From NCBI GenBank assembly GCA_947463325.1, contig CANHQT010000002.1, positions 1-64,000 on the forward strand: DNA of 64,000 nucleotides, written 5' to 3'. Below the pieces are notes generated by a model that did not search any database, was not told where the DNA came from, and was given only the letters and a program-made list of their open reading frames with translations. The stretch's first letter is position 1. Each line of letters opens with the position of its first letter. The translations under genes and the position numbers were made by a program. Origin of the DNA: Sphingomonadaceae bacterium. GTDB lineage: Bacteria > Pseudomonadota > Alphaproteobacteria > Sphingomonadales > Sphingomonadaceae. Of this stretch, positions 1 to 64,000 are shown one piece after another.

Positions 1-1275
1 CATCAGGTAGTCGCGGACCAGCTCACCAGATGTGTAGGGGTCAAGCCATTGGCCGTATTCCCAGAAATGGGTTGCCGGGACAACGTCGTTCGCCGAACCG
101 AACCGGAATTCAGGAGTGGCGGGATTGTTGCCTGCGCTGGGGCCAGGACCGTTTTCCAGGCCGGGCTCGATCAGCTGCCCGCTGAGATTGGCATAGTCCT
201 TTGAAACCTCCGTCGCCCAAGGAACCTCCGGAAATGGCACCGGTGCATCGGCCATCCGGGTGCGGAAGAATAGGGTATTGCCATGGTGCATGTCATCCGC
301 GACTTCGGGTGCATAGCCTTCGCCATATTCGGATCTTGCTTCGCGCCCGAACAGGGTGTCAGCACCAGCCAACACGCCAAGCATTGCTGTGCCGGTGGTG
401 TCGATAAACATCTCACCCACAAATCGGCGTTCGATCCCGCCGCGGGCTGCAACGGCGTCGACCGAGACAATCCGGTCCCCTTCGCGCTTGGCCGCGAAGA
501 TGCGATGCTCAAGATAGATAGTGGCATTGGGCTCTGCTTGCAGCAGCGACAGCGCGACCAGATCGCCGCCTTCGCCGCGGGCTGAAAGTTCGCGCATGAT
601 CGCGCCTTGCGTGCCGCGCGGCATCAGGCCGATTTCCTTGCTGGCATTGCCGCCCAGCACGGGGCGGTCATGGATAAGGACCACCTTCTGCCCAAGCCGA
701 GCCGCTGTGAGCGCTGCAGCACAGCCCGAAACTCCGCCGCCCACCACGACGACATCGAAGTTGCCGCCTTCCAGCGGCTCGTCGGGCAATCCTCGCAATG
801 CCTTTCGCCAGGTGTGGCTAGTTTCGTCCACACCAGCGGGAGGAATTGATCCGTCAGCGCTGAAAAAGATCGCATCGCATCGGCCATCGAAACCGGTCTG
901 ATCCTTCAGCGCGAGGCTCACTTCACCGCTTGGAAGCTGGACAAATCCTGCTGATTGCCAAGACCAGTCTTGATCATTTGCCCCGAATTCCGTTTCCAGG
1001 ACTAGGCCGTCGATCGAGAGCTTGAAGCGACCCGGATGATGTCCGGGAACCCAGTCCTTGGCGCGAACCCAGACTTCGTATTCGCCGCCCTCTTGCACCG
1101 CGATTGTGGTCGTTGCATCGGCAACCGGTCGGCCTAGGCCATGCGCCAGCAGATAGGGTGAGCCCATCTGCAACTCGAACTGGGAATCGAGCAACCACCC
1201 GCCGTAGTCGTCGAAGTCTTCTGCTTCGATTAGGATTCCGAGCCTTGGTGGCACACCTTTGCGTTCTATTGCCAT
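1..1275 (-). CDS. FAD-dependent oxidoreductase (FAD_oxidored-like) with N-terminal galactose-binding-like domain; 3' end truncated by the window edge
   Basis: Manual reverse translation from ATG at 1275: MAIERKGVPPRLGILIEAEDFDDYGGWLLD...FDVVVVGGGVSGCAAALTAARLGQKVVLIHDRPVLGGNASKE...; open to the left edge, GxGxxG FAD motif. Absent from the ORF track because it has no stop in the window. Confidence 0.82.
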   Translation of the reverse strand, partial: MAIERKGVPPRLGILIEAEDFDDYGGWLLDSQFELQMGSPYLLAHGLGRPVADATTTIAVQEGGEYEVWVRAKDWVPGHHPGRFKLSIDGLVLETEFGANDQDWSWQSAGFVQLPSGEVSLALKDQTGFDGRCDAIFFSADGSIPPAGVDETSHTWRKALRGLPDEPLEGGNFDVVVVGGGVSGCAAALTAARLGQKVVLIHDRPVLGGNASKEIGLMPRGTQGAIMRELSARGEGGDLVALSLLQAEPNATIYLEHRIFAAKREGDRIVSVDAVAARGGIERRFVGEMFIDTTGTAMLGVLAGADTLFGREARSEYGEGYAPEVADDMHHGNTLFFRTRMADAPVPFPEVPWATEVSKDYANLSGQLIEPGLENGPGPSAGNNPATPEFRFGSANDVVPATHFWEYGQWLDPYTSGELVRDYLM

Positions 1276-1287
1276 TGCTTTCGTCCT

Positions 1288-2193
1288 TTAGCCCAATTCG
1301 ATGCCTAGTGACTTGGCTGCTTGGCCAATGAACTTTGCGACCTGCTCGCCGCCCGCCTGGTAAATCGCCGTACCCTTAGTGTCGGAAATTTCGTCGAACC
1401 GTGCCGCGACGTTTTCAGGCGTGCATTCGTCCGCTGCCAAGTGGATGCCTTGCGTTTCGGTAACGAAGGTGCGCGCAAAACCGCCGGCGGTGGCATCGAG
1501 GATGACTCGCGAAGGGGCGTCTTCGCTGACCAGATAGAGCAGGCCCGGGGTGACTGCTTCGGGTTCCATCAATTCAACCACCTTCGCGGGGAGCAGATCA
1601 CGGGTCATCTGGGTTGCAGCGCCCGGTGCCAGAGTGTTGACGCGAATATTGTTCTTGGCGCCTTCGATGTGCAGGACGTTCATCAGGCCTACGACCCCCA
1701 TCTTGGCCGCTCCATAGTTCGCCTGGCCGAAATTGCCGTAGAGCCCTGATGAGGAGCTGGTCATGACGATGCGGCCATAGTTGGCGGCCTTCATATGCGG
1801 CCACACCGCCATGGTGCAGATCGCCGATCCGGTCAGGTGGACACGGATCACGGCATCCCATTCCGCCAATGTCATCTTGGCAAAGCTCGCGTCGCGAAGG
1901 ATGCCGGCATTGTTGACGAGGATGTCGATCCGTCCCCAGTCGCGCATCGCCTGCGCCACCATGTCCGCGACCTGATCGGCGTCGGCGACGTCCGCACCAT
2001 GGGCAAAGGCGGTGCCGCCCGCCTCGCGGATTAGGCCGACTGTTTCCTCGGCGGCTGCGCTGGTGCCGCCGCCGCCATGATCGTTGACCACCACCTTCGC
2101 GCCGCGCGCCGCTAGCCCGAGCGCATGGCTCCGGCCGAGGCCGGCTCCAGCGCCGGTGACGATGGCGACGCGATTGTCGAAACGGATGGTCAT
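1288..2193 (-). CDS. SDR family NAD(P)-dependent oxidoreductase
   Basis: VAIVTGAGAGLGRSHALGLAARGAKVVVNDHGG, NNAG, YGAAKMG catalytic motif. Confidence 0.93.
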   Translation of the reverse strand: MTIRFDNRVAIVTGAGAGLGRSHALGLAARGAKVVVNDHGGGGTSAAAEETVGLIREAGGTAFAHGADVADADQVADMVAQAMRDWGRIDILVNNAGILRDASFAKMTLAEWDAVIRVHLTGSAICTMAVWPHMKAANYGRIVMTSSSSGLYGNFGQANYGAAKMGVVGLMNVLHIEGAKNNIRVNTLAPGAATQMTRDLLPAKVVELMEPEAVTPGLLYLVSEDAPSRVILDATAGGFARTFVTETQGIHLAADECTPENVAARFDEISDTKGTAIYQAGGEQVAKFIGQAAKSLGIELG

Positions 2194-3173
2194 GATGCTC
2201 TCCAGTTTGCGCGGATGTCGGTGAGGGCCTGCGGGTAGCTGACCGCAGGCGTCCAGCCGAGTTCACTGCGGATACGGCTGCTGTCGATGCGGTTGGCGAA
2301 GCCGATCAGGTTGAGGCCCTCGAGCGAGGGTAGGGCGGGCTCGCGCGGCGGCACCAGCCGTGCCGGGTCCTCGTTGGCGCGGACCAGCGCCATGGCATCC
2401 TCGATCGGCCAAGCTGGCGGCGGGGGGCGCCCGACGATTTCCGCCATGTCGTCGAAGAAGCGCCGCCAGGTGACGCCGTTTCCGTCGCAGACATTGTAGG
2501 TGCGGCCGATTGCCTCATCCCGTGTCGCCGCGAGCAGGATCGCGTCTGCCAGATTCTCGACATGGACAAGGCCCGCGTCATTCTGCTCCGCCTCGCCGAA
2601 CACAGCTCCGCCGGTCTCGGCCATGGCGCCAAGCAGCCGGTTGCCCCAGGCGCTATTGCCGCCTAGGCCATAGACATTGGCGGGTCGGATGAGCGTGAGC
2701 GCGAGGCCCGTTGCGGCGGCGATCTCCAACGCTGCCGTCTCCTGCCCCTGCTTGGCGCGGCCATAAGCACCGGCCCAGGGGCCATGGCCATTGTCCTCGT
2801 GGCACATGCGATGCTGGATGTCGGTGCCATAGACAGCGATTGACGATGCGACGACCGCCCGGCCGCCGTGCGCGGTCATCGCTTGGCACAGTCCGCGTGT
2901 CCCCTCGACCATTACCTGCCATTGCCAGTCATAGGCACCGGCGACACCGACTGGCGCTGCGAGGTGGATGAGGAGCTGGCAACCATCCGCTGCCTCTTCG
3001 ATCACCGCGGCGTCGTTGAGGTCGCCATGCACCATGCGCACCGGAGCCTGCCACTCGGCCGGCGCCACTTCGCCGGGGAGCGACAGACTGGTCACATCAT
3101 GCCCGGCAGCCAGCAGTCGCGCGACCACCCGCCGCCCGATGAACCCCGTCCCGCCGGTGACCAGCGCGCGCAT
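2190..3173 (-). CDS. NAD-dependent epimerase/dehydratase family protein
   Basis: MRALVTGGTGFIGRRVVARLLAAGHDV N-terminus; start set at 3173 (ATGA overlap with the thiolase stop). Confidence 0.9.
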   Translation of the reverse strand: MRALVTGGTGFIGRRVVARLLAAGHDVTSLSLPGEVAPAEWQAPVRMVHGDLNDAAVIEEAADGCQLLIHLAAPVGVAGAYDWQWQVMVEGTRGLCQAMTAHGGRAVVASSIAVYGTDIQHRMCHEDNGHGPWAGAYGRAKQGQETAALEIAAATGLALTLIRPANVYGLGGNSAWGNRLLGAMAETGGAVFGEAEQNDAGLVHVENLADAILLAATRDEAIGRTYNVCDGNGVTWRRFFDDMAEIVGRPPPPAWPIEDAMALVRANEDPARLVPPREPALPSLEGLNLIGFANRIDSSRIRSELGWTPAVSYPQALTDIRANWRAS

Positions 3174-4378
3174 CAGGCGATTTCGATAAGTCCCGCCGCG
3201 CCCATGCCAGCGCCGACGCACATCGTCACCACGGCATAGCGGGCACCGCGGCGCTTGCCTTCAATCAGCGCGTGGCCGACGCAGCGGGCGCCGGTCATGC
3301 CATAGGGGTGCCCCACGCTGATCGATCCGCCATTCACATTGTAGAGCGCCGGTTCGATGCCGAGCGCGTCGCGGCAGTAGAGCGCCTGGCTGGCGAACGC
3401 CTCGTTGAGCTCCCACAGCCCGATGTCGCTGACCTTCAGCCCATGGCGGTCGAGCAGGCGCGGTACCGCATGGACGGGGCCGATGCCCATTTCGTCGGGC
3501 TCGCATCCGGCCGCTGCGAAACCCCGGAAAACCCCCATCGGTTCGATGCCTCGGCGGCGCGCTTCGTCGAGGCTCATCATGATGACCGCGGCGGCACCGT
3601 CCGACTGCTGGCTGGCGTTGCCCGCCGTGACGCTCTTGCCCTCGGCCATGGTCATGCCGTTCTTCAGCACCGGCTTCAGCGCAGCGAGCGACTCATAGGT
3701 CGTTTCCGGGCGGTTGCATTCGTCGCGGTCAACCGTGACTTCGATGTCGGTGCTTTCGCCAGTAGCCTTGTCGGTCTTGCGCCAGCTTGTGGTCAGAGGG
3801 ACGATTTCATCGTCGAACCGGCCGGCGGCTTGCGCGGCGGCGGTGCGTTGCTGACTTTCGAGCGCGTAGCGATCCTGCGCCTCGCGCGACACGCCATAGC
3901 GTTCGGCAACGATCTCCGCCGTTTCGATCATGCTCATCCACAGCGCGGGATGGCTGGCAAACAGGCCGGGTTCGACCGCGCCATGCATGTTCATATGGCC
4001 CGACAGCTGGACCATAGAGATGGATTCGACCCCGCCTGCCGCAATCACCGGTACGCCTTCGTCGCGGACGCGGTTGGCGGCAAAGGCAATCGCCTGCAGC
4101 CCCGAAGAGCAATAGCGGTTGACGGTCACGCCGCTGGTGGTGACCGGGCAGCCTGCTTTGATCGCCGCATTGCGCGGAATGTTGAACCCGGTTGCCCCCT
4201 CCGGCATCCCGGCGCCTAGGATCACGTCCTCGACCTCCGCCGCATCGACGCCGCTGCGCGCGATCGCATGCTTCAGCGCATGCCCCGCCAGCACAATCGG
4301 ATGGGTGGTGTTGAAACTGCCGCGCACCGACTTGGCGAGGGCAGTGCGCGCAACCGAGACAATGGCGACTTCGACCAT
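3173..4378 (-). CDS. acetyl-CoA C-acyltransferase (thiolase)
   Basis: VEVAIVSVARTALAKSVRGSF, NRYCSSGLQAI, GGSISVGHPYGMTGAR, CVGAGMGAAGL; start adjusted to MVEVAIV. Confidence 0.93.
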   Translation of the reverse strand: MVEVAIVSVARTALAKSVRGSFNTTHPIVLAGHALKHAIARSGVDAAEVEDVILGAGMPEGATGFNIPRNAAIKAGCPVTTSGVTVNRYCSSGLQAIAFAANRVRDEGVPVIAAGGVESISMVQLSGHMNMHGAVEPGLFASHPALWMSMIETAEIVAERYGVSREAQDRYALESQQRTAAAQAAGRFDDEIVPLTTSWRKTDKATGESTDIEVTVDRDECNRPETTYESLAALKPVLKNGMTMAEGKSVTAGNASQQSDGAAAVIMMSLDEARRRGIEPMGVFRGFAAAGCEPDEMGIGPVHAVPRLLDRHGLKVSDIGLWELNEAFASQALYCRDALGIEPALYNVNGGSISVGHPYGMTGARCVGHALIEGKRRGARYAVVTMCVGAGMGAAGLIEIA

Positions 4379-4403
4379 GGACTTTCTCCTTTGCGCCAAT
4401 CGA

Positions 4404-4419
4404 CTATACATCTGTTCAG
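4404..4419. promoter_or_regulatory. putative TetR operator site A (CTATACATCTGTTCAG)
   Basis: Match to 16-bp palindrome CTRAACAnnTGTTYAG in the divergent thiolase/TetR intergenic region. Confidence 0.65.
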
Positions 4420-4446
4420 TGTCATGCAAGCGGTAGTCTGACAAGC

Positions 4447-5121
4447 ATGGCCCTGCTATTCAGAGCGAAAGGGACGACGCTGCATATGGCCAAAGCTAAG
4501 ATCGAAACCGACAACACCAACGGCCGCGACCGATTGATCCGTGTCGCGATGCAGCTGTTCGCTGAACGCGGTTTTGACGGCATCACGGTGCGCGACATTG
4601 CTGCTGCGGCAAATGTCTCGGTGGGCCTGATCAACCATCATTTCGGCTCGAAGGAGGGGCTGCGCGAGGCGGTTGATCGCTATTTCATCAAGCAGTTCGA
4701 GGAAGTGCTGTTCGAGGAACGGCCTGCCTCCACGACCAACATTGAGGAAGGTTTGTCGCAGTCGGTCGAGTGGACCGAGCGCTGGATTGACCGGCATATC
4801 GACGATTGGGACCTCACCAAGGCCTATATGCGCCGCGCGCTGCTCGAAGGGTCGGACTGGGGCGCCAGCCTGTTCGAACGCTTCTATCAGGTGGCGCGTA
4901 CCAGCATCGACCGCAGCGATGCAAACGGCCTTGTCCGGGCCGATGTCGATCGTCTGTGGCTGCCCCTGCTGATCGTCTACATGGAATTGGGCACGTTGCT
5001 TCTCGAGCCATTCGTTGAGCGAGTGCTCGGAAAATCGGGCTATGACCGCGCCCTTTGGAAGCGCCGCCACCGCGCTTATACCGACCTTATCTATCGCGGC
5101 ATTCGCGCCGACACGCACTAA
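4447..5121 (+). CDS. TetR/AcrR family transcriptional regulator
   Basis: N-terminal HTH: RLIRVAMQLFAERGFDGITVRDIAAAANVSVGLINHHFGSKEGL; alternative start at 4486. Confidence 0.93.
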   Translation: MALLFRAKGTTLHMAKAKIETDNTNGRDRLIRVAMQLFAERGFDGITVRDIAAAANVSVGLINHHFGSKEGLREAVDRYFIKQFEEVLFEERPASTTNIEEGLSQSVEWTERWIDRHIDDWDLTKAYMRRALLEGSDWGASLFERFYQVARTSIDRSDANGLVRADVDRLWLPLLIVYMELGTLLLEPFVERVLGKSGYDRALWKRRHRAYTDLIYRGIRADTH

Positions 5122-5133
5122 ACATTTGCTCAG
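5118..5133. promoter_or_regulatory. putative TetR operator site B (CTAAACATTTGCTCAG)
   Basis: Same palindrome; overlaps the TetR stop codon, upstream of the acyl-CoA ligase. Confidence 0.55.
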
Positions 5134-5186
5134 TCCTTGCTTGTTGCATATGCTCCGTTGCCAGTGAGACGGAGGACGAGGGGCGA

Positions 5187-6797
5187 ATGCGCACGATTCA
5201 CGCGATTTGGGGCGCCAACCAGCAGAAATATGCACGCCAGCTCGGCTGCACCCGAATCCATGACCTGCTGGCCAGCCAGGCATCCGCGATCGGCGACAGC
5301 ATAGCCTGCGTCGATGGCGAGCAGCGCCTCGGTTACCGCGACCTTGCAGCGGAGGTCGACCAGTTCGCCAGGGGTCTCATCGCCGCCGGCATCCGGCCCG
5401 GCGACCGCGTGGCGACAATGGTGCCACCCAGCCTTGATTTCTGGCTGACCTATCTTGCCAGCGTGTCGGTCGGCGCGATCTGGATGGGGCTCAACCCGCG
5501 CTACCAGCTCCCCGAATATGCCTATCTGCTCGACGATGCCCGGCCGGCTCTGGTCTTCTGTCGCAGCAATTACGAGGATCGCGAATATCTCGCCGAACTG
5601 CGCTCGGTGGCTCCCGAAGGGACAGCTTTCGTTGCGCTCGGAGAGGCGCGCGATGGCGCCGATACGCTCGACGACTTTCTCGCGAAGGGCAGGGCGGTTG
5701 CCGACGCGACCTTCGCCGAACGCCGCGCCGCCGTCGATCCCGAGGATATCGCGGTCATCGTCTATACGTCGGGGACCACCGGTAAGCCCAAGGGCGCGAT
5801 GCTCTCGCACCGGGCGATCATGGCGGCCTGCCTGTGCAACCTGTGCTGGATGGAAGATGGCCTCGAAAGCACGATGTGCGTGGCGCCGATCAACCATGTC
5901 GGCGCGCTCAACAATGTCTGCATGAATGTCTTCGCCTGGGGCGGGAAGATCGTTTTCCACCATCGCGTCGATCTGGTGGCGATTGCCGAGCTCACCCAGC
6001 GCGAGAAGATCACATATCTCGTGGCCAGCCCGACCAGCTTTGCGATGTTCGCCGCGCAGCCGGACCTTGGGAACGCAAGGCTGGGCCACTATCGCCTGAT
6101 CGTGTTCGGTGGCGGCGCGACCGCACAGGCCCTGCTCGAACCGGTGTTCGCGACGGGCGTGCCGATGTTCAACGTTTATGGCCAGACCGAAACCTGCGGC
6201 ATTGTCACTGCGACCGACGCCGGCGCCTCCACCAAGACCATGGCTGAGACATTCGGGCGTCCGCTGCCGCTCGCGGAAATGCGCATCGCCGATGCGGATG
6301 GGCGCCCGCTGCCGGTCGGCGAAACCGGAGAGATCCAGGTGCGCGGACCCTATTGCATGTCAGGCTATTTCAACCGGCCAGAGGCCAGCGCCGAAGCCTT
6401 CACCACCGATGGGTATCTGCGCACCGGAGACCTTGGCATCGAGCATGAGGACGGCAATTTCAGCTTCGCCGGCCGCCTCAAGGAAATGTACAAATCAGGC
6501 GGCTACAACATCTATCCGGTGGAGATCGAGCTGGCGCTGGTCGAACATCCGGCGGTGTCGCTGGCTGCGGTGCTGCCCGTGCCGCACCCCGTCTTTCAGG
6601 AGGTTGGCCATGCCTTCATTGAGACATCGGACCCTGCGCTCGACGCCGATGCGCTGAAGGCGTACCTTCAGTCGCGCTTGGCCAATTACAAGATTCCGAA
6701 GAGCTTCAGTTTCGAGGCGGAGCTGCCCAAGCTCCCCAACAGCAAGATCGACAAGCAGACGCTGAAACAGCGGCTGGCATCGCGGGAGGCAGCGTGA
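5187..6797 (+). CDS. AMP-binding acyl-CoA synthetase
   Basis: AVIVYTSGTTGKPKGAMLSH, GQTETCG, YLRTGDLG, KEMYKSGGYNIYPVEIE motifs; start at MRTIHAIW after GGAGGA SD. Confidence 0.93.
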   Translation: MRTIHAIWGANQQKYARQLGCTRIHDLLASQASAIGDSIACVDGEQRLGYRDLAAEVDQFARGLIAAGIRPGDRVATMVPPSLDFWLTYLASVSVGAIWMGLNPRYQLPEYAYLLDDARPALVFCRSNYEDREYLAELRSVAPEGTAFVALGEARDGADTLDDFLAKGRAVADATFAERRAAVDPEDIAVIVYTSGTTGKPKGAMLSHRAIMAACLCNLCWMEDGLESTMCVAPINHVGALNNVCMNVFAWGGKIVFHHRVDLVAIAELTQREKITYLVASPTSFAMFAAQPDLGNARLGHYRLIVFGGGATAQALLEPVFATGVPMFNVYGQTETCGIVTATDAGASTKTMAETFGRPLPLAEMRIADADGRPLPVGETGEIQVRGPYCMSGYFNRPEASAEAFTTDGYLRTGDLGIEHEDGNFSFAGRLKEMYKSGGYNIYPVEIELALVEHPAVSLAAVLPVPHPVFQEVGHAFIETSDPALDADALKAYLQSRLANYKIPKSFSFEAELPKLPNSKIDKQTLKQRLASREAA

Positions 6798-7588
6798 GCG
6801 AGGGTCATTTCCGGCTGGAACAATCAGGCGCGGTCGTCACCATTACCCACGACCGGGCAGCGAAGCGCAATGCCCTGACGCCAGCCTCAATGCAGCAGCT
6901 CAAGGCGATGGCGGAAAGCCTTGCCGACAATGTCGAGGCGAGGGTGGTGATCATCCGCGCCGAGGGGCGCGACTTCAGCGTCGGCGCCGACATCGGCGGC
7001 ATGGGCGACGGGGGCGGTGCGTCTCCGCCCACGGTCCAGATCCGGCGAACCGCCGAACTCGGGGCGCGGCTGATGCGCGCGATCCGCGAAATCCACCAGC
7101 CGACCATCTGCGCGATCCAGGGCGTGGCGACCGGTGGCGCGGCATGCATTGCCACCGCCTGCGATTTCAGGATTGGCGCGCGCTCCGCCCGCATCGGCTA
7201 TGGAGAGGTGAAGCTCGGCATCAATCTGATGTGGCAGGCGCTACCGCTGGCAATCCAGACCGTCGGCCTCGCGCGCGCCAAGCGGCTAGTGATGACCGGT
7301 GAGCTTCTTGACGGGGAAACAATGCACCATTGGGGCTTCCTCGACGAACTGGTCGAGGAAGGAGAGCAGGATGCTGCGGCAGCAGCGATGGCCGCTCGCT
7401 ATGCGGCCCTGCCCCCCGTCGCTGTCCAGATGATCAAGCGAAGCGCCAATGCCTACGCCGGAGCGATCGATGCTGCTGTGATGCATGCCGATGCTGACCA
7501 GTGGCTACTGGCGACGCGGACCGCGGACTTTGCAGAGGGCATCGCCGCCTTCTTCGAAAAGCGTCCACCGAGCTTCACTGGAAACTGA
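6794..7588 (+). CDS. enoyl-CoA hydratase/isomerase family protein
   Basis: Crotonase fold: AKRNALTPASMQQL, GRDFSVGADI, GVATGGAACIATACDFRIG. Confidence 0.92.
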   Translation: MSEGHFRLEQSGAVVTITHDRAAKRNALTPASMQQLKAMAESLADNVEARVVIIRAEGRDFSVGADIGGMGDGGGASPPTVQIRRTAELGARLMRAIREIHQPTICAIQGVATGGAACIATACDFRIGARSARIGYGEVKLGINLMWQALPLAIQTVGLARAKRLVMTGELLDGETMHHWGFLDELVEEGEQDAAAAAMAARYAALPPVAVQMIKRSANAYAGAIDAAVMHADADQWLLATRTADFAEGIAAFFEKRPPSFTGN

Positions 7589-7599
7589 CATCCCCACGG

Positions 7600-7615
7600 C
7601 AGAACATATGTTCAG
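7600..7615. promoter_or_regulatory. putative TetR operator site C (CAGAACATATGTTCAG)
   Basis: Palindrome match upstream of the TonB receptor. Confidence 0.65.
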
Positions 7616-7633
7616 TTAGTTATTGCGTTTAGG

Positions 7634-7649
7634 CTGAACATATGTTTAG
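7634..7649. promoter_or_regulatory. putative TetR operator site D (CTGAACATATGTTTAG)
   Basis: Near-perfect palindrome, second site in the same promoter region. Confidence 0.68.
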
Positions 7650-7703
7650 TTTATGATCGGTAGGCCGATGCAAAATCGGCCGCGCGATTGAGGGGAGGAA
7701 CGC

Positions 7704-9827
7704 ATGGTCACGTCCGGCACATATTCGGCAACCGCAGCCCGGGCGATCAGCCTGCTGGCACTCGCAGCGGCGATTGCCGCGCCGGCAGCCGCTCAAGATG
7801 CTGTCGCCGAGGAAGATGGTAACGAAGATATCGTGGTGACGGCGCAAAAACGCGAGCAGCAACTGCTCGACGTGCCTCTCGCCATACAAGCGATTTCGGG
7901 CGAGGATCTCGAAGCTTCGGGTACGCGCGAACTAAACGATCTCATTGAATCCATCCCCGGCGCCTCGAGCGTTTCACGCACTGCTCCGGGCTTCGAAACA
8001 ATCCAGATACGCGGCATTGCGAGCGGAACGACCGGTGATGCGACAGTCGGCTACTACGTTGACGACGTCCCTTTCAGCGTGCCCAATCTTCAGCTCGCGC
8101 CACCTGCACGCCTTTTCGATCTGCAGCGGGTGGAGGTTCTGCGTGGTCCGCAAGGCACGCTATACGGGCAGGGAGCAATGGGCGGTACGATCCGAATGGT
8201 CACTGCTAGCCCCGATCTTGATGACATCATCGGCCGCTTCCAGGCCGAAGGCTCGCTGCTGGCAGGTGGAGACCCTGGCTATGCCGTAGATGGCGTGTTC
8301 AATATGCCGCTGGCACGAGATGTCGCCGCGCTTCGCGTCTCCGGTGGCTATGAACGGGTTGGAGGGTTTGCGGATAGCACGACACTCGCCCGCGAAAATA
8401 TAAATGATTCAACTTCTTGGAACATCCGCGGCAAATTGCGCCTTGCGCCGACCGACAACATGAGTGTCGAGATTGGTGCATGGCGCGTCGAAAATTCCCT
8501 CGATTTCCGCAACACCATGGATTCGGTCGATCCGGCGTTCATCAACACGCTGGATGTGAACCGCTCCAATTACATCGATACCTCGCTGACGCTGTTGTCT
8601 GCGGTCGCGTCGATGGAATTTGATGGGGTCGATGTGCTGAGTTCATCGGCATTCGTGGACCACACACTCGATTTCAATGCGTCGTTTCTCGCCGGTGGAA
8701 TTCTTGGGAATGACAGCAGGTTTGACACGACTTCACTGACGCAAGAGCTTCGCTTTGCATCTAACGGGGACGGCCCTTTGAACTGGGTGTTCGGGGGCTA
8801 TTTCAGCTCAGGTGAAATCGAGAGCGATATCTGCCTCAACCTCTTTTTGCCGTGCTCGGTGCCATTCTCCATCAATATCAACAGTACTGGGCGAATTGAA
8901 ACCGAGGCTTGGGCGGTATTCGGCGAACTTTCCTATGCGTTGCTCGGCGACCGGCTGGTTGCCACGGTCGGTGGCCGCTATTTCGAGGACACAAGAACCA
9001 CATTTGGGCGGGACCGCAATACGTCGGTAAGCACCTCCGCCGGTGATACGTTCACCACGTTTAATCCGCGGTTCAACCTCTCCTACAAGCTCAATGACGA
9101 CCTGCTCATGTACGGCAATGTCGCAAAGGGCTTCAGGAGCGGCGCCTTCCAGACTGCTGCACAAGCTGCCGCAGCCTCGACCGCACTTGGCATACCGGTC
9201 GGAACCGCGGTCAACCCGGACACTGTGTGGAGCTACGAAGCCGGCCTGAAGGGACGCCTGTTTGACGGTCTTCTGACGGTCGACAGCGCCGTCTACACCA
9301 TCGACTGGACCGACATCCAGCTCCAGTCCACCATCAATGGCGTTGCGACCCTTTCCAACGGTGGCAATGCCCGGTCGAGGGGCATCGACATCGGCCTGTC
9401 GCTGCGCCCTGCACAAGGCCTGACCTTGTCGGCCGTAGCGAACTTCAACGATACCGAATTCACCTCGGTCCTGCCTGCGATTGTTGCACTCAACCCCCGG
9501 GCAGCGCCGGGCACGCGCATCCCGGGTGTGCCGAGCAACAGCTATAACCTCAGTGCGAGCTATGGCTGGCGTTTCGGCGACAGCGGCCCGCGCGGATCGG
9601 TGGCGATCGGCTATGTGCACATGGGCTCGCAGTTCGACTCTACCGGCCTGGAATCGGACAAGCTGGATGAATGGAACGCAAGGATCGGCATCGAAGGCGA
9701 TAACTGGCGCGCCACGATCTTCGGCGACAATCTGACCAATGAAAGACGCGCACTGACGCGCGGGGCCCTTGGCGTGCAACCCAATCTGCCGCGCCGCATA
9801 GGGGCCCGCTTCAGCGTCGATTTCTGA
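7704..9827 (+). CDS. TonB-dependent receptor
   Basis: Signal peptide, plug domain (DIVVTAQKREQQLLDVPLAIQAISGEDL; RVEVLRGPQGTLYGQGAMGG), C-terminal beta-barrel ending in F. Confidence 0.95.
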   Translation: MVTSGTYSATAARAISLLALAAAIAAPAAAQDAVAEEDGNEDIVVTAQKREQQLLDVPLAIQAISGEDLEASGTRELNDLIESIPGASSVSRTAPGFETIQIRGIASGTTGDATVGYYVDDVPFSVPNLQLAPPARLFDLQRVEVLRGPQGTLYGQGAMGGTIRMVTASPDLDDIIGRFQAEGSLLAGGDPGYAVDGVFNMPLARDVAALRVSGGYERVGGFADSTTLARENINDSTSWNIRGKLRLAPTDNMSVEIGAWRVENSLDFRNTMDSVDPAFINTLDVNRSNYIDTSLTLLSAVASMEFDGVDVLSSSAFVDHTLDFNASFLAGGILGNDSRFDTTSLTQELRFASNGDGPLNWVFGGYFSSGEIESDICLNLFLPCSVPFSININSTGRIETEAWAVFGELSYALLGDRLVATVGGRYFEDTRTTFGRDRNTSVSTSAGDTFTTFNPRFNLSYKLNDDLLMYGNVAKGFRSGAFQTAAQAAAASTALGIPVGTAVNPDTVWSYEAGLKGRLFDGLLTVDSAVYTIDWTDIQLQSTINGVATLSNGGNARSRGIDIGLSLRPAQGLTLSAVANFNDTEFTSVLPAIVALNPRAAPGTRIPGVPSNSYNLSASYGWRFGDSGPRGSVAIGYVHMGSQFDSTGLESDKLDEWNARIGIEGDNWRATIFGDNLTNERRALTRGALGVQPNLPRRIGARFSVDF

Positions 9828-9829
9828 CG

Positions 9830-11125
9830 ATGACTTTGGCAGGCGACACCGTCGAAGGTGGCCCTGCGCCAAAGGGGGGGAGGGCAGCGCAAGCCTGGTA
9901 CGGGCTCGCGCTGCTCTCGCTTGTCAGCTTCTTCAACTATCTCGACCGCATGGTCGTCGCCGTCCTGATCGAACCGATCAAGCTCGACCTCGACCTGTCG
10001 GACACGCAAATGGGCCTGGTCGGCGGATTGGCCTTCGCCCTCTTCTATTCCATCTGCGGTTTGCCATTGGCCCGCCTTGCTGACCGGACGAACCGGGTGA
10101 ACCTCCTGTCCGTCTGTCTGGCAGGCTGGAGCCTCGCGACGGCGGCAACCGGCTATGCCGCCAGCTTCTGGCAGTTGTTTGCCGCGCGAGTGGCCGTCGG
10201 CGTGGGGGAAGCAGGGTGCGTGCCGACGTCACATTCCATGATCGGGGACATGTTCCCGCCGGCAAAGCGCACCCTGGCGGTGGGCATCTTTCAGGCTGGC
10301 GGTCTGCTGGGCCTCAGCGCGGGCATGGCGGTCGCCGGATGGCTTGCGGAAATCTGGGGGTGGCGACAGGCCATCATTGTCGTCGGTCTCAGCGGCATTC
10401 CGCTCGCCCTGCTGTTCTGGCTGACTGTCCGCGAGCCGGTGCGTGGCACAGTGACCATCGGCGAGAGCGAGCGGGAGCCATGGTCGGAAGCGCTGGCCGC
10501 GCTGCTTGCACGCCCCGCATTGCGCAATGTCGTGCTCGGTCTCTCGATCGGGGCCTTTGCCACTTATGGCACCGGTCAGTGGGCAGCCGCCTTCTTCATG
10601 CGCAGCCATGGCCTCACTGTCGCCGAAGCGGGCGTCTATGGCGCGATCATCGCGGGCGGCAGCGCGGTGCTGGGGACATTGTGCTCAGGGCTAGTGATGA
10701 TGGCGTTGCGCCCGCGCGATATCCGCTGGGAAACCTGGCTGCCCGCCATCTGCTACGCGATCTGCACGCCGCTGTTCGTGCTGATGTTCCTCGCCGACAC
10801 GCTGGTTGTGGCGCTTGCCTGCCAATTCGTCGGCACTTTCCTCGGTGCGATCGGCGGCACGGTCGCCATCGCCTCGATCCAGAGCTTTGCAGAGCCGCAC
10901 CGCAGGGCCACTGCCGTCGCGCTGATGGTGATGCTGTCTTCGCTGATCGGTCTCGGCCTCGGCCCGCTCGCCGTCGGCATGATCAGTGATGCGCTGACCC
11001 CGCTGCATGGTGCCGATGCCCTGGGCACCGCGCTTGCCATAGCCTCAGCCTTCCTCGGCGTCGCTGCCGTGCTGTTCGCCATCGCATCGCGCTCGGCGCA
11101 ACTGAGTGCCGCCGAGCCGGCCTGA
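9830..11125 (+). CDS. MFS transporter
   Basis: Multiple TM segments; NYLDRMVVAVLIEPIKLDLDLSDTQMGLVGGLAFALFY. Confidence 0.92.
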   Translation: MTLAGDTVEGGPAPKGGRAAQAWYGLALLSLVSFFNYLDRMVVAVLIEPIKLDLDLSDTQMGLVGGLAFALFYSICGLPLARLADRTNRVNLLSVCLAGWSLATAATGYAASFWQLFAARVAVGVGEAGCVPTSHSMIGDMFPPAKRTLAVGIFQAGGLLGLSAGMAVAGWLAEIWGWRQAIIVVGLSGIPLALLFWLTVREPVRGTVTIGESEREPWSEALAALLARPALRNVVLGLSIGAFATYGTGQWAAAFFMRSHGLTVAEAGVYGAIIAGGSAVLGTLCSGLVMMALRPRDIRWETWLPAICYAICTPLFVLMFLADTLVVALACQFVGTFLGAIGGTVAIASIQSFAEPHRRATAVALMVMLSSLIGLGLGPLAVGMISDALTPLHGADALGTALAIASAFLGVAAVLFAIASRSAQLSAAEPA

Positions 11126-11127
11126 CT

Positions 11128-12006
11128 TCAGATCGGGTTTCGTGCAAACCAGTCGGTTAGCAGGGCATTGACCTCATCAGGTTTCTCGGCGTGCACGAAA
11201 TGGCCAGCGCCGGCGATTGTGCGCACCTCCATTCCGGCCGGAAAATCTTGGGCCTGCATAGCCGCAGCGAAGACCCCCGACGCAATGCACCCGTCGTCGG
11301 CGCCGCAGATGCCGAGCGTGGGCACCACCACAGGCGCAGCGAACAGGGCAGCCGATGCCGTCCCTGCTGGAGAGACCGTGTCAAACGCCTGCCGGTAATA
11401 CTCCAGCGCCGCCCGGGCGACGCCCGGCCTTGCTAGGGCGGCCCGGGCCGGGGCGCTCGCGGCCCCGGCTTCGGCCCAGGTCGGCGACCACAGCTGCCAG
11501 CGCTCCGCGATCCACGCCCCGTTATCAGCGACGATAGCCTCTTCGAAACCGGGCTGGAGAAAATCGAGGATATAGGCGGATCGCGCCTGCTGCTCGGCAT
11601 CGACGGCATAGTGCTCGGCGAACCGCACCGGGTGCGGCACGGCGATGACGCTCAGCGACGCCAGCCGGTCGGGCGCGAGGCCGGCAGTGGCAAAGGCGAT
11701 ATTCGCGCCCCAGTCATGCCCCACCAGATGCACCTTGTCCGCACCGAGCTGGTCGATCCACGCCACCACATCCTCGGCCATCCGGACGGCGTGATAATCG
11801 CCGTCCGCCGGTTGCGATTCCGTCGCATAGCCGCGCATTGACGGTGCAATCACGCGAAAGCCCGCGGCCGCCAGCGCGATGAGCTGGGCAACGAAGGTTT
11901 CGTTTGTATCCGGAAATCCGTGGAGCAGCAGCGCCACCGGCCCCTCTCCGGCGACGCGCGCCGGAAAGGTCAGATCCCCGTTGGAAAGCGTGATGGCACC
12001 GATCAT
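11128..12006 (-). CDS. alpha/beta hydrolase (epoxide hydrolase-like)
   Basis: LLHGFPDTNETF, VGHDWGANIAF, GHFVHAEKP; start at MIGAITLSNGDLTF. Confidence 0.9.
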   Translation of the reverse strand: MIGAITLSNGDLTFPARVAGEGPVALLLHGFPDTNETFVAQLIALAAAGFRVIAPSMRGYATESQPADGDYHAVRMAEDVVAWIDQLGADKVHLVGHDWGANIAFATAGLAPDRLASLSVIAVPHPVRFAEHYAVDAEQQARSAYILDFLQPGFEEAIVADNGAWIAERWQLWSPTWAEAGAASAPARAALARPGVARAALEYYRQAFDTVSPAGTASAALFAAPVVVPTLGICGADDGCIASGVFAAAMQAQDFPAGMEVRTIAGAGHFVHAEKPDEVNALLTDWFARNPI

Positions 12007-13037
12007 GAAATCCGCGCGTCGCTCCAGGGATCGATCATGATCTTGGCATGGCTTTCCGGGTCCTCGAGCGCGGCAAAGGCCTGCTGGATCCCCTCGAGTC
12101 CGACCCTGCCGGTTACCAGTGGCCGCCAGTCGAGCTTGCCCCCCGCAATCGCGTCGAGCGCCTCGGCAAACTCCTCCGGCGTGTAGTAGAGGACGAACTG
12201 GACCGACAATTCCTTGGATATCGCCAGCATCGGGATGAAATGGTCCTCGCCCTGCGGGATGCCGGCCATGACGATCTGCGAACCCGCCGGCGTGCGCGCG
12301 ACCGTATCGGCAAACACGCCCTTCACCCCGGTGCAGTCGAAAATGATCGCCGGCACATGCGCGGCAAGGCGCTCGAATGGCGATACTTCCTTGGGATGCA
12401 CCGCTTCCGTTGCCCCCATCTCGAGCGCGAGTGCGCGCCGCTTGGGCGAGAAATCCGATGCAATGATGCTGGTGACGTCGCGCATCTTCAGCACCGCCGC
12501 GATCGCGAGGCCAATCGGCCCGCAACCCAGGATCACGCAGGGCATGTCCGCATCGCCCAGCCGCGACTTGGCAACGGCATGGACGGCGATGCCGAGCGGC
12601 TCGACCAGCGCAGCCGCTTCGTCCGGGACCTCGTCCGGCACCTTCAGCAACAGCGCCTCGCTGCCCAGGAAATATTCGGCATAGGCGCCGTCGACCGCCG
12701 GATTGGCACCGATCGGGATCGGCACGCCGTCACGCAGCAGGAAGGGGACTGACACCACCCTGTCGCCGATGGCGAACCGGCCCACCGTGTCCGGTCCCGC
12801 CACTGCCACTTCACCCACATATTCATGGCCCAGCACCAGCCCGCCGGACATGTCCTGCGGCGGCGCGCCCATCTCCTCGGCCATGCGGGCGATCTCGGCG
12901 GCATGTTTGAACAGGTGCAGGTCGGACCCGCAAATCCCGCACAGTCGCGTCTTGAGGAGCAGTTCTCCCGCGCCCGGTACCGGCATGGGCCGGTCCTCGA
13001 CTGTGAACTGCTGCGCGCGAAGGACGGCCGATCGCAT
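12003..13037 (-). CDS. zinc-dependent alcohol dehydrogenase
   Basis: MDR family: CGICGSDLHLFKHA, GGLVLGHEYVGEV, ILGCGPIGLAIAAV. Confidence 0.92.
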   Translation of the reverse strand: MRSAVLRAQQFTVEDRPMPVPGAGELLLKTRLCGICGSDLHLFKHAAEIARMAEEMGAPPQDMSGGLVLGHEYVGEVAVAGPDTVGRFAIGDRVVSVPFLLRDGVPIPIGANPAVDGAYAEYFLGSEALLLKVPDEVPDEAAALVEPLGIAVHAVAKSRLGDADMPCVILGCGPIGLAIAAVLKMRDVTSIIASDFSPKRRALALEMGATEAVHPKEVSPFERLAAHVPAIIFDCTGVKGVFADTVARTPAGSQIVMAGIPQGEDHFIPMLAISKELSVQFVLYYTPEEFAEALDAIAGGKLDWRPLVTGRVGLEGIQQAFAALEDPESHAKIMIDPWSDARIS

Positions 13038-13043
13038 GTCCGC

Positions 13044-13589
13044 TCAGGCCCCGACGATGATCAGTTTCGACCGGTCGAGTCCCATCGCGTCGCAATAGCC
13101 GGCATAGATGTCGAGCGCCGCGCGCGCGTCATAGACAGAGACGATTTGCCCTTCGCCATCGACATTGATGTTGGCGCCGTAGATCGCGAACCAGGCGATG
13201 GTGTCGCCTTCCTGATCCGCGGGGGTGCACAGCGTGTGCAGCGATCCCGCAGGCTCGAAAAGGTAGGACCCCGGCGAATTCACCGCCTCGGGCGTCTCTT
13301 CGTAGAACCACTGCCCCTGCAGCGTCACCGCGAACACCATGCCCGTATGATAATGTTTGATGACCTTGTGCCCCGGCGGAATGCGGGACTTGGAAATCCA
13401 CAGGCCCTGCGTCAGGTCGACGTGCAGCAGCTGCAACGCGCTGCCGTCTCCGGCCTCGAGCCAGGGCAGGTCGTCGGCACCGACATGCATTGTGTCCTGG
13501 TCCGACGTTGTCGGCACGATCGGGCGCGCCATCATCCGCGCCACGAATTCGGCAAGCGCGGGCGGGATCTGCGGATCTTGGTCGGCCAT
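13044..13589 (-). CDS. cupin protein resembling the 2,4'-dihydroxyacetophenone dioxygenase family
   Basis: Cupin-like PPGHKVIKHYHTGMVFAVTLQGQWFYEE ... PAGSLHTL. Confidence 0.65.
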   Translation of the reverse strand: MADQDPQIPPALAEFVARMMARPIVPTTSDQDTMHVGADDLPWLEAGDGSALQLLHVDLTQGLWISKSRIPPGHKVIKHYHTGMVFAVTLQGQWFYEETPEAVNSPGSYLFEPAGSLHTLCTPADQEGDTIAWFAIYGANINVDGEGQIVSVYDARAALDIYAGYCDAMGLDRSKLIIVGA

Positions 13590-13605
13590 TAGTCAGTCTC
13601 CCGGC

Positions 13606-14445
13606 TCAGGCCAGCGCGGCCGCGACATGCGAATAATGCCCCCGTGCCTGCTCGAATTCCTCAGGCAGGCCGACCTTCGCCGGATTGTACCAGGGCATGT
13701 AGGTGTTGAGCACGCGCGGCAGGCCGAGCGACAGGTAACGGCGGTTGAACGCCTTGCGCTCAGCGGCCAGCTCCGGCGTGTCGTAGCGCGCGAACAGCTC
13801 GGTCTGCGGCGCCTTGAGCACCGCCTTGAACCGGTTCACCCAGCCCATGTAATGGCCCTGCGCCCACAGGCTCTTGCGCACGCGGTAGAACCAGTTGCCC
13901 GCGACATGATCATAGACGTCGAAGGCGACGCAGCGATGCTCCAGCTCCTCCATGACATGCCATTTGGCAAGGTCGGCGAGCGGGCTGTCGGTGCGGTCGT
14001 AGAGCCCGACCTCGAGTTGCGCGCGCGCCATCGCGCTGGTCATCGATTCGAACCCCTCGGCATAGGCGAGGTTGAATGCCAGCGGCTTGCTGCGCGTGAA
14101 TTCCTTCAGCTCGGCATCGAGCTCGGCCTCCAGCGGGCGGAGCGCCTCATAGTCGGGGTGCAGCGCGCGGATGAGATCGTTGGCCTTCGCATGCTGTTTG
14201 AAATGCTCGCCCTCCTGCGCGCAGAACCGCTTGAGCTCTTCCTTGAGCTGGAGGTCCCGGATCTCGGGCAGGGCATCGCGCATGGTGCGGATGAGGTAGG
14301 GCTCCAGATAGGGGAGCATGATCCACGCGCCGAGGAAAGTGAACGACATCTCTGGGTCGTTCTTGACGAACACCAGTTCCATGTCCGGCGTGAAGGCGAA
14401 ATCCAGCCGCCTCACTACCATCCGTTCCTTGGCCGATGCCTGCAT
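13606..14445 (-). CDS. metal-dependent hydrolase (PF10118-like)
   Basis: RRLDFAFTPDMELVFVKNDPEMSFTFLG ... WHVMEELEHRCVAFDVYDHV, matching remembered family features. Confidence 0.75.
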   Translation of the reverse strand: MQASAKERMVVRRLDFAFTPDMELVFVKNDPEMSFTFLGAWIMLPYLEPYLIRTMRDALPEIRDLQLKEELKRFCAQEGEHFKQHAKANDLIRALHPDYEALRPLEAELDAELKEFTRSKPLAFNLAYAEGFESMTSAMARAQLEVGLYDRTDSPLADLAKWHVMEELEHRCVAFDVYDHVAGNWFYRVRKSLWAQGHYMGWVNRFKAVLKAPQTELFARYDTPELAAERKAFNRRYLSLGLPRVLNTYMPWYNPAKVGLPEEFEQARGHYSHVAAALA

Positions 14446-14468
14446 GACTCTGTCTCCCCGCGCGCAGA

Positions 14469-14484
14469 CTAAACAAGTGTTCAG
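14469..14484. promoter_or_regulatory. putative TetR operator site E (CTAAACAAGTGTTCAG)
   Basis: Palindrome match 24 nt upstream of the PF10118-like gene start. Confidence 0.65.
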
Positions 14485-14730
14485 TTGAGTGCAAGCACGA
14501 GATTTTGGTCAAGCGGGAATTGCTTGAGGCCCTTGCGATTTTGCCGGGTGTTAGCCTGTTCGCGAGCGTCACTGCGGTGTCAGTTTGTACTCGACTTCCC
14601 CCGTGCGCCAAGCATTGCTGTCTTTGCGCCGGAGCAGGTGAATCGCTCGCTGGCGCTGCCCTGACTTACCCAAGGTCGGGGCTGTGGGTGGTGGGACCGG
14701 CATGGTGCCGGTTCTCACAGGAGACCACCC

Positions 14731-14997
14731 ATGACCAAGACCACGAAGCCCGCGGCCAAAACGGCCGACAAACCCGCTGCAATCGACGCTCCGGTTGTGC
14801 CCGCGCGCACGACCAAGACCGACCAGCTCCTGGCGCTGCTGCGCAAGCCCGAGGGCGCGAGCGTCGAGGAGATGAGCGAGGCGCTGGGTTGGCTTTCGCA
14901 TACCACGAGGGCGGCGCTCACCGGCCTCAGGAAGAAGGGCCATGCGATTACACGCGACAAGGTGGGGAGCGTCACTGTCTACCGGATCGCGGCATGA
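14731..14997 (+). CDS. DUF3489-like small protein (HTH-like)
   Basis: TKTDQLLALLRKPEGASVEEMSEALGWLSHTTRAALTGLRKKGHAITRDK; next to DUF2924 and recombinase genes. Confidence 0.8.
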   Translation: MTKTTKPAAKTADKPAAIDAPVVPARTTKTDQLLALLRKPEGASVEEMSEALGWLSHTTRAALTGLRKKGHAITRDKVGSVTVYRIAA

Positions 14998-15416
14998 TGA
15001 TCGAGAATGAGGTGGCGGCGATTGCTCGGCTTTCGGGGCCGGCGATCATCGCGGCATGGGAGCAGGCGCACGGCGCGCCTGCTCCCAACGTGCCCCCGAG
15101 CATGCTTGCCCGAGCCCTGACATGGCAGATGCAGGCCCGCGCGCATGGCGGCCTCGAGAAACGGGTGGAGCGGCACCTCGACCGGCTGGTTCAGGCGAGC
15201 GAGGAGGCATTGCGCAATCCCCAGCCGGTGCCCGATGCACCGGCGGCAGGGACCCGCTTCCTGCGCGAGTGGGGCGGCAGGGTCCATCACGTCGAGCTGC
15301 TCCCTAACGGGCGCTATGCCTATGCGGCGCGCGAATGGCGCTCGCTCAGCGTCATCGCCAAGCACATCACGGGCGCGCACTGGTCGGGACCGCGTTTCTT
15401 CGGGGTCGCGACATGA
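14994..15416 (+). CDS. DUF2924-like protein
   Basis: Start at MMIENEVAAIARL; GTRFLREWGGRVHHVELLPNGRYAYAAREWRSLSVIAKHITGAHWSGPRFFG; overlaps the neighbouring stop and start codons. Confidence 0.82.
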   Translation: MMIENEVAAIARLSGPAIIAAWEQAHGAPAPNVPPSMLARALTWQMQARAHGGLEKRVERHLDRLVQASEEALRNPQPVPDAPAAGTRFLREWGGRVHHVELLPNGRYAYAAREWRSLSVIAKHITGAHWSGPRFFGVAT

Positions 15417-17083
15417 GCGTGCAGCGGCGCTGTGCCATCTACACACGCAAGTCCACCGAGGAGGGCCTCGACATGGCCTTCAACAGCCTTGATGCCCAGC
15501 GCGAGGCGTGCGAGGCCTATATCCGTAGCCAGCGCTCGGAAGGCTGGCTCCTGCTGCCGGCCTCCTATGATGATGGAGGTTTCTCGGGCGGCAGCATGGA
15601 GCGGCCATCGCTCAAGCGCCTGCTGGCTGACGTCGAGGCCGGCAAGGTTGACGTGATCGTCGTCTACAAGGTCGACAGGCTGACGCGCAGCCTCCCGGAC
15701 TTCGCCCGCATCGTGGACATACTCGACAAGGCGGGCGCCTCGTTCGTGAGCGTCACGCAGGCCTTCAACACCACCACCAGCATGGGGCGGCTGACGCTCA
15801 ATGTGCTGCTCAGCTTCGCGCAGTTCGAGCGCGAGGTGATCGCCGAGCGCGTCCGCGACAAGATAGCCCAGTCCAAGGCGCGAGGCATGTGGATGGGAGG
15901 GCCGGTGCCATTGGGCTACGAGGTAAAGGACAGGAAGCTCGTGCCCTTGGCAGGCGAGGCCGAGACGGTGCGGCGCATCTTCAGCCTCTATCTCGAGCTT
16001 CCTTCCGTGCGTGCGCTCAAGGAGCGGCTCGACGCCGAGGGCATCGTCACCAAGGTCCAGAAGTGCAAGGACGGCACCACCGGTGGTGCACTGTTCGGGA
16101 GAGGAGGGCTCTACCATCTCCTCTCCAATCCGGTGGTCATCGGCAAGGTCAGGCACAAGGGCAAGCTCTACGAGGGTGAGCATGAGCCGATCATCGATCC
16201 GTCCTTGTGGGATGCCGTGCAGCAGCGCCTCGCCGCGAACGGCGTGGAGCGCCGGACGCGCTCCGGAGAGCAGCCTGCACTGCTGACCAGCATGCTGCGT
16301 GACCATGTCGGAAGGCCGATGTCACCGACGCACAGCTGCAAGGGCACGCGGCGGTACGCCTACTATGCCTCGTCGACCGCGAGGGAGGTGAGCGATGGCG
16401 TGGCGCAGGCCGACAGCGTGCCGGCAGTGCGTGTGGCGAGGGCAGCAGCCGACGATGCTGTTGCCCATGCGCTGAAGGATTTGTTTGCGCGCGATGCCGT
16501 GCTGGCGCTCCTCGAACCCCTGCGCCTCGACCTCGCCCAGATCGAACGTGCGCTTGCCATGGCCGACGAGCTGTCCCTCCATGCCGGAACCCGTGCAGGC
16601 ATGCCGCTGCGGGACCTCCTCCGGAAGCTCGACTTTGCGATGGCGGTGGGTCCTGACCGCGTGACGGCGACGATCGACCGGCAGCGGTTGCTCGGCCTGT
16701 TGCTTGGGCGTTCTGCTGACGAGAAGAGCGAGTCGGAACCCGTGGCTATCTCTGTACCCCTCGAACTCAAGCGCAAGGGCAGGGCGACACGGTTGGTGCT
16801 TGCAGCTCATGCGAAGCCGTCAGCCAAGCCCGACCCGCGGCTCGTCCGGCTGCTGGTGAATGCCGAGCGCGAGCGGCGGGCGATGTTTGCCCAAGGGGCA
16901 GAACGACCATCCGCGCACCAGGTAAGGCTGGCGAGGCTTGCCTTTCTTGCGCCCGACATCACCGCGGCCATTCTCGAGGGACGACAGCCGGGGCACCTTA
17001 CTAGCCGCGCGCTGCTGAAGATGCCGGATTTGCCGATGGACTGGCTTGAGCAGGGTAGGGTGCTCGGGATGCGGACGACCTAG
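15413..17083 (+). CDS. serine site-specific recombinase (large)
   Basis: CAIYTRKSTEEGLDMAFNSLDAQREACEAYI, VYKVDRLTRSLPDFARIVDIL, FAQFEREVIAERVRDKIA, plus Recombinase domain. Confidence 0.93.
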   Translation: MSVQRRCAIYTRKSTEEGLDMAFNSLDAQREACEAYIRSQRSEGWLLLPASYDDGGFSGGSMERPSLKRLLADVEAGKVDVIVVYKVDRLTRSLPDFARIVDILDKAGASFVSVTQAFNTTTSMGRLTLNVLLSFAQFEREVIAERVRDKIAQSKARGMWMGGPVPLGYEVKDRKLVPLAGEAETVRRIFSLYLELPSVRALKERLDAEGIVTKVQKCKDGTTGGALFGRGGLYHLLSNPVVIGKVRHKGKLYEGEHEPIIDPSLWDAVQQRLAANGVERRTRSGEQPALLTSMLRDHVGRPMSPTHSCKGTRRYAYYASSTAREVSDGVAQADSVPAVRVARAAADDAVAHALKDLFARDAVLALLEPLRLDLAQIERALAMADELSLHAGTRAGMPLRDLLRKLDFAMAVGPDRVTATIDRQRLLGLLLGRSADEKSESEPVAISVPLELKRKGRATRLVLAAHAKPSAKPDPRLVRLLVNAERERRAMFAQGAERPSAHQVRLARLAFLAPDITAAILEGRQPGHLTSRALLKMPDLPMDWLEQGRVLGMRTT

Positions 17084-17142
17084 CCTTCATATCGTTCATT
17101 CAGTTTGCTGCTCATCCGCCCGTGGTAAGTTGCCTGTCGCTT

Positions 17143-17466
17143 TCAACTCGGCGGGGCTGAGAGTGATGGGCTGGAGGTGAGCAGTTCGCCTTTGCGGGGT
17201 TGCAATCGTACCAACATGGCGCGTGCAAGATGGGGCGGAATGCGATGATGCATCGACCACAGGTCGGCAGCGTGGTAGTCGCGCAGGCGGCTGGTGCTGC
17301 CGCAGGGACAGGGCCAATGCCCTCTCGGTCGAGCCAGCCTCAATATCCGCAGGTAATAGATTATGTCCTTGCGCCGGTTCGCAATGCCGAGAGCATCGGC
17401 ATAGGCCTCCTCCATGCCCGCCGGCCTTGATCGCGCCAAGGTTCGCACGCTCATCGAAAATGCCAA
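17143..17466 (-). pseudogene. probable remnant of a SEC-C zinc-motif protein
   Basis: RGHWPCPCGSTSRLRDYHAADLWSMHHRIPP resembles a SEC-C tail, but the second half of the Cys/His motif is degraded and the N-terminus is short. Confidence 0.4.
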
Positions 17467-17717
17467 TACCCTTGGCTTTGCAGAAAAGTCGGTTGAGTAA
17501 GCAAGCTAACTTTCCTCACATGCAATTAAATTTGCTGCACTGAGGCCAAGTTAATGGGCACCAGAGACAGCTTGAATACCATTGCAAATTTGAGGTCGAC
17601 GTGGCCGCATATCTGGCCACGAATTTCGTGGTTTAGTACCAAAATCGCGCAGGAGTCGGTCCGTTTGCCGAGCATGGTCAGGGCAAAGGCACTTGGTACA
17701 AATGGCGAAACGGCGGC

Positions 17718-17794
17718 TGGCGCACCCAAGAGGATTCGAACCTCTGGCCTTTGCCTTCGGAGGGCAACGCTCTATCCAGCTGAGCTATGGGTGC
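17718..17794 (-). tRNA. tRNA-Arg(CCG), intact copy with encoded CCA
   Basis: Folded by eye: GCACCCA TA GCTC AGCTGGATA GAGC G TTGCC CTCCGAA GGCAA AGGCC AGAGG TTCGAAT CCTCT TGGGTGC G CCA (77 nt). Confidence 0.95.
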
Positions 17795-17905
17795 TTGGGC
17801 GTTTCAGCCTGCGGGTGGAGCCTCTAGCAGTTGATGGGTTGAGCGCAAAGCCTATATGCGCGCACCGGCGCGGTCACCGCGTTTGATGGGAAGGGCAATC
17901 GATGG
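17726..17905. repeat. left copy of 180-bp imperfect direct repeat (tRNA-Arg plus 5' flank of the amidase gene)
   Basis: Aligned to 21565-21744 with 6 mismatches and no gaps. Confidence 0.93.
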
Positions 17906-18140
17906 ACAGCCCTGGAATAAGAAAATTGTTATAACTGGCATGGCTAGCACCAAAAATTTTATCGTTCGCGTTTAAATCTTTCTAAAAAAGTATATCGCTT
18001 CAACCACCGTATACGACAGTATATCCAACAGAACTTTCAAAATGATAACAAAATTGTTTAACATTTAAAAAGATTATACTTTCCTTAAATAACCCTATCA
18101 ATAAATATTGATTATTTATCGATAAATAGAAGTAATTTAT

Positions 18141-18692
18141 TCACTTCAAAACCATAAATCGCCCTATCTCAATTTCATCGTCTAAACAAGAAGCGACTTC
18201 ATCTTTCAACTCTAAAAATGCCTGCGATGGCTTTATGAAATTCCTCTTAAAATATCCTTCCTCAAGTTTCCTAGTGACGAAATGGCACTCCGCCGAAAAT
18301 GCATTCTTATCAATCTTTAAAGCGAAGCTCAAATGTTTTACTGCTAAATCGATATCAGATATCTTTGCTTTCTTAATGATATCCTTACTCAATAGCGCGA
18401 CAGCTTGCAGAAAATGAAGCTCTGCATCAGTTGGGTAACTTGACAGGCCTCTAGAAAGAATATTTAGGGCAGCATCAGTCAATTCATCATCTAGATACAA
18501 TATCACTAGGGCCGATATTGATCTAGCATCATCGATAAACTTCTCGGCATTTGCCTTTATAGTTAGCCTCTCACTGAGCGATAAGGCAGACACATCGGTA
18601 CGCAAGTTGAGCTGCGTTACACCTCCGCAATATTCACACTTTTGAATGCGTCCTGTGTGTTGCAGTTGTGCTCCGCAGCTCAAACAGTGCAT
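18141..18692 (-). CDS. zinc-ribbon protein with helical/TPR-like C-terminal region
   Basis: MHCLSCGAQLQHTGRIQKCEYCGG (CxxC-N12-CxxC) followed by helical repeats; last gene of a four-gene operon. Confidence 0.75.
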   Translation of the reverse strand: MHCLSCGAQLQHTGRIQKCEYCGGVTQLNLRTDVSALSLSERLTIKANAEKFIDDARSISALVILYLDDELTDAALNILSRGLSSYPTDAELHFLQAVALLSKDIIKKAKISDIDLAVKHLSFALKIDKNAFSAECHFVTRKLEEGYFKRNFIKPSQAFLELKDEVASCLDDEIEIGRFMVLK

Positions 18693-18695
18693 GGC

Positions 18696-19409
18696 TTAGG
18701 ATGCCCGAAGAGCCGACTTCTTCTCGCGAAGAATCGTGCGTACGCCATTGGCTATCTCTACGGCCCGATCAGCATCAAACGCTTCGCCGCCTTCGCCGTC
18801 TCCTCCGGTCAAAGGGTATGAATGTGTTTTGCCGCCGACAACGACCTCCAGCGTGTCAGTTCGCTCATCAAAGTCAATTGATGAAACGTCCTGCCAGAAA
18901 AATTCAGACGTCCGATCTCGACTGTCCCAGAGATTCTCGAGACAGATCGTTTCATCAAACGTCATCAATTGGTCCCTACCATATATCATCCACACAATTC
19001 TCTGGTGATTGCGATAGGTAACGGACTCTCCGTGCTTTCCTTCCACTGGCAAGGTTACTTCCCCATACTCTCTATCTGGAGCGATATATTCCGGATAGGC
19101 GAAGAAGTATTGAGCATCGCGTATAGCCTCCTCCTTTTCGAAGTTGAGCTTTTGATAAGCGATGGTTTCCCGACTCAATGCAACACGATGCCATTCAGCA
19201 TCGATTTTCTCTGGATCAGGTCGTCCAGTCAGATAATTGTACATCAGAACAGCCAATAGAATACCCGCTATCACTGCAGCTATTGTAAAACTGGCAATGT
19301 ACCAAGTCGCAGCTCCCACAGCGGCAATCCCATACAGGAATGGCTGTAACTCTCCCTCTTTTGGGAAGAACTTTCGTATCTCTTGTTCTGTTAGAATTCG
19401 TTCAGACAT
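18696..19409 (-). CDS. uncharacterised membrane protein, two N-terminal TM segments plus soluble C-terminal domain
   Basis: PFLYGIAAVGAATWYIASFTIAAVIAGILLAVLMYNYL; 3-bp gap to the next gene. Confidence 0.75.
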   Translation of the reverse strand: MSERILTEQEIRKFFPKEGELQPFLYGIAAVGAATWYIASFTIAAVIAGILLAVLMYNYLTGRPDPEKIDAEWHRVALSRETIAYQKLNFEKEEAIRDAQYFFAYPEYIAPDREYGEVTLPVEGKHGESVTYRNHQRIVWMIYGRDQLMTFDETICLENLWDSRDRTSEFFWQDVSSIDFDERTDTLEVVVGGKTHSYPLTGGDGEGGEAFDADRAVEIANGVRTILREKKSALRAS

Positions 19410-19435
19410 ATTTCCCTCCTTATGAACTTTGGCAG

Positions 19436-20104
19436 CTAATGCGAAACATTCAAATTTTTCAATTTGATAATAGCCATCTGTGCCATGGTGTCTTTTAGAA
19501 GCATTGCAAACTCGTCTTGATTGGCATCCGGAGTGCTTTCTATTAACCTTGTGACGGCTTGCACGAGGCCGGTGTTAGATTCTGGGGCCGCCAGGTTCGG
19601 CAGAAATTGGAGCTCGTCACCCAGCCTGTGAAGGTCCGATTGCCTAGCGGGATCGCGACACAGCGCTGCCGCTTCCAACACCCGATTCCGCAGGTTCAGA
19701 TGAAAGAGGGTTCCCTGAAGGGTTGAGACATTCTGATCAATAACTCTATCAAAGATATGTTGGAAATTGATGTATAGTAGCACCGTGCCTAACGATATTA
19801 CAGATATAAATAGCGATAAACTTTGCCATTGAAAAAATAACGCTATCACTAAGTTTGTAGTTGATAAAATAACGAGGAAAACTGCAAAAGATCCAGCTGT
19901 CCCAAGTCGCGCGAGGGTCGATTGTTGAGTTGAATTGTCACCAAATGATATTGGTATATTGATCAGAAAAGACATAGCGAATGCGAATTGAAGAATTGAG
20001 ATTGATTTTGAAATATTGTTAAAGGTATCTTTGTCGTAAGCGTAGAACGCTACTACAACGGTAGCTATGGTTATAACATTGGAAATATGAAATCGAAATT
20101 TCAT
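19436..20104 (-). CDS. uncharacterised multi-pass membrane protein
   Basis: Several hydrophobic segments (VITIATVVVAFYAY, LQFAFAMSFLINIPISF, AVFLVILSTTNLVIALFF, LFISVISLGTVLLYI) plus soluble tail. Confidence 0.75.
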   Translation of the reverse strand: MKFRFHISNVITIATVVVAFYAYDKDTFNNISKSISILQFAFAMSFLINIPISFGDNSTQQSTLARLGTAGSFAVFLVILSTTNLVIALFFQWQSLSLFISVISLGTVLLYINFQHIFDRVIDQNVSTLQGTLFHLNLRNRVLEAAALCRDPARQSDLHRLGDELQFLPNLAAPESNTGLVQAVTRLIESTPDANQDEFAMLLKDTMAQMAIIKLKNLNVSH

Positions 20105-20105
20105 A

Positions 20106-21128
20106 TCATATGCCTTTCAAGAGCTTGGATTTTACTTCGGCATATTCTTCGTCAGTTATTGCTCCCGCATCCAAAAGATTCTTCCATTCCTTTAGCGTGT
20201 CGATCGGGTTGGTCGACTCGTGGATTGCGCCTTTAGTGTTAAGGGTTGGCTGCCCAGCCTGATGGTTTAGATCTGACATTGCCCCTCCCAGAGGGCCAGC
20301 TATGGCGCCGGCAATATTGGCGCCCAGGCCGATCCCCATAATGGCTCCTTGGCCACCTTCATTGCTTGCTGCGGCCTTCAAGACATCGAAGGTTCTGTCT
20401 TGTTGATAGGTGAATTCGAGCACGCCGAGTTCGGCTCTTTTTGCGAGTGCGTTTTTGAGGGTGATGACGCTCGGGTCATCAACAGGAACATTGATTGACT
20501 GAACGTTGAACTGCGTAATCTTTATCCCACACTCTTCAGAATGGGCGGAGAACTGTTCTTCAATAGCCCTTGAGATCAATACAAGATATTGTGAAATATC
20601 GAGAATGGAAGTTTTTAGAGATATAAGATGTTCGGCGATGATGCTTTTTGCAATTGTAATAAGGGAGCCGTTTAAATATCGAGCAATGTCATCGACCTCA
20701 AAAGAGGTCGAGGTTCCAACAAGTTTTTGTAGGAATTTTTTGCCATCGGAGATTTTTACGCCGTACTGACCGAATGACCTTACTGGCACGATGATCCCGT
20801 ATTTTGGATCTTCGATCTGAATTGGGTCTGGTGTCCCCCACTTCACATCTAGGTTGGCGGTAAGGTTCACAAACCAAACTTCAGCCGAGAACGGGGTTTT
20901 GCCTCCAAAAGGAAGCCCAATAAGGGTTCGGATCAGCGGGATATTTTCGGTTGATAAGGTGTGCCGGCCTGCGAGAAATGGCCCATCGTAGATGCCTTCT
21001 CTAACTAGAAAAGCTTGTTGCGTTTCATTAACGAGGAGTTGTGTCCATGTGGAAAGCTCTTCAGACGGAAACTTCCATACTAGCTGATCTGGGGATGCAT
21101 CCCACTTAACCCGATCAATGATCGCCAC
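20106..21128 (-). CDS. SPFH-domain (YdjI/virion-core-like) protein with C-terminal SHOCT-like motif
   Basis: LVNETQQAFLVREGIYDGPFLAGRHTLSTENIPLIRTLIGLPFGGKTPFSAEVWFVN...VKWGTPDPIQIEDPKYG; C-term LKEWKNLLDAGAITDEEYAEVKSKLLKGI; GTG start. Confidence 0.85.
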   Translation of the reverse strand: MAIIDRVKWDASPDQLVWKFPSEELSTWTQLLVNETQQAFLVREGIYDGPFLAGRHTLSTENIPLIRTLIGLPFGGKTPFSAEVWFVNLTANLDVKWGTPDPIQIEDPKYGIIVPVRSFGQYGVKISDGKKFLQKLVGTSTSFEVDDIARYLNGSLITIAKSIIAEHLISLKTSILDISQYLVLISRAIEEQFSAHSEECGIKITQFNVQSINVPVDDPSVITLKNALAKRAELGVLEFTYQQDRTFDVLKAAASNEGGQGAIMGIGLGANIAGAIAGPLGGAMSDLNHQAGQPTLNTKGAIHESTNPIDTLKEWKNLLDAGAITDEEYAEVKSKLLKGI

Positions 21129-21564
21129 GTCCCCCCCCCTTCCAAAATCAACTTCTCGGGTCGTCGTACTTGCATATCAAAATGGAATTTCTGCTCATGA
21201 GAGGATGCCCTCGCGAGCCGCGCATCGCGACTTCTACATGCGCTGGGAGCGAGCCATGCGCTCGTTTTGGTGTGTCAGCTTTGCGGGCGGCTGGATTGGC
21301 CTCATTCTGTGTTCCGCTTAATTCGCGAACGGCTTGATAAGCTGCATGTTTGCAGCTGACGGCCCAACCGCCTCCCTGACCCTGACTTGATGGCCGTACC
21401 TCGGCACACGCACCCTCCGAGTTTTTTCTAACTATATCAACAATATGTGGCCGAGCTGAGTTTTTTGTCAACGATTTGTGAATGGTTCGAGTCGGTCAAT
21501 TTTGTCCATTTTGGGCAATGGTGGTCAGATAAGCACCCGATTTTGAATGGGAAAATGAAGGATT

Positions 21565-21744
21565 CCAAGAGGATTCGAACCTCTGGCCTTTGCCTTCGGA
21601 GGGCAACGCTCTATCCAGTTGAGCTATGGGTGCTTGGGCGTTTCAGCCAGCGGGTGGAGCCTCCAGCAGTTGATGGGCTGAGCGCAAAGCCTATATGCGC
21701 GCACCGGCGCGGTCACCGCGCTTGATGGGAAGGACAATCGATGG
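21565..21744. repeat. right copy of the 180-bp direct repeat; contains a tRNA-Arg copy with a broken 3' acceptor strand
   Basis: tRNA body 21565-21633 matches, but the acceptor 3' strand reads TGGAATCC instead of TGGGTGCG. Confidence 0.92.
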
Positions 21745-22634
21745 CCCGCACTGTGACCGTTGCCGCATTGCAGCTCGCGCTCGGCGGCAGTGAGGAGGCG
21801 AATATCGCTGCCGTATCGCGCCTGGTGCGTGAGGCTGCTGGGCGGGGCGCCACCGTCATCCTGCCGCCCGAGCTGTTCGAAGGGCCCTATTTCTGCAAGG
21901 TCGAGGAGGAGGGCGAGTTCGCCCGGGCCCGGCCGATGGAGGCACACCCCAGCGTCGTCGCCATGCGCGCGCTCGCGGTTGAACTCGGCGTCACCATCCC
22001 GACCAGCTTCTTCGAACGCGAAGGGCCGCACCATTATAACACCCTCGCCATGATCGGGCCGGATGGCGCCATCGCCGGCCGCTATCGCAAGAGCCACATT
22101 CCCGACGGGCCGGGTTATGAGGAAAAATATTATTTCCGCCCCGGCAACACCGGGTTCAAGGTGTGGCCCGTTTCCTCCGCGGCAGCACGCGAGGAAACCG
22201 GGGAAGGCTCCAGTACATCCTGCACCGTAGGTGTGGGGATTTGCTGGGACCAATGGTATCCGGAAGCCGCGCGGGTGATGGCGCTGGATGGCGCTGAAAT
22301 CCTGTTCTACCCCACCGCCATCGGCAGTGAACCGCACGATCCCGGCCTCGACACCCGCCGCCTGTGGCGCCGCGCGATGATCGGCCATGCGGTCAGCAAT
22401 GTGATGCCTGTGGTCGCCGCCAACCGCATCGGTACAGAGGATGGCCAGCGCTTTTACGGCACCAGCTTCATCTGCGATGAATGGGGCGATGTGCTCGCCG
22501 AACTGGGGGATGATGAGGAAGGCGTGATCACCGCCACGCTCGATCTTGACCGCGCGGCCAAGAACCGCGCCGGCATGGGCTTCTTCCGCGATCGCCGGCC
22601 AGAGCTTTACGGCCGGATATCCGAGGACCGCTAA
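21741..22634 (+). CDS. aguB: N-carbamoylputrescine amidase
   Basis: Nitrilase family: ILPPELFEGPYFCK, YRKSHIPDGPGYEEKYYF, VGICWDQWYPEAAR. Confidence 0.9.
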   Translation: MARTVTVAALQLALGGSEEANIAAVSRLVREAAGRGATVILPPELFEGPYFCKVEEEGEFARARPMEAHPSVVAMRALAVELGVTIPTSFFEREGPHHYNTLAMIGPDGAIAGRYRKSHIPDGPGYEEKYYFRPGNTGFKVWPVSSAAAREETGEGSSTSCTVGVGICWDQWYPEAARVMALDGAEILFYPTAIGSEPHDPGLDTRRLWRRAMIGHAVSNVMPVVAANRIGTEDGQRFYGTSFICDEWGDVLAELGDDEEGVITATLDLDRAAKNRAGMGFFRDRRPELYGRISEDR

Positions 22635-23290
22635 GCGCCCTTCCGCCCCTTGGGCGCATCCAGCACCTTTGCTTTATACCCGCACTCGGCGATCACCGGG
22701 CAGTGCCAGCATTCGGGCGTGCGCGCCTTGCAGGTGTAGCGGCCGAGCAGGATCAGCCAGTGGTGTGCGTGGACGCGGAACGGCTGCGGCACCCGCTTGT
22801 CGAGGCCTTTTTCCACCGCCGTCACCGTCTTTCCGGGGGCGAGGCGGGTGCGGTTGGACACGCGGAACACATGGGTGTCGACTGCGAAAGTCTCCGCCCC
22901 GAACGCACAGTTCATCACCACATTGGCGGTCTTGCGCCCGACGCCCGGCAACTTTTCCAGCGCATCGCGATCGGCCGGCACTTCGCCGCCATGATCACGG
23001 ATCAGCGCCTCGGACAGGGCGATGACATTCTTGGCCTTGGCGTTGAACAGGCCGATGGTCTTGATGTGACCTTTCAGCCCCTCCTCGCCCAGCGCGAGCA
23101 TCGCGGCGGGATCATGCACCTCCTCGAACAGGCGGCGCGTGGCCTTGTTCACGCCCACATCGGTCGCCTGAGCGGACAGCACGACCGCCACCAGCAACTG
23201 ATAGGTGTTGCCGAAGGCGAGCTCTGTCTCGGGATGCGGATTGAGTTCGGCGAGCTTGGCGAAAAGCTCAAAGCGCTGTGTTGCGTTCAC
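22631..23290 (-). CDS. nth: endonuclease III
   Basis: HhH LPGVGRKTANVV, AVDTHVFRVSNR and C-terminal FeS cysteines CKARTPECWHCPVIAEC; GTG start at 23290 preferred over the 23347 extension. Confidence 0.93.
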   Translation of the reverse strand: MNATQRFELFAKLAELNPHPETELAFGNTYQLLVAVVLSAQATDVGVNKATRRLFEEVHDPAAMLALGEEGLKGHIKTIGLFNAKAKNVIALSEALIRDHGGEVPADRDALEKLPGVGRKTANVVMNCAFGAETFAVDTHVFRVSNRTRLAPGKTVTAVEKGLDKRVPQPFRVHAHHWLILLGRYTCKARTPECWHCPVIAECGYKAKVLDAPKGRKGA

Positions 23291-24480
23291 CGGGCCCCCG
23301 TGGCTGCCGCCGCTTCTGGGCTCCCGTCCCTGTGCGTGGCCTTCCACTCCATCGCCCGCCGCACGCGCGTCTCGACCGATGGGTGGGTGTAGAACAGCGC
23401 CTCCTGCACCGGGTGCGGGCGCGGGTACCGATATTCGGCGGTCTTCACCAGTGCACCGGCCAGCGCGTCGGGCAGATTGACCGTGCGCAGCGAATAGGCA
23501 TCGGCCTCGCTTTCGCCCATGCGCGTCATGGTGTTGGTGATCGGCAGCGCGAACATGCCGAGCAGGCCGACGGTGAAGATCAGCACTGGCAGCCCCACGG
23601 TATCGCCGACCTCGGCCTTGCTACCGAACAGACGCGCGAAGCGGGGATAGAGTCGGTCCGCGAGGAAGAAGAGCAGCATCGCCAGCAGCGAAAGGACGAT
23701 CACCTGCCGCCAGATATGGCCCAGCACATAATGGCCGATCTCGTGACCCGTGACCGCCTTCACCTCGTCGAGGCTCGCTTCGCCCAGCGCGACGTCGGAA
23801 ATGGCGATGCGCGCGGATCCTAGCACCCCGGAAACATTGGCTGTGAAATTGTTCGACTGGCGCGATCCGTCATACACGAACAACCGGTCGTGCGGGATGC
23901 CGGCCTCGTCTGCCATTTCCAGCAGTGCCGTGCGCACCGGCCCTTCGGGTACCGGCTTATATTCGTTGAACAAAGGTTCGATGACGACCGGGGAAAGCAG
24001 CAGCACCAGAGATACGGTGCCGGCGGTCAGCCCGCCCGACCACAACCACCAGCGCTTGCCGGTGTGGCGGATCAGCGCATAGACGCCGACGAAGAACAGC
24101 GCCCCCATGACCGATGTGATGGCGATGCCGATCGCATCCTGCATCAGGAAATCGCTCAGCGGTTGGCTGGTGCGGCCATAGCTGCGCTCGCGCCCCCATT
24201 CCTCCCACACCGACCAGGGCAGGGTGATCACGGCGCTGATCACGAAGAAAGTGACCCCGACCAGCCATGTGCGCAGAAAAGAGCCGCGCTGTTCCAGCTT
24301 TGCCGCTACCCGCTCCAGGATGCCGAGCCGCACGATGATCAGCGTCGCCACGGCGGACACGACCAGTCCCCACAGCAGCATCCAGTGGTTGCCTATGGTA
24401 TAGGCGGCGGCCTTGGCCAGTGCCTCCGGTCCCAGGCTGTCGATATAGGCGGCGGTTGCCTGTGCTGGATCGAAAGTCAT
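23287..24480 (-). CDS. M48 family (Ste24-like) metalloprotease
   Basis: VTGHEIGHYVLGHIW (HExxH), NEYKPVPEG, ESEADAYSL. Confidence 0.92.
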   Translation of the reverse strand: MTFDPAQATAAYIDSLGPEALAKAAAYTIGNHWMLLWGLVVSAVATLIIVRLGILERVAAKLEQRGSFLRTWLVGVTFFVISAVITLPWSVWEEWGRERSYGRTSQPLSDFLMQDAIGIAITSVMGALFFVGVYALIRHTGKRWWLWSGGLTAGTVSLVLLLSPVVIEPLFNEYKPVPEGPVRTALLEMADEAGIPHDRLFVYDGSRQSNNFTANVSGVLGSARIAISDVALGEASLDEVKAVTGHEIGHYVLGHIWRQVIVLSLLAMLLFFLADRLYPRFARLFGSKAEVGDTVGLPVLIFTVGLLGMFALPITNTMTRMGESEADAYSLRTVNLPDALAGALVKTAEYRYPRPHPVQEALFYTHPSVETRVRRAMEWKATHRDGSPEAAAATGAR

Positions 24481-24510
24481 CAGGCGCTTCCTCCTTTGCA
24501 GCTGACGGCA

Positions 24511-24547
24511 ATTGCTTGTGTATTATTCAAGCAATACACTGTGTCAA
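24511..24547 (-). promoter_or_regulatory. candidate promoter with nested inverted repeats upstream of the M48 gene
   Basis: Minus strand TTGACA-N16-TAATAC; ATTGCTTG/CAAGCAAT and GTGTATT/AATACAC arms. Confidence 0.5.
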
Positions 24548-25275
24548 CCCAACCCCAGCACATCTTCCATCGTGTAACGGCCGGCTGCCTGTCCGGTCAG
24601 CCAGACAGCGGCGCGGACCGCGCCGCGCGCGAAGATGGCGCGGCTTTCGGCGTGGTGGGACAGGGTGATGCGTTCGCCCTCGGTCGCGAAGATCACGTCA
24701 TGATCGCCGGCGACCGATCCGCCACGCAAGGATGCAAAGCCGATAGCGCCGCGCTCTCGCGCGCCGGTATGGCCGTCGCGCCCGCGCTCGCTCTGGCTGG
24801 CAAGGTCAGTGCCGCGCGCCTCTGCTGCCGCTTCGCCCAGTAACAATGCGGTACCGCTCGGCGCGTCGACTTTGTGGCGGTGGTGCATCTCGACGATTTC
24901 GATGTCCCAATCTTCGCCTAGCCGCGCGGCTGCCTGCCGCACCAGCGCTGCGAGCATGGTGACGCCCATGGATGTGTTGCCGGTCTGCAGCACGGGGATG
25001 GTGCGTGCCGCCTCATCAATCAGCCAATGGTGCCGTTCGGTCAAACCAGTGGTCCCGATGACAATGGGAATGCCCGCCGCCACTGCCGCATCGAGCGTGG
25101 CTTCGAGCGCGTCGGGTACGGAAAAATCGACCAGCACATCGCTGCTCGCGGCGAGAGCAGACGCATCGCCACCACGGTCGATGCCGCCCGCATGGGTTAG
25201 CCCGGCTTCGGCCACCACGTCGCATAGTGCGGCGCCCATACGACCTTCGCTGCCGATGATGCCAATATGTGTCAT
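24544..25275 (-). CDS. dapB: 4-hydroxy-tetrahydrodipicolinate reductase
   Basis: IGIIGSEGRMGAAL, EMHHRHKVDAPSGTALLLGEA. Confidence 0.95.
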   Translation of the reverse strand: MTHIGIIGSEGRMGAALCDVVAEAGLTHAGGIDRGGDASALAASSDVLVDFSVPDALEATLDAAVAAGIPIVIGTTGLTERHHWLIDEAARTIPVLQTGNTSMGVTMLAALVRQAAARLGEDWDIEIVEMHHRHKVDAPSGTALLLGEAAAEARGTDLASQSERGRDGHTGARERGAIGFASLRGGSVAGDHDVIFATEGERITLSHHAESRAIFARGAVRAAVWLTGQAAGRYTMEDVLGLG

Positions 25276-25295
25276 GACATTTGCCTAGCCGCTTG

Positions 25296-25358
25296 CCCGC
25301 ATTTGTAAATGCGGGAGGAAATGAAGAAGGGCCGCCGGGGCAATCCCGACGACCCTTC
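25296..25358 (-). other. two strong RNA hairpins in the dapB upstream region
   Basis: CCCGCATTTGTAAATGCGGG at 25296-25315; GAAGGGTCGTCGGG/CCCCGGCGGCCCTTC (minus strand) at 25326-25358. Confidence 0.6.
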
Positions 25359-25414
25359 CGCATGGTCAGCGAACGGAGGGTTTCCCCGCCGGAACGCGTC
25401 TGGCGCGCCTTAAA

Positions 25415-25471
25415 TCAGTCGCGCACGCTCCGAAAGAAACCGACCGACCTCTTAGCTGGACCATGAGACAT
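25415..25471 (-). CDS. 18-aa short ORF (MSHGPAKRSVGFFRSVRD) preceded by an extended SD
   Basis: Minus strand GAAAGGAGGTGATCCG-ATG: the 15-nt GAAAGGAGGTGATCC is complementary to the conserved 16S rRNA 3' end; optimal spacing. Confidence 0.55.
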   Translation of the reverse strand: MSHGPAKRSVGFFRSVRD

Positions 25472-25699
25472 CGGATCACCTCCTTTCGCTAGTTGAACAC
25501 ACATGTGCGCACTCCTTTTTCCGTCGCGGCACGGGGACGAAACTGAATCAGGATGAATCGCAGCGCAAGTCTAAAAATGCGGCTGCAGACAGGCGCACGA
25601 AAATAGTTGAAACGCTGGCGCCGCGAATTAACTTTGCTGTCAGTAAGCGGTGCGAAACGACATCGCGATAATCCGCCTTCACCCCCTTCCGGAGAGACT

Positions 25700-27067
25700 A
25701 TGACCGCGCTTGCCCATACGTTCGAGGCCAATCCCCACTGGCTGCCGCGCAACCCGCCGAACGCGCTCGATCATATTCCGGGAGATGACGGTTGGCCGCT
25801 GGTCGGCAATACGTTCAAGCTGCTCGCTGATCCGGTGGCCTTCGCGCGCCGGATGGTCGCGACCTACGGGCCGGTTTATCGCAACAAGAGCTTCGGCGGG
25901 CGCGGTGTTCAGCTGGTCGGGCCGGAAGCGAATGAACTGGTGCTGTTCGACCGCGAAAAGATCTTCAGTTCCGAACAGGGCTGGGGGCCGGTGCTCAACC
26001 TCCTCTTCCCGCGTGGCCTGATGCTGATGGACTTTGAAAAGCATCGCGCTGACCGCCGTACGCTTTCCGTCGCCTTTAAGCCGGAACCGATGCGTCTTTA
26101 CGCCGATGCCCTCAATCAGGGGATCGCCGCACAGATCGGAAACTGGCAAGGCGCCATCTCTTTTTATCCGAAAATCAAGCAGTTGACGCTTGATCTCGCC
26201 GCCACCAGCTTCCTCGGCATCCCCTGGGGCCCGGATGCTGACCGCATCAACACAGCATTCGTCGACATGGTGCAGGCCTCGGTCGGAATCGTCCGTCGCC
26301 CGCTGCCCGGCACAGCCATGGGCCGGGGCGTCGCGGGCCGCAAATTCCTTGTCGACTATTTCACCCCGATGGTCCCCGTCCGCCGGGCTTCGAATGGCGA
26401 GGATATCTTCACCCAATTCTGTCAGGCGAAGGATGAAAACGGGGAATATCTCCCTGTCGATGCCATCGTCGATCATATGAACTTCCTGATGATGGCGGCG
26501 CATGACACCATCACCAGCTCGCTGACCTCGATGGTCTGGCTGCTCGCCAAAAATCCCGAGTGGCAGGGCAAGGTGCGGGAAGAGATGCTGGCGGTTTCAC
26601 CTGCGGGTGAGGGCATCGGCCACAATGCGCTCGGCGATCTCGTGCTCACCGAAATGGCATTCAAGGAATCGCTGCGGATGATCCCGCCGGTGCCTGCCAT
26701 TCCGCGCCGTGCGCTCAAGGATTTCGAATTTGGTGGATACCGCATTCCGGCGGGAACCAATGTCGGTATCAACCCCAGCTACACCCACATGATGGAGCAA
26801 TATTGGCCAGAGCCGGAAAAGTTCGATCCGATGCGCTTTGCGCCAGAGGCAGTGCGCGAACGGCACAAATATGCGTGGGTCCCGTTCGGCGGCGGCGCGC
26901 ACATGTGTCTGGGGCTGCACTTTGCCTATATGCAGGCCAAAATCTTCCTCCACCATGCACTGACCCGCTACCGCATCACGGTCGCGGATGGTTATGCACC
27001 GGACTGGCAGATGTGGCCGATCCCCCAGCCGAAGGACGGTCTGAAGGTCCGCTTTGAACCGATCTAG
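25700..27067 (+). CDS. cytochrome P450
   Basis: I-helix MMAAHDTITSS, ExxR KESLR, heme loop FGGGAHMCLGLHFAYMQAK. Confidence 0.95.
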   Translation: MTALAHTFEANPHWLPRNPPNALDHIPGDDGWPLVGNTFKLLADPVAFARRMVATYGPVYRNKSFGGRGVQLVGPEANELVLFDREKIFSSEQGWGPVLNLLFPRGLMLMDFEKHRADRRTLSVAFKPEPMRLYADALNQGIAAQIGNWQGAISFYPKIKQLTLDLAATSFLGIPWGPDADRINTAFVDMVQASVGIVRRPLPGTAMGRGVAGRKFLVDYFTPMVPVRRASNGEDIFTQFCQAKDENGEYLPVDAIVDHMNFLMMAAHDTITSSLTSMVWLLAKNPEWQGKVREEMLAVSPAGEGIGHNALGDLVLTEMAFKESLRMIPPVPAIPRRALKDFEFGGYRIPAGTNVGINPSYTHMMEQYWPEPEKFDPMRFAPEAVRERHKYAWVPFGGGAHMCLGLHFAYMQAKIFLHHALTRYRITVADGYAPDWQMWPIPQPKDGLKVRFEPI

Positions 27068-27071
27068 ACGG

Positions 27072-27539
27072 TCACTGGTAGGCGAAGCCGGCATTCACGA
27101 GGTTGCGCCAGCGCCGCTGGCGGTGACGGTAGAATATCTTGGCGAATGATGTGACGACTGGTGTCAGCCATCCGGCGTCGATGTGTATTATGTCAGTATA
27201 GCGGGCGCCGCAGCCTTCGGGTTCGATTTCGATCCAATGGTCCCAGCGGCGAATGAGGGGGCCGTAGCCGTTGTCGCGCACCACATGCCGGCCCGGTGTC
27301 GCTGTGGGAAGTTCGATGCCGATCACCTGCCAGCCGATGGGCAGGAAGCCGAACATGAACATCCAGGTTTCATGCTGCCCCTCCGTCCATCGCTCGGCTG
27401 GCCAGCGCGCGCCCTTGGGCACGAAGCGGATCAGCGGCCAGGCAACATGGTGCAGGAGGCGCGGGGTCTGCACATGATCCCACACCGTTTCGGGTGATGT
27501 GGGCAGATGCGTGGATATGCTGACTGTGCGTACCGCCAT
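27072..27539 (-). CDS. SRPBCC family protein
   Basis: VSISTHLPTSPETVWDHVQTPRLLHHVAWPLIRFVP, START-like. Confidence 0.7.
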   Translation of the reverse strand: MAVRTVSISTHLPTSPETVWDHVQTPRLLHHVAWPLIRFVPKGARWPAERWTEGQHETWMFMFGFLPIGWQVIGIELPTATPGRHVVRDNGYGPLIRRWDHWIEIEPEGCGARYTDIIHIDAGWLTPVVTSFAKIFYRHRQRRWRNLVNAGFAYQ

Positions 27540-27901
27540 CAGACCGTGAAGCTTTCGCCGCAGCCGCAGCTGCCTTTGGCATTGGGGTTGGCAAAGGTGA
27601 AGCCGGCGGTGAAATCATCCTCCACCCAGTCCATCACCGATCCCACCAGATAGAGCACACTTGCCCCGTCGATGAAGAACAGGCCACCCGGCGTTTCGAT
27701 CCGCTCGTCAAAGGCTTGCGCCTCGTTCACATAATCGACGGAATAGGCGAGGCCGGAGCAGCCGCGGCGCGGGGTCGACAGCTTGACGCCGATGGCACCT
27801 TCCGGCGCGCTGCCCATCAGCTTGGCGATCCGCGCTTCGGCAGCCGGCGTCAGCGTCACGGCGGCGGGGCGCTGGCGGGCTTTGGTGTCCGTTGTCATCA
27901 C
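27539..27901 (-). CDS. sufA: A-type iron-sulfur cluster assembly protein
   Basis: GVKLSTPRRGCSGLAYSVDYV ... NPNAKGSCGCGESFTV. Confidence 0.92.
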   Translation of the reverse strand: MMTTDTKARQRPAAVTLTPAAEARIAKLMGSAPEGAIGVKLSTPRRGCSGLAYSVDYVNEAQAFDERIETPGGLFFIDGASVLYLVGSVMDWVEDDFTAGFTFANPNAKGSCGCGESFTV

Positions 27902-28377
27902 AGCATCCCCAGTTCGAGGCGCGCTTCGTCGGTCATGTTACCAGGGCTCCAGGGCGGATCCCAGACGAGATTGACGTCGACGAGACCAACGCCGGGTACC
28001 GATCCTACCCGCAATTCCACTTCGCCGGGCATGGTTTCCGCGACCGGGCAATGCGGCGTGGTTAGGGTCATCGACACCGCAACATGATTGTCCGCGCCAA
28101 TCTCGACCCCATAGATAAGACCGAGATCGTAGATGTTCACCGGAATCTCGGGATCGTAGATTTCCTTGAGCGCATCGATGATCGCATCATATAGTTCGCC
28201 GCCCGGCGCCGTCGTGGGGACTTCAGCCGGCTTGTCAGCAAGAAACCCCGTGAGATAGTCGCGCTTGCGCTCGAGCTTCTCGCCCGCTGTTTCCTCCACG
28301 GCATCGGTTACCCGCGCACGGGGCGGGGGAGCCACGCTCTCGACCTCTTCGGTCATGATCCGACGCTGTTCGCTCAT
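27898..28377 (-). CDS. SUF-associated MIP18/PaaD-like protein (SufT-like)
   Basis: IIDALKEIYDPEIPVNIYDLGLIYGVEI, TTPHCPVAETMPGEV. Confidence 0.88.
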   Translation of the reverse strand: MSEQRRIMTEEVESVAPPPRARVTDAVEETAGEKLERKRDYLTGFLADKPAEVPTTAPGGELYDAIIDALKEIYDPEIPVNIYDLGLIYGVEIGADNHVAVSMTLTTPHCPVAETMPGEVELRVGSVPGVGLVDVNLVWDPPWSPGNMTDEARLELGML

Positions 28378-29600
28378 CCGAAAATCCTCCGCACGCGATC
28401 AAGGCCGCGCACCAGCGCGGCGATGTCGCCTCCGTCATTATAGATGCCAAAGCTCGCCCGCACCGTTGCGGGTAAGCCCAAATGGTCCATCAGCGGCTGC
28501 GCGCAATGATGGCCGGCACGCACCGCCACTCCGCCTTCGTCCAATATGGTGCCGACGTCATGGGGATGCACCCCCTCGACCGTAAAGCTAACGATCCCGG
28601 CCGAATCTTCCGGCCCGAGCAGGCGTACACTGTTCATGGCCGACAGTTCGGCGCGGCACTGGCGCACCAGTTCGGCCTCATGATGCGCGATTGTCTCCAT
28701 GCCGATCGCCTCGACATAGTCGATGGCGGCCGCAAGGCCGATCACTTCCACGATCGCCGGCGTTCCTGCCTCGAACCGCTGCGGCGGTGGGGCGTAGGTC
28801 GTGCCGGCAAAGCTCACCCGGTCTATCATTGCGCCGCCGCCCTGCCACGGCGGCATAGCAGCAAGGATGTCGGCCCGGGCCCACAGCACGCCGATACCGG
28901 TCGGGCCATAGAGTTTGTGGGCGGAAAATGTGTAGAAGTCCGCCCCCAGCGCCGCCATGTCGAGCGCCATGCGCGGCGCCGCCTGACAGCCATCGATCAG
29001 CAGCTTTGCGCCCACGCCATGCGCCAAGGCCGCTGCACGCGGCACATCAAGGACGCTGCCCATCACGTTGGAAACATGGGCAAGCGCAACCAGCTTGTGC
29101 GCCGGTGTCAGTATCTTTGCGGCGGCATCCAGATCAATCCGGCCATCCCCTGTCAGCGGGCAGACGTCGATCACTGCGCCGGTCCGTTCTGCCAGCATCT
29201 GCCAGGGGACGATATTGCTGTGATGCTCCAGCACCGACAGGAGGATGCGGTCGCCAGCGGCGATATTCGCCTGGCCCCATGTGTTGGCGACAAGGTTGAT
29301 CGCCTCGGTCGCGCCACGCACAAAGACGATCTCATTCTCATCGGCATGGATGAAGCGCGCCACGCGCCGCCGTGCCGCCTCAAAGGCGAGCGTCATGTCC
29401 GCCGACCGCTGATAGACGCCGCGATGCACGGTCGCATAGTCCGCGCCCATCGCCCGAACGGTCGCGTCGATTACCGCCTGCGGCTTTTGTGCCGTCGCCG
29501 CGGTGTCGAGATAATGCCAGTCACCCACACCGGGGAAATCGGCCCGCAGTCCGTCTCTCATCACCACATTCCGGTCGAGCGGAGGGGCCGCGATGCTCAC
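28374..29600 (-). CDS. sufS: cysteine desulfurase
   Basis: HYLDTAATAQKPQAVI, SAHKLYGPTGIGVLW, RAGHHCAQPLMDHLG. Confidence 0.94.
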   Translation of the reverse strand: MSIAAPPLDRNVVMRDGLRADFPGVGDWHYLDTAATAQKPQAVIDATVRAMGADYATVHRGVYQRSADMTLAFEAARRRVARFIHADENEIVFVRGATEAINLVANTWGQANIAAGDRILLSVLEHHSNIVPWQMLAERTGAVIDVCPLTGDGRIDLDAAAKILTPAHKLVALAHVSNVMGSVLDVPRAAALAHGVGAKLLIDGCQAAPRMALDMAALGADFYTFSAHKLYGPTGIGVLWARADILAAMPPWQGGGAMIDRVSFAGTTYAPPPQRFEAGTPAIVEVIGLAAAIDYVEAIGMETIAHHEAELVRQCRAELSAMNSVRLLGPEDSAGIVSFTVEGVHPHDVGTILDEGGVAVRAGHHCAQPLMDHLGLPATVRASFGIYNDGGDIAALVRGLDRVRRIFG

Positions 29601-30346
29601 AGCAGCGACCCCAGATATTCGGTCGCCCGCGCCTCCAGCGCTTCACCGGCATCACCCGCTTCGACAAACGCATCGGCGATGAACGCCTGCAGCATCAGCC
29701 GCTTGGCAACGGCGGGCGGGATGCCGCGCGCCGCCATATAGAAAAGGCCCATGGCCTCAAGCTCGCCCACCGTTGCGCCATGCGCGCACTTCACATCGTC
29801 GGCATAGATTTCCAGCTGTGGCACGGCATTGGCCGTCGCCCCGCGATCGAGCAGCATCGCCTTGACCGACTGTTCGGCATCCGTGCGCTGCGCATCGCGC
29901 GCGACATGCACCTTGCCGAGGAAGCTCCCCGTCGCCCGGCCGCCGAGGACCGAGCGTACGACCTGGTTTGACGTCGCGTCAGGCTCGGCATGGTCGATGC
30001 GCGTCACCACTTCGAGCGTCTGTGCACCCCCGCCGAGGATCGCTGCGCCCAGTTCCAAATGTGCGCCACTCGCCAGCCGCACAGCGACTTCGAGCCGGCC
30101 ATAATCATGCCCCGCAACCAGGCCGAACAGCGCCAGCCGCGCGCCTTCGCCCAGCTCCGCCTCAATCTGCAGGATGCCGCTTTCCGGCAGCGCATCCACA
30201 ATCCGCACCGCTTCCTCGCCCGCAGCAACTACGATCCGCTCGGGCGCCGCAAGCGTCGGCCAAACGCGTGTCAGCGCTGCATGATCGCTATAGCGCCAGG
30301 CCTCGTCGCGCCGGGTGGGGAGGGTGAGGGTCTGCATCGACGCCAT
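29597..30346 (-). CDS. sufD: Fe-S cluster assembly protein
   Basis: KCAHGATVGELEAMGLFYMAARGIPPAVAKRLMLQAFIADAF. Confidence 0.92.
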   Translation of the reverse strand: MASMQTLTLPTRRDEAWRYSDHAALTRVWPTLAAPERIVVAAGEEAVRIVDALPESGILQIEAELGEGARLALFGLVAGHDYGRLEVAVRLASGAHLELGAAILGGGAQTLEVVTRIDHAEPDATSNQVVRSVLGGRATGSFLGKVHVARDAQRTDAEQSVKAMLLDRGATANAVPQLEIYADDVKCAHGATVGELEAMGLFYMAARGIPPAVAKRLMLQAFIADAFVEAGDAGEALEARATEYLGSLL

Positions 30347-30897
30347 CAGCCGGGTCTCTTCATGCGTATAAAGGTGAACAGATAGCTCGCGACTGTCACG
30401 GCACTGACAGCGGCGGCCGTGTGTGGCTCCGGCGTGAACCAGAAGGCAAGATAGCAGGCTATGCTGCGGCCCACGGCGTGCTGCATGCCAACGGGGTCAT
30501 TGGCTGCCGAGCCATAGGGAATCCAGACCAAGGACATCAGCACTGCGCCGCCCAGGATGATGATGTTCGGGTCCTGCGCAATCTGCGCGGCCGTGATCAC
30601 CAGCGGCCAAGTCAGCACCACCACTGCCGTGCCCTTGATGAACATCGGCATAAGCGGGTTCTTGGGGTCACCACGCCGGATCTTGTTGAGACCGCGCGCT
30701 TTGTCCAGCAGCAGACCCCCGGGCAGAATCATGCCGCTGCCGATCAGCACGATATAGGCGACCGTGTTGATGGGCAGATAGAGCGACGAGACGAGCACGA
30801 TGAGCCAGTAGACTGTGCCGACGATTGGCATCGACGTGCTGCTTCCGGCCAGAAAATCGGCCTGTAGTTCCTTCAGGCTGGCATTCGCGTCCATCAT
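30346..30897 (-). CDS. multi-pass membrane protein embedded in the SUF operon
   Basis: Hydrophobic 183-aa ORF between sufC and sufD, overlapping the sufD start. Confidence 0.8.
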   Translation of the reverse strand: MMDANASLKELQADFLAGSSTSMPIVGTVYWLIVLVSSLYLPINTVAYIVLIGSGMILPGGLLLDKARGLNKIRRGDPKNPLMPMFIKGTAVVVLTWPLVITAAQIAQDPNIIILGGAVLMSLVWIPYGSAANDPVGMQHAVGRSIACYLAFWFTPEPHTAAAVSAVTVASYLFTFIRMKRPG

Positions 30898-30908
30898 GGT
30901 TTTGCTCC

Positions 30909-31649
30909 CTATGCCACCGCCTCGTACCCGCGTTCCTCGAGCTCGAGCGCGAGCTCCGGTCCGCCGGTGCGCACGATGCGCCCGCCGGAGAGGATGTGGA
31001 CATAGTCGGGCCGCACGATGTCGAGCAGCCGCTGATAGTGGGTGATCAGCAGCACCGCACGGTCGGGCCGGCGCATGATGCTGTTGATGCCCTCGCCGAC
31101 GATACGCAGCGCATCGATGTCGAGTCCCGAGTCCGTCTCGTCTAGGATAGCGAGAGCAGGGTCGATGATGCCCATCTGCACCATCTCGGCGCGCTTCTTT
31201 TCCCCGCCGGAAAAGCCGACGTTCACTGGTCGCTTGAGCATTTCCATATCCATGGAGAGGAGCGCCGCTTTCTCGCGCGCCAGCCGCATGAACTCCGCGC
31301 CTGACAGTGGCTCCTCGCCGCGCGCCTTGCGCTGCGCGTTCAGCGCCTCGCGCAGGAACTGGAGGTTGGAAACGCCGGGGATTTCGACCGGATATTGGAA
31401 GCCGAGGAATAGACCGGCTGCGGCCCGCTCGTGCGGTTCCAGGGCGAGCAGGTCTTCGCCCTTCAGCGTCGCGCTGCCCTCGGTCACCTCATAGCCGGGG
31501 CGTCCGGCGAGCGTGTATCCCAGCGTCGATTTGCCCGCGCCATTGGGGCCCATGATCGCATGGATCTCGCCCGCATTGATACTGAGCGACAGCCCCTTGA
31601 GGATCGGCTTGTCGGCAACAGTCGCATGAAGATTATGGATTTCCAGCAT
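30909..31649 (-). CDS. sufC: Fe-S cluster assembly ATPase
   Basis: IMGPNGAGKSTLGYTLAG, FSGGEKKRAEMVQM, LAILDETDSGLDIDAL. Confidence 0.95.
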   Translation of the reverse strand: MLEIHNLHATVADKPILKGLSLSINAGEIHAIMGPNGAGKSTLGYTLAGRPGYEVTEGSATLKGEDLLALEPHERAAAGLFLGFQYPVEIPGVSNLQFLREALNAQRKARGEEPLSGAEFMRLAREKAALLSMDMEMLKRPVNVGFSGGEKKRAEMVQMGIIDPALAILDETDSGLDIDALRIVGEGINSIMRRPDRAVLLITHYQRLLDIVRPDYVHILSGGRIVRTGGPELALELEERGYEAVA

Positions 31650-32027
31650 TCTCTGTTCTCATCTGGTCAAGGATGCGCCCTTCGGCGGCAGTGACGATTC
31701 CGTTGGCGGCCTGTTCGAGCGTTTCGCGGCTGGCGAAGGGCACCTGCTCGCCAAGGCCATCGGCAATCAGATTGACCGCCGCCGCGCGCGCATCGGCAAG
31801 CGATGGCACCTCGGCAAAGCTCGCCGGCAACTGCCCGAACTCGGCCTTGTAGGCTTCGGCTGCACCGCGCAGGTCACCTGCATAGGATGTCACAACGCCC
31901 TGTGCTTCCGGTGGCAATTGCTCGGCCAGCGTCGCCGGATCGAGCAGCTTTTCGGTGTCGGGCACCATATCGCCGCAGGCGCCGAGGAGCGCGGCGCTGG
32001 CAACAGCAAGCAAAATCCGGCTCTTCA

Positions 32028-32028
<1 letters not shown>
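31633..32028 (-). CDS. putative lipoprotein embedded between sufB and sufC
   Basis: LLAVASAALLGAC lipobox; stop overlaps the sufC start. Confidence 0.78.
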
Positions 32029-33506
<1,478 letters not shown>

Positions 33507-33507
33507 G

Positions 33508-33948
33508 TCAGGCCTCCGCTGGCACAGGCTGGGCCGTGCCTTCAGGCGTAGCCGTCAGCGTGGCGAGAGTGATGCTGGCCAGCGCACCGCGCACCGCGCC
33601 GTTGACCGCGCCCCAGTGCGGCTTGACCGCGCAGCGATGGTCGAGCGCACAATCATGCCGCGCTTCGCTGACGCATGCGGTCATGGCGATTGGCCCTTCG
33701 ACTGCCTCGACAATGTCGGCAATGCTGATGGCGGCGGCCGGCCGCGCTAGCCGGATGCCCCCGCCTGCGCCGCGCACGGACTTCAGGAGGCCCGCTCGTA
33801 CCAGCGCGTGTACCAGCTTTTGGGCGGTTGCCTGTGGCACGCCGGTCTCTTCGGCGAGGATGGCGGCGCTGGTGCGCGTGCCGCCGCAGTGGCGCGCGCT
33901 CGCGCTCATCAGCACGACGGCATAGTCGGCCAGGTTGGAAAGGCGCAT
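33508..33948 (-). CDS. Rrf2 family SUF regulator
   Basis: [18 protein letters not shown]...[43 protein letters not shown]; first gene of the SUF operon. Confidence 0.9.
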
Positions 33949-33999
33949 GTCGGTGTCCGGTTTAATCTCTCTGGCCGCCGCGAGTCGGCGCAGCAAATA

Positions 34000-34014
34000 T
34001 GACCTATTCAGTCA
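34000..34014. promoter_or_regulatory. candidate Rrf2 operator TGAC-N7-GTCA overlapping a -35-like TTGACT
   Basis: Inverted repeat TGACCTATTCAGTCA upstream of the SUF operon. Confidence 0.5.
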
Positions 34015-34054
34015 ACTTTTGCCATATGCCATTGGTGCCAAAGCAATTCAACCG

Positions 34055-34891
34055 TTAGGCGTCGGAAACCAGCGGCCCTACCTGCCCGCGCAAAGCCCCG
34101 CGCCCTGTGGCAATCTCGGCCATCAGATAGGATTCACGGCGCATAATCTGCTGCGGGGTGAGGCCTGCGAAGCGCTTGAGTTCACGAATGAGGTGCGACT
34201 GGTCGTAGAAACTGTCGGCCATCTCGCTCGCTTCAATATCCTCGCCGCGCGCGATCAGCATTGCGGCTTTGAGTGCCCGATATTTGCGGGACAGCGTCTT
34301 GGGCGGCAGGCCGTAATAGCGGCGGGTCATCCGCTCCAGCTGGCGAACTGACAGGCCGGAGGCCTCGACCAATGCTTCGATCCGGGGGTCGGCGCTGCTG
34401 GTCAGCCATGCATCGACAATATGGGTGAAGGCGATCTGTGCCGGGTCCGCCTTGCTCGTTGCCTCTGCGACGAAGGCACTGATCAGGCGGAACCGTTCGT
34501 CGGTGGACTGTGTGCCCTGCACCGCGTGGAAAAGTCTGGTTGCGGCATCGCCGAACAACTGTTCGGCATCGAGAGCCCGGTCTAATGCCGTGTCGGCGCT
34601 TTTGCCCATCATCGCCACCCAGGCCGGTGGGAGCAGGCCAGCACCCACGACGTGCATTGGGCCGATCCCCATGCCTCTTACGCTGCCGCTGGTGGGGCCC
34701 AAGATAATGGTGCGGCTTGCCTGATCGCAATGACCGTCGGGAAAGATGTATTCACCGCTGCCGGACAGTAAGATCCTCAACTGCGGCCGGTCTGATCGTT
34801 CGGTCTCGTCATAGGTCGCCACTTCCTGCCGCAGTTCGTAGAGCGACGAAACATATTCGCGCAGCTCCGGCGGCGGCGGACTGTAACGCAT
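34055..34891 (-). CDS. AraC family transcriptional regulator
   Basis: C-terminal HTH: LSVRQLERMTRRYYGLPPKTLSRKYRALKAA ... FYDQSHLIRELKRFAGLTPQQIM; start set at MRYSPPPPE. Confidence 0.9.
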   Translation of the reverse strand: MRYSPPPPELREYVSSLYELRQEVATYDETERSDRPQLRILLSGSGEYIFPDGHCDQASRTIILGPTSGSVRGMGIGPMHVVGAGLLPPAWVAMMGKSADTALDRALDAEQLFGDAATRLFHAVQGTQSTDERFRLISAFVAEATSKADPAQIAFTHIVDAWLTSSADPRIEALVEASGLSVRQLERMTRRYYGLPPKTLSRKYRALKAAMLIARGEDIEASEMADSFYDQSHLIRELKRFAGLTPQQIMRRESYLMAEIATGRGALRGQVGPLVSDA

Positions 34892-35068
34892 GGCGACAGG
34901 TGCTGACACAGTGCAGGCGTGCCTTCGGGTTGCGACCACAGACGAGCGGGAGGGCGCGTTGCGCAAACCATGACACTGCATCCCCCCCGGGATAAGACTC
35001 ACTATGGCGAAGCCGCGAAACGTTGCAATGGTGCGCCTCACACTTTGCACCAGCCCATTGAAACAGAT

Positions 35069-35101
35069 AAAAAAAGACCGGCAGAACAATGTCTGCCGGT
35101 C
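35069..35101 (-). terminator. Rho-independent terminator for a minus-strand transcript
   Basis: Minus strand GACCGGCAGA-CATTGT-TCTGCCGGTC-TTTTTTT: perfect 10-bp stem plus U tract. Confidence 0.8.
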
Positions 35102-35261
35102 GTTGAGGTGGTCAAGGAATCCGAACCGAATGGCGCGAATCCCTTCGGGTCGCGTCCGCACAATGGCCGGTCAGCCCTTGCCTGTATTGGATGGAATCGA
35201 CATGGGCAGCATGTCGGCCACAGAGCGATCGCTGCTGCTGCCGGTGAGAAAAAGGGGCGTC

Positions 35262-36314
35262 ATGGACATGTTGGGCAGGCTGGCGATGCGCGCGGTTCGA
35301 CCGCTCGATGCGGAGGCCGCTCATGGCATCACGATCTCGCTTCTGTCGCGGCTTCCGGCGGCGGGGCCCGGGGGCACGGACCCGCGACTCTGTGTGAATG
35401 TGGCCGGTCTGGCTTTCGCTCACCCTGTCGGGCTCGCCGCTGGTTTCGATAAGGATGCGCGGGCCGTGCACGCCATGGGCCGTTTCGGTTTTGCCGGGGC
35501 GGAAGTGGGCACGCTGACCCCGCTACCGCAAACGGGCAATCCCCGACCCCGCCTGTTCCGGCTGGTGGAGGATGAAGCGGTCATCAACCGCATGGGTTTC
35601 AACAATGAAGGGCAGGCGGCCGCTGCTGTCAGGCTCGCCCGCCTGCGCGATCGCGCCGATCGTCCGCTGATCGGCGTCAATATCGGCGCAAACAAGGATG
35701 CGGCGGACCGGATCGCCGATTATGCGCATGGCGTGCGCGCGATGGCGCATCTCGGTGACTGGCTCACCGTCAACATCTCTTCGCCCAACACGCCGGGTCT
35801 GCGGGCTTTGCAGGATGAAGGCGCGCTAGATGCGCTGCTCTCCGCCGTTGCCGCCGCCCGTCAGGAGGCAGAGGCAAAGCCCCCCGTCTTCCTCAAGGTT
35901 GCGCCCGATCTTGATCGTGAGCAGGTGGAGGGGATGGTGCGCGCCGCCATCGCCCACGGGATCGATGCAATCATCATCGGCAACACCACTATCTCGCGCC
36001 CGCCACTTGCCTCCCGCCATGCGGGTGAGGCCGGGGGTCTGTCCGGCGCACCGCTCAAGGCGCTTGCACTGGAAAGGCTGCGCGATTTCCGTGTCGCGAC
36101 CGGCGGGCAGTTGCCCCTGATAGCGGCAGGCGGCATCGCCAGCGCTGACGATGCCTGGGATCGCCTCGCCGCCGGGGCAAGCCTCGTCCAGCTTTACAGC
36201 GCGCTTGTCTATGAAGGGCCGTGGCTTGCTTGCACCATTGTCTCCGGTCTCGCCCGCCGCCTCGACCGCAGCGGTTTCGCGACTATTGCCGAGCTGACCG
36301 CATCCGCCGGTTGA
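35262..36314 (+). CDS. pyrD: quinone-dependent dihydroorotate dehydrogenase
   Basis: PVGLAAGFDKDARAV, VNISSPNTPGLR, IIGNTTISRP, GGIASADDAWDRLAAGASLVQLYSALVYEGP. Confidence 0.94.
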   Translation: MDMLGRLAMRAVRPLDAEAAHGITISLLSRLPAAGPGGTDPRLCVNVAGLAFAHPVGLAAGFDKDARAVHAMGRFGFAGAEVGTLTPLPQTGNPRPRLFRLVEDEAVINRMGFNNEGQAAAAVRLARLRDRADRPLIGVNIGANKDAADRIADYAHGVRAMAHLGDWLTVNISSPNTPGLRALQDEGALDALLSAVAAARQEAEAKPPVFLKVAPDLDREQVEGMVRAAIAHGIDAIIIGNTTISRPPLASRHAGEAGGLSGAPLKALALERLRDFRVATGGQLPLIAAGGIASADDAWDRLAAGASLVQLYSALVYEGPWLACTIVSGLARRLDRSGFATIAELTASAG

Positions 36315-36346
36315 CCGGCGCCGTACGCGCTTTAGGGTTTCGTCTC

Positions 36347-38080
36347 ATGATCAAGCATCTTCTTGCCGGACTGTTGCTGTCCGCCTCCATCGCGCTTCCG
36401 ATTGCAGCACAGGAAAATACCGCTCCGGTTGTTGCTGGCGGTTCGGCAGGCCGTGTCGCGAGCGGGGATGCGCTTGTTTCCTCCGCCGATCCGCGCGCGT
36501 CCGATGCGGGGCGCGAGATACTCGCCGCCGGCGGCAGCGCCGCCGATGCGGCGATGGCAACAATGCTTGCGCTTACCGTGGTCGAACCCCAGTCGAGCGG
36601 CATCGGCGGCGGCGGTTTCTTTGTTTATCATGACGCACAAAGCGGTGAGATCATCACGATCGACGGGCGGGAAGAAGCGCCCTCGGCAGCTACACCCGCC
36701 CGTTTCCTGACGCCTGACGGCCGCCCGATGAGCTTTCGCGAGGCCGTGCCGGGTGGCCGCTCGGTCGGCGTGCCCGGCAACATCAGCCTGATGGCAGAGG
36801 TGCACCGCCGCTTTGGTCGCCTGCCTTGGCGCGCCCTGTTCCGCCCTGCGATCCGGCTTGCCGAAGAAGGCTTTGTTGTTTCGCCATGGCTCGCCACCGC
36901 GCTTCAGGGTAGCGAGGAACGGTGGGCGAGTTTTCCGGAGACCCGCCGACATTTCTTTATCGATGGCCGGCCGGCGCGTGCTGGTGAGCGGCTGAACAAT
37001 CCGGAACTCGCCGCGGTGCTGCGGGAAGTCGCGCGCGGCGGGCCGGACGCCTTTTACACCGGCCGCACTGCCCGCGCGATCGTAGAGGCGGTCACCACCG
37101 CTCCGCGCAACCCGGGTGACATGACGCTGGCTGACCTCGCTGCCTATCAGGCGCAGGAACGTGAACCGGTCTGTTTCCAGTATCGCGTTTACCGGCTGTG
37201 CGGAATGGGCCCGCCATCGTCTGGCGCCACCACGGTGTTCGGCATCCTTGGCATGCTCGAAGGCTATGACATGCGGACGATGGGCCGCAACAACCCGATG
37301 AGCTGGCATCTCCTGTCCGAAGCCATGCGCCTTGCCTATGCTGACCGTGACGCCTTCGTCGGCGATCCCGACCATGTCGAAGTGCCTGTCGCGGGCCTGC
37401 TCGATGAGGCCTATCTTGCGGAGCGCGCGCGCCGCATCTCTCCGTTCCGCGCAGCGGATAGCTATCCTGTGGGATCGCCGCCGGGCGCACCGCCGCGCAT
37501 CCCGGCCCCGGCTGCCGAAGTCCCTTCGACCAGCCATTTCGTCGTCATCGACCGCGCCGGCAATGTCGCCAGCATGACGTCCACCATCGAAGGCGTCTTC
37601 GGTAGCCAGATCGTCGCGCGCGGGATGGTGCTCAATAATGAACTGACCGATTTCAGCATGGTGCCCGAACGCGACGGCGCGCTTGTCGCCAACCGGGTCG
37701 AGCCCGGCAAGCGTCCGCGCAGCTCGATGTCGCCGACCATCGTCTATGATGCCGAAGGCCGGCCGATCCTGGCGGTCGGCTCAGCCGGTGGTCCCCGCAT
37801 CATCATGCATGTCGCCAAGACGCTGATCGGCGTGCTCGATTGGGATCTGCCGGTGGAAGAGGCGCTGGCGCTGCCCAATCTTTACATGGCCGGCGAAGGC
37901 AATCTCCTCGAGAATACCGAAGAAGGTATCGCGATGGCGCCGCAGCTTGCCCGCTTCGGCCGTACGGTCCTCAACGCAGAGCTTGGTTCGAAGCTGAATG
38001 CCGCCGAGCGCGACGAGGATGGCAGTGGCTGGACTGGCGCTGCTGATCCGCGCAGCGTCGGGGCGGTTGCAGTCGAGTAA
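36347..38080 (+). CDS. ggt: gamma-glutamyltransferase
   Basis: Signal peptide; TSHFVVIDRAGNVASMTSTIEGVFGSQIV catalytic Thr region; GGPRIIMHVAKTLIGVLDW. Confidence 0.93.
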   Translation: MIKHLLAGLLLSASIALPIAAQENTAPVVAGGSAGRVASGDALVSSADPRASDAGREILAAGGSAADAAMATMLALTVVEPQSSGIGGGGFFVYHDAQSGEIITIDGREEAPSAATPARFLTPDGRPMSFREAVPGGRSVGVPGNISLMAEVHRRFGRLPWRALFRPAIRLAEEGFVVSPWLATALQGSEERWASFPETRRHFFIDGRPARAGERLNNPELAAVLREVARGGPDAFYTGRTARAIVEAVTTAPRNPGDMTLADLAAYQAQEREPVCFQYRVYRLCGMGPPSSGATTVFGILGMLEGYDMRTMGRNNPMSWHLLSEAMRLAYADRDAFVGDPDHVEVPVAGLLDEAYLAERARRISPFRAADSYPVGSPPGAPPRIPAPAAEVPSTSHFVVIDRAGNVASMTSTIEGVFGSQIVARGMVLNNELTDFSMVPERDGALVANRVEPGKRPRSSMSPTIVYDAEGRPILAVGSAGGPRIIMHVAKTLIGVLDWDLPVEEALALPNLYMAGEGNLLENTEEGIAMAPQLARFGRTVLNAELGSKLNAAERDEDGSGWTGAADPRSVGAVAVE

Positions 38081-38162
38081 CGAAGCTCCCAGATAGTTTC
38101 ACAATGATCCGGGGTCGAACCCGGGCGCAGACATTCCTCCCCGGGAAAACGCAGAGAGAGAC

Positions 38163-39962
38163 ATGCCCAAGCCAAAACAGATTGACGGCTTTCCGAACCT
38201 GGTTTCGCTGTTCTACACCCGCGTGGACGAAGGCGGTGATGCGCCTTTCCTTTGGCACAAGGCTGATCGCGCCTGGGTCAGCCAGAGCTGGCGAGAGGTG
38301 GGTGATCAGGTCGCGGCACTTGCGCACAACTTGCGTGCTCTCGGCCTCAATGACGGGGATAGGGTCGTTCTTGTTGCGGAGAACCGGCCCGAATGGCTGA
38401 TTGCTGATCATGGCATCATGGCCGCCGGCTGCGTGACGGTACCGACATACATCACCAACACTGAGCGCGACCACCAGCATATCTTGGATAACAGCGGCGC
38501 GCGTGCCGTGATCGTCTCGACAGCCAAATTGGCCCGGACGGTCATGCCCGCAGCGCTGCGTGCGCATGTCGAATTCCTCATTGTGATGGAAGATATGCGT
38601 ACCGCGCAGCAGGGTGATGTCCGCGTGCTTGATTGGGCGGATCAGGTGAAGGACGGCGCGGCGCATGTGCCTGCGGTGCTGGAGCGCGCATCGCGCATCC
38701 AGCGCTCCGATTTGGCCTGCCTCATTTACACCTCGGGAACCGGCGGCGCGCCGCGCGGTGTGCAGCAGCATCATGGCGCGATCCTCCACAATGTGGAGGG
38801 TGCGGGTGCGGTGCTGGAGGAAGATTTCGGCCTAGGGGACGAGGTGTTCCTCTCCTTCCTGCCATTGAGCCACGCCTATGAACATACCGGTGGGCAGTTC
38901 CTGCCGGTCGCGGTCGGCGCGCAAATCTACTATTCAGAGGGGCTCGAAAAGCTTGTCTCGAACATCGAGGAAACGAGCCCGACGATCATGGTCGTCGTGC
39001 CCCGCCTGTTCGAGGTTATCCGCGCGCGCATGCTGAAAGCGGTCGAGAAACAGGGCAAGGCTGCCAACTTCCTGCTCCGCCAGGCGCTGCGCGTCGGGCA
39101 AAAGGATTATGAGGGAACGCTGACGCTCTGGGACAAGCCGATGGACGCAGTCGTGGACAAGCTGTTCCGGCCGAAGATCCGCGCACGTTTTGGCGGCCGG
39201 CTGAAGGCGATGGTGTCAGGTGGCGCGCCGCTCAATCCGGAGATTGGCGTCTTCTTCCACTCGCTCGGTCTCACCATGCTGCAAGGCTATGGCCAGACCG
39301 AATCCGGTCCGGTCATCAGCTGCAACCGGCCCAGCGTCGGGCTCAAGATGGACACGGTCGGTCCGCCGCTCAAAAATACCGAGGTGCGCATTGCCGAGGA
39401 TGGCGAAATCCTCGTGCGCGGCGAACTCGTCATGCACGGCTATTGGCGCAACGAGGCGGAAACTGCCCGTGTCCTCAAGGACGGATGGCTGCATACCGGT
39501 GACATTGGCGAGATTGACGACAAGGGTCGCATCAAGATCACCGACCGCAAAAAGGATATCATCGTCAACGACAAGGGCGACAATGTCTCGCCCCAGCGCG
39601 TTGAGGGGATGCTGACGCTCCAGCCCGAAATCCTGCAGGCGATGGTCTATGGCGACAAACGGCCGCACCTCGTCGGCATCGTCGTGCCCGATCCCGAATG
39701 GGTCGCGGAATGGGCGAAGGCGGCCGGCCTGCCGACCGACCTTGCCCTGCTCAAGGAACATGACAGTTTCAGGAGCGCGGTCCGTGCGGCGGTTGACCGG
39801 GTGAACGCGGATCTTTCGGTCATCGAAAAGGTGCGCAAGATCGACTTCGCGGATGAGCCCTTCACCATCGAGAATGAGCAGATGACGCCGAGTATGAAGA
39901 TCCGGCGCCATGTGCTGAAGGAACTTTACGCCGATCGCATCGCAGCGATGTACAAGGCTTGA
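38163..39962 (+). CDS. long-chain acyl-CoA synthetase (AMP-binding)
   Basis: LIYTSGTGGAPRGVQQHH, GYGQTESGPVIS, LHTGDIGEIDDKGRIKITDRKKDIIV. Confidence 0.93.
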   Translation: MPKPKQIDGFPNLVSLFYTRVDEGGDAPFLWHKADRAWVSQSWREVGDQVAALAHNLRALGLNDGDRVVLVAENRPEWLIADHGIMAAGCVTVPTYITNTERDHQHILDNSGARAVIVSTAKLARTVMPAALRAHVEFLIVMEDMRTAQQGDVRVLDWADQVKDGAAHVPAVLERASRIQRSDLACLIYTSGTGGAPRGVQQHHGAILHNVEGAGAVLEEDFGLGDEVFLSFLPLSHAYEHTGGQFLPVAVGAQIYYSEGLEKLVSNIEETSPTIMVVVPRLFEVIRARMLKAVEKQGKAANFLLRQALRVGQKDYEGTLTLWDKPMDAVVDKLFRPKIRARFGGRLKAMVSGGAPLNPEIGVFFHSLGLTMLQGYGQTESGPVISCNRPSVGLKMDTVGPPLKNTEVRIAEDGEILVRGELVMHGYWRNEAETARVLKDGWLHTGDIGEIDDKGRIKITDRKKDIIVNDKGDNVSPQRVEGMLTLQPEILQAMVYGDKRPHLVGIVVPDPEWVAEWAKAAGLPTDLALLKEHDSFRSAVRAAVDRVNADLSVIEKVRKIDFADEPFTIENEQMTPSMKIRRHVLKELYADRIAAMYKA

Positions 39963-39966
39963 TGCC

Positions 39967-40368
39967 TCAGTCCGTGGTCGATGTGCGATAGGGGGTGAAG
40001 TCGCCGATCTGGCAGCTCGAACCGCCGTCTGCCTCGGTCTCGGCAATGTCGCCGCTGCAATAGCGTGATCCGCTCGCGGCGATGCGCGGAGCATAGGCCG
40101 TGCGCGCGAGGCCCGGGCAGGGCTGGCGCAGGCGATTGACGTAGACCAGCGAACCGGAAACGCGGAACAGCAGCATATCGTCGGAAATTACGTGCATCCG
40201 GTGCACAGTGCGCGTGGAGATGCAGCGTTCGGCCGCTTGCGGGGCCTTGCCGGCCAGTTCGCGGTCGAGGATGCGTTGCCGTTCCTCGCTTATCGGCGCG
40301 GCTGCAGAGGTGGGTTCATCAGCGCCGCTGCCCCATAGGAACAACAGGGCAGCGATCGCGCTGATCAC
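39967..40368 (-). CDS. uncharacterised secreted protein, paralogue of the next gene
   Basis: Hydrophobic N-terminus; shares ILDREL.GK, ...LVY.N.LR..CPGLAR..., CxxGDF.PYRT with its neighbour. Confidence 0.75.
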   Translation of the reverse strand: MISAIAALLFLWGSGADEPTSAAAPISEERQRILDRELAGKAPQAAERCISTRTVHRMHVISDDMLLFRVSGSLVYVNRLRQPCPGLARTAYAPRIAASGSRYCSGDIAETEADGGSSCQIGDFTPYRTSTTD

Positions 40369-40790
40369 TGTGCGGGCGTCCGGTAGGGAACGAAATCACC
40401 CAGCACACAGCTTGGACCTTGCATCCCGGAAGCGCGATCGACGAGGTGGATGATGTCCCCACGGCACGGGCCGGGGCCGTTCACGCGACTGACGATGATG
40501 TCATCGTCCCGCGCCAGGCCTGGGCAGCGGCCGCGCAGTTCATTCTTGTAAACCAGCCGGCCCGAGGCGCGGTAGAGCAGCACATTGTCGCTAACCCGGA
40601 TGGTTTCGCTTGCGCTACGCGATGGCAGGCAGCTCACCGGCTCCCCGGCAACCTTGCCGCCCAGATGGCGGTCGAGGATGGCGAGCTGGTCGGGCGTCAG
40701 CGCCTCGGCCTCTGCGGAGCGCTGACCGGCAGCGCAGGCGCCAAGCGCCAGCGGCAGGGCGATGGCGGCGATGATGGTCTTGTTGATCAT
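40365..40790 (-). CDS. uncharacterised putative lipoprotein, paralogue of the 39967-40368 product
   Basis: IIAAIALPLALGAC lipobox; start at MINKTII; ATGA overlap with the downstream paralogue. Confidence 0.75.
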   Translation of the reverse strand: MINKTIIAAIALPLALGACAAGQRSAEAEALTPDQLAILDRHLGGKVAGEPVSCLPSRSASETIRVSDNVLLYRASGRLVYKNELRGRCPGLARDDDIIVSRVNGPGPCRGDIIHLVDRASGMQGPSCVLGDFVPYRTPAQ

Positions 40791-40866
40791 GCGAGCCTCC
40801 AGTTTGTGAGTGCAGATGCTATCATTGCGAAACAATACCGTTGATGAACGGCCTTCGTGCATCATC

Positions 40867-41595
40867 CTATCTGAAAACATCTTTCGATGCGCGTAGTTCC
40901 GCGAAATGTGCGGCATCGCGCGCCCGCATGAACGGGTTGGTCGCCTTTTCCACGCCAATGCTTGTCGGCACCGTCGGAACGCCCTGTTCGCGTAAGCGCA
41001 CCACCTCGGCATGGCGCGCGGCAAGCGCGGTATTGTCGGGTTCTGCTGTCACGGCCCAGCGCGCGTTCGACAGCGTGTATTCATGCGCGCAATAGACGGT
41101 CGTCGCATCGGGCAGAGCGGAAAGGCGGCCCATGTTGGTGAACATCTGCTCCGCCGTTCCCTCGAACAGCCGCCCGCAGCCCATCGCAAACAGCGTGTCG
41201 CCGACGAACACCACGGACTCCGAGGGCATATGATAGGCGATGTGGCCGGATGTGTGCGCCGGCACCTCCATCACCACTGCCTCGACGCCGCCGATATGCA
41301 CACGGTCGCCTTCACCGACGGTGCGATCGAGCGTGCCGATCTTATCGGCTTCCGCCGCCGGTCCAGTGATAGTGCAGCCCGTCGCGGCCTTGATTGCCGC
41401 ATTGCCGCCAACATGGTCGGGGTGCCAGTGGGTGTTCCAGATCTGCGTGATCGTCCAGCCACGTTCTGCTGCGGCATCGAGCACCGGCTCGGCAACAGCG
41501 GGATCTATCACCACCGTCTCGCCGCTCACACCATCGTGCATCAGCCAGACATAATTGTCGTCGAGAACCGGGATGCGTGCGATTTCAACGGTCAT
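40867..41595 (-). CDS. gloB: hydroxyacylglutathione hydrolase
   Basis: NTHWHPDHVGGN, FVGDTLFAMGCGRLFEGTAEQM, CAHEYTLSNARWA. Confidence 0.94.
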   Translation of the reverse strand: MTVEIARIPVLDDNYVWLMHDGVSGETVVIDPAVAEPVLDAAAERGWTITQIWNTHWHPDHVGGNAAIKAATGCTITGPAAEADKIGTLDRTVGEGDRVHIGGVEAVVMEVPAHTSGHIAYHMPSESVVFVGDTLFAMGCGRLFEGTAEQMFTNMGRLSALPDATTVYCAHEYTLSNARWAVTAEPDNTALAARHAEVVRLREQGVPTVPTSIGVEKATNPFMRARDAAHFAELRASKDVFR

Positions 41596-41624
41596 TGCGC
41601 AGTTCCTTCATGACGCTCTTGCTG

Positions 41625-42059
41625 TCACCATTCGCCTGTATTGGGCATTGATGCCCATGGCTCCTGCGGTTCCAGCCTTCCTTCCTGCAACAGCTCGACG
41701 GAAATGCCATCGGGTGAACGCACGAAGGCCATATATCCGTCCCGCGGCGGGCGGTTAATGGTGACGCCAGCGTCCATCAGCCGCTGGCATGTCTCATAGA
41801 TATTGTCGACGCGATAGGCGACATGGCCGAAATTGCGCCCGCCCGAATAGGTTTCGCCCGGGCTGCCGTCCGCCGGTGGCCAATTGTAGGTCAGCTCCAG
41901 CTCAGCGACTCCATCCTGCCCCGGTGCGGCGAGGAAAATCAGCGTGAAGCGGCCGGCATCGCTTTCATAGCGGCGCACCTCCTCCAGACCGAGCAGCTTG
42001 AAGAAGCCGACCGTCGCTTCTGGGTCGGCGACGCGGATCATGGTGTGCAGATATTTCAT
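41625..42059 (-). CDS. gloA: lactoylglutathione lyase/VOC family
   Basis: [57 protein letters not shown]. Confidence 0.88.
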
Positions 42060-42511
42060 GCCGCCTTCCTCTCCGCGCGCAGGGGCTTGCCCTCATAGGC
42101 CTCGAACATCGCAATGACCGCCTCCGGCACCGGCGCCGGTGGCCCTTGCGCTTCGGCGACGTGCACCGACACTTCCTCGCCGGTCGCTCTCAGATCATCT
42201 GCACCCACGCCGTGGATCTCGAACAGGAAGGTCATCGAACTGGTTCCGATCCGCGAACAGCGCACGCAGATATCGACCTGCTCGTCGAGCAGGATCGGTG
42301 CCTTGTACTCGACCAGCGCCTTGGCGACGTGGAATTCTGGCCCGCCGCTCACCGGTGCTGCGTCATACATGCCGACGGCGCGCCAATATTCGGTGATCGC
42401 GATGTCGAAATATTCGAGATAGCGGGAATTGAAGACCACAGCCTGCGCGTCGATCTCCGCATAGCGGACGCGCTTGGTGTGGCGGAAACGGAAGTCGCTG
42501 CGGGCCATCAC
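42056..42511 (-). CDS. acyl-CoA thioesterase (hotdog fold)
   Basis: [34 protein letters not shown]. Confidence 0.88.
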
Positions 42512-42650
42512 TCTCTACTCGGTTATCGACAATAAAGCTCATCATGCCGCAAGCCGAATCGGCGTCACCCTCTCCCGGCATCGGCAATTGTCGCTTGGCG
42601 CATAATCGAGGGAAGGGAAACCGGCCAAGCTCGGCCAATGCGTTGCTCGA

Positions 42651-43460
42651 TCAGCCGGCTGGCATCTCGCTGGCCCGCACCGCGCGCAGCTCCTCCAGCC
42701 GCGCACGAGCGGCCTCGCCCTGTGGACTGTTGCCGCCCAGCGCCGCGGCGCTCGTCCAGCTCGCTTCGGCGGCGTCAAGATTGTCGGCAGCTGCCGCAAT
42801 ATTCCCGGCCTCCAGCGCGATAGCCGCATCGCGCGGCCCCAGCTGCGCCGCGACCGTGATGTCGGCTTGCGCCCGCGCCAGATCGCCCTGCCTGCGGGCA
42901 AGGGTGGCGGATAGCAGCCAGGCGAGCGGATCCTGCGATGCTTCGGCCTGCGCCCGGTCGAGATCGGCGCGTGCCGCTTCCCAGTCAGCCATCACCAGCG
43001 CCGCCCGCGCCCGATCAAGATGCGCGAGGCCGAGCTGCACGCCGGTCAGCCGCCCGCCCGCCAGCGCCGCATCGATCAGCGTCCGTGCCCGTACGGCGTC
43101 CCCTGCGGCCAGCGCCGCATTGCCGGCCTGCGCCCACAAATTGCTCGCCCGCCAGTCGCTCGCTGCCTCGGCCTCTTGCGCGGCTTGCACAAAGCTCTCC
43201 GTGGCGGCGGCATATTGCCCTGCTTTGGACTGCGCAAAGCCAAGACATTGGCGTGCGACAAACCCGCCGCCATCCGCCAGCCAGCCTTGCGCTTCCGCTA
43301 TCCCTGCGACCGCATCGTCGGTGGCAAGGTCATGGCAGCGGTCAAAGCGCGCGGCATCGAGGATGCCCAAGGTGCGCGGCCCGGGCAGTGGTACCGGATC
43401 GGCGGGCTGTGCCACGACCGGCGCGGCCTGCATCAGAGCGAGGGCAAACAGAGTTACCAA
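42651..43460 (-). CDS. TPR-like repeat protein, exported
   Basis: N-terminal hydrophobic segment; Ala-rich helical repeats (YAAATESFVQAAQEAEAASDWRASNLWAQAGNAALAAGDAVRAR). Confidence 0.7.
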   Translation of the reverse strand: MVTLFALALMQAAPVVAQPADPVPLPGPRTLGILDAARFDRCHDLATDDAVAGIAEAQGWLADGGGFVARQCLGFAQSKAGQYAAATESFVQAAQEAEAASDWRASNLWAQAGNAALAAGDAVRARTLIDAALAGGRLTGVQLGLAHLDRARAALVMADWEAARADLDRAQAEASQDPLAWLLSATLARRQGDLARAQADITVAAQLGPRDAAIALEAGNIAAAADNLDAAEASWTSAAALGGNSPQGEAARARLEELRAVRASEMPAG

Positions 43461-44230
43461 CTCGGGTCATTCCTTCCGGCAAATGCGGCGACCGTGCGCA
43501 GCAGCAGGTCGATATCCTCCGGCCGCGACAGCCGGTGGTCGCCGTCCTTGACCAGCGTCACCCGAACCGCGGCTGAACGCAGCGCCTCGGCAAGCCTCAA
43601 GGAAATGAAATGTGGTACATCCGGGTCGGCCATGCCGTGCAACAGATGCACCGGGCAGGTGAGCGCGATCTCTCCGTCCAGCAGCCGGTTGCGCTCACCC
43701 GACTGCCACAGCGCCAGCGTGGTCAACGTCGGTTCGGGGCCATAAGGGTTATCCTCATACAGCCGTCCGTCACGGGCCAGCACCGCTTTCTGTTCCGGCG
43801 TATAGCCCCAGTCGGTGAAATCGGGCGCCGCTGCGATGCCCACCATCCCCGCAATCCGCTTGTGGATAGCCAGCGCGACCAGCAGCATTAGCCACCCGCC
43901 CATGGATGACCCGATGAGGATCAGTGGCCCCACCGGCGCTCGCGCGGCAATCACCGCCAGCGCATCGTCACGCCATGTCTCCAGCGTCTCTTCGGCAAAC
44001 GCACCGTCGGACGCCCCGCAGCCGGCATAATCGAACAGCAAGCAATTGACGCCGTTCGCTGCCGCCCATTCGAACAGTGCCTGCGCCTTGGATCCCGCCA
44101 TGTCGCTGGCATAGCCGGGCAGGAAGACGATGGTGGGCCCTTCCCCTTTCGTTTGCCGCCAGGCGAGGGCAGGGCGGTCGGGGCGGGTGAGTGTGCCGGA
44201 TTCGATCATGTCGGCGGTCCTATCAGACAT
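43454..44230 (-). CDS. alpha/beta hydrolase
   Basis: FLPGYASDMAGSKA, LIGSSMGGWLMLL, HGMADPDVP; start MSDRTADM (upstream extension in the ORF track judged spurious). Confidence 0.9.
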   Translation of the reverse strand: MSDRTADMIESGTLTRPDRPALAWRQTKGEGPTIVFLPGYASDMAGSKAQALFEWAAANGVNCLLFDYAGCGASDGAFAEETLETWRDDALAVIAARAPVGPLILIGSSMGGWLMLLVALAIHKRIAGMVGIAAAPDFTDWGYTPEQKAVLARDGRLYEDNPYGPEPTLTTLALWQSGERNRLLDGEIALTCPVHLLHGMADPDVPHFISLRLAEALRSAAVRVTLVKDGDHRLSRPEDIDLLLRTVAAFAGRNDPSW

Positions 44231-44290
44231 TTCATGCGCTCTCACGCCCCCCATTCCCGTTTGCGCGCGAACCGGGCTATGGGCTGTGTG

Positions 44291-45019
44291 ATGAGTGCAT
44301 CCGACACCTTGTTCGCTGAACGCATCGCCGAAGAGGCCGGCGCTGCCCTCATGGCCCTGCGCACCGCAGGCCGCCTCTCCGGCCCTGTCCTCGGCGCGGA
44401 GGGGGACCGGATCGCCAACCGCATCCTGTGCGATGCCATCCAAAGCGAACGGCCCGCCGATGCCCTGCTGTCGGAAGAAGAAAAGGACAGTGCGGCGCGC
44501 CTTTCCGCCAGTCGCGTCTGGATCGTCGATCCGCTCGATGGCACGCGCGAGTATTCCGAAGGGCGCGATGATTGGGCCGTCCATGTCGCGCTCGCTATCG
44601 ATGGCGTGGCGCGTATCGGTGCGGTCGGCCTGCCCGCGCGCGGCCTGATCTTCTCCAGCGGAGCGCCGCCCGCCCCCGCACCCGCCAATCACCCGCCGCG
44701 CATGCTGGTCAGCCGCACCCGCCCGGCAGAGGAGGCGCTGCGCGTCGCAGGCGCGCTGGGTGCGGATATCGTGCCGATGGGCTCGGCAGGGGCAAAGGCG
44801 ATGGCCGTAGTGCTGGGGGAGGCAGACATCTACCTCCACACCGGCGGGCAATATGAATGGGACAATGCGGCGCCGGTTGCTGTGGCGGTCGCCGCCGGTC
44901 TCCATGTCAGCCGGGTTGATGGCAGCGCGATCCGCTACAATGCGGCGAACCCCTATCTGCCCGATTTGCTGATCTGCCGACCCGAATGGCGCGACCGCGT
45001 CTTTCAGGCGGTGGCCTGA
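44291..45019 (+). CDS. cysQ: 3'(2'),5'-bisphosphate nucleotidase family
   Basis: LLSEEEKDSAARLSASRVWIVDPLDGTREYSEGRDDWAVHVAL; WDNAAPVAVAVAAGLHVSR. Confidence 0.88.
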   Translation: MSASDTLFAERIAEEAGAALMALRTAGRLSGPVLGAEGDRIANRILCDAIQSERPADALLSEEEKDSAARLSASRVWIVDPLDGTREYSEGRDDWAVHVALAIDGVARIGAVGLPARGLIFSSGAPPAPAPANHPPRMLVSRTRPAEEALRVAGALGADIVPMGSAGAKAMAVVLGEADIYLHTGGQYEWDNAAPVAVAVAAGLHVSRVDGSAIRYNAANPYLPDLLICRPEWRDRVFQAVA

Positions 45020-45094
45020 CGCAGCTCTTCAGACGGGGCTTTTCAACCGCTTCAACCTGCGGCACACCCCTCTCCCAAGAGGAAGGGGACAATC

Positions 45095-46549
45095 ATGCAA
45101 AAACTCATGCTCGCCGCATCGTTGCTGGCGCTTGCCACGGCCACGCCTGCATTCGCCGGCCCGGTTTCCGATGCCCAGCAGGCCGCGATCATGGCCGATC
45201 TTGATGCCCGCGCCGCCGCCACACAGGATACCGCGCTCGCCATCTGGCGCCATGCTGAACTCGGCTATCTCGAGCGGGAATCGAGCGCCCTTCTTCAGGC
45301 CGAGTTGCGAGAGGCCGGCTTCACGGTCGAAGCCGGCGTCGCCGGCATGCCCACCGCCTTTATCGCGAGCTTCCGCACCGGTGCCGGGCCGATCATCGGC
45401 ATCCTCGCCGAATTTGATGCGCTGCCCGGCCTCTCTCAGGCTGCCTCGCCTGAGGTTGGTGCGGCAGAGGGGATGGCGAATGGCCATGGCTGCGGCCACA
45501 ATCTGTTCGGCGCCGCCTCCGTCTCCGCCGCCATCGCGACAAAGAACTGGATGGTCGCCAATGGCATCCAGGGTGAAGTCCGCCTCTATGGCGCTCCGGC
45601 AGAAGAAGGCGGATCGGGCAAGGTGTTCATGGTTCGCTCCGGCCTCACCGCCGATGTCTCGGCGATGATCCACTGGCATCCGGATGACCGTAACAGCGCG
45701 GCACAAGATACCGCCCTCGCCAATATCAGCGGCAAGTTCCGCTTCACCGGCGTCGCGGCCCACGCTGCCGGCGCACCGGACCGCGCCCGTTCTGCTTTGG
45801 ACGGGGTCGAAGCGCTCAACATGATGGTCAACATGATGCGCGAACATGTGCCGCAGGATTCGCGCCTCCATTATGTCATCACCGATGGCGGCCGCGCGCC
45901 CAATGTCGTGCCGGCCACCGCAGAGGTCTATTATTACGTCCGCCACCCCAACCAGCGCGTGGTGCGGGAAATCTTCGATCGCGTCCGCGCCGCAGCCGAT
46001 GGCGCGGCAATGGGCACCGGCACCAGCGTTGTGTTCAATCAGGTTGGCGGCACATTCGATCTTCTACCCAATGACACGCTCGGCCGGGTAATGGATCGCA
46101 ATCTGCGCCGCGTGGGTGCGCCGGTGTGGGGGGATGCGGAACGCGCCTTCATCGAACGGATCACCCCCAGCTTCGGTGACAATGCGGACATCCCCTCGCC
46201 GGAGATTGAAACCTACGCGAGCGGCCGCATCAACTATGGCTCCACCGATGTGGGGGACGTCAGCTATACCACGCCGACCGTCGGCCTGCGCATCGCCACC
46301 TGGGCGCCCGGCACCGCCGCGCACAGCTGGCAGGCGGTGGCTGCAAGCGGCAGCAGCATCGGCGTGCGCGGGGCGGAAACGGCAGCCAAGGTCATGGCGC
46401 TGACCGCCGCCGAATTGATGCAAAGCCCCGACGTCCTCGCCGCCGCGAGGGAGGAACTGCAACGCCGCCAGGGCCCCGGCTTCACCTACCGCTCGCTGCT
46501 GGGGGACAATCCACCGGCGCTGACCTATCGCCTGCCGGCAGGGCGCTGA
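45095..46549 (+). CDS. M20 family amidohydrolase, exported
   Basis: Signal peptide; ILAEFDALPG, GHGCGHNLFGAASV, APAEEGGSGKVFMV. Confidence 0.92.
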   Translation: MQKLMLAASLLALATATPAFAGPVSDAQQAAIMADLDARAAATQDTALAIWRHAELGYLERESSALLQAELREAGFTVEAGVAGMPTAFIASFRTGAGPIIGILAEFDALPGLSQAASPEVGAAEGMANGHGCGHNLFGAASVSAAIATKNWMVANGIQGEVRLYGAPAEEGGSGKVFMVRSGLTADVSAMIHWHPDDRNSAAQDTALANISGKFRFTGVAAHAAGAPDRARSALDGVEALNMMVNMMREHVPQDSRLHYVITDGGRAPNVVPATAEVYYYVRHPNQRVVREIFDRVRAAADGAAMGTGTSVVFNQVGGTFDLLPNDTLGRVMDRNLRRVGAPVWGDAERAFIERITPSFGDNADIPSPEIETYASGRINYGSTDVGDVSYTTPTVGLRIATWAPGTAAHSWQAVAASGSSIGVRGAETAAKVMALTAAELMQSPDVLAAAREELQRRQGPGFTYRSLLGDNPPALTYRLPAGR

Positions 46550-46571
46550 CCCGCTTTACCTTTACGGTTCG

Positions 46572-47978
46572 CTACCCCTCGCCAAACGCAAAGGGCAGCG
46601 CACCCCGGTGATAATCATCGGGCAAAATCTGCCGCCCGATTGGCGGGGCTGAGCGCGCGGCGCATTCGATGCGCTGGCACAGGCGACAGGTGATGCCGAT
46701 GGGCGTCGCCTGATCGGCCGCCTGTTCCTGCTGGCCGCGCGTGTAGATCAGGCGGTGGGCATGCTCTGCGGCACAGCCCAGCGCCACCGCCCGTTCGACC
46801 CGCGCCGTGCCATAACCGCCGCCGCCCGCCGTGACCGTGCGGGCGATGGAGAAAAACCGCTTGCCGTCGGGTAGCTCAACCCACTGCGTCACAATTTCGC
46901 GCGGCCGCTTGAACACATGGTGCACTGACCACAGCGGGCATCCCCCGCCATGCCGGGCAAAGGGGAATCCCGCGCCGTCGAGCCGCTTGGAGACATTGCC
47001 CGCCGCATCGACGCGGATGAAGAAAAAGGGGACGCTTTCCTGCCCCGGTTTCTGCAGCGTGGTCAGCCGGTGGGCGGTCTGCTCGAAACTGGCGCCGAAT
47101 GCGCGGGCCAGCGCCTCAATGTCATAGGCGCGCGCTTCGGCTGCCTTGGCAAAGGCTGAATAGGGCATGGCGATGGCCGCCGCGGCATATCCGGCAATGG
47201 CGCGCCGCGCGAGGCGCTGGCTGGCATCGCTGGTGAAATGCCCGTCTTTCATGGCCGCATCGACCGGCCGGCGCAGCTCGATATAGGCGAGCTGCTGCGC
47301 GAGCTGGAACTGGCGGCTCGCCCCGTCGAGCGCATCGTCGATCAGCACCTCCTCGCGGTGCCGGTCGTACCGCCGCTGGGATCCGCCCATCACTTCGGAG
47401 GGCAGCATGCGCACGCGCAGGCGATGCCGCGCCTTGAAATAGGGGATGAGGCCACCCGCCTCCGCAACGCGCCCGGCGATAGTCTCCGCTTCCTCGTCGA
47501 GCGCCGGAAAGCAGTTGCGCCGCGCCGCAAGGAAGCGTTGCACCTCCGCGACCGGATCGCTCGCCTCGCCCTCGCTCGCCGCCTGTGCTGCCCGGTCGGC
47601 CAGCTCGATCTGCCGTTCGGCCCAGGCCGTATGCAGTCGCAGGAAGGCTTCGCTGATGCCGGGGAAGTTCGCTGCCGCGTCGCTCACCTCCAGCGTGGGC
47701 AGATCGATGTCCGCGAACATCGGGTCCTTCAGCGCCGCGGTCAGCCGCGCAGCCTGATCCTGCGCGCCTTCGCCTGCGAAATCGGCGAGGTCGATGCGGT
47801 ATGTGCGCGCCAACCGCAGCAGCAGGTCGGCGGTCAGCGGGCGCTGGTTGCGCTCCAGCAGCGCGACATAGGATGCGCTGATGTCGAGGTCGGCCGCGAC
47901 CTGTGCCTGCGTCAGGCCCAGTTCGCGGCGCAACCGCTTCATCCGCGGGCCCAGATAGACGGATCGGTCACCAGCCAT
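46572..47978 (-). CDS. short-chain fatty acid-type regulator (XRE HTH, ScfR/RamB-like)
   Basis: RMKRLRRELGLTQAQVAADLDISASYVALLERNQRPLTADLLLRLA; C-terminal Cys-containing region; divergent from aceA. Confidence 0.85.
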   Translation of the reverse strand: MAGDRSVYLGPRMKRLRRELGLTQAQVAADLDISASYVALLERNQRPLTADLLLRLARTYRIDLADFAGEGAQDQAARLTAALKDPMFADIDLPTLEVSDAAANFPGISEAFLRLHTAWAERQIELADRAAQAASEGEASDPVAEVQRFLAARRNCFPALDEEAETIAGRVAEAGGLIPYFKARHRLRVRMLPSEVMGGSQRRYDRHREEVLIDDALDGASRQFQLAQQLAYIELRRPVDAAMKDGHFTSDASQRLARRAIAGYAAAAIAMPYSAFAKAAEARAYDIEALARAFGASFEQTAHRLTTLQKPGQESVPFFFIRVDAAGNVSKRLDGAGFPFARHGGGCPLWSVHHVFKRPREIVTQWVELPDGKRFFSIARTVTAGGGGYGTARVERAVALGCAAEHAHRLIYTRGQQEQAADQATPIGITCRLCQRIECAARSAPPIGRQILPDDYHRGALPFAFGEG

Positions 47979-47983
47979 GACTG

Positions 47984-48016
47984 ACTTTACAACATGACAA
48001 TCGAAATTTGTAAAGT
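47984..48016. promoter_or_regulatory. inverted repeat ACTTTACAA-N15-TTGTAAAGT, candidate ScfR/RamB operator
   Basis: Perfect 9-bp arms at 47984-47992 and 48008-48016 in the regulator/aceA intergenic region. Confidence 0.7.
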
Positions 48017-48103
48017 CTGACAAGCTGACCGCGCAGCCTGTCCCACTCGGCAGTGTGGAGCGGTAGCGGCGGTCCATCCATCCTCCCCACAAGGACGACT
48101 GCC

Positions 48104-49699
48104 ATGACCTATAGTGACGAAATCGCCGAGGCTGAGCGCCTGATCCGCTCCAAGAACGGCACTTGGGACGGCATTGGTGCCGAAGCGGTTGCGCGTATGC
48201 GCCTTCAGAACCGCTTCAACACCGGTCTCGACATCGCGCGCTACACCGCAAAGATCATGCGTGAGGATATGGCCGCCTATGATGCGGACGCCGGCCAATA
48301 CACGCAGAGCCTCGGCTGCTGGCACGGGTTCATCGCCCAGCAGAAGATGATCTCCATCAAGAAGCATTTCGGCTCGACCAAGCGCCGCTACCTCTATCTC
48401 TCGGGCTGGATGGTCGCCGCGCTGCGCAGCGACTTCGGCCCGCTGCCCGATCAGTCGATGCATGAAAAGACCAGCGTGCCCGCGCTGATCGAGGAATTGT
48501 ACACGTTCCTCAAGCAGGCCGACGCCCGCGAACTGGGCATGATGTTCCGCGATCTTGATGCCGCGCGCGACGCAGGCGATGAGGTCAAGGCCAAGGCGAT
48601 CCAGCACCAGATCGACACATATGAAACCCATGTCGTTCCGATCATCGCGGATATCGACGCCGGTTTCGGCAATGCCGAGGCGACCTATTTGCTCGCCAAA
48701 AAGATGATCGAGGCTGGCGCCTGCGCGCTCCAGATCGAAAATCAGGTGTCGGACGAAAAGCAGTGCGGCCACCAGGACGGCAAGGTCACGGTGCCGCATG
48801 AGGACTTCCTCGCCAAGGTGCGCGCCTGCCGTTACGCCTTCCTCGAACTGGGTGTGGAGGATGGCATCATCGTCACCCGCACCGACAGCCTCGGCGCCGG
48901 TCTCACCAAGCAGATCGCCTATTCCAAGGAACCGGGCGACATTGGCGACCAGTACAACAGCTTCCTCGATTGCGAGGAGATTGACCCCGCGACCGCGCGC
49001 AATGGCGATGTCGTCCTCAACCGCGGCGGTAAGCTGCTGCGGCCGAAGCGGCTTCCTTCCAACCTCTTCCAGTTCCGCGAAGGGACGGGGGCGGACCGCT
49101 GCGTGCTCGATTGCATCACCAGCCTGCAGAACGGTGCCGACCTGCTCTGGATCGAAACGGAAAAGCCGCACATCGAACAGATCGCTTCGATGGTTGACCG
49201 CATCCGTGAGGTCGTGCCGAACGCGAAGCTCGTCTACAATAACTCGCCTAGCTTCAACTGGACGCTGAACTTCCGCCAGCAGGTGTTCGATGCTTGGAAA
49301 GAAGCCGGTCGCGACGTTGCAGACTATGACCGCACCAAGCTGATGAGCGTCGATTATGACGGCACGGATCTGGCGATCGAGGCTGATGAGAAGATCCGCA
49401 CCTTCCAGCGTGACGCCGCGGCCCGCGCCGGCATCTTCCATCACCTCATTACCTTGCCGACCTATCACACGGCGGCGCTGTCGACCGACAATCTCGCCAA
49501 GGAATATTTCGGCGATGCGGGCATGCTGGGCTACGTCAAGAACGTCCAGCGCGCCGAAATCCGTCAGGGTATCGCCTGCGTGAAGCACCAGAATATGTCG
49601 GGTTCCGACATCGGTGACGATCACAAGGAATATTTCGCCGGAGAAGCTGCGTTGAAGGCCGGCGGTGCCCACAACACGATGAACCAGTTCGCTGCCTGA
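48104..49699 (+). CDS. aceA: isocitrate lyase
   Basis: QKMISIKKHFGSTKRRYLYLSGWMVAA, IADIDAGFGNAEATYLLAKKMIEAGACALQIENQVSDEKQCGHQDGKV. Confidence 0.95.
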   Translation: MTYSDEIAEAERLIRSKNGTWDGIGAEAVARMRLQNRFNTGLDIARYTAKIMREDMAAYDADAGQYTQSLGCWHGFIAQQKMISIKKHFGSTKRRYLYLSGWMVAALRSDFGPLPDQSMHEKTSVPALIEELYTFLKQADARELGMMFRDLDAARDAGDEVKAKAIQHQIDTYETHVVPIIADIDAGFGNAEATYLLAKKMIEAGACALQIENQVSDEKQCGHQDGKVTVPHEDFLAKVRACRYAFLELGVEDGIIVTRTDSLGAGLTKQIAYSKEPGDIGDQYNSFLDCEEIDPATARNGDVVLNRGGKLLRPKRLPSNLFQFREGTGADRCVLDCITSLQNGADLLWIETEKPHIEQIASMVDRIREVVPNAKLVYNNSPSFNWTLNFRQQVFDAWKEAGRDVADYDRTKLMSVDYDGTDLAIEADEKIRTFQRDAAARAGIFHHLITLPTYHTAALSTDNLAKEYFGDAGMLGYVKNVQRAEIRQGIACVKHQNMSGSDIGDDHKEYFAGEAALKAGGAHNTMNQFAA

Positions 49700-49767
49700 C
49701 GGCAGCTTCGGGAACCAGTTCGCGGGCTGAGTCCCAGTCCGCCGCCCCTCTTTCCTGGGGAGGAAAG

Positions 49768-49805
49768 CAAGCCCGTCGCAGGAGCAATCCCGCGGCGGGC
49801 TTTTC
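49768..49805 (+). terminator. Rho-independent terminator after aceA
   Basis: AAGCCCGTCGC-loop-GCGGCGGGCTTTTCG. Confidence 0.75.
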
Positions 49806-49873
49806 GTTGCGCCAAAGCGCCGCCCGCGACATAAACGAACAGTCTCGGAATTGATTCTTGCCGGAGGATTTCC

Positions 49874-50821
49874 GTGACCCTTGGCCTATTGCAGGTTTTC
49901 CTCCCCCTTGTTGCCATTCTCTGGCTTGCTTTCGGCAGGCCGCTCACCGGAATCGACTTTGCCCTGCGCGTGATCGCTGCGGCCGCATTGCTGGTGGCCT
50001 CGGCGGCGGCGGGCCTGTGGCTGGCGCTTCCTCGGGCCATCGTGCTGCCGCTCGGTCTATTGCTGCTGGTCGCGCTGCTGGTCGCTCTGCGGGCTCTGAC
50101 ACGTCAGAACGAACCGCCGGCGATTGGCCCCATCGCTTGGGCAGGGCGCGGGGTCACGGCGGTTGCGGCAGTGGTGGGCCTGTGGTTTGCCGGATCCGCC
50201 TTTGCTGGTCGCAGCCCGCCCGCCCAGCCGGTTGATCTCGGCTTTCCCTTTATGGAAGGCCGCTATCTTGTGACTGCCGGGGGTGCGACGGCGCTCATCA
50301 ATCCGCATCTCTTGTCACAGGACCCTGCCAATCCCGAATGGCGCGGGCAGAGCGATGGTGTCGACCTTGTCCGCGTCGACACGCTCGGGTTCCGAACGGT
50401 CGATAGGGTGCCTTTCTCCTTGCCCGAACAGCCGGAAGCCTATCGCATCTTTGGCACGACTGTTGTCGCACCATGCAGCGGGCGCGTGGAGCAAACGGAA
50501 AACCTGCTCCCCGATATGCCGGTGCCAGTGCGCGATACGGACTATCCGCTCGGTAATCATGTGGTGCTGCGCTGCGGCGCGCTGATCATTTTGTTGTCGC
50601 ATCTGCAGCAAGGTTCGGTGACGATCTCGCCGGGCACGGTGGTGCGCAAGGGCGATCCTTTGGCCAAAGCGGGGAACAGCGGGGACAGTGCTGAACCCCA
50701 CCTCCACATCCATGCGCAGCGCCCGGCCGCGCCAGGCCAGCCGCTGCTGTCCGGTGAACCGGTGCCGATCCGCCTGATCGGCGAATATCCGGTACGCAAC
50801 CTGCACTATGATGTGCGCTAG
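49874..50821 (+). CDS. M23-family metallopeptidase with N-terminal membrane segments
   Basis: GNHVVLRCGALIILLSHLQQGSVTISPGTVVRKGDPLAKAGNSGDSAEPHLHIHAQ. Confidence 0.88.
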   Translation: MTLGLLQVFLPLVAILWLAFGRPLTGIDFALRVIAAAALLVASAAAGLWLALPRAIVLPLGLLLLVALLVALRALTRQNEPPAIGPIAWAGRGVTAVAAVVGLWFAGSAFAGRSPPAQPVDLGFPFMEGRYLVTAGGATALINPHLLSQDPANPEWRGQSDGVDLVRVDTLGFRTVDRVPFSLPEQPEAYRIFGTTVVAPCSGRVEQTENLLPDMPVPVRDTDYPLGNHVVLRCGALIILLSHLQQGSVTISPGTVVRKGDPLAKAGNSGDSAEPHLHIHAQRPAAPGQPLLSGEPVPIRLIGEYPVRNLHYDVR

Positions 50822-51438
50822 GCTTCGTCAGGCGTAACGGTAAAGGCGGCCCTTGCTGCAAAGCTGCGTTGGATAACGGTCAGCAGACACAGCACCGCAT
50901 AGCCATAAGCGATGGTGGCAAACCAGTCCGGCCACAGGCACATCGCGATGAATACCGCGATCGTTTCTGCGCCTTCGGCAAGGCCGGTGTTGTAGAAAAA
51001 GCTTTTGCGGCCATGCGCTGCCGTCTCGATTCCGCGCTTGGCGGCGAGGGTGGCAAAGGCGAGGAAGCTGATGCCGGTCAGCGTGAAGCTCGCCAGCAGT
51101 AGGGCGGCGGGCAGGGCATTAGCCGGATCAGCCAGTGCAAAGCCTAGCGGCACGCTGACATAGAAGATGAAATCGGCGACGATATCGAGATAGCCGCCGA
51201 AATCAGTCAGGCCTCTGGCGCGGGCCACTGCCCCGTCGAGCCCGTCCAGCAGCCGGTTGGCGATGATCAGGGCGAGTGCCAGCGCGAACCCACCGTCAGC
51301 GAGCGCCGCGCCTGCAGCGAGGCCCAGCATCATGCCGGTCAGCGTCACCACATCGGCGCTGATACCCCATGCCGCCAACCGTCGGCCGGCCGCGTTGAGC
51401 GGAGGATCGATCAGCGGCCTCAGCTTTGCGTCGAACAT
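50818..51438 (-). CDS. CDP-alcohol phosphatidyltransferase family protein
   Basis: ANRLLDGLDGAVARARGLTDFGGYLDIVADFIFYVSVPLGF. Confidence 0.92.
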   Translation of the reverse strand: MFDAKLRPLIDPPLNAAGRRLAAWGISADVVTLTGMMLGLAAGAALADGGFALALALIIANRLLDGLDGAVARARGLTDFGGYLDIVADFIFYVSVPLGFALADPANALPAALLLASFTLTGISFLAFATLAAKRGIETAAHGRKSFFYNTGLAEGAETIAVFIAMCLWPDWFATIAYGYAVLCLLTVIQRSFAARAAFTVTPDEA

Positions 51439-51451
51439 CCCGCCCGCTCCG

Positions 51452-52720
51452 TCAGACTGGCGTGACCAACCCGATGACCGCACCGGTCATCAGGGAAGCA
51501 AGATTACCGCCGACCCAGCTTTTCATGCCCAATTGGGCCGCCTCGCTGCGCCGCTCGGGTGAGAGCGCCGCGATGGTCGAAACGATCAGGCCGACACTCG
51601 CCAGATTGGCGAAACCGCACAGCGCATAGGTGATGATCAGCAGGCTGCGCGCATCAAATGTCCCTGCCGGCAGTGCGGCAAGATCGAGATAGGCGACATA
51701 TTCATTGAGGATCGCCTTGGTGCCCATCAGCGCACCTGCTGCCGGCGCATCGCCCCAGGGCACACCGATGGCCCACATCAGCGGGGCGAATGCCCAGCCG
51801 AACAGGCGGCGCAGTGTCAGCGGCGCGCCATCGACCAGCGGTGCGAGAGCCAGCATCTGATCGACCAGATTGACCAGCGCAAAGACGACGATGATCACAC
51901 CGATCACCGCCAGCACCAGCTGCACACCCTCCATCGTGCCCCTGATGATCGCGTCGAAGCTGCCTTCATAGGCAAGATCCGGTTCGACTGCCTCCTGCGC
52001 TCCCTCGCCGTTCCACGGCACCATCAGCCGCGCGATGAGGAGCGCGGCGGGAAGCGAAATCAGCGAAGTAACAATCATGTGACCGACCGCATTGGGGACG
52101 GTTTCGGACAGGGTGGTCGCATAAAGCACCAGCACTGCGCCGGAAATGGTTGCCATGATCACGGTCATCACAGCGAATAGCTCGCCACGGCTCATCCGCG
52201 CGAACCAGGCGCGCAGCACCAGCGGGGATTCCACCACCCCGAGGAAGAATGTCGCCCCCGCGCCGAGGCCGACCACCCCGCTTACCCCCAATGTCCGGCG
52301 CAGGGCCCAGGATAGGCCGCGCACCATCGCCTTGAGTACGCCCCAGTGCCACAGCAGCGCCGACAGCGCGGAAAAGACGATGATCAGTGGCAGGATCTGA
52401 AAGGCGATGATGACCGGTTCCTGCGCGCCTTCGCGCAGCACAAAGGGGGTGGGTGCGCCGCCGGTGTAGCCGAACATATAGGATGATCCGACCAGCGTTG
52501 CCCGCTCGATCGCGGCGACACCCTGATTGGCGAAGCCGACCAGATGCCAGATCGCCGGCACCTGCGTTACCACTGCCGCCAGCGCGAGCTGGAGCAGCAA
52601 CGCGCCAGCTATCCATTTCCAGCCCGGCCGGACGCCCCGCGCTTCGGACAGGCCCCAAGCGATCATCAGCAGGAGCGCGATCCCGATCAGCCCCTGCACC
52701 TGTTGCATCACTGCAATCAT
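51452..52720 (-). CDS. concentrative nucleoside transporter (NupC-like)
   Basis: GVVESPLVLRAWFARMSRGELFAVMTVIMATISGAVLVLYA; GTKAILNEYVAYLDLA; YALCGFANLASVGLIV. Confidence 0.92.
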   Translation of the reverse strand: MIAVMQQVQGLIGIALLLMIAWGLSEARGVRPGWKWIAGALLLQLALAAVVTQVPAIWHLVGFANQGVAAIERATLVGSSYMFGYTGGAPTPFVLREGAQEPVIIAFQILPLIIVFSALSALLWHWGVLKAMVRGLSWALRRTLGVSGVVGLGAGATFFLGVVESPLVLRAWFARMSRGELFAVMTVIMATISGAVLVLYATTLSETVPNAVGHMIVTSLISLPAALLIARLMVPWNGEGAQEAVEPDLAYEGSFDAIIRGTMEGVQLVLAVIGVIIVVFALVNLVDQMLALAPLVDGAPLTLRRLFGWAFAPLMWAIGVPWGDAPAAGALMGTKAILNEYVAYLDLAALPAGTFDARSLLIITYALCGFANLASVGLIVSTIAALSPERRSEAAQLGMKSWVGGNLASLMTGAVIGLVTPV

Positions 52721-52726
52721 CCCAGC

Positions 52727-54877
52727 CTAGCCCCGCCGCCAGTCGTGATAGCGTTCCACCCAGCGCAGCAGCGCTTCGGGTTTCCTCGCCTTCTTCCACT
52801 CGCCAGCCGCATATTTGTTGGCCTCTGCCATGGTGGGATAACTGTGGATGGTGCCGAGAATCTTGTTGAGGCCAATGCCCTGTTTCATCGCCAGCACATA
52901 TTCGGCGATGATCTCGCCCGCATGTTCGCCGGCGATGGTGACGCCGAGGATGCGATCCTTGCCCGGCGCGGTCAGCACTTTCACGAAGCCCGTGCGCGCG
53001 CTTTCGGTCACCGCCCGGTCGAGATGGTCGAGCGCGAAGCGCGTCACCTCATGCGCGATGCCCTTTTCCAGCGCTTCCTGCTCGTTCAGCCCCACGCGCG
53101 CGATTTCCGGATCGAGGAAGGTGACAGCGGGGATCACGCGGTAATCCGCCTTGAACCGACGGAACTGGCCGAACAGCGCATTGACGCTGGCGTACCAGGC
53201 CTGATGCGCCGCAACATGGGTATATTGATAGGGCCCGGCGACATCACCGCAGGCATAGATATTGGGATAAAGCGTGGCGAGATAGGCGTCCGTCTCCACT
53301 GTCCGTCCGGTGGCGATGCCCAGTTGCTCAAGGCCATATCCGCTGAGCCGCGCCTTGCGCCCGACCGCGACGATCAGCGCGTCATAGCTGATTGCCCGCT
53401 CGCCATCGGCAGTCGTCACGATAATGCGTTTGCCTGCCGCGCCACTTTCGCAGCGCAGCGCTGTCGCGCCGGTCAGCACGGTCACCCCGCTTGCGGTCAG
53501 CGCCTCCGCGGCGAGGGCGGAAACATCCGCATCCTCGCGCGGCAGCAGCCGTTCGCCCTGCTCGATCTGCGTTACCTCGGCGCCGAGCCGTGCAAAGGCC
53601 TGACCCAGTTCACAGCCGATCGGCCCGCCGCCAAGCACCGCGATGCGCCGCGGCATAGCGTCCATCTCCGCGAACGTCTCCCACAGCGTGTCGCTGGTGA
53701 CATAGCCGACCTCTTCCAGCCCCGGCAGGTCGGGAACGATCGGCGCTGCACCCGCCGCAATGATGATACTGCGCGTCGTCAGCCGCTGTGTGCCGCCGCC
53801 TTCAGCCGCGATCTCGACCGTCCAGGGGTCGATGATCGTCGCATAGCCTTTCACCACATCGACGCCCATGCCGGTGTAGCGCTCGACACTGTCGGCAGGC
53901 TCGATCGTTCTGATGATGTCATGCACCCGCGCCATCACGGCGCGGAATGAAAAGCCGGGCTCGGTGCCCGTCAGCCCATAGGCATCGGCATTACGCATCT
54001 GGTGGGCCAGCTTGGCCGATTTGATCAGCGCCTTGGATGGCACACAGCCATAGTTGAGGCAGTCGCCGCCCATCTTGGATGCTTCGACCAGCGTCACCCT
54101 GGCCTTCACTGTCGCCGCAATATAGCTGGAAACGAGGCCGGCCGCGCCCGCACCGATCACCACCAGATTGCGGTCGAACCGCTTCGGCTTCGTCCAGCGC
54201 GCATAGGCCCGGCGGCGCTTCAGCGCATTCATGATGCCGCGCCCCACCCAGGGTAGCAGACCCAATGCCGCGAACGACAGCAGCAGCGCAGGCGATGCAA
54301 TGTCGGACAGGTTGTCGATCCGCGCGAGCTGAGTTCCGGCATTCACATAGACGATGGTGCCGAGCAACATGCCGACCTGGCTGACCCAATAATAGGTCGC
54401 CGTCCTGATCGGGGTCAGCCCCATCAGCAGGTTGACGAGGAAGAAGGGGAAGACCGGCACCAACCTCAGGGAAAAGAGGTAGAAGGCCCCGTCGCGTTCG
54501 ACCCCTTCGTTGATCGCTTTCAGCCGGTCCCCAAATTTAGCCTGCACCCAGTCATGCAGCACCGTCCGGCTGGCAAGGAAGGCGAGTGTCGCCCCGATCG
54601 AGGAGGCGAAGGAGACAATGATTGTTCCCGTCACCAGCCCGAAGATCGCGCCCGCGGCCAGCGTCATGATCGCCGCACCCGGCAGCGACAGCGCAGTCAC
54701 AGCGATATAAACGAGGAAAAACAAGGCAATGACCAGCAAGGGGTTCGCCGCATAGCCTTCCGCAATCGCCGCCTGCTGCGCCTTCAGTGCATCCAGCGTC
54801 AGATACTGGCCGAGATCGAACAGGAAGAATGCGGCGATGGCGACCGCGAACAGCGTAATGATCAACAGACGGGGCAT
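52727..54877 (-). CDS. TVP38/VTT membrane domain fused to a mercuric reductase-like FAD pyridine nucleotide-disulfide oxidoreductase
   Basis: N-term PGAAIMTLAAGAIFGLVTGTIIVSFASSIGATLAF...; C-term NLVVIGAGAAGLVSSYIAATVKARVTLVEASKMGGDCLNYGCVPSKALIKSA. Confidence 0.93.
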   Translation of the reverse strand: MPRLLIITLFAVAIAAFFLFDLGQYLTLDALKAQQAAIAEGYAANPLLVIALFFLVYIAVTALSLPGAAIMTLAAGAIFGLVTGTIIVSFASSIGATLAFLASRTVLHDWVQAKFGDRLKAINEGVERDGAFYLFSLRLVPVFPFFLVNLLMGLTPIRTATYYWVSQVGMLLGTIVYVNAGTQLARIDNLSDIASPALLLSFAALGLLPWVGRGIMNALKRRRAYARWTKPKRFDRNLVVIGAGAAGLVSSYIAATVKARVTLVEASKMGGDCLNYGCVPSKALIKSAKLAHQMRNADAYGLTGTEPGFSFRAVMARVHDIIRTIEPADSVERYTGMGVDVVKGYATIIDPWTVEIAAEGGGTQRLTTRSIIIAAGAAPIVPDLPGLEEVGYVTSDTLWETFAEMDAMPRRIAVLGGGPIGCELGQAFARLGAEVTQIEQGERLLPREDADVSALAAEALTASGVTVLTGATALRCESGAAGKRIIVTTADGERAISYDALIVAVGRKARLSGYGLEQLGIATGRTVETDAYLATLYPNIYACGDVAGPYQYTHVAAHQAWYASVNALFGQFRRFKADYRVIPAVTFLDPEIARVGLNEQEALEKGIAHEVTRFALDHLDRAVTESARTGFVKVLTAPGKDRILGVTIAGEHAGEIIAEYVLAMKQGIGLNKILGTIHSYPTMAEANKYAAGEWKKARKPEALLRWVERYHDWRRG

Positions 54878-54967
54878 GCAGCTTTTCCGCTATCCTTTTC
54901 GCGGGTGGTCGGGCGCTTGTCGCAGTCTGGGGGGATAAGGCAAGGGCCGCTGGCCCCTGCGCCAGCT

Positions 54968-55909
54968 CTATCGGCCGGCCAGCACCGCACGATAATGGTC
55001 GAACAACGTTTCGCTCCCCGTCTCCGGCGTGCCCGCCGCATCATATTCGCCGCGAACCGGGTCGAAGAGGAGCATGGATTCGGTCGCGTAATAATGGCCG
55101 ATCCGGGCATATTCGGCCTTCGCGGAGAGGGGCGGCACCAACCGCGCCAGCAGGCCCAGCACCCGCGCCACCGCCAGCAACAGCCCCGGCGGCACGCTCT
55201 TGAACTGCGGGCGTTGCCCGGTCATCGCGAACAAGGCCTCGCCCTGCTCGCGCGGGGTGATGGCAGGGCCGGGTCCTCCGATAGGCAGGATACGGTCCCA
55301 TTTGGCGGGGTCAGAAAGGCAGGAGGCGAGAGTGGCGGCAAGGTCCGCATCGCTGATCGGCTTGCACGCCGTCAACCGCCCGTCCCCGAACAGCAGATAG
55401 GGCTTTCCGCTGCGCACCCGCGCAATCTGCCCGGACAATGATTTGAAGAATGCCGTCGGCCGCACGATCGAATGGCGCATGCCGGACGTGGTGAGGGCAG
55501 CCTCAAACGCCAGCTTGGCATGCTGAAAGGCAAGCCGCGGTCGCTGCACACAGATGGCGGACAGCAGCACAAAATGCTGCGCGCCTGCGCCCTGCGCTGC
55601 CGCCAGCAGGTTCATATTCGCCTGATAATCGACCGCCCAGGCATCTGCCGCCACCCCGGTCCGCGATGCGATGCACGAAATGACGGCTTCCGCCCGCATG
55701 TCCCGCATGATTGCGTAAAGCGCATCCGCATCAGCCAGATCGACCGACCGCACCTCGGTTCCGTCCAAAGCCAGTCCAGAGCCCGACCGCGCCAGCGCCG
55801 TAACCCGATGCCCCGCCGCGATCAGCGCCGCCACGGTCGCGCTGCCAATCGTGCCGGATGCCCCCGCGACGATGACGTGCATGGGGGATGAAGTTGGGGC
55901 AGGCGTCAT
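54968..55909 (-). CDS. NAD(P)H-binding (atypical SDR) protein
   Basis: VIVAGASGTIGSATVAALIAAGHRVTALARSGSG. Confidence 0.88.
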   Translation of the reverse strand: MTPAPTSSPMHVIVAGASGTIGSATVAALIAAGHRVTALARSGSGLALDGTEVRSVDLADADALYAIMRDMRAEAVISCIASRTGVAADAWAVDYQANMNLLAAAQGAGAQHFVLLSAICVQRPRLAFQHAKLAFEAALTTSGMRHSIVRPTAFFKSLSGQIARVRSGKPYLLFGDGRLTACKPISDADLAATLASCLSDPAKWDRILPIGGPGPAITPREQGEALFAMTGQRPQFKSVPPGLLLAVARVLGLLARLVPPLSAKAEYARIGHYYATESMLLFDPVRGEYDAAGTPETGSETLFDHYRAVLAGR

Positions 55910-55958
55910 GCCGCCAGCGTATCAAGCGACAGCCTGGTCGCAAAGAGCAGTCATGTCT

Positions 55959-56011
55959 GGAAAACTGGAGCGGGCGAAGGGATTCGAACCCTCGACCCCA
56001 ACCTTGGCAAG
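55959..56011. repeat. left copy of 53-bp exact direct repeat (tRNA-Gly 3' half plus 7 nt)
   Basis: GGAAAACTGGAGCGGGCGAAGGGATTCGAACCCTCGACCCCAACCTTGGCAAG identical to 57063-57115. Confidence 0.95.
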
Positions 56012-56308
56012 TGACGGGGCGACAAGAAGCGACTTTTTTAACGTCTATTTTTAGACCTTATATAAATCCGTTTATGATCAATTTACGACGTTCGCCCTGT
56101 GCAGCCCCAGCAGACCCCAATTTGCAGCGCAGGAATTTTGTAGATTTTCGGTTGGAAAATTTTCTGAGTTTCCTCGGGGGTCTTAATGAAAACACATCCC
56201 GCCTAAACCTCGGTTACCGAAAGGCGAAAAGGGGACCCGTTTTGCCGCCATGCTTGACGGGCACCGTTGGCGCAGTAACGATTGTTCGAATTGATTAGGG
56301 GGTTGATT

Positions 56309-56704
56309 ATGAAGGTGAAGTTGTCGGTTTCCGTTGTTGCAGCATGTTCGGTTTTTGCGCTGGCAATGCCGACTGCGGCAAATGCCAGACCAGCAAGGTG
56401 CGAGATCGCAATGGTAGGATGGATGGGTCCCGACAGATATGTTGGTCCTTGTGATTTTGTGCCGGGAAGCAACGGATCATTTACATTGCGAGGACCCGAG
56501 GGAGGGTCCCTGATTGAATTCGTCGAAAGAGTACAAGTAGAGATCTTGAGACCAGGAGTCGCTCGCGCTCAAACTTTCGGTTTCCGTAACAGTGCAGATG
56601 CCTCGAACGAAGATCGAGGTAACTTGGGTCCATGGATTGTCCGTCGAGATACTAGAAATCCTGCGTGCTGGATTGGTGAGGATGTTAGGATTTGTGCTTT
56701 CTGA
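56309..56704 (+). CDS. small secreted protein of unknown function
   Basis: MKVKLSVSVVAACSVFALAMPTAANA signal peptide; mature RPARCEIAMVGWMGPDRYVGPCDF...CWIGEDVRICAF with 4 Cys. Confidence 0.7.
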   Translation: MKVKLSVSVVAACSVFALAMPTAANARPARCEIAMVGWMGPDRYVGPCDFVPGSNGSFTLRGPEGGSLIEFVERVQVEILRPGVARAQTFGFRNSADASNEDRGNLGPWIVRRDTRNPACWIGEDVRICAF

Positions 56705-56789
56705 CAGTTTGCGGAGTGACTGACTCATCGGCCACCAGCGTAGCATTGTACGACTTGCCTCGGTTTAGTGGCCCATCGCTCCAAAACAG

Positions 56790-56965
56790 GTCATACTCTC
56801 CACCGTCACCCTTCGAACGGTGGAGAGTGACACACCAAACGGTTGGCGGTTGCCCGCATCGGCACGCCCTCGTCCAGCAAGGTCAGGATCGCCCCACGGT
56901 CAACCGACTTGGGGCGACCTTTGTATCGACCCTTCGGTTTCGAGGGGGTCTCAGCAGCGTCCAAG
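56790..56965 (-). pseudogene. frameshifted C-terminal fragment of a serine resolvase
   Basis: Manual translation: LDAAETPSKPKGRYKGRPKSVDRGAILTLLDEGVPMRATANR then, in another frame, FGVSLSTVRRV (HTH). Confidence 0.6.
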
Positions 56966-57062
56966 ACACGGCCTCACAACCGACTAAACCGTTTATGGTC
57001 CGTCCATAGGTTTTTTGGAGGTCGCAGCGAAAGGAGTATCTTGCAACGCGCTATTTTCACTA

Positions 57063-57115
57063 GGAAAACTGGAGCGGGCGAAGGGATTCGAACCCTCGAC
57101 CCCAACCTTGGCAAG
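57063..57115. repeat. right copy of the 53-bp exact direct repeat
   Basis: Identical to 55959-56011. Confidence 0.95.
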
Positions 57116-57144
57116 GTTGTGCTCTACCCCTGAGCTACGCCCGC
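57070..57144 (-). tRNA. tRNA-Gly(GCC) with encoded CCA
   Basis: GCGGGCG TA GCTC AGGGGTA GAGC A CAACC TTGCCAA GGTTG GGGTC GAGGG TTCGAAT CCCTT CGCCCGC T CCA (75 nt). Confidence 0.95.
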
Positions 57145-57372
57145 TCTGGCGTGTCGGAAAGACGGAAGGGAAAGCCTCCGCCGGGGACAGGAGCGGGCCA
57201 ATAGCCGCGATGCCGGGGGGCGGCAAGGGGGAAAATGCGGCGATCCGCCCCCTCTTGCGAAAGCGTGCCCCGCCATGCGCTAAGGGTTTGCACAAGGCCG
57301 CCCAACCACCATATTGCAACTGGGCCGGCGCGCACGGGCGCCGATGTATAGCTATGGGGAAGGGACAGGCAC

Positions 57373-58296
57373 GTGGCCACGCTGGGATTGAGCGCAGAGG
57401 ATCAGGCGGAAGTCGCGCGGTTCCGTGCCGAGGTCGTCGAACCGTCGATGACCAATCTCGTCATCCTCGATTTCTGGGCCGAATGGTGCGGCCCGTGCAA
57501 GCAACTGACCCCGGTGCTGGAAAAGGTTGCGGCGGACTATGCCAGCAAGGGCGTGGTGCTCGCCAAGGTCAATGTCGATGAGCAGCGGTTCATCGCCGCT
57601 CAATTCCGTGTGCAATCCATCCCCACCGTCTATGCGATGTTCCAGGGCCAGCCGGTCGCTGACCTGACCAACGCGCGCACGGAATCGCAGCTGAAGGCGC
57701 TGCTCGATCAAATCCTGCGCCAGCTTCCCATCGAAAGCGCGGATGCCGCCGCCGAACAGCAGGTTGAACCCTTGCTGGCGATGGGCGAGGAAGTGCTCGC
57801 CGCGGGCGATGGCGAGCGCGCCGCGAGCATCTTTGCCCAGATTATCGAAATCGCGCCGACCAGCGCCCCCGCCCACGCCGGCCTCGTCCGGGCGTTGATT
57901 GCTGCCGGCCAGCTTGATGAAGCCGGCGAAGTGCTCGCCACCCTGCCGGAGGAGGTGGCAAAGGATGCCGCCATCGGTCAGGCGCGCTCGGGCTATGAGC
58001 TGGCACGCAATGCCCCCCCGGCGGAGGAATTGTCGGCGGAACTGGCCGCGCTCACCGCTGCGGTTGCGGCCGATCCTGACAATCATCAGGCACGGTTTGA
58101 TCTTGCCGCAGCACAGATTGCGGCGGGTCAGCGCGATGGCGCTGCGGATAATCTCCTCGCCATCATCGCTGCCGACCGTGGCTGGAACGAAGGGGCGGCG
58201 CGCGAACGGCTGCTCGCTCTGTTCGAAGCGGTGGGCCTGGAGGATGGCTGGGTGAAGGCACAGCGCCGCCGCCTGTCGGACATATTGTTCGGCTGA
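57373..58296 (+). CDS. thioredoxin-domain TPR protein (YbbN/CnoX-like)
   Basis: LDFWAEWCGPCKQLTPVLEKVAADYASKGVVLAKVNVDEQRFIAAQFRVQSIPTVYAMFQGQPV plus TPR tail. Confidence 0.92.
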   Translation: MATLGLSAEDQAEVARFRAEVVEPSMTNLVILDFWAEWCGPCKQLTPVLEKVAADYASKGVVLAKVNVDEQRFIAAQFRVQSIPTVYAMFQGQPVADLTNARTESQLKALLDQILRQLPIESADAAAEQQVEPLLAMGEEVLAAGDGERAASIFAQIIEIAPTSAPAHAGLVRALIAAGQLDEAGEVLATLPEEVAKDAAIGQARSGYELARNAPPAEELSAELAALTAAVAADPDNHQARFDLAAAQIAAGQRDGAADNLLAIIAADRGWNEGAARERLLALFEAVGLEDGWVKAQRRRLSDILFG

Positions 58297-58937
58297 TGGG
58301 CCCCAAGCGCATCTCGATCTTTCCGCTTGGCGGCGCGCTGCTCTTTCCCGGGCTGCAACTGCCGCTGCACATTTTCGAGCCGCGCTATCGTGCGCTCGTC
58401 TCCGATGCGCTGGCGCGCGACCGGATGATCGGCATGATCCAGCCTCGCGAAGGCGATCCTGTCTCGCCGCCGCCCGGCTATCGCGGGCCGGAGCTGTTCG
58501 GCACCGGCTGCCTTGGCCGCATTGCGGATGTAGAGGCGCTGGAGGACGGGCGGTTCAATCTTATCCTCGAAGGGGTCGGCCTGTTTGCGCTGGTGCGTGA
58601 ACTCGATGTGACCACGCCCTTCCGCCAGATCGAAGGGATGATGCTGCCCGAGCGGGAGGATGATGTGCTCGCTGCGGTGGAGCGTGCCGCGCTCGAAAAT
58701 GAATCGAAACGCTTTGCCATCTGGCTTGGCTACCGCGTCGATTGGGACGGGGTCGGGCAACTGGACGATGCCACCTTCGTCAACGCCATCGCGCAGATCG
58801 CGCCGTTTGACATCGCATCCAAACAGGCGCTGCTCGAAGCGCCCGGCATTTCTGCGCGCGCCGAACTGCTCATGCAGATGATGCGTTTTGCCAGCACCCG
58901 CCGCGACCCGGACGATAACCGCGCGACGCTGCAGTAA
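58296..58937 (+). CDS. LON peptidase substrate-binding domain protein
   Basis: ISIFPLGGALLFPGLQLPLHIFEPRYRALVSDAL ... GCLGRIADVEALEDGRFNLILEGV. Confidence 0.92.
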   Translation: MGPKRISIFPLGGALLFPGLQLPLHIFEPRYRALVSDALARDRMIGMIQPREGDPVSPPPGYRGPELFGTGCLGRIADVEALEDGRFNLILEGVGLFALVRELDVTTPFRQIEGMMLPEREDDVLAAVERAALENESKRFAIWLGYRVDWDGVGQLDDATFVNAIAQIAPFDIASKQALLEAPGISARAELLMQMMRFASTRRDPDDNRATLQ

Positions 58938-58940
58938 CGG

Positions 58941-60182
58941 TCAGACTGTTGTGCCGGCGAGCAGCCTCGGCAAATCGCCGCTCTCGCCGCGCGCTTCTGC
59001 CATGAAAAAGCTTTTGAGGAGGCCGCTGCGCTGCACGCCGGCGAGGCCGAAGCGCCGCACCGCGCTTGCCGCTGTTCCGGGGATACCGAACAGGCGGGTC
59101 AGCGCATCGGTCGCCACTGCGACGGACAGATTGTCGAGCCCGCGCCAGCGCTGATAGCGCTCCAGCAATTGGGCATCGCCCGCGTCGAGGCCCAGGCGCG
59201 CGCCGTCAACGATCACTTCGACAAGGCTGGCCACATCGCGCAAGCCCAGATTGAATCCCTGACCCGCGATCGGGTGGATGCCGTGCGCCGAATCTCCCAC
59301 CAGCGCCAGCCGCCGGTCGATGATCCGGGCGCTATGCTGGAAGGCGAGGGGGTAGAGCGCGCGCGGCGCAATTTCCTCAATATCGCCCAGGATGCCGCCC
59401 ATGCGCTTTATCAGCTCGGCCTTATATCCCCGGGCGCCAAGTTTCAGGAACGCCGGCGCGTCGCGCTCATGTGTCGACCAGACAAAGGCGCTGCGATGCC
59501 TCCCGTCGGGCAGATCATTCAGCGGCAGGATCGCGAACGGCCCTTCGGGGTAGAAAATTTCGTAGGCCACATTCTCGTGGCTTTCGGCATGGGCGAAGGC
59601 GCCGATCATCGCGCCATGCTGATAGGTCCAATGCGCCATGGGGATGCCCGCGGCGTCCCGCGTTGCCGATTTCCGTCCTTCGCACACCGCAAGCAACGGG
59701 GCCGAAAGGATGCTGCCGTCAGCCAGCGTCGCAGTGGCGCGATGCGCGTCGCGCTCGATCCCCGCCGTGATCACTGGGGCGCGCCAGTCGACCAGCGGCG
59801 ATGCGCGGACCGCCTCCGCCAAAGCCAGCCGCAGGCGGCGGTTCTCAAACATCAGGCCGAGATAGCCGTCATCGGGCGCGGGCGCGAAATCGAGCTCGCC
59901 CGGCTTCAGGCCATCGGACACCCAGATCCGCTCGATGCCGCAACCATGCCCTTCCAGATAGCGGTCGAGCCCGATCGCCTCGAACATTTTCCAGCTCGCG
60001 CTGGCGATGGCCGATGCGCGACCGTCAAATTCGGGTGCGATCGTCGTCACCGGATCGGCGGGATCGATGATGATGCTCGAAAGGCCATGCGCCGCGAGTG
60101 CGAGCGCCAATGTCTGGCCGACCAGGCCGCCACCGGAAATCAGCACATCGGCGCTGGCATTGCGGGGCTGGGCAGGGGGCAT
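58941..60182 (-). CDS. UbiH/UbiF/VisC/COQ6-family FAD hydroxylase
   Basis: ADVLISGGGLVGQTLALALAAHGLSSIIID; LALVGDSAHGIHPIAGQGFNLGLRDV; start at MPPAQPRN. Confidence 0.9.
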   Translation of the reverse strand: MPPAQPRNASADVLISGGGLVGQTLALALAAHGLSSIIIDPADPVTTIAPEFDGRASAIASASWKMFEAIGLDRYLEGHGCGIERIWVSDGLKPGELDFAPAPDDGYLGLMFENRRLRLALAEAVRASPLVDWRAPVITAGIERDAHRATATLADGSILSAPLLAVCEGRKSATRDAAGIPMAHWTYQHGAMIGAFAHAESHENVAYEIFYPEGPFAILPLNDLPDGRHRSAFVWSTHERDAPAFLKLGARGYKAELIKRMGGILGDIEEIAPRALYPLAFQHSARIIDRRLALVGDSAHGIHPIAGQGFNLGLRDVASLVEVIVDGARLGLDAGDAQLLERYQRWRGLDNLSVAVATDALTRLFGIPGTAASAVRRFGLAGVQRSGLLKSFFMAEARGESGDLPRLLAGTTV

Positions 60183-60373
60183 GATGTTGCGACTCCGGAT
60201 CGGTGCTTGGCCCCTAGATAGGCCGCGCGGCACGCTTTTGCCATGTCTCGCTTGCGACTGTCTGCCGCACCTTGCTTGACGGCGAGTCGCACGCGCGGGC
60301 ATAGTGTTCTGGCGGGGTGAAGCAGGCGAAACATATCGTCTTTGTGCTCCGCCCGGATCAAGGCAATTCATTG

Positions 60374-62731
60374 ATGGCAAGCCGTATTCCCGCCAGCGAA
60401 CCGAATGACTGGAACGGACTTTTCCGGGACAGTTTCCTGCGCTCGACGATGATGCTGGGCGGCGTCGCGCTCGCCATTGGTGCGCTGTTGCTGCTCGTCG
60501 CGCTTGCCACCTTCTCCTCGGCTGACGCCAGCCTCACCACCGCAGCGGCTGGTGCCGACAATAACTGGCTCGGCGTGCCCGGTGCGTGGGTTGCCTCGCT
60601 GTTGCTGTTGCTGGTCGGCTGGCCGGCCCTGATGGTGCCCGCTTTGCTCGGTCGGCAGGCCTGGCGAATGATCGTCGGGCCCGACCGCGCAGGCCCGCAG
60701 CGCCGCCTGACAATTGGCCTCATCGGCATGCCGATGATGTCGGCGGGCTTGGCGATTTGGGAAAACTGGCCCACGCGGGATCTTACCGCCGGCATGGGCG
60801 GCATGGTCGGCATGCTGGTGGAAGCGCCGCTTGACCCATTGCTTGCCGAAGCCGGCAGTGGTGCGGCGCTTGCCGTGCGTTCGATGCTCGCCTTCGCGCT
60901 GGTCGCAGGGGGCGCCGTGCTGTGGTGGCGCAGCCTCCAACTCGGCCGCATCCGCCTGCCGCGGATCGCCTTGCCGCAGTTCGCCCGCGGTAGGGAAGAA
61001 GACCGTCTGCCGATCATGTTTGAAGCGGATGAGGATGCCGATGAGGAAGGACCGGTCGCACCGCGCAAGCCCGTCCGCCCGATCACCGAGGGCGAACGGC
61101 CTGAGATCAGCGAGCCTGCCCGTCCGCCCGCACCCTCTGCGACCCGCAAGCCCGCCAAGCAGGGGGACATGTTTGCCGACAGCAGCCTGCCGCCGCTGTC
61201 CCTGCTCACGCCTGCGCCGGCCAATGCCGGTCTGGCGGTCGATCGTGCTGCGCTTGAGAAAAATGCACGCTTGCTCGAATCCGTGCTGGAGGATTTCTCA
61301 GTCAAAGGTCAGGTGAAAGCGATCCGGCAGGGTCCGGTCGTGACCATGTATGAGCTTGAGCCCGCACCGGGCACCCGCGCCAGCCGCGTGTCCAATCTTG
61401 CCGAAGATATCGCCCGCAACATGGCGGCGCAGTCGGCACGCATCGCGCCCATTTCCGGTCGCACGGTGATCGGCATCGAATTGCCCAACGCCCGCACCGA
61501 ACCGGTTGTCCTGCACCAACTTATCGCCAGCGATGCTTTCCAGACCCAGCAGGGGCAGCTGCCGATCGTGCTGGGTAAGAATATCGCCGGTGATCCGGTG
61601 ATTACCGATCTTGCGCCGATGCCGCACTTGCTGATTGCCGGCACCACCGGTTCAGGCAAATCGGTCGGCCTCAATGCGATGATCGTCTCGCTGCTTTACC
61701 GGCTGACGCCGGACCAGTGCCGCATGATCCTGATTGATCCCAAGATGCTGGAACTCAGCGTCTATGACGGCATCCCGCATCTGCTCGCGCCTGTGGTGAC
61801 GGAGCCGGCCAAGGCCATTCGTGCCCTCAAGTGGGCAGTCGAGCAGATGGAGGATCGTTATCGCCTGATGCGCGATCTCGGGGTACGCAACCTCTCCGGC
61901 TTCAATGACAAGGTGCGCGGGGCCAAAGCGCGCGGGCAATCGCTGCGCCGTCAGGTGCAGACCGGTTTTGATCCCGACACCGGCCGGCCGATCCTAGAGG
62001 AAGAGCCCTTCGAATATGAGCCCATGCCGCAGATCGTGGTGGTGGTGGATGAGCTCGCCGACCTCATGATCACCGCCGGCAAGGAAGTTGAAGTGCTGAT
62101 CCAGCGGCTCGCCCAAAAGGCGCGTGCAGCCGGCATCCACCTCATTCTCGCGACGCAGCGCCCCTCGGTCGACGTCATCACCGGCGTTATCAAGGCCAAC
62201 CTGCCGACGCGCATCTCCTTCCATGTCACCAGCAAGATCGATAGCCGGACCATCCTGGGTGAAATGGGCGCGGAACAGCTGCTCGGCAAAGGCGATATGC
62301 TTTACATGGCCGGCGGCAAGCAGCCGATGCGCGTGCACGGGCCGTTCGTTTCTGATGATGAGGTGCGCCGCGTTGCTGACCATTGGCGCGGGCAGGGGAC
62401 GCCGACCTATGTCGAAGCCGTCACCGAAGAGCCGGAGGCTGGTGGCGACTTTATCTTCGGTGATGAACCGATCATGGATTCGCCTGAGGACCGCCAATAT
62501 TCGCAGGCCTGCCAGGTGGTGATTGACAGCCAGCGTGCCTCGATCTCCAGCGTCCAGCGCGCGCTGCGCATTGGCTATAACACGGCCGCGCGGCACATTG
62601 ACCGGATGGAAGAGGACGGGATTGTCACCGCGCCCAACCATCTCGGCCGGCGCGAGGTGCTGATTGACCGCAACGGCAAGCGGGCCAAGGGACACCCCCG
62701 TGGGGATGATGATGACGGCGGCTTTGCCTGA
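60374..62731 (+). CDS. ftsK: DNA translocase FtsK
   Basis: Four N-terminal TMs; HLLIAGTTGSGKSVGLNAMIVSLLYR; IVVVVDELADLM; C-terminal gamma domain SISSVQRALRIGYNTAARHIDRMEEDGIV. Confidence 0.95.
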   Translation: MASRIPASEPNDWNGLFRDSFLRSTMMLGGVALAIGALLLLVALATFSSADASLTTAAAGADNNWLGVPGAWVASLLLLLVGWPALMVPALLGRQAWRMIVGPDRAGPQRRLTIGLIGMPMMSAGLAIWENWPTRDLTAGMGGMVGMLVEAPLDPLLAEAGSGAALAVRSMLAFALVAGGAVLWWRSLQLGRIRLPRIALPQFARGREEDRLPIMFEADEDADEEGPVAPRKPVRPITEGERPEISEPARPPAPSATRKPAKQGDMFADSSLPPLSLLTPAPANAGLAVDRAALEKNARLLESVLEDFSVKGQVKAIRQGPVVTMYELEPAPGTRASRVSNLAEDIARNMAAQSARIAPISGRTVIGIELPNARTEPVVLHQLIASDAFQTQQGQLPIVLGKNIAGDPVITDLAPMPHLLIAGTTGSGKSVGLNAMIVSLLYRLTPDQCRMILIDPKMLELSVYDGIPHLLAPVVTEPAKAIRALKWAVEQMEDRYRLMRDLGVRNLSGFNDKVRGAKARGQSLRRQVQTGFDPDTGRPILEEEPFEYEPMPQIVVVVDELADLMITAGKEVEVLIQRLAQKARAAGIHLILATQRPSVDVITGVIKANLPTRISFHVTSKIDSRTILGEMGAEQLLGKGDMLYMAGGKQPMRVHGPFVSDDEVRRVADHWRGQGTPTYVEAVTEEPEAGGDFIFGDEPIMDSPEDRQYSQACQVVIDSQRASISSVQRALRIGYNTAARHIDRMEEDGIVTAPNHLGRREVLIDRNGKRAKGHPRGDDDDGGFA

Positions 62732-62833
62732 ACCGCAGCCCGTCTGGGGGTTCAGGCGATGTTCAATGGCCAGCGGCTATCAGAGCGGCTATCCGCGCCT
62801 TGACTGCGCCCGGCCATCAGCAACGGATTTTGC

Positions 62834-63496
62834 ATGACCTTCCCTGCCTTTCGTTATCTTGCTCCTGCTTTTGCTGTCGTTGCTGGCACGATCGGCCTTG
62901 TTTTGTCGGCGCCTGCACCCGTCTCGGCACAGGCGGCACCTGCGCTCACCGGTGATCTGCTGCGCGTGCAGCGCCATCTGGAGGCCATGAACACGCTCGT
63001 TGCCGATTTCACCCAGACTGACCGCAACGGACAAGTGCAATCCGGCCAGCTGACGATGAAGCAGCCGGGCCGCATCCGCTTTCAATACGCGCCCGGCATT
63101 CCCTTGTTGATCGTTGCTGACGGGCGTTCGCTGACCCTCATCGATTATGAGGTACGTCAGGTGCAGCGCTGGCCGGTCCGCAATTCACCGCTCGCTGTGT
63201 TGATTGATCCGGGTGCCAATCTCATCCGTTATGCGCGGCTGCGCGATACGGGTGATGCCAGCACGCTCAGCGTCGAAGTGCGTGACCCGAACCGTCCGGA
63301 ATATGGCATGATCACCATGGTCTTCCGGCGCGATGCCGGTTCGCCCGGCGGGCTGGAGCTTTATGGCTGGGTCGCATTGGACGCGCAGCGCAATCGCACG
63401 TCGATTCGCCTTTCGGGGCAGCGTTACAATGTCGCAGTGGCTGATAATGCCTTCCGCTGGCGCGATCCGAGGCCGCAGGGCGCGCGCAATCGTTGA
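62834..63496 (+). CDS. lolA: outer-membrane lipoprotein carrier protein
   Basis: MNTLVADFTQTDRNGQVQSGQLTMKQPGRIRFQYAPGIPLLIVADGRSLTLIDYEVRQVQRWPV. Confidence 0.9.
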   Translation: MTFPAFRYLAPAFAVVAGTIGLVLSAPAPVSAQAAPALTGDLLRVQRHLEAMNTLVADFTQTDRNGQVQSGQLTMKQPGRIRFQYAPGIPLLIVADGRSLTLIDYEVRQVQRWPVRNSPLAVLIDPGANLIRYARLRDTGDASTLSVEVRDPNRPEYGMITMVFRRDAGSPGGLELYGWVALDAQRNRTSIRLSGQRYNVAVADNAFRWRDPRPQGARNR

Positions 63497-63682
63497 GACC
63501 GCGACGGATCGCCGTGCAGCCGCCACGATTCATCGCGCACAATTGTAGTCCGTTCATCTGGGCGACAGGAAACGGGTCTAATCGGAAAGAGTGAGGCGGC
63601 ACCAACGGCATGGCCGGTGTTCCCCCCTGTTGATCGGCCTGCCGGTTGTCTCACCTCAAAAGGCGTGACGAACGCGTTTTTG

Positions 63683-63719
63683 AACCCCCGCTCCTCCGCC
63701 CCTGGAGCGGGGGTTTTTT
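63683..63719 (+). terminator. Rho-independent terminator
   Basis: AACCCCCGCTCC-TCCGCCCCT-GGAGCGGGGGTTTTTT perfect 12-bp stem. Confidence 0.88.
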
Positions 63720-63762
63720 GTGCGGTTTGCGAAAAGCCGGAGCGCTGGCTAGAGCGGCGCTC

Positions 63763-64000
63763 ATGTCGTCTCTCCGCCCGCTGCGCATCGCTTCTTGGAA
63801 TATCAACAGTGTGCGTGCGCGCGCCGACATCGTTGGCCGTTTCCTTGAGGAGGAAAGCCCCGACATCCTCTGCCTTCAGGAAACGAAGGTTGAAGACGGC
63901 CTCTTCCCGCACGAGATTTTCAAAAGCCGCGGCTATGATCACATCATCATCAACGGCCAGCGCATGCACCATGGCGTGGCTATCGTCAGCCGCGTGCCGA
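63763..64000 (+). CDS. xth: exodeoxyribonuclease III, truncated at the right window edge
   Basis: Manual translation MSSLRPLRIASWNINSVRARADIVGRFLEEESPDILCLQETKVEDGLFPHEIFKSRGYDHIIINGQRMHHGVAIVSRVP; open at the edge, so absent from the ORF track. Confidence 0.92.
   Translation, partial: MSSLRPLRIASWNINSVRARADIVGRFLEEESPDILCLQETKVEDGLFPHEIFKSRGYDHIIINGQRMHHGVAIVSRVP

Follow-up and report, generated by a model that had tools for sequence, protein, structure and literature searches.

The 64,000-nucleotide stretch of DNA analysed here (the window) contains, at a tRNA gene, an inserted island of 3.6 kb. The content of the island is four intact open reading frames, all on the minus strand and separated by gaps of 1, 26 and 3 bp. 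This compact co-directional arrangement had been read from the letters by the first-pass annotation and agrees with the ORF coordinates. Genes 1 to 4 encode P0001 to P0004, respectively. The features of the region are:

17718..17794, minus strand: complete tRNA-Arg(CCG), identified by ARAGORN
17726..17914: left boundary repeat, 189 bp, identified by repeat search; covers almost the whole of the complete tRNA
17915..21564: body of the AT-rich island, 44.7% GC, without an integrase
18141..18692, minus strand: gene 4, 183 aa; N-terminal zinc ribbon and TPR-like helices, soluble
18696..19409, minus strand: gene 3, 237 aa; two TM helices and a predicted PH-like domain
19436..20104, minus strand: gene 2, 222 aa; 4TM protein, putative anchor holding the SPFH protein at the membrane
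20106..21128, minus strand: gene 1, 340 aa, GTG start; SPFH/Band_7_1 protein with a C-terminal SHOCT domain
21442..21471, minus strand: possible operon promoter TTGACA-18-CATATT (10/12), about 310 bp upstream of gene 1
21565..21753: right boundary repeat, 189 bp; lacks the 3' acceptor end of the tRNA and continues into a native amidase gene

Promoter-like sites of the TTGACA-18-CATATT type are not more numerous than expected by chance. The ribosome-binding region of gene 1 includes a run of nine G residues (window 21129-21143, minus strand GGAAGGGGGGGGGACGTG), and variation in the length of this run could change gene 1 translation.

The GC content of the island body (0.447) is well below that of the rest of the window (0.637). 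A repeat search of the window showed that the two 189-bp direct repeats are 95% identical and that tRNA-Arg(CCG) lies inside both. The proposal of a tRNA-bounded AT-rich island is therefore borne out, with more exact boundaries than had been claimed. In another genome of the same genus (G204), an intact tRNA-Arg immediately adjoins the same genes (amidase, nth and dapB). Recombination between the two repeats of the window would recreate this gene order exactly, indicating that G204 represents the empty site. The repeat covers the 5' part of the tRNA together with some 110 bp of upstream sequence, in contrast to the usual att core, which is the 3'-end, and no integrase is present within the island body (17915..21564). 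The island is best explained as a horizontally acquired, non-autonomous element at a tRNA site, and may have arrived as DNA of a near relative, through an insertion of the homologous or Campbell type. A cluster composed of DUF3489, DUF2924 and large serine recombinase genes (14731-17083) lies to the left of the tRNA, outside both repeats; a literature search for this cluster returned incidental mentions only. No link was found between the repeats and the recombinase (15335-17083) that would identify it as the integrase of the island. Several genomes of the genus carry partial copies of tRNA-Arg(CCG) 150-300 bp from the complete one, which suggests that this tRNA is a frequent insertion site.

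P0001 had been described as an SPFH protein with a SHOCT-like tail and both domains score above their Pfam cut-offs: Band_7_1 (PF13421; E 1.3e-42, 146.2 bits for a cut-off of 24) and the C-terminal SHOCT (PF09851; E 4e-7, 30.0 bits for a cut-off of 27). PF13421 is the domain with which SHOCT is most often partnered (PMC3581485). No TM segment is predicted in P0001 (hydropathy judged by eye). Its relatives in Betaproteobacteria and Campylobacterota share 50-62% identity over the full length. The SPFH fragment was scanned against 85,462 species genomes and the best 80 loci were taken, with identities over the query fragment of up to 78%; counts based on these loci are lower bounds. The C-termini of the SPFH proteins are variable. 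At least two CxxC motifs (zinc ribbons) occur in 59 of 78, and SHOCT-type tails are found in the betaproteobacterial group, the window and locus L069 (several judged by eye). A search for solved structures with P0001 or with the A3 SPFH profile found none. Scans of viral contigs with A1, A4 and A8 found no relatives, and the scan with A5 retrieved two distant SPFH loci only.

Above cut-off, genes 2 and 3 have no match in Pfam, NCBIfam, PHROG or PADLOC. Counting Pfam, NCBIfam and PADLOC, three of the four proteins are without a family at that level. The AlphaFold2 model of P0002 (pLDDT 92.8) predicts four TM helices and a cytosolic helical bundle, into which the last TM helix extends as a long helix (residues 94-148). 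A fold search of this model against the PDB gave no match at E<=0.001. Members of the P0002 family are present in 66 of the best 80 SPFH loci, usually directly downstream of the SPFH gene. An HMM of this 4TM family, built from 51 of these loci and without P0002, recovers P0002 with an i-E of 5e-15 at Z=1. A P0002 match on a Proteus record was discarded as a chance hit, antisense to prophage tail genes.

The model of P0003 (pLDDT 72) predicts a two-helix membrane hairpin, nine strands forming a cytosolic beta-rich domain, and a C-terminal helix (213-236). Its best PDB fold is the PH domain of Sec3 (prob 0.97, E 0.027, TM 0.31), and the PH-superfold entries Sec3, Rtt106 and ASAP1 are among its best matches. 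PH-like folds are defined by a seven-strand barrel that a C-terminal helix caps; the model shows nine strands and then the helix. Since the matches have E values of 0.027 or worse and TM scores of about 0.3, the assignment as PH-like is a suggestion of low confidence. The family HMM detects P0003 at E 3e-6 in a set of 3697 ORFs; a separate search with 500 shuffles gave 0.62 at best. Two features recur in the family, an LREKK at the C-terminus and the motif E-[YF]-F-[YW]-x-D. A single genome among 301 of the order has P0003, leaving aside two short spurious pieces: the weak matches in G297 and G055 are short pieces of unrelated ORFs. A survey of Bacteroidota with the P0003 profile gave a single genome of 299, which was already known. 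Where the family occurs, it is present once per genome and adjoins the SPFH gene (5/5 outside genomes tested that carry it). A profile search for the P0003 domain as a fusion within the large betaproteobacterial zinc-ribbon proteins found none.

P0004 is the zinc-ribbon protein of the initial description: it carries the motif CxxC-x12-CxxC followed by a TPR-like region. Its profile matches, to TPR and zinc-ribbon models, are sub-threshold only. Like P0003, it is rare, being found in 1 of 399 genomes of the phylum, one weak match apart.

Homologues of both P0003 and P0004 are present in six other loci (L004, L069, L110, L120, L132 and L137), where those of P0004 adjoin the SPFH gene. L132 carries them with an SPFH gene but without the 4TM gene. 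All four families are therefore found together in six genomes, namely the window and L120, L110, L137, L069 and L004; this count takes in a short 2TM form of the P0003 family in L137 (i-E 2.7e-11). Spacing in the six complete loci is mostly within 1-45 bp and gene order varies. The five outside genomes belong to Bacteroidota, Verrucomicrobiota and Bacillota, which with the window makes four or more phyla. This recurrence as a syntenic unit makes the association more than a chance observation. The tRNA-island setting was established for the window. The SPFH tail in the outside loci often consists of zinc ribbons or another short domain. In three of the seven loci a divergent, TM-extended YidD is encoded inside the module (L069 2594-3091, L132 7581-8030, L004 4489-4914), and it is a second copy in both genomes tested (L069 and L132). 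The L004 record (NZ_OY725907.1) is called a Bacteroides finegoldii plasmid; it includes the core genes obgE, adk, hpt and dinB and may be a piece of chromosome instead.

A second group of loci in Betaproteobacteria and Campylobacterota (L059-L068 and L072) resembles the window in its first two genes, an orthologous SPFH gene (often with SHOCT) and a 4TM partner in the same order. They differ by their third gene, which encodes a large YdjG-like zinc-ribbon/TM/(TPR) protein where the window has P0003 and P0004. A tree of 37 SPFH domains puts P0001 within a mainly pseudomonadotal clade (support 99/99), beside Mesosutterella (97/87), and far from the YdjI-like rows (separation 100/100). These rows are plasmid proteins so named for their YdjG-like partner; B. 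subtilis YdjI itself is outside the tree. The SPFH protein of L069 groups with Betaproteobacteria, yet its contig is labelled Bacillota, suggesting possible mis-binning or transfer. On this tree, the carriers of the P0003-P0004 pair require at least three changes on well-supported branches; one gain followed by losses would also fit the distribution.

A known system with a comparable composition is the pspA-ydjGHI operon of B. subtilis, to which the locus had been likened. There, soluble YdjI is recruited to the membrane through YdjG and YdjH, interacts with PspA and works with it under envelope stress (PMC8581546). YdjH is a TPM-domain protein, while YdjG consists of two zinc ribbons, an NTF2-like domain and a TM segment (PMC11237479). 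As in that operon, the window combines a soluble Band_7/SPFH protein, membrane proteins and a zinc-ribbon protein. However, the operon and its island are without pspA, and neither P0002 nor P0003 matches the TPM domain at E<=1. Unlike YdjG, P0004 has one ribbon and TPR-like helices, with no TM segment and no NTF2-like domain; only the ribbon aligns with YdjG-like proteins, together with a weak TPR match where those have TPRs. The window SPFH protein has a SHOCT rather than a zinc-finger tail and belongs to a clade different from that of the YdjI-like plasmid proteins used, and the 2TM/PH-like protein is additional. The absence of PspA, TPM and the YdjG architecture places the module outside the pspA-ydjGHI system. 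The two may nevertheless share a principle, in which a membrane partner holds an SPFH scaffold that is itself soluble. As the tests made gave no homology of the partners to YdjG or YdjH, this functional analogy derives from the SPFH protein. The lack of PspA, which was part of the original comparison, holds for the operon and not for the genome, where PspA is encoded on another contig. Flotillin-NfeD operons also pair an SPFH protein with a membrane partner, but the window SPFH protein is without a membrane anchor of its own and genes 2-4 have no NfeD match at E<=1. No homology to a characterised module of known function was found. The four-gene set is a genuine variant of SPFH-scaffold modules, conserved and mobile, and apparently undescribed. 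Its distinction from pspA-ydjGHI, already suspected from the sequence, is supported by synteny and by the three proteins without a family.

What the module might do can be considered in this light. We favor a mobile SPFH scaffold module with exchangeable adaptor cassettes, which would maintain membrane integrity or look after membrane proteins and would not require PspA to be encoded in the operon; to this reading we give about an even chance of being correct. The four proteins would assemble beneath the inner membrane, the soluble SPFH-SHOCT protein oligomerising into a ring or cage. The 4TM protein would anchor it to the membrane and present its cytosolic helical domain. The 2TM/PH-like and zinc-ribbon/TPR proteins would act as sensors or adaptors, recruiting lipids or proteins to the scaffold as its clients, and the output would be a membrane, or membrane proteins, kept in order under envelope stress. 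The linkage of a TM-less SPFH protein to one 4TM family in most of the best 80 loci argues for an anchored scaffold, as does the anchoring of YdjI by operon-encoded membrane proteins in B. subtilis (PMC8581546). The alternation of SHOCT and zinc ribbons is as expected for a scaffold with exchangeable docking tails. The close spacing of all four families in six genomes and the single P0003-family copy beside SPFH also speak for this reading, and the YidD genes in three of the seven loci, though not in the window, hint at membrane-protein insertion or quality control. The rarity of the four-gene form (1/301 genomes of the order) and its mobility would be unusual for housekeeping membrane upkeep.

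The TM-extended YidD inside some modules points to membrane-protein insertion or quality control. The module could thus be a platform working with YidD/YidC or with a protease, as HflK/C does with FtsH. The presence of a TPR/zinc-ribbon adaptor is in keeping with such a role and membrane proteases are known to associate with SPFH scaffolds (PMC13086221). However, YidD is absent from the window module, L110, L120 and L137, and the operon encodes neither protease nor insertase, so that we consider this version rather unlikely. A ydjGHI-like unit using the chromosomal PspA is highly improbable: the PspA gene on the other contig makes help in trans possible and YdjI does interact with PspA in B. 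subtilis (PMC8581546), but the operon includes no TPM protein, YdjG architecture or PspA, and P0001 is well separated from the YdjI-like proteins in the tree.

The context had also been taken as typical of defence. In an anti-phage or membrane-surveillance system, the 4TM and PH-like proteins would sense membrane changes caused by phage, and assembly of the SPFH protein would trigger membrane disruption or arrest. The patchy, mobile distribution and the tRNA-site island are compatible with this, as are two related loci. In Sulfurospirillum diekertiae (L065 2-4557), HerA and a type I restriction enzyme are encoded directly upstream of an SPFH-4TM-zinc-ribbon operon. On a Vibrio coralliilyticus plasmid (L007 1916-2677, minus strand), a gene encoding a protein distantly similar to P0003 overlaps that of a TIR-domain protein and is divergent from an adjacent SPFH and zinc-ribbon pair. 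Against it, none of the four proteins matches a PADLOC 2.0 family at E<=1, and no effector domain (nuclease, NADase, pore-former or other) was recognised. The expected enrichment in defence islands gave no signal: at a threshold of 1e-10, at most 8 of 72 neighbouring genes (24 loci) match PADLOC, and among the 44 ordinary window genes that served as control at most 4 do so, a small sample. Sulfurospirillum is the one related locus within an evident defence island, and the literature searched linked no such unit to defence. The claim of a typical defence context is thus not supported, and defence is possible but unlikely, and not the leading reading. A more elaborate form appears distinctly improbable. 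It would be a mobile membrane-surveillance immunity in which a 4TM-anchored SPFH cage with interchangeable zinc-ribbon/TPR and PH-like cassettes senses membrane damage by phage or toxins without PspA and contains the damage or kills the cell.

SPFH proteins are universal, but only a minority of those in bacteria have a known function. The module described here joins a single SPFH lineage to a 4TM partner of its own, the putative anchor, and to adaptors that can be swapped. The SPFH-4TM core is constant, and around it the adaptor genes have been exchanged or else lost repeatedly. The module also defines protein families for which there is no Pfam model. Being compact, mobile, cross-phylum and clonable, it offers a test system for how SPFH proteins are recruited to membranes and for their role there.
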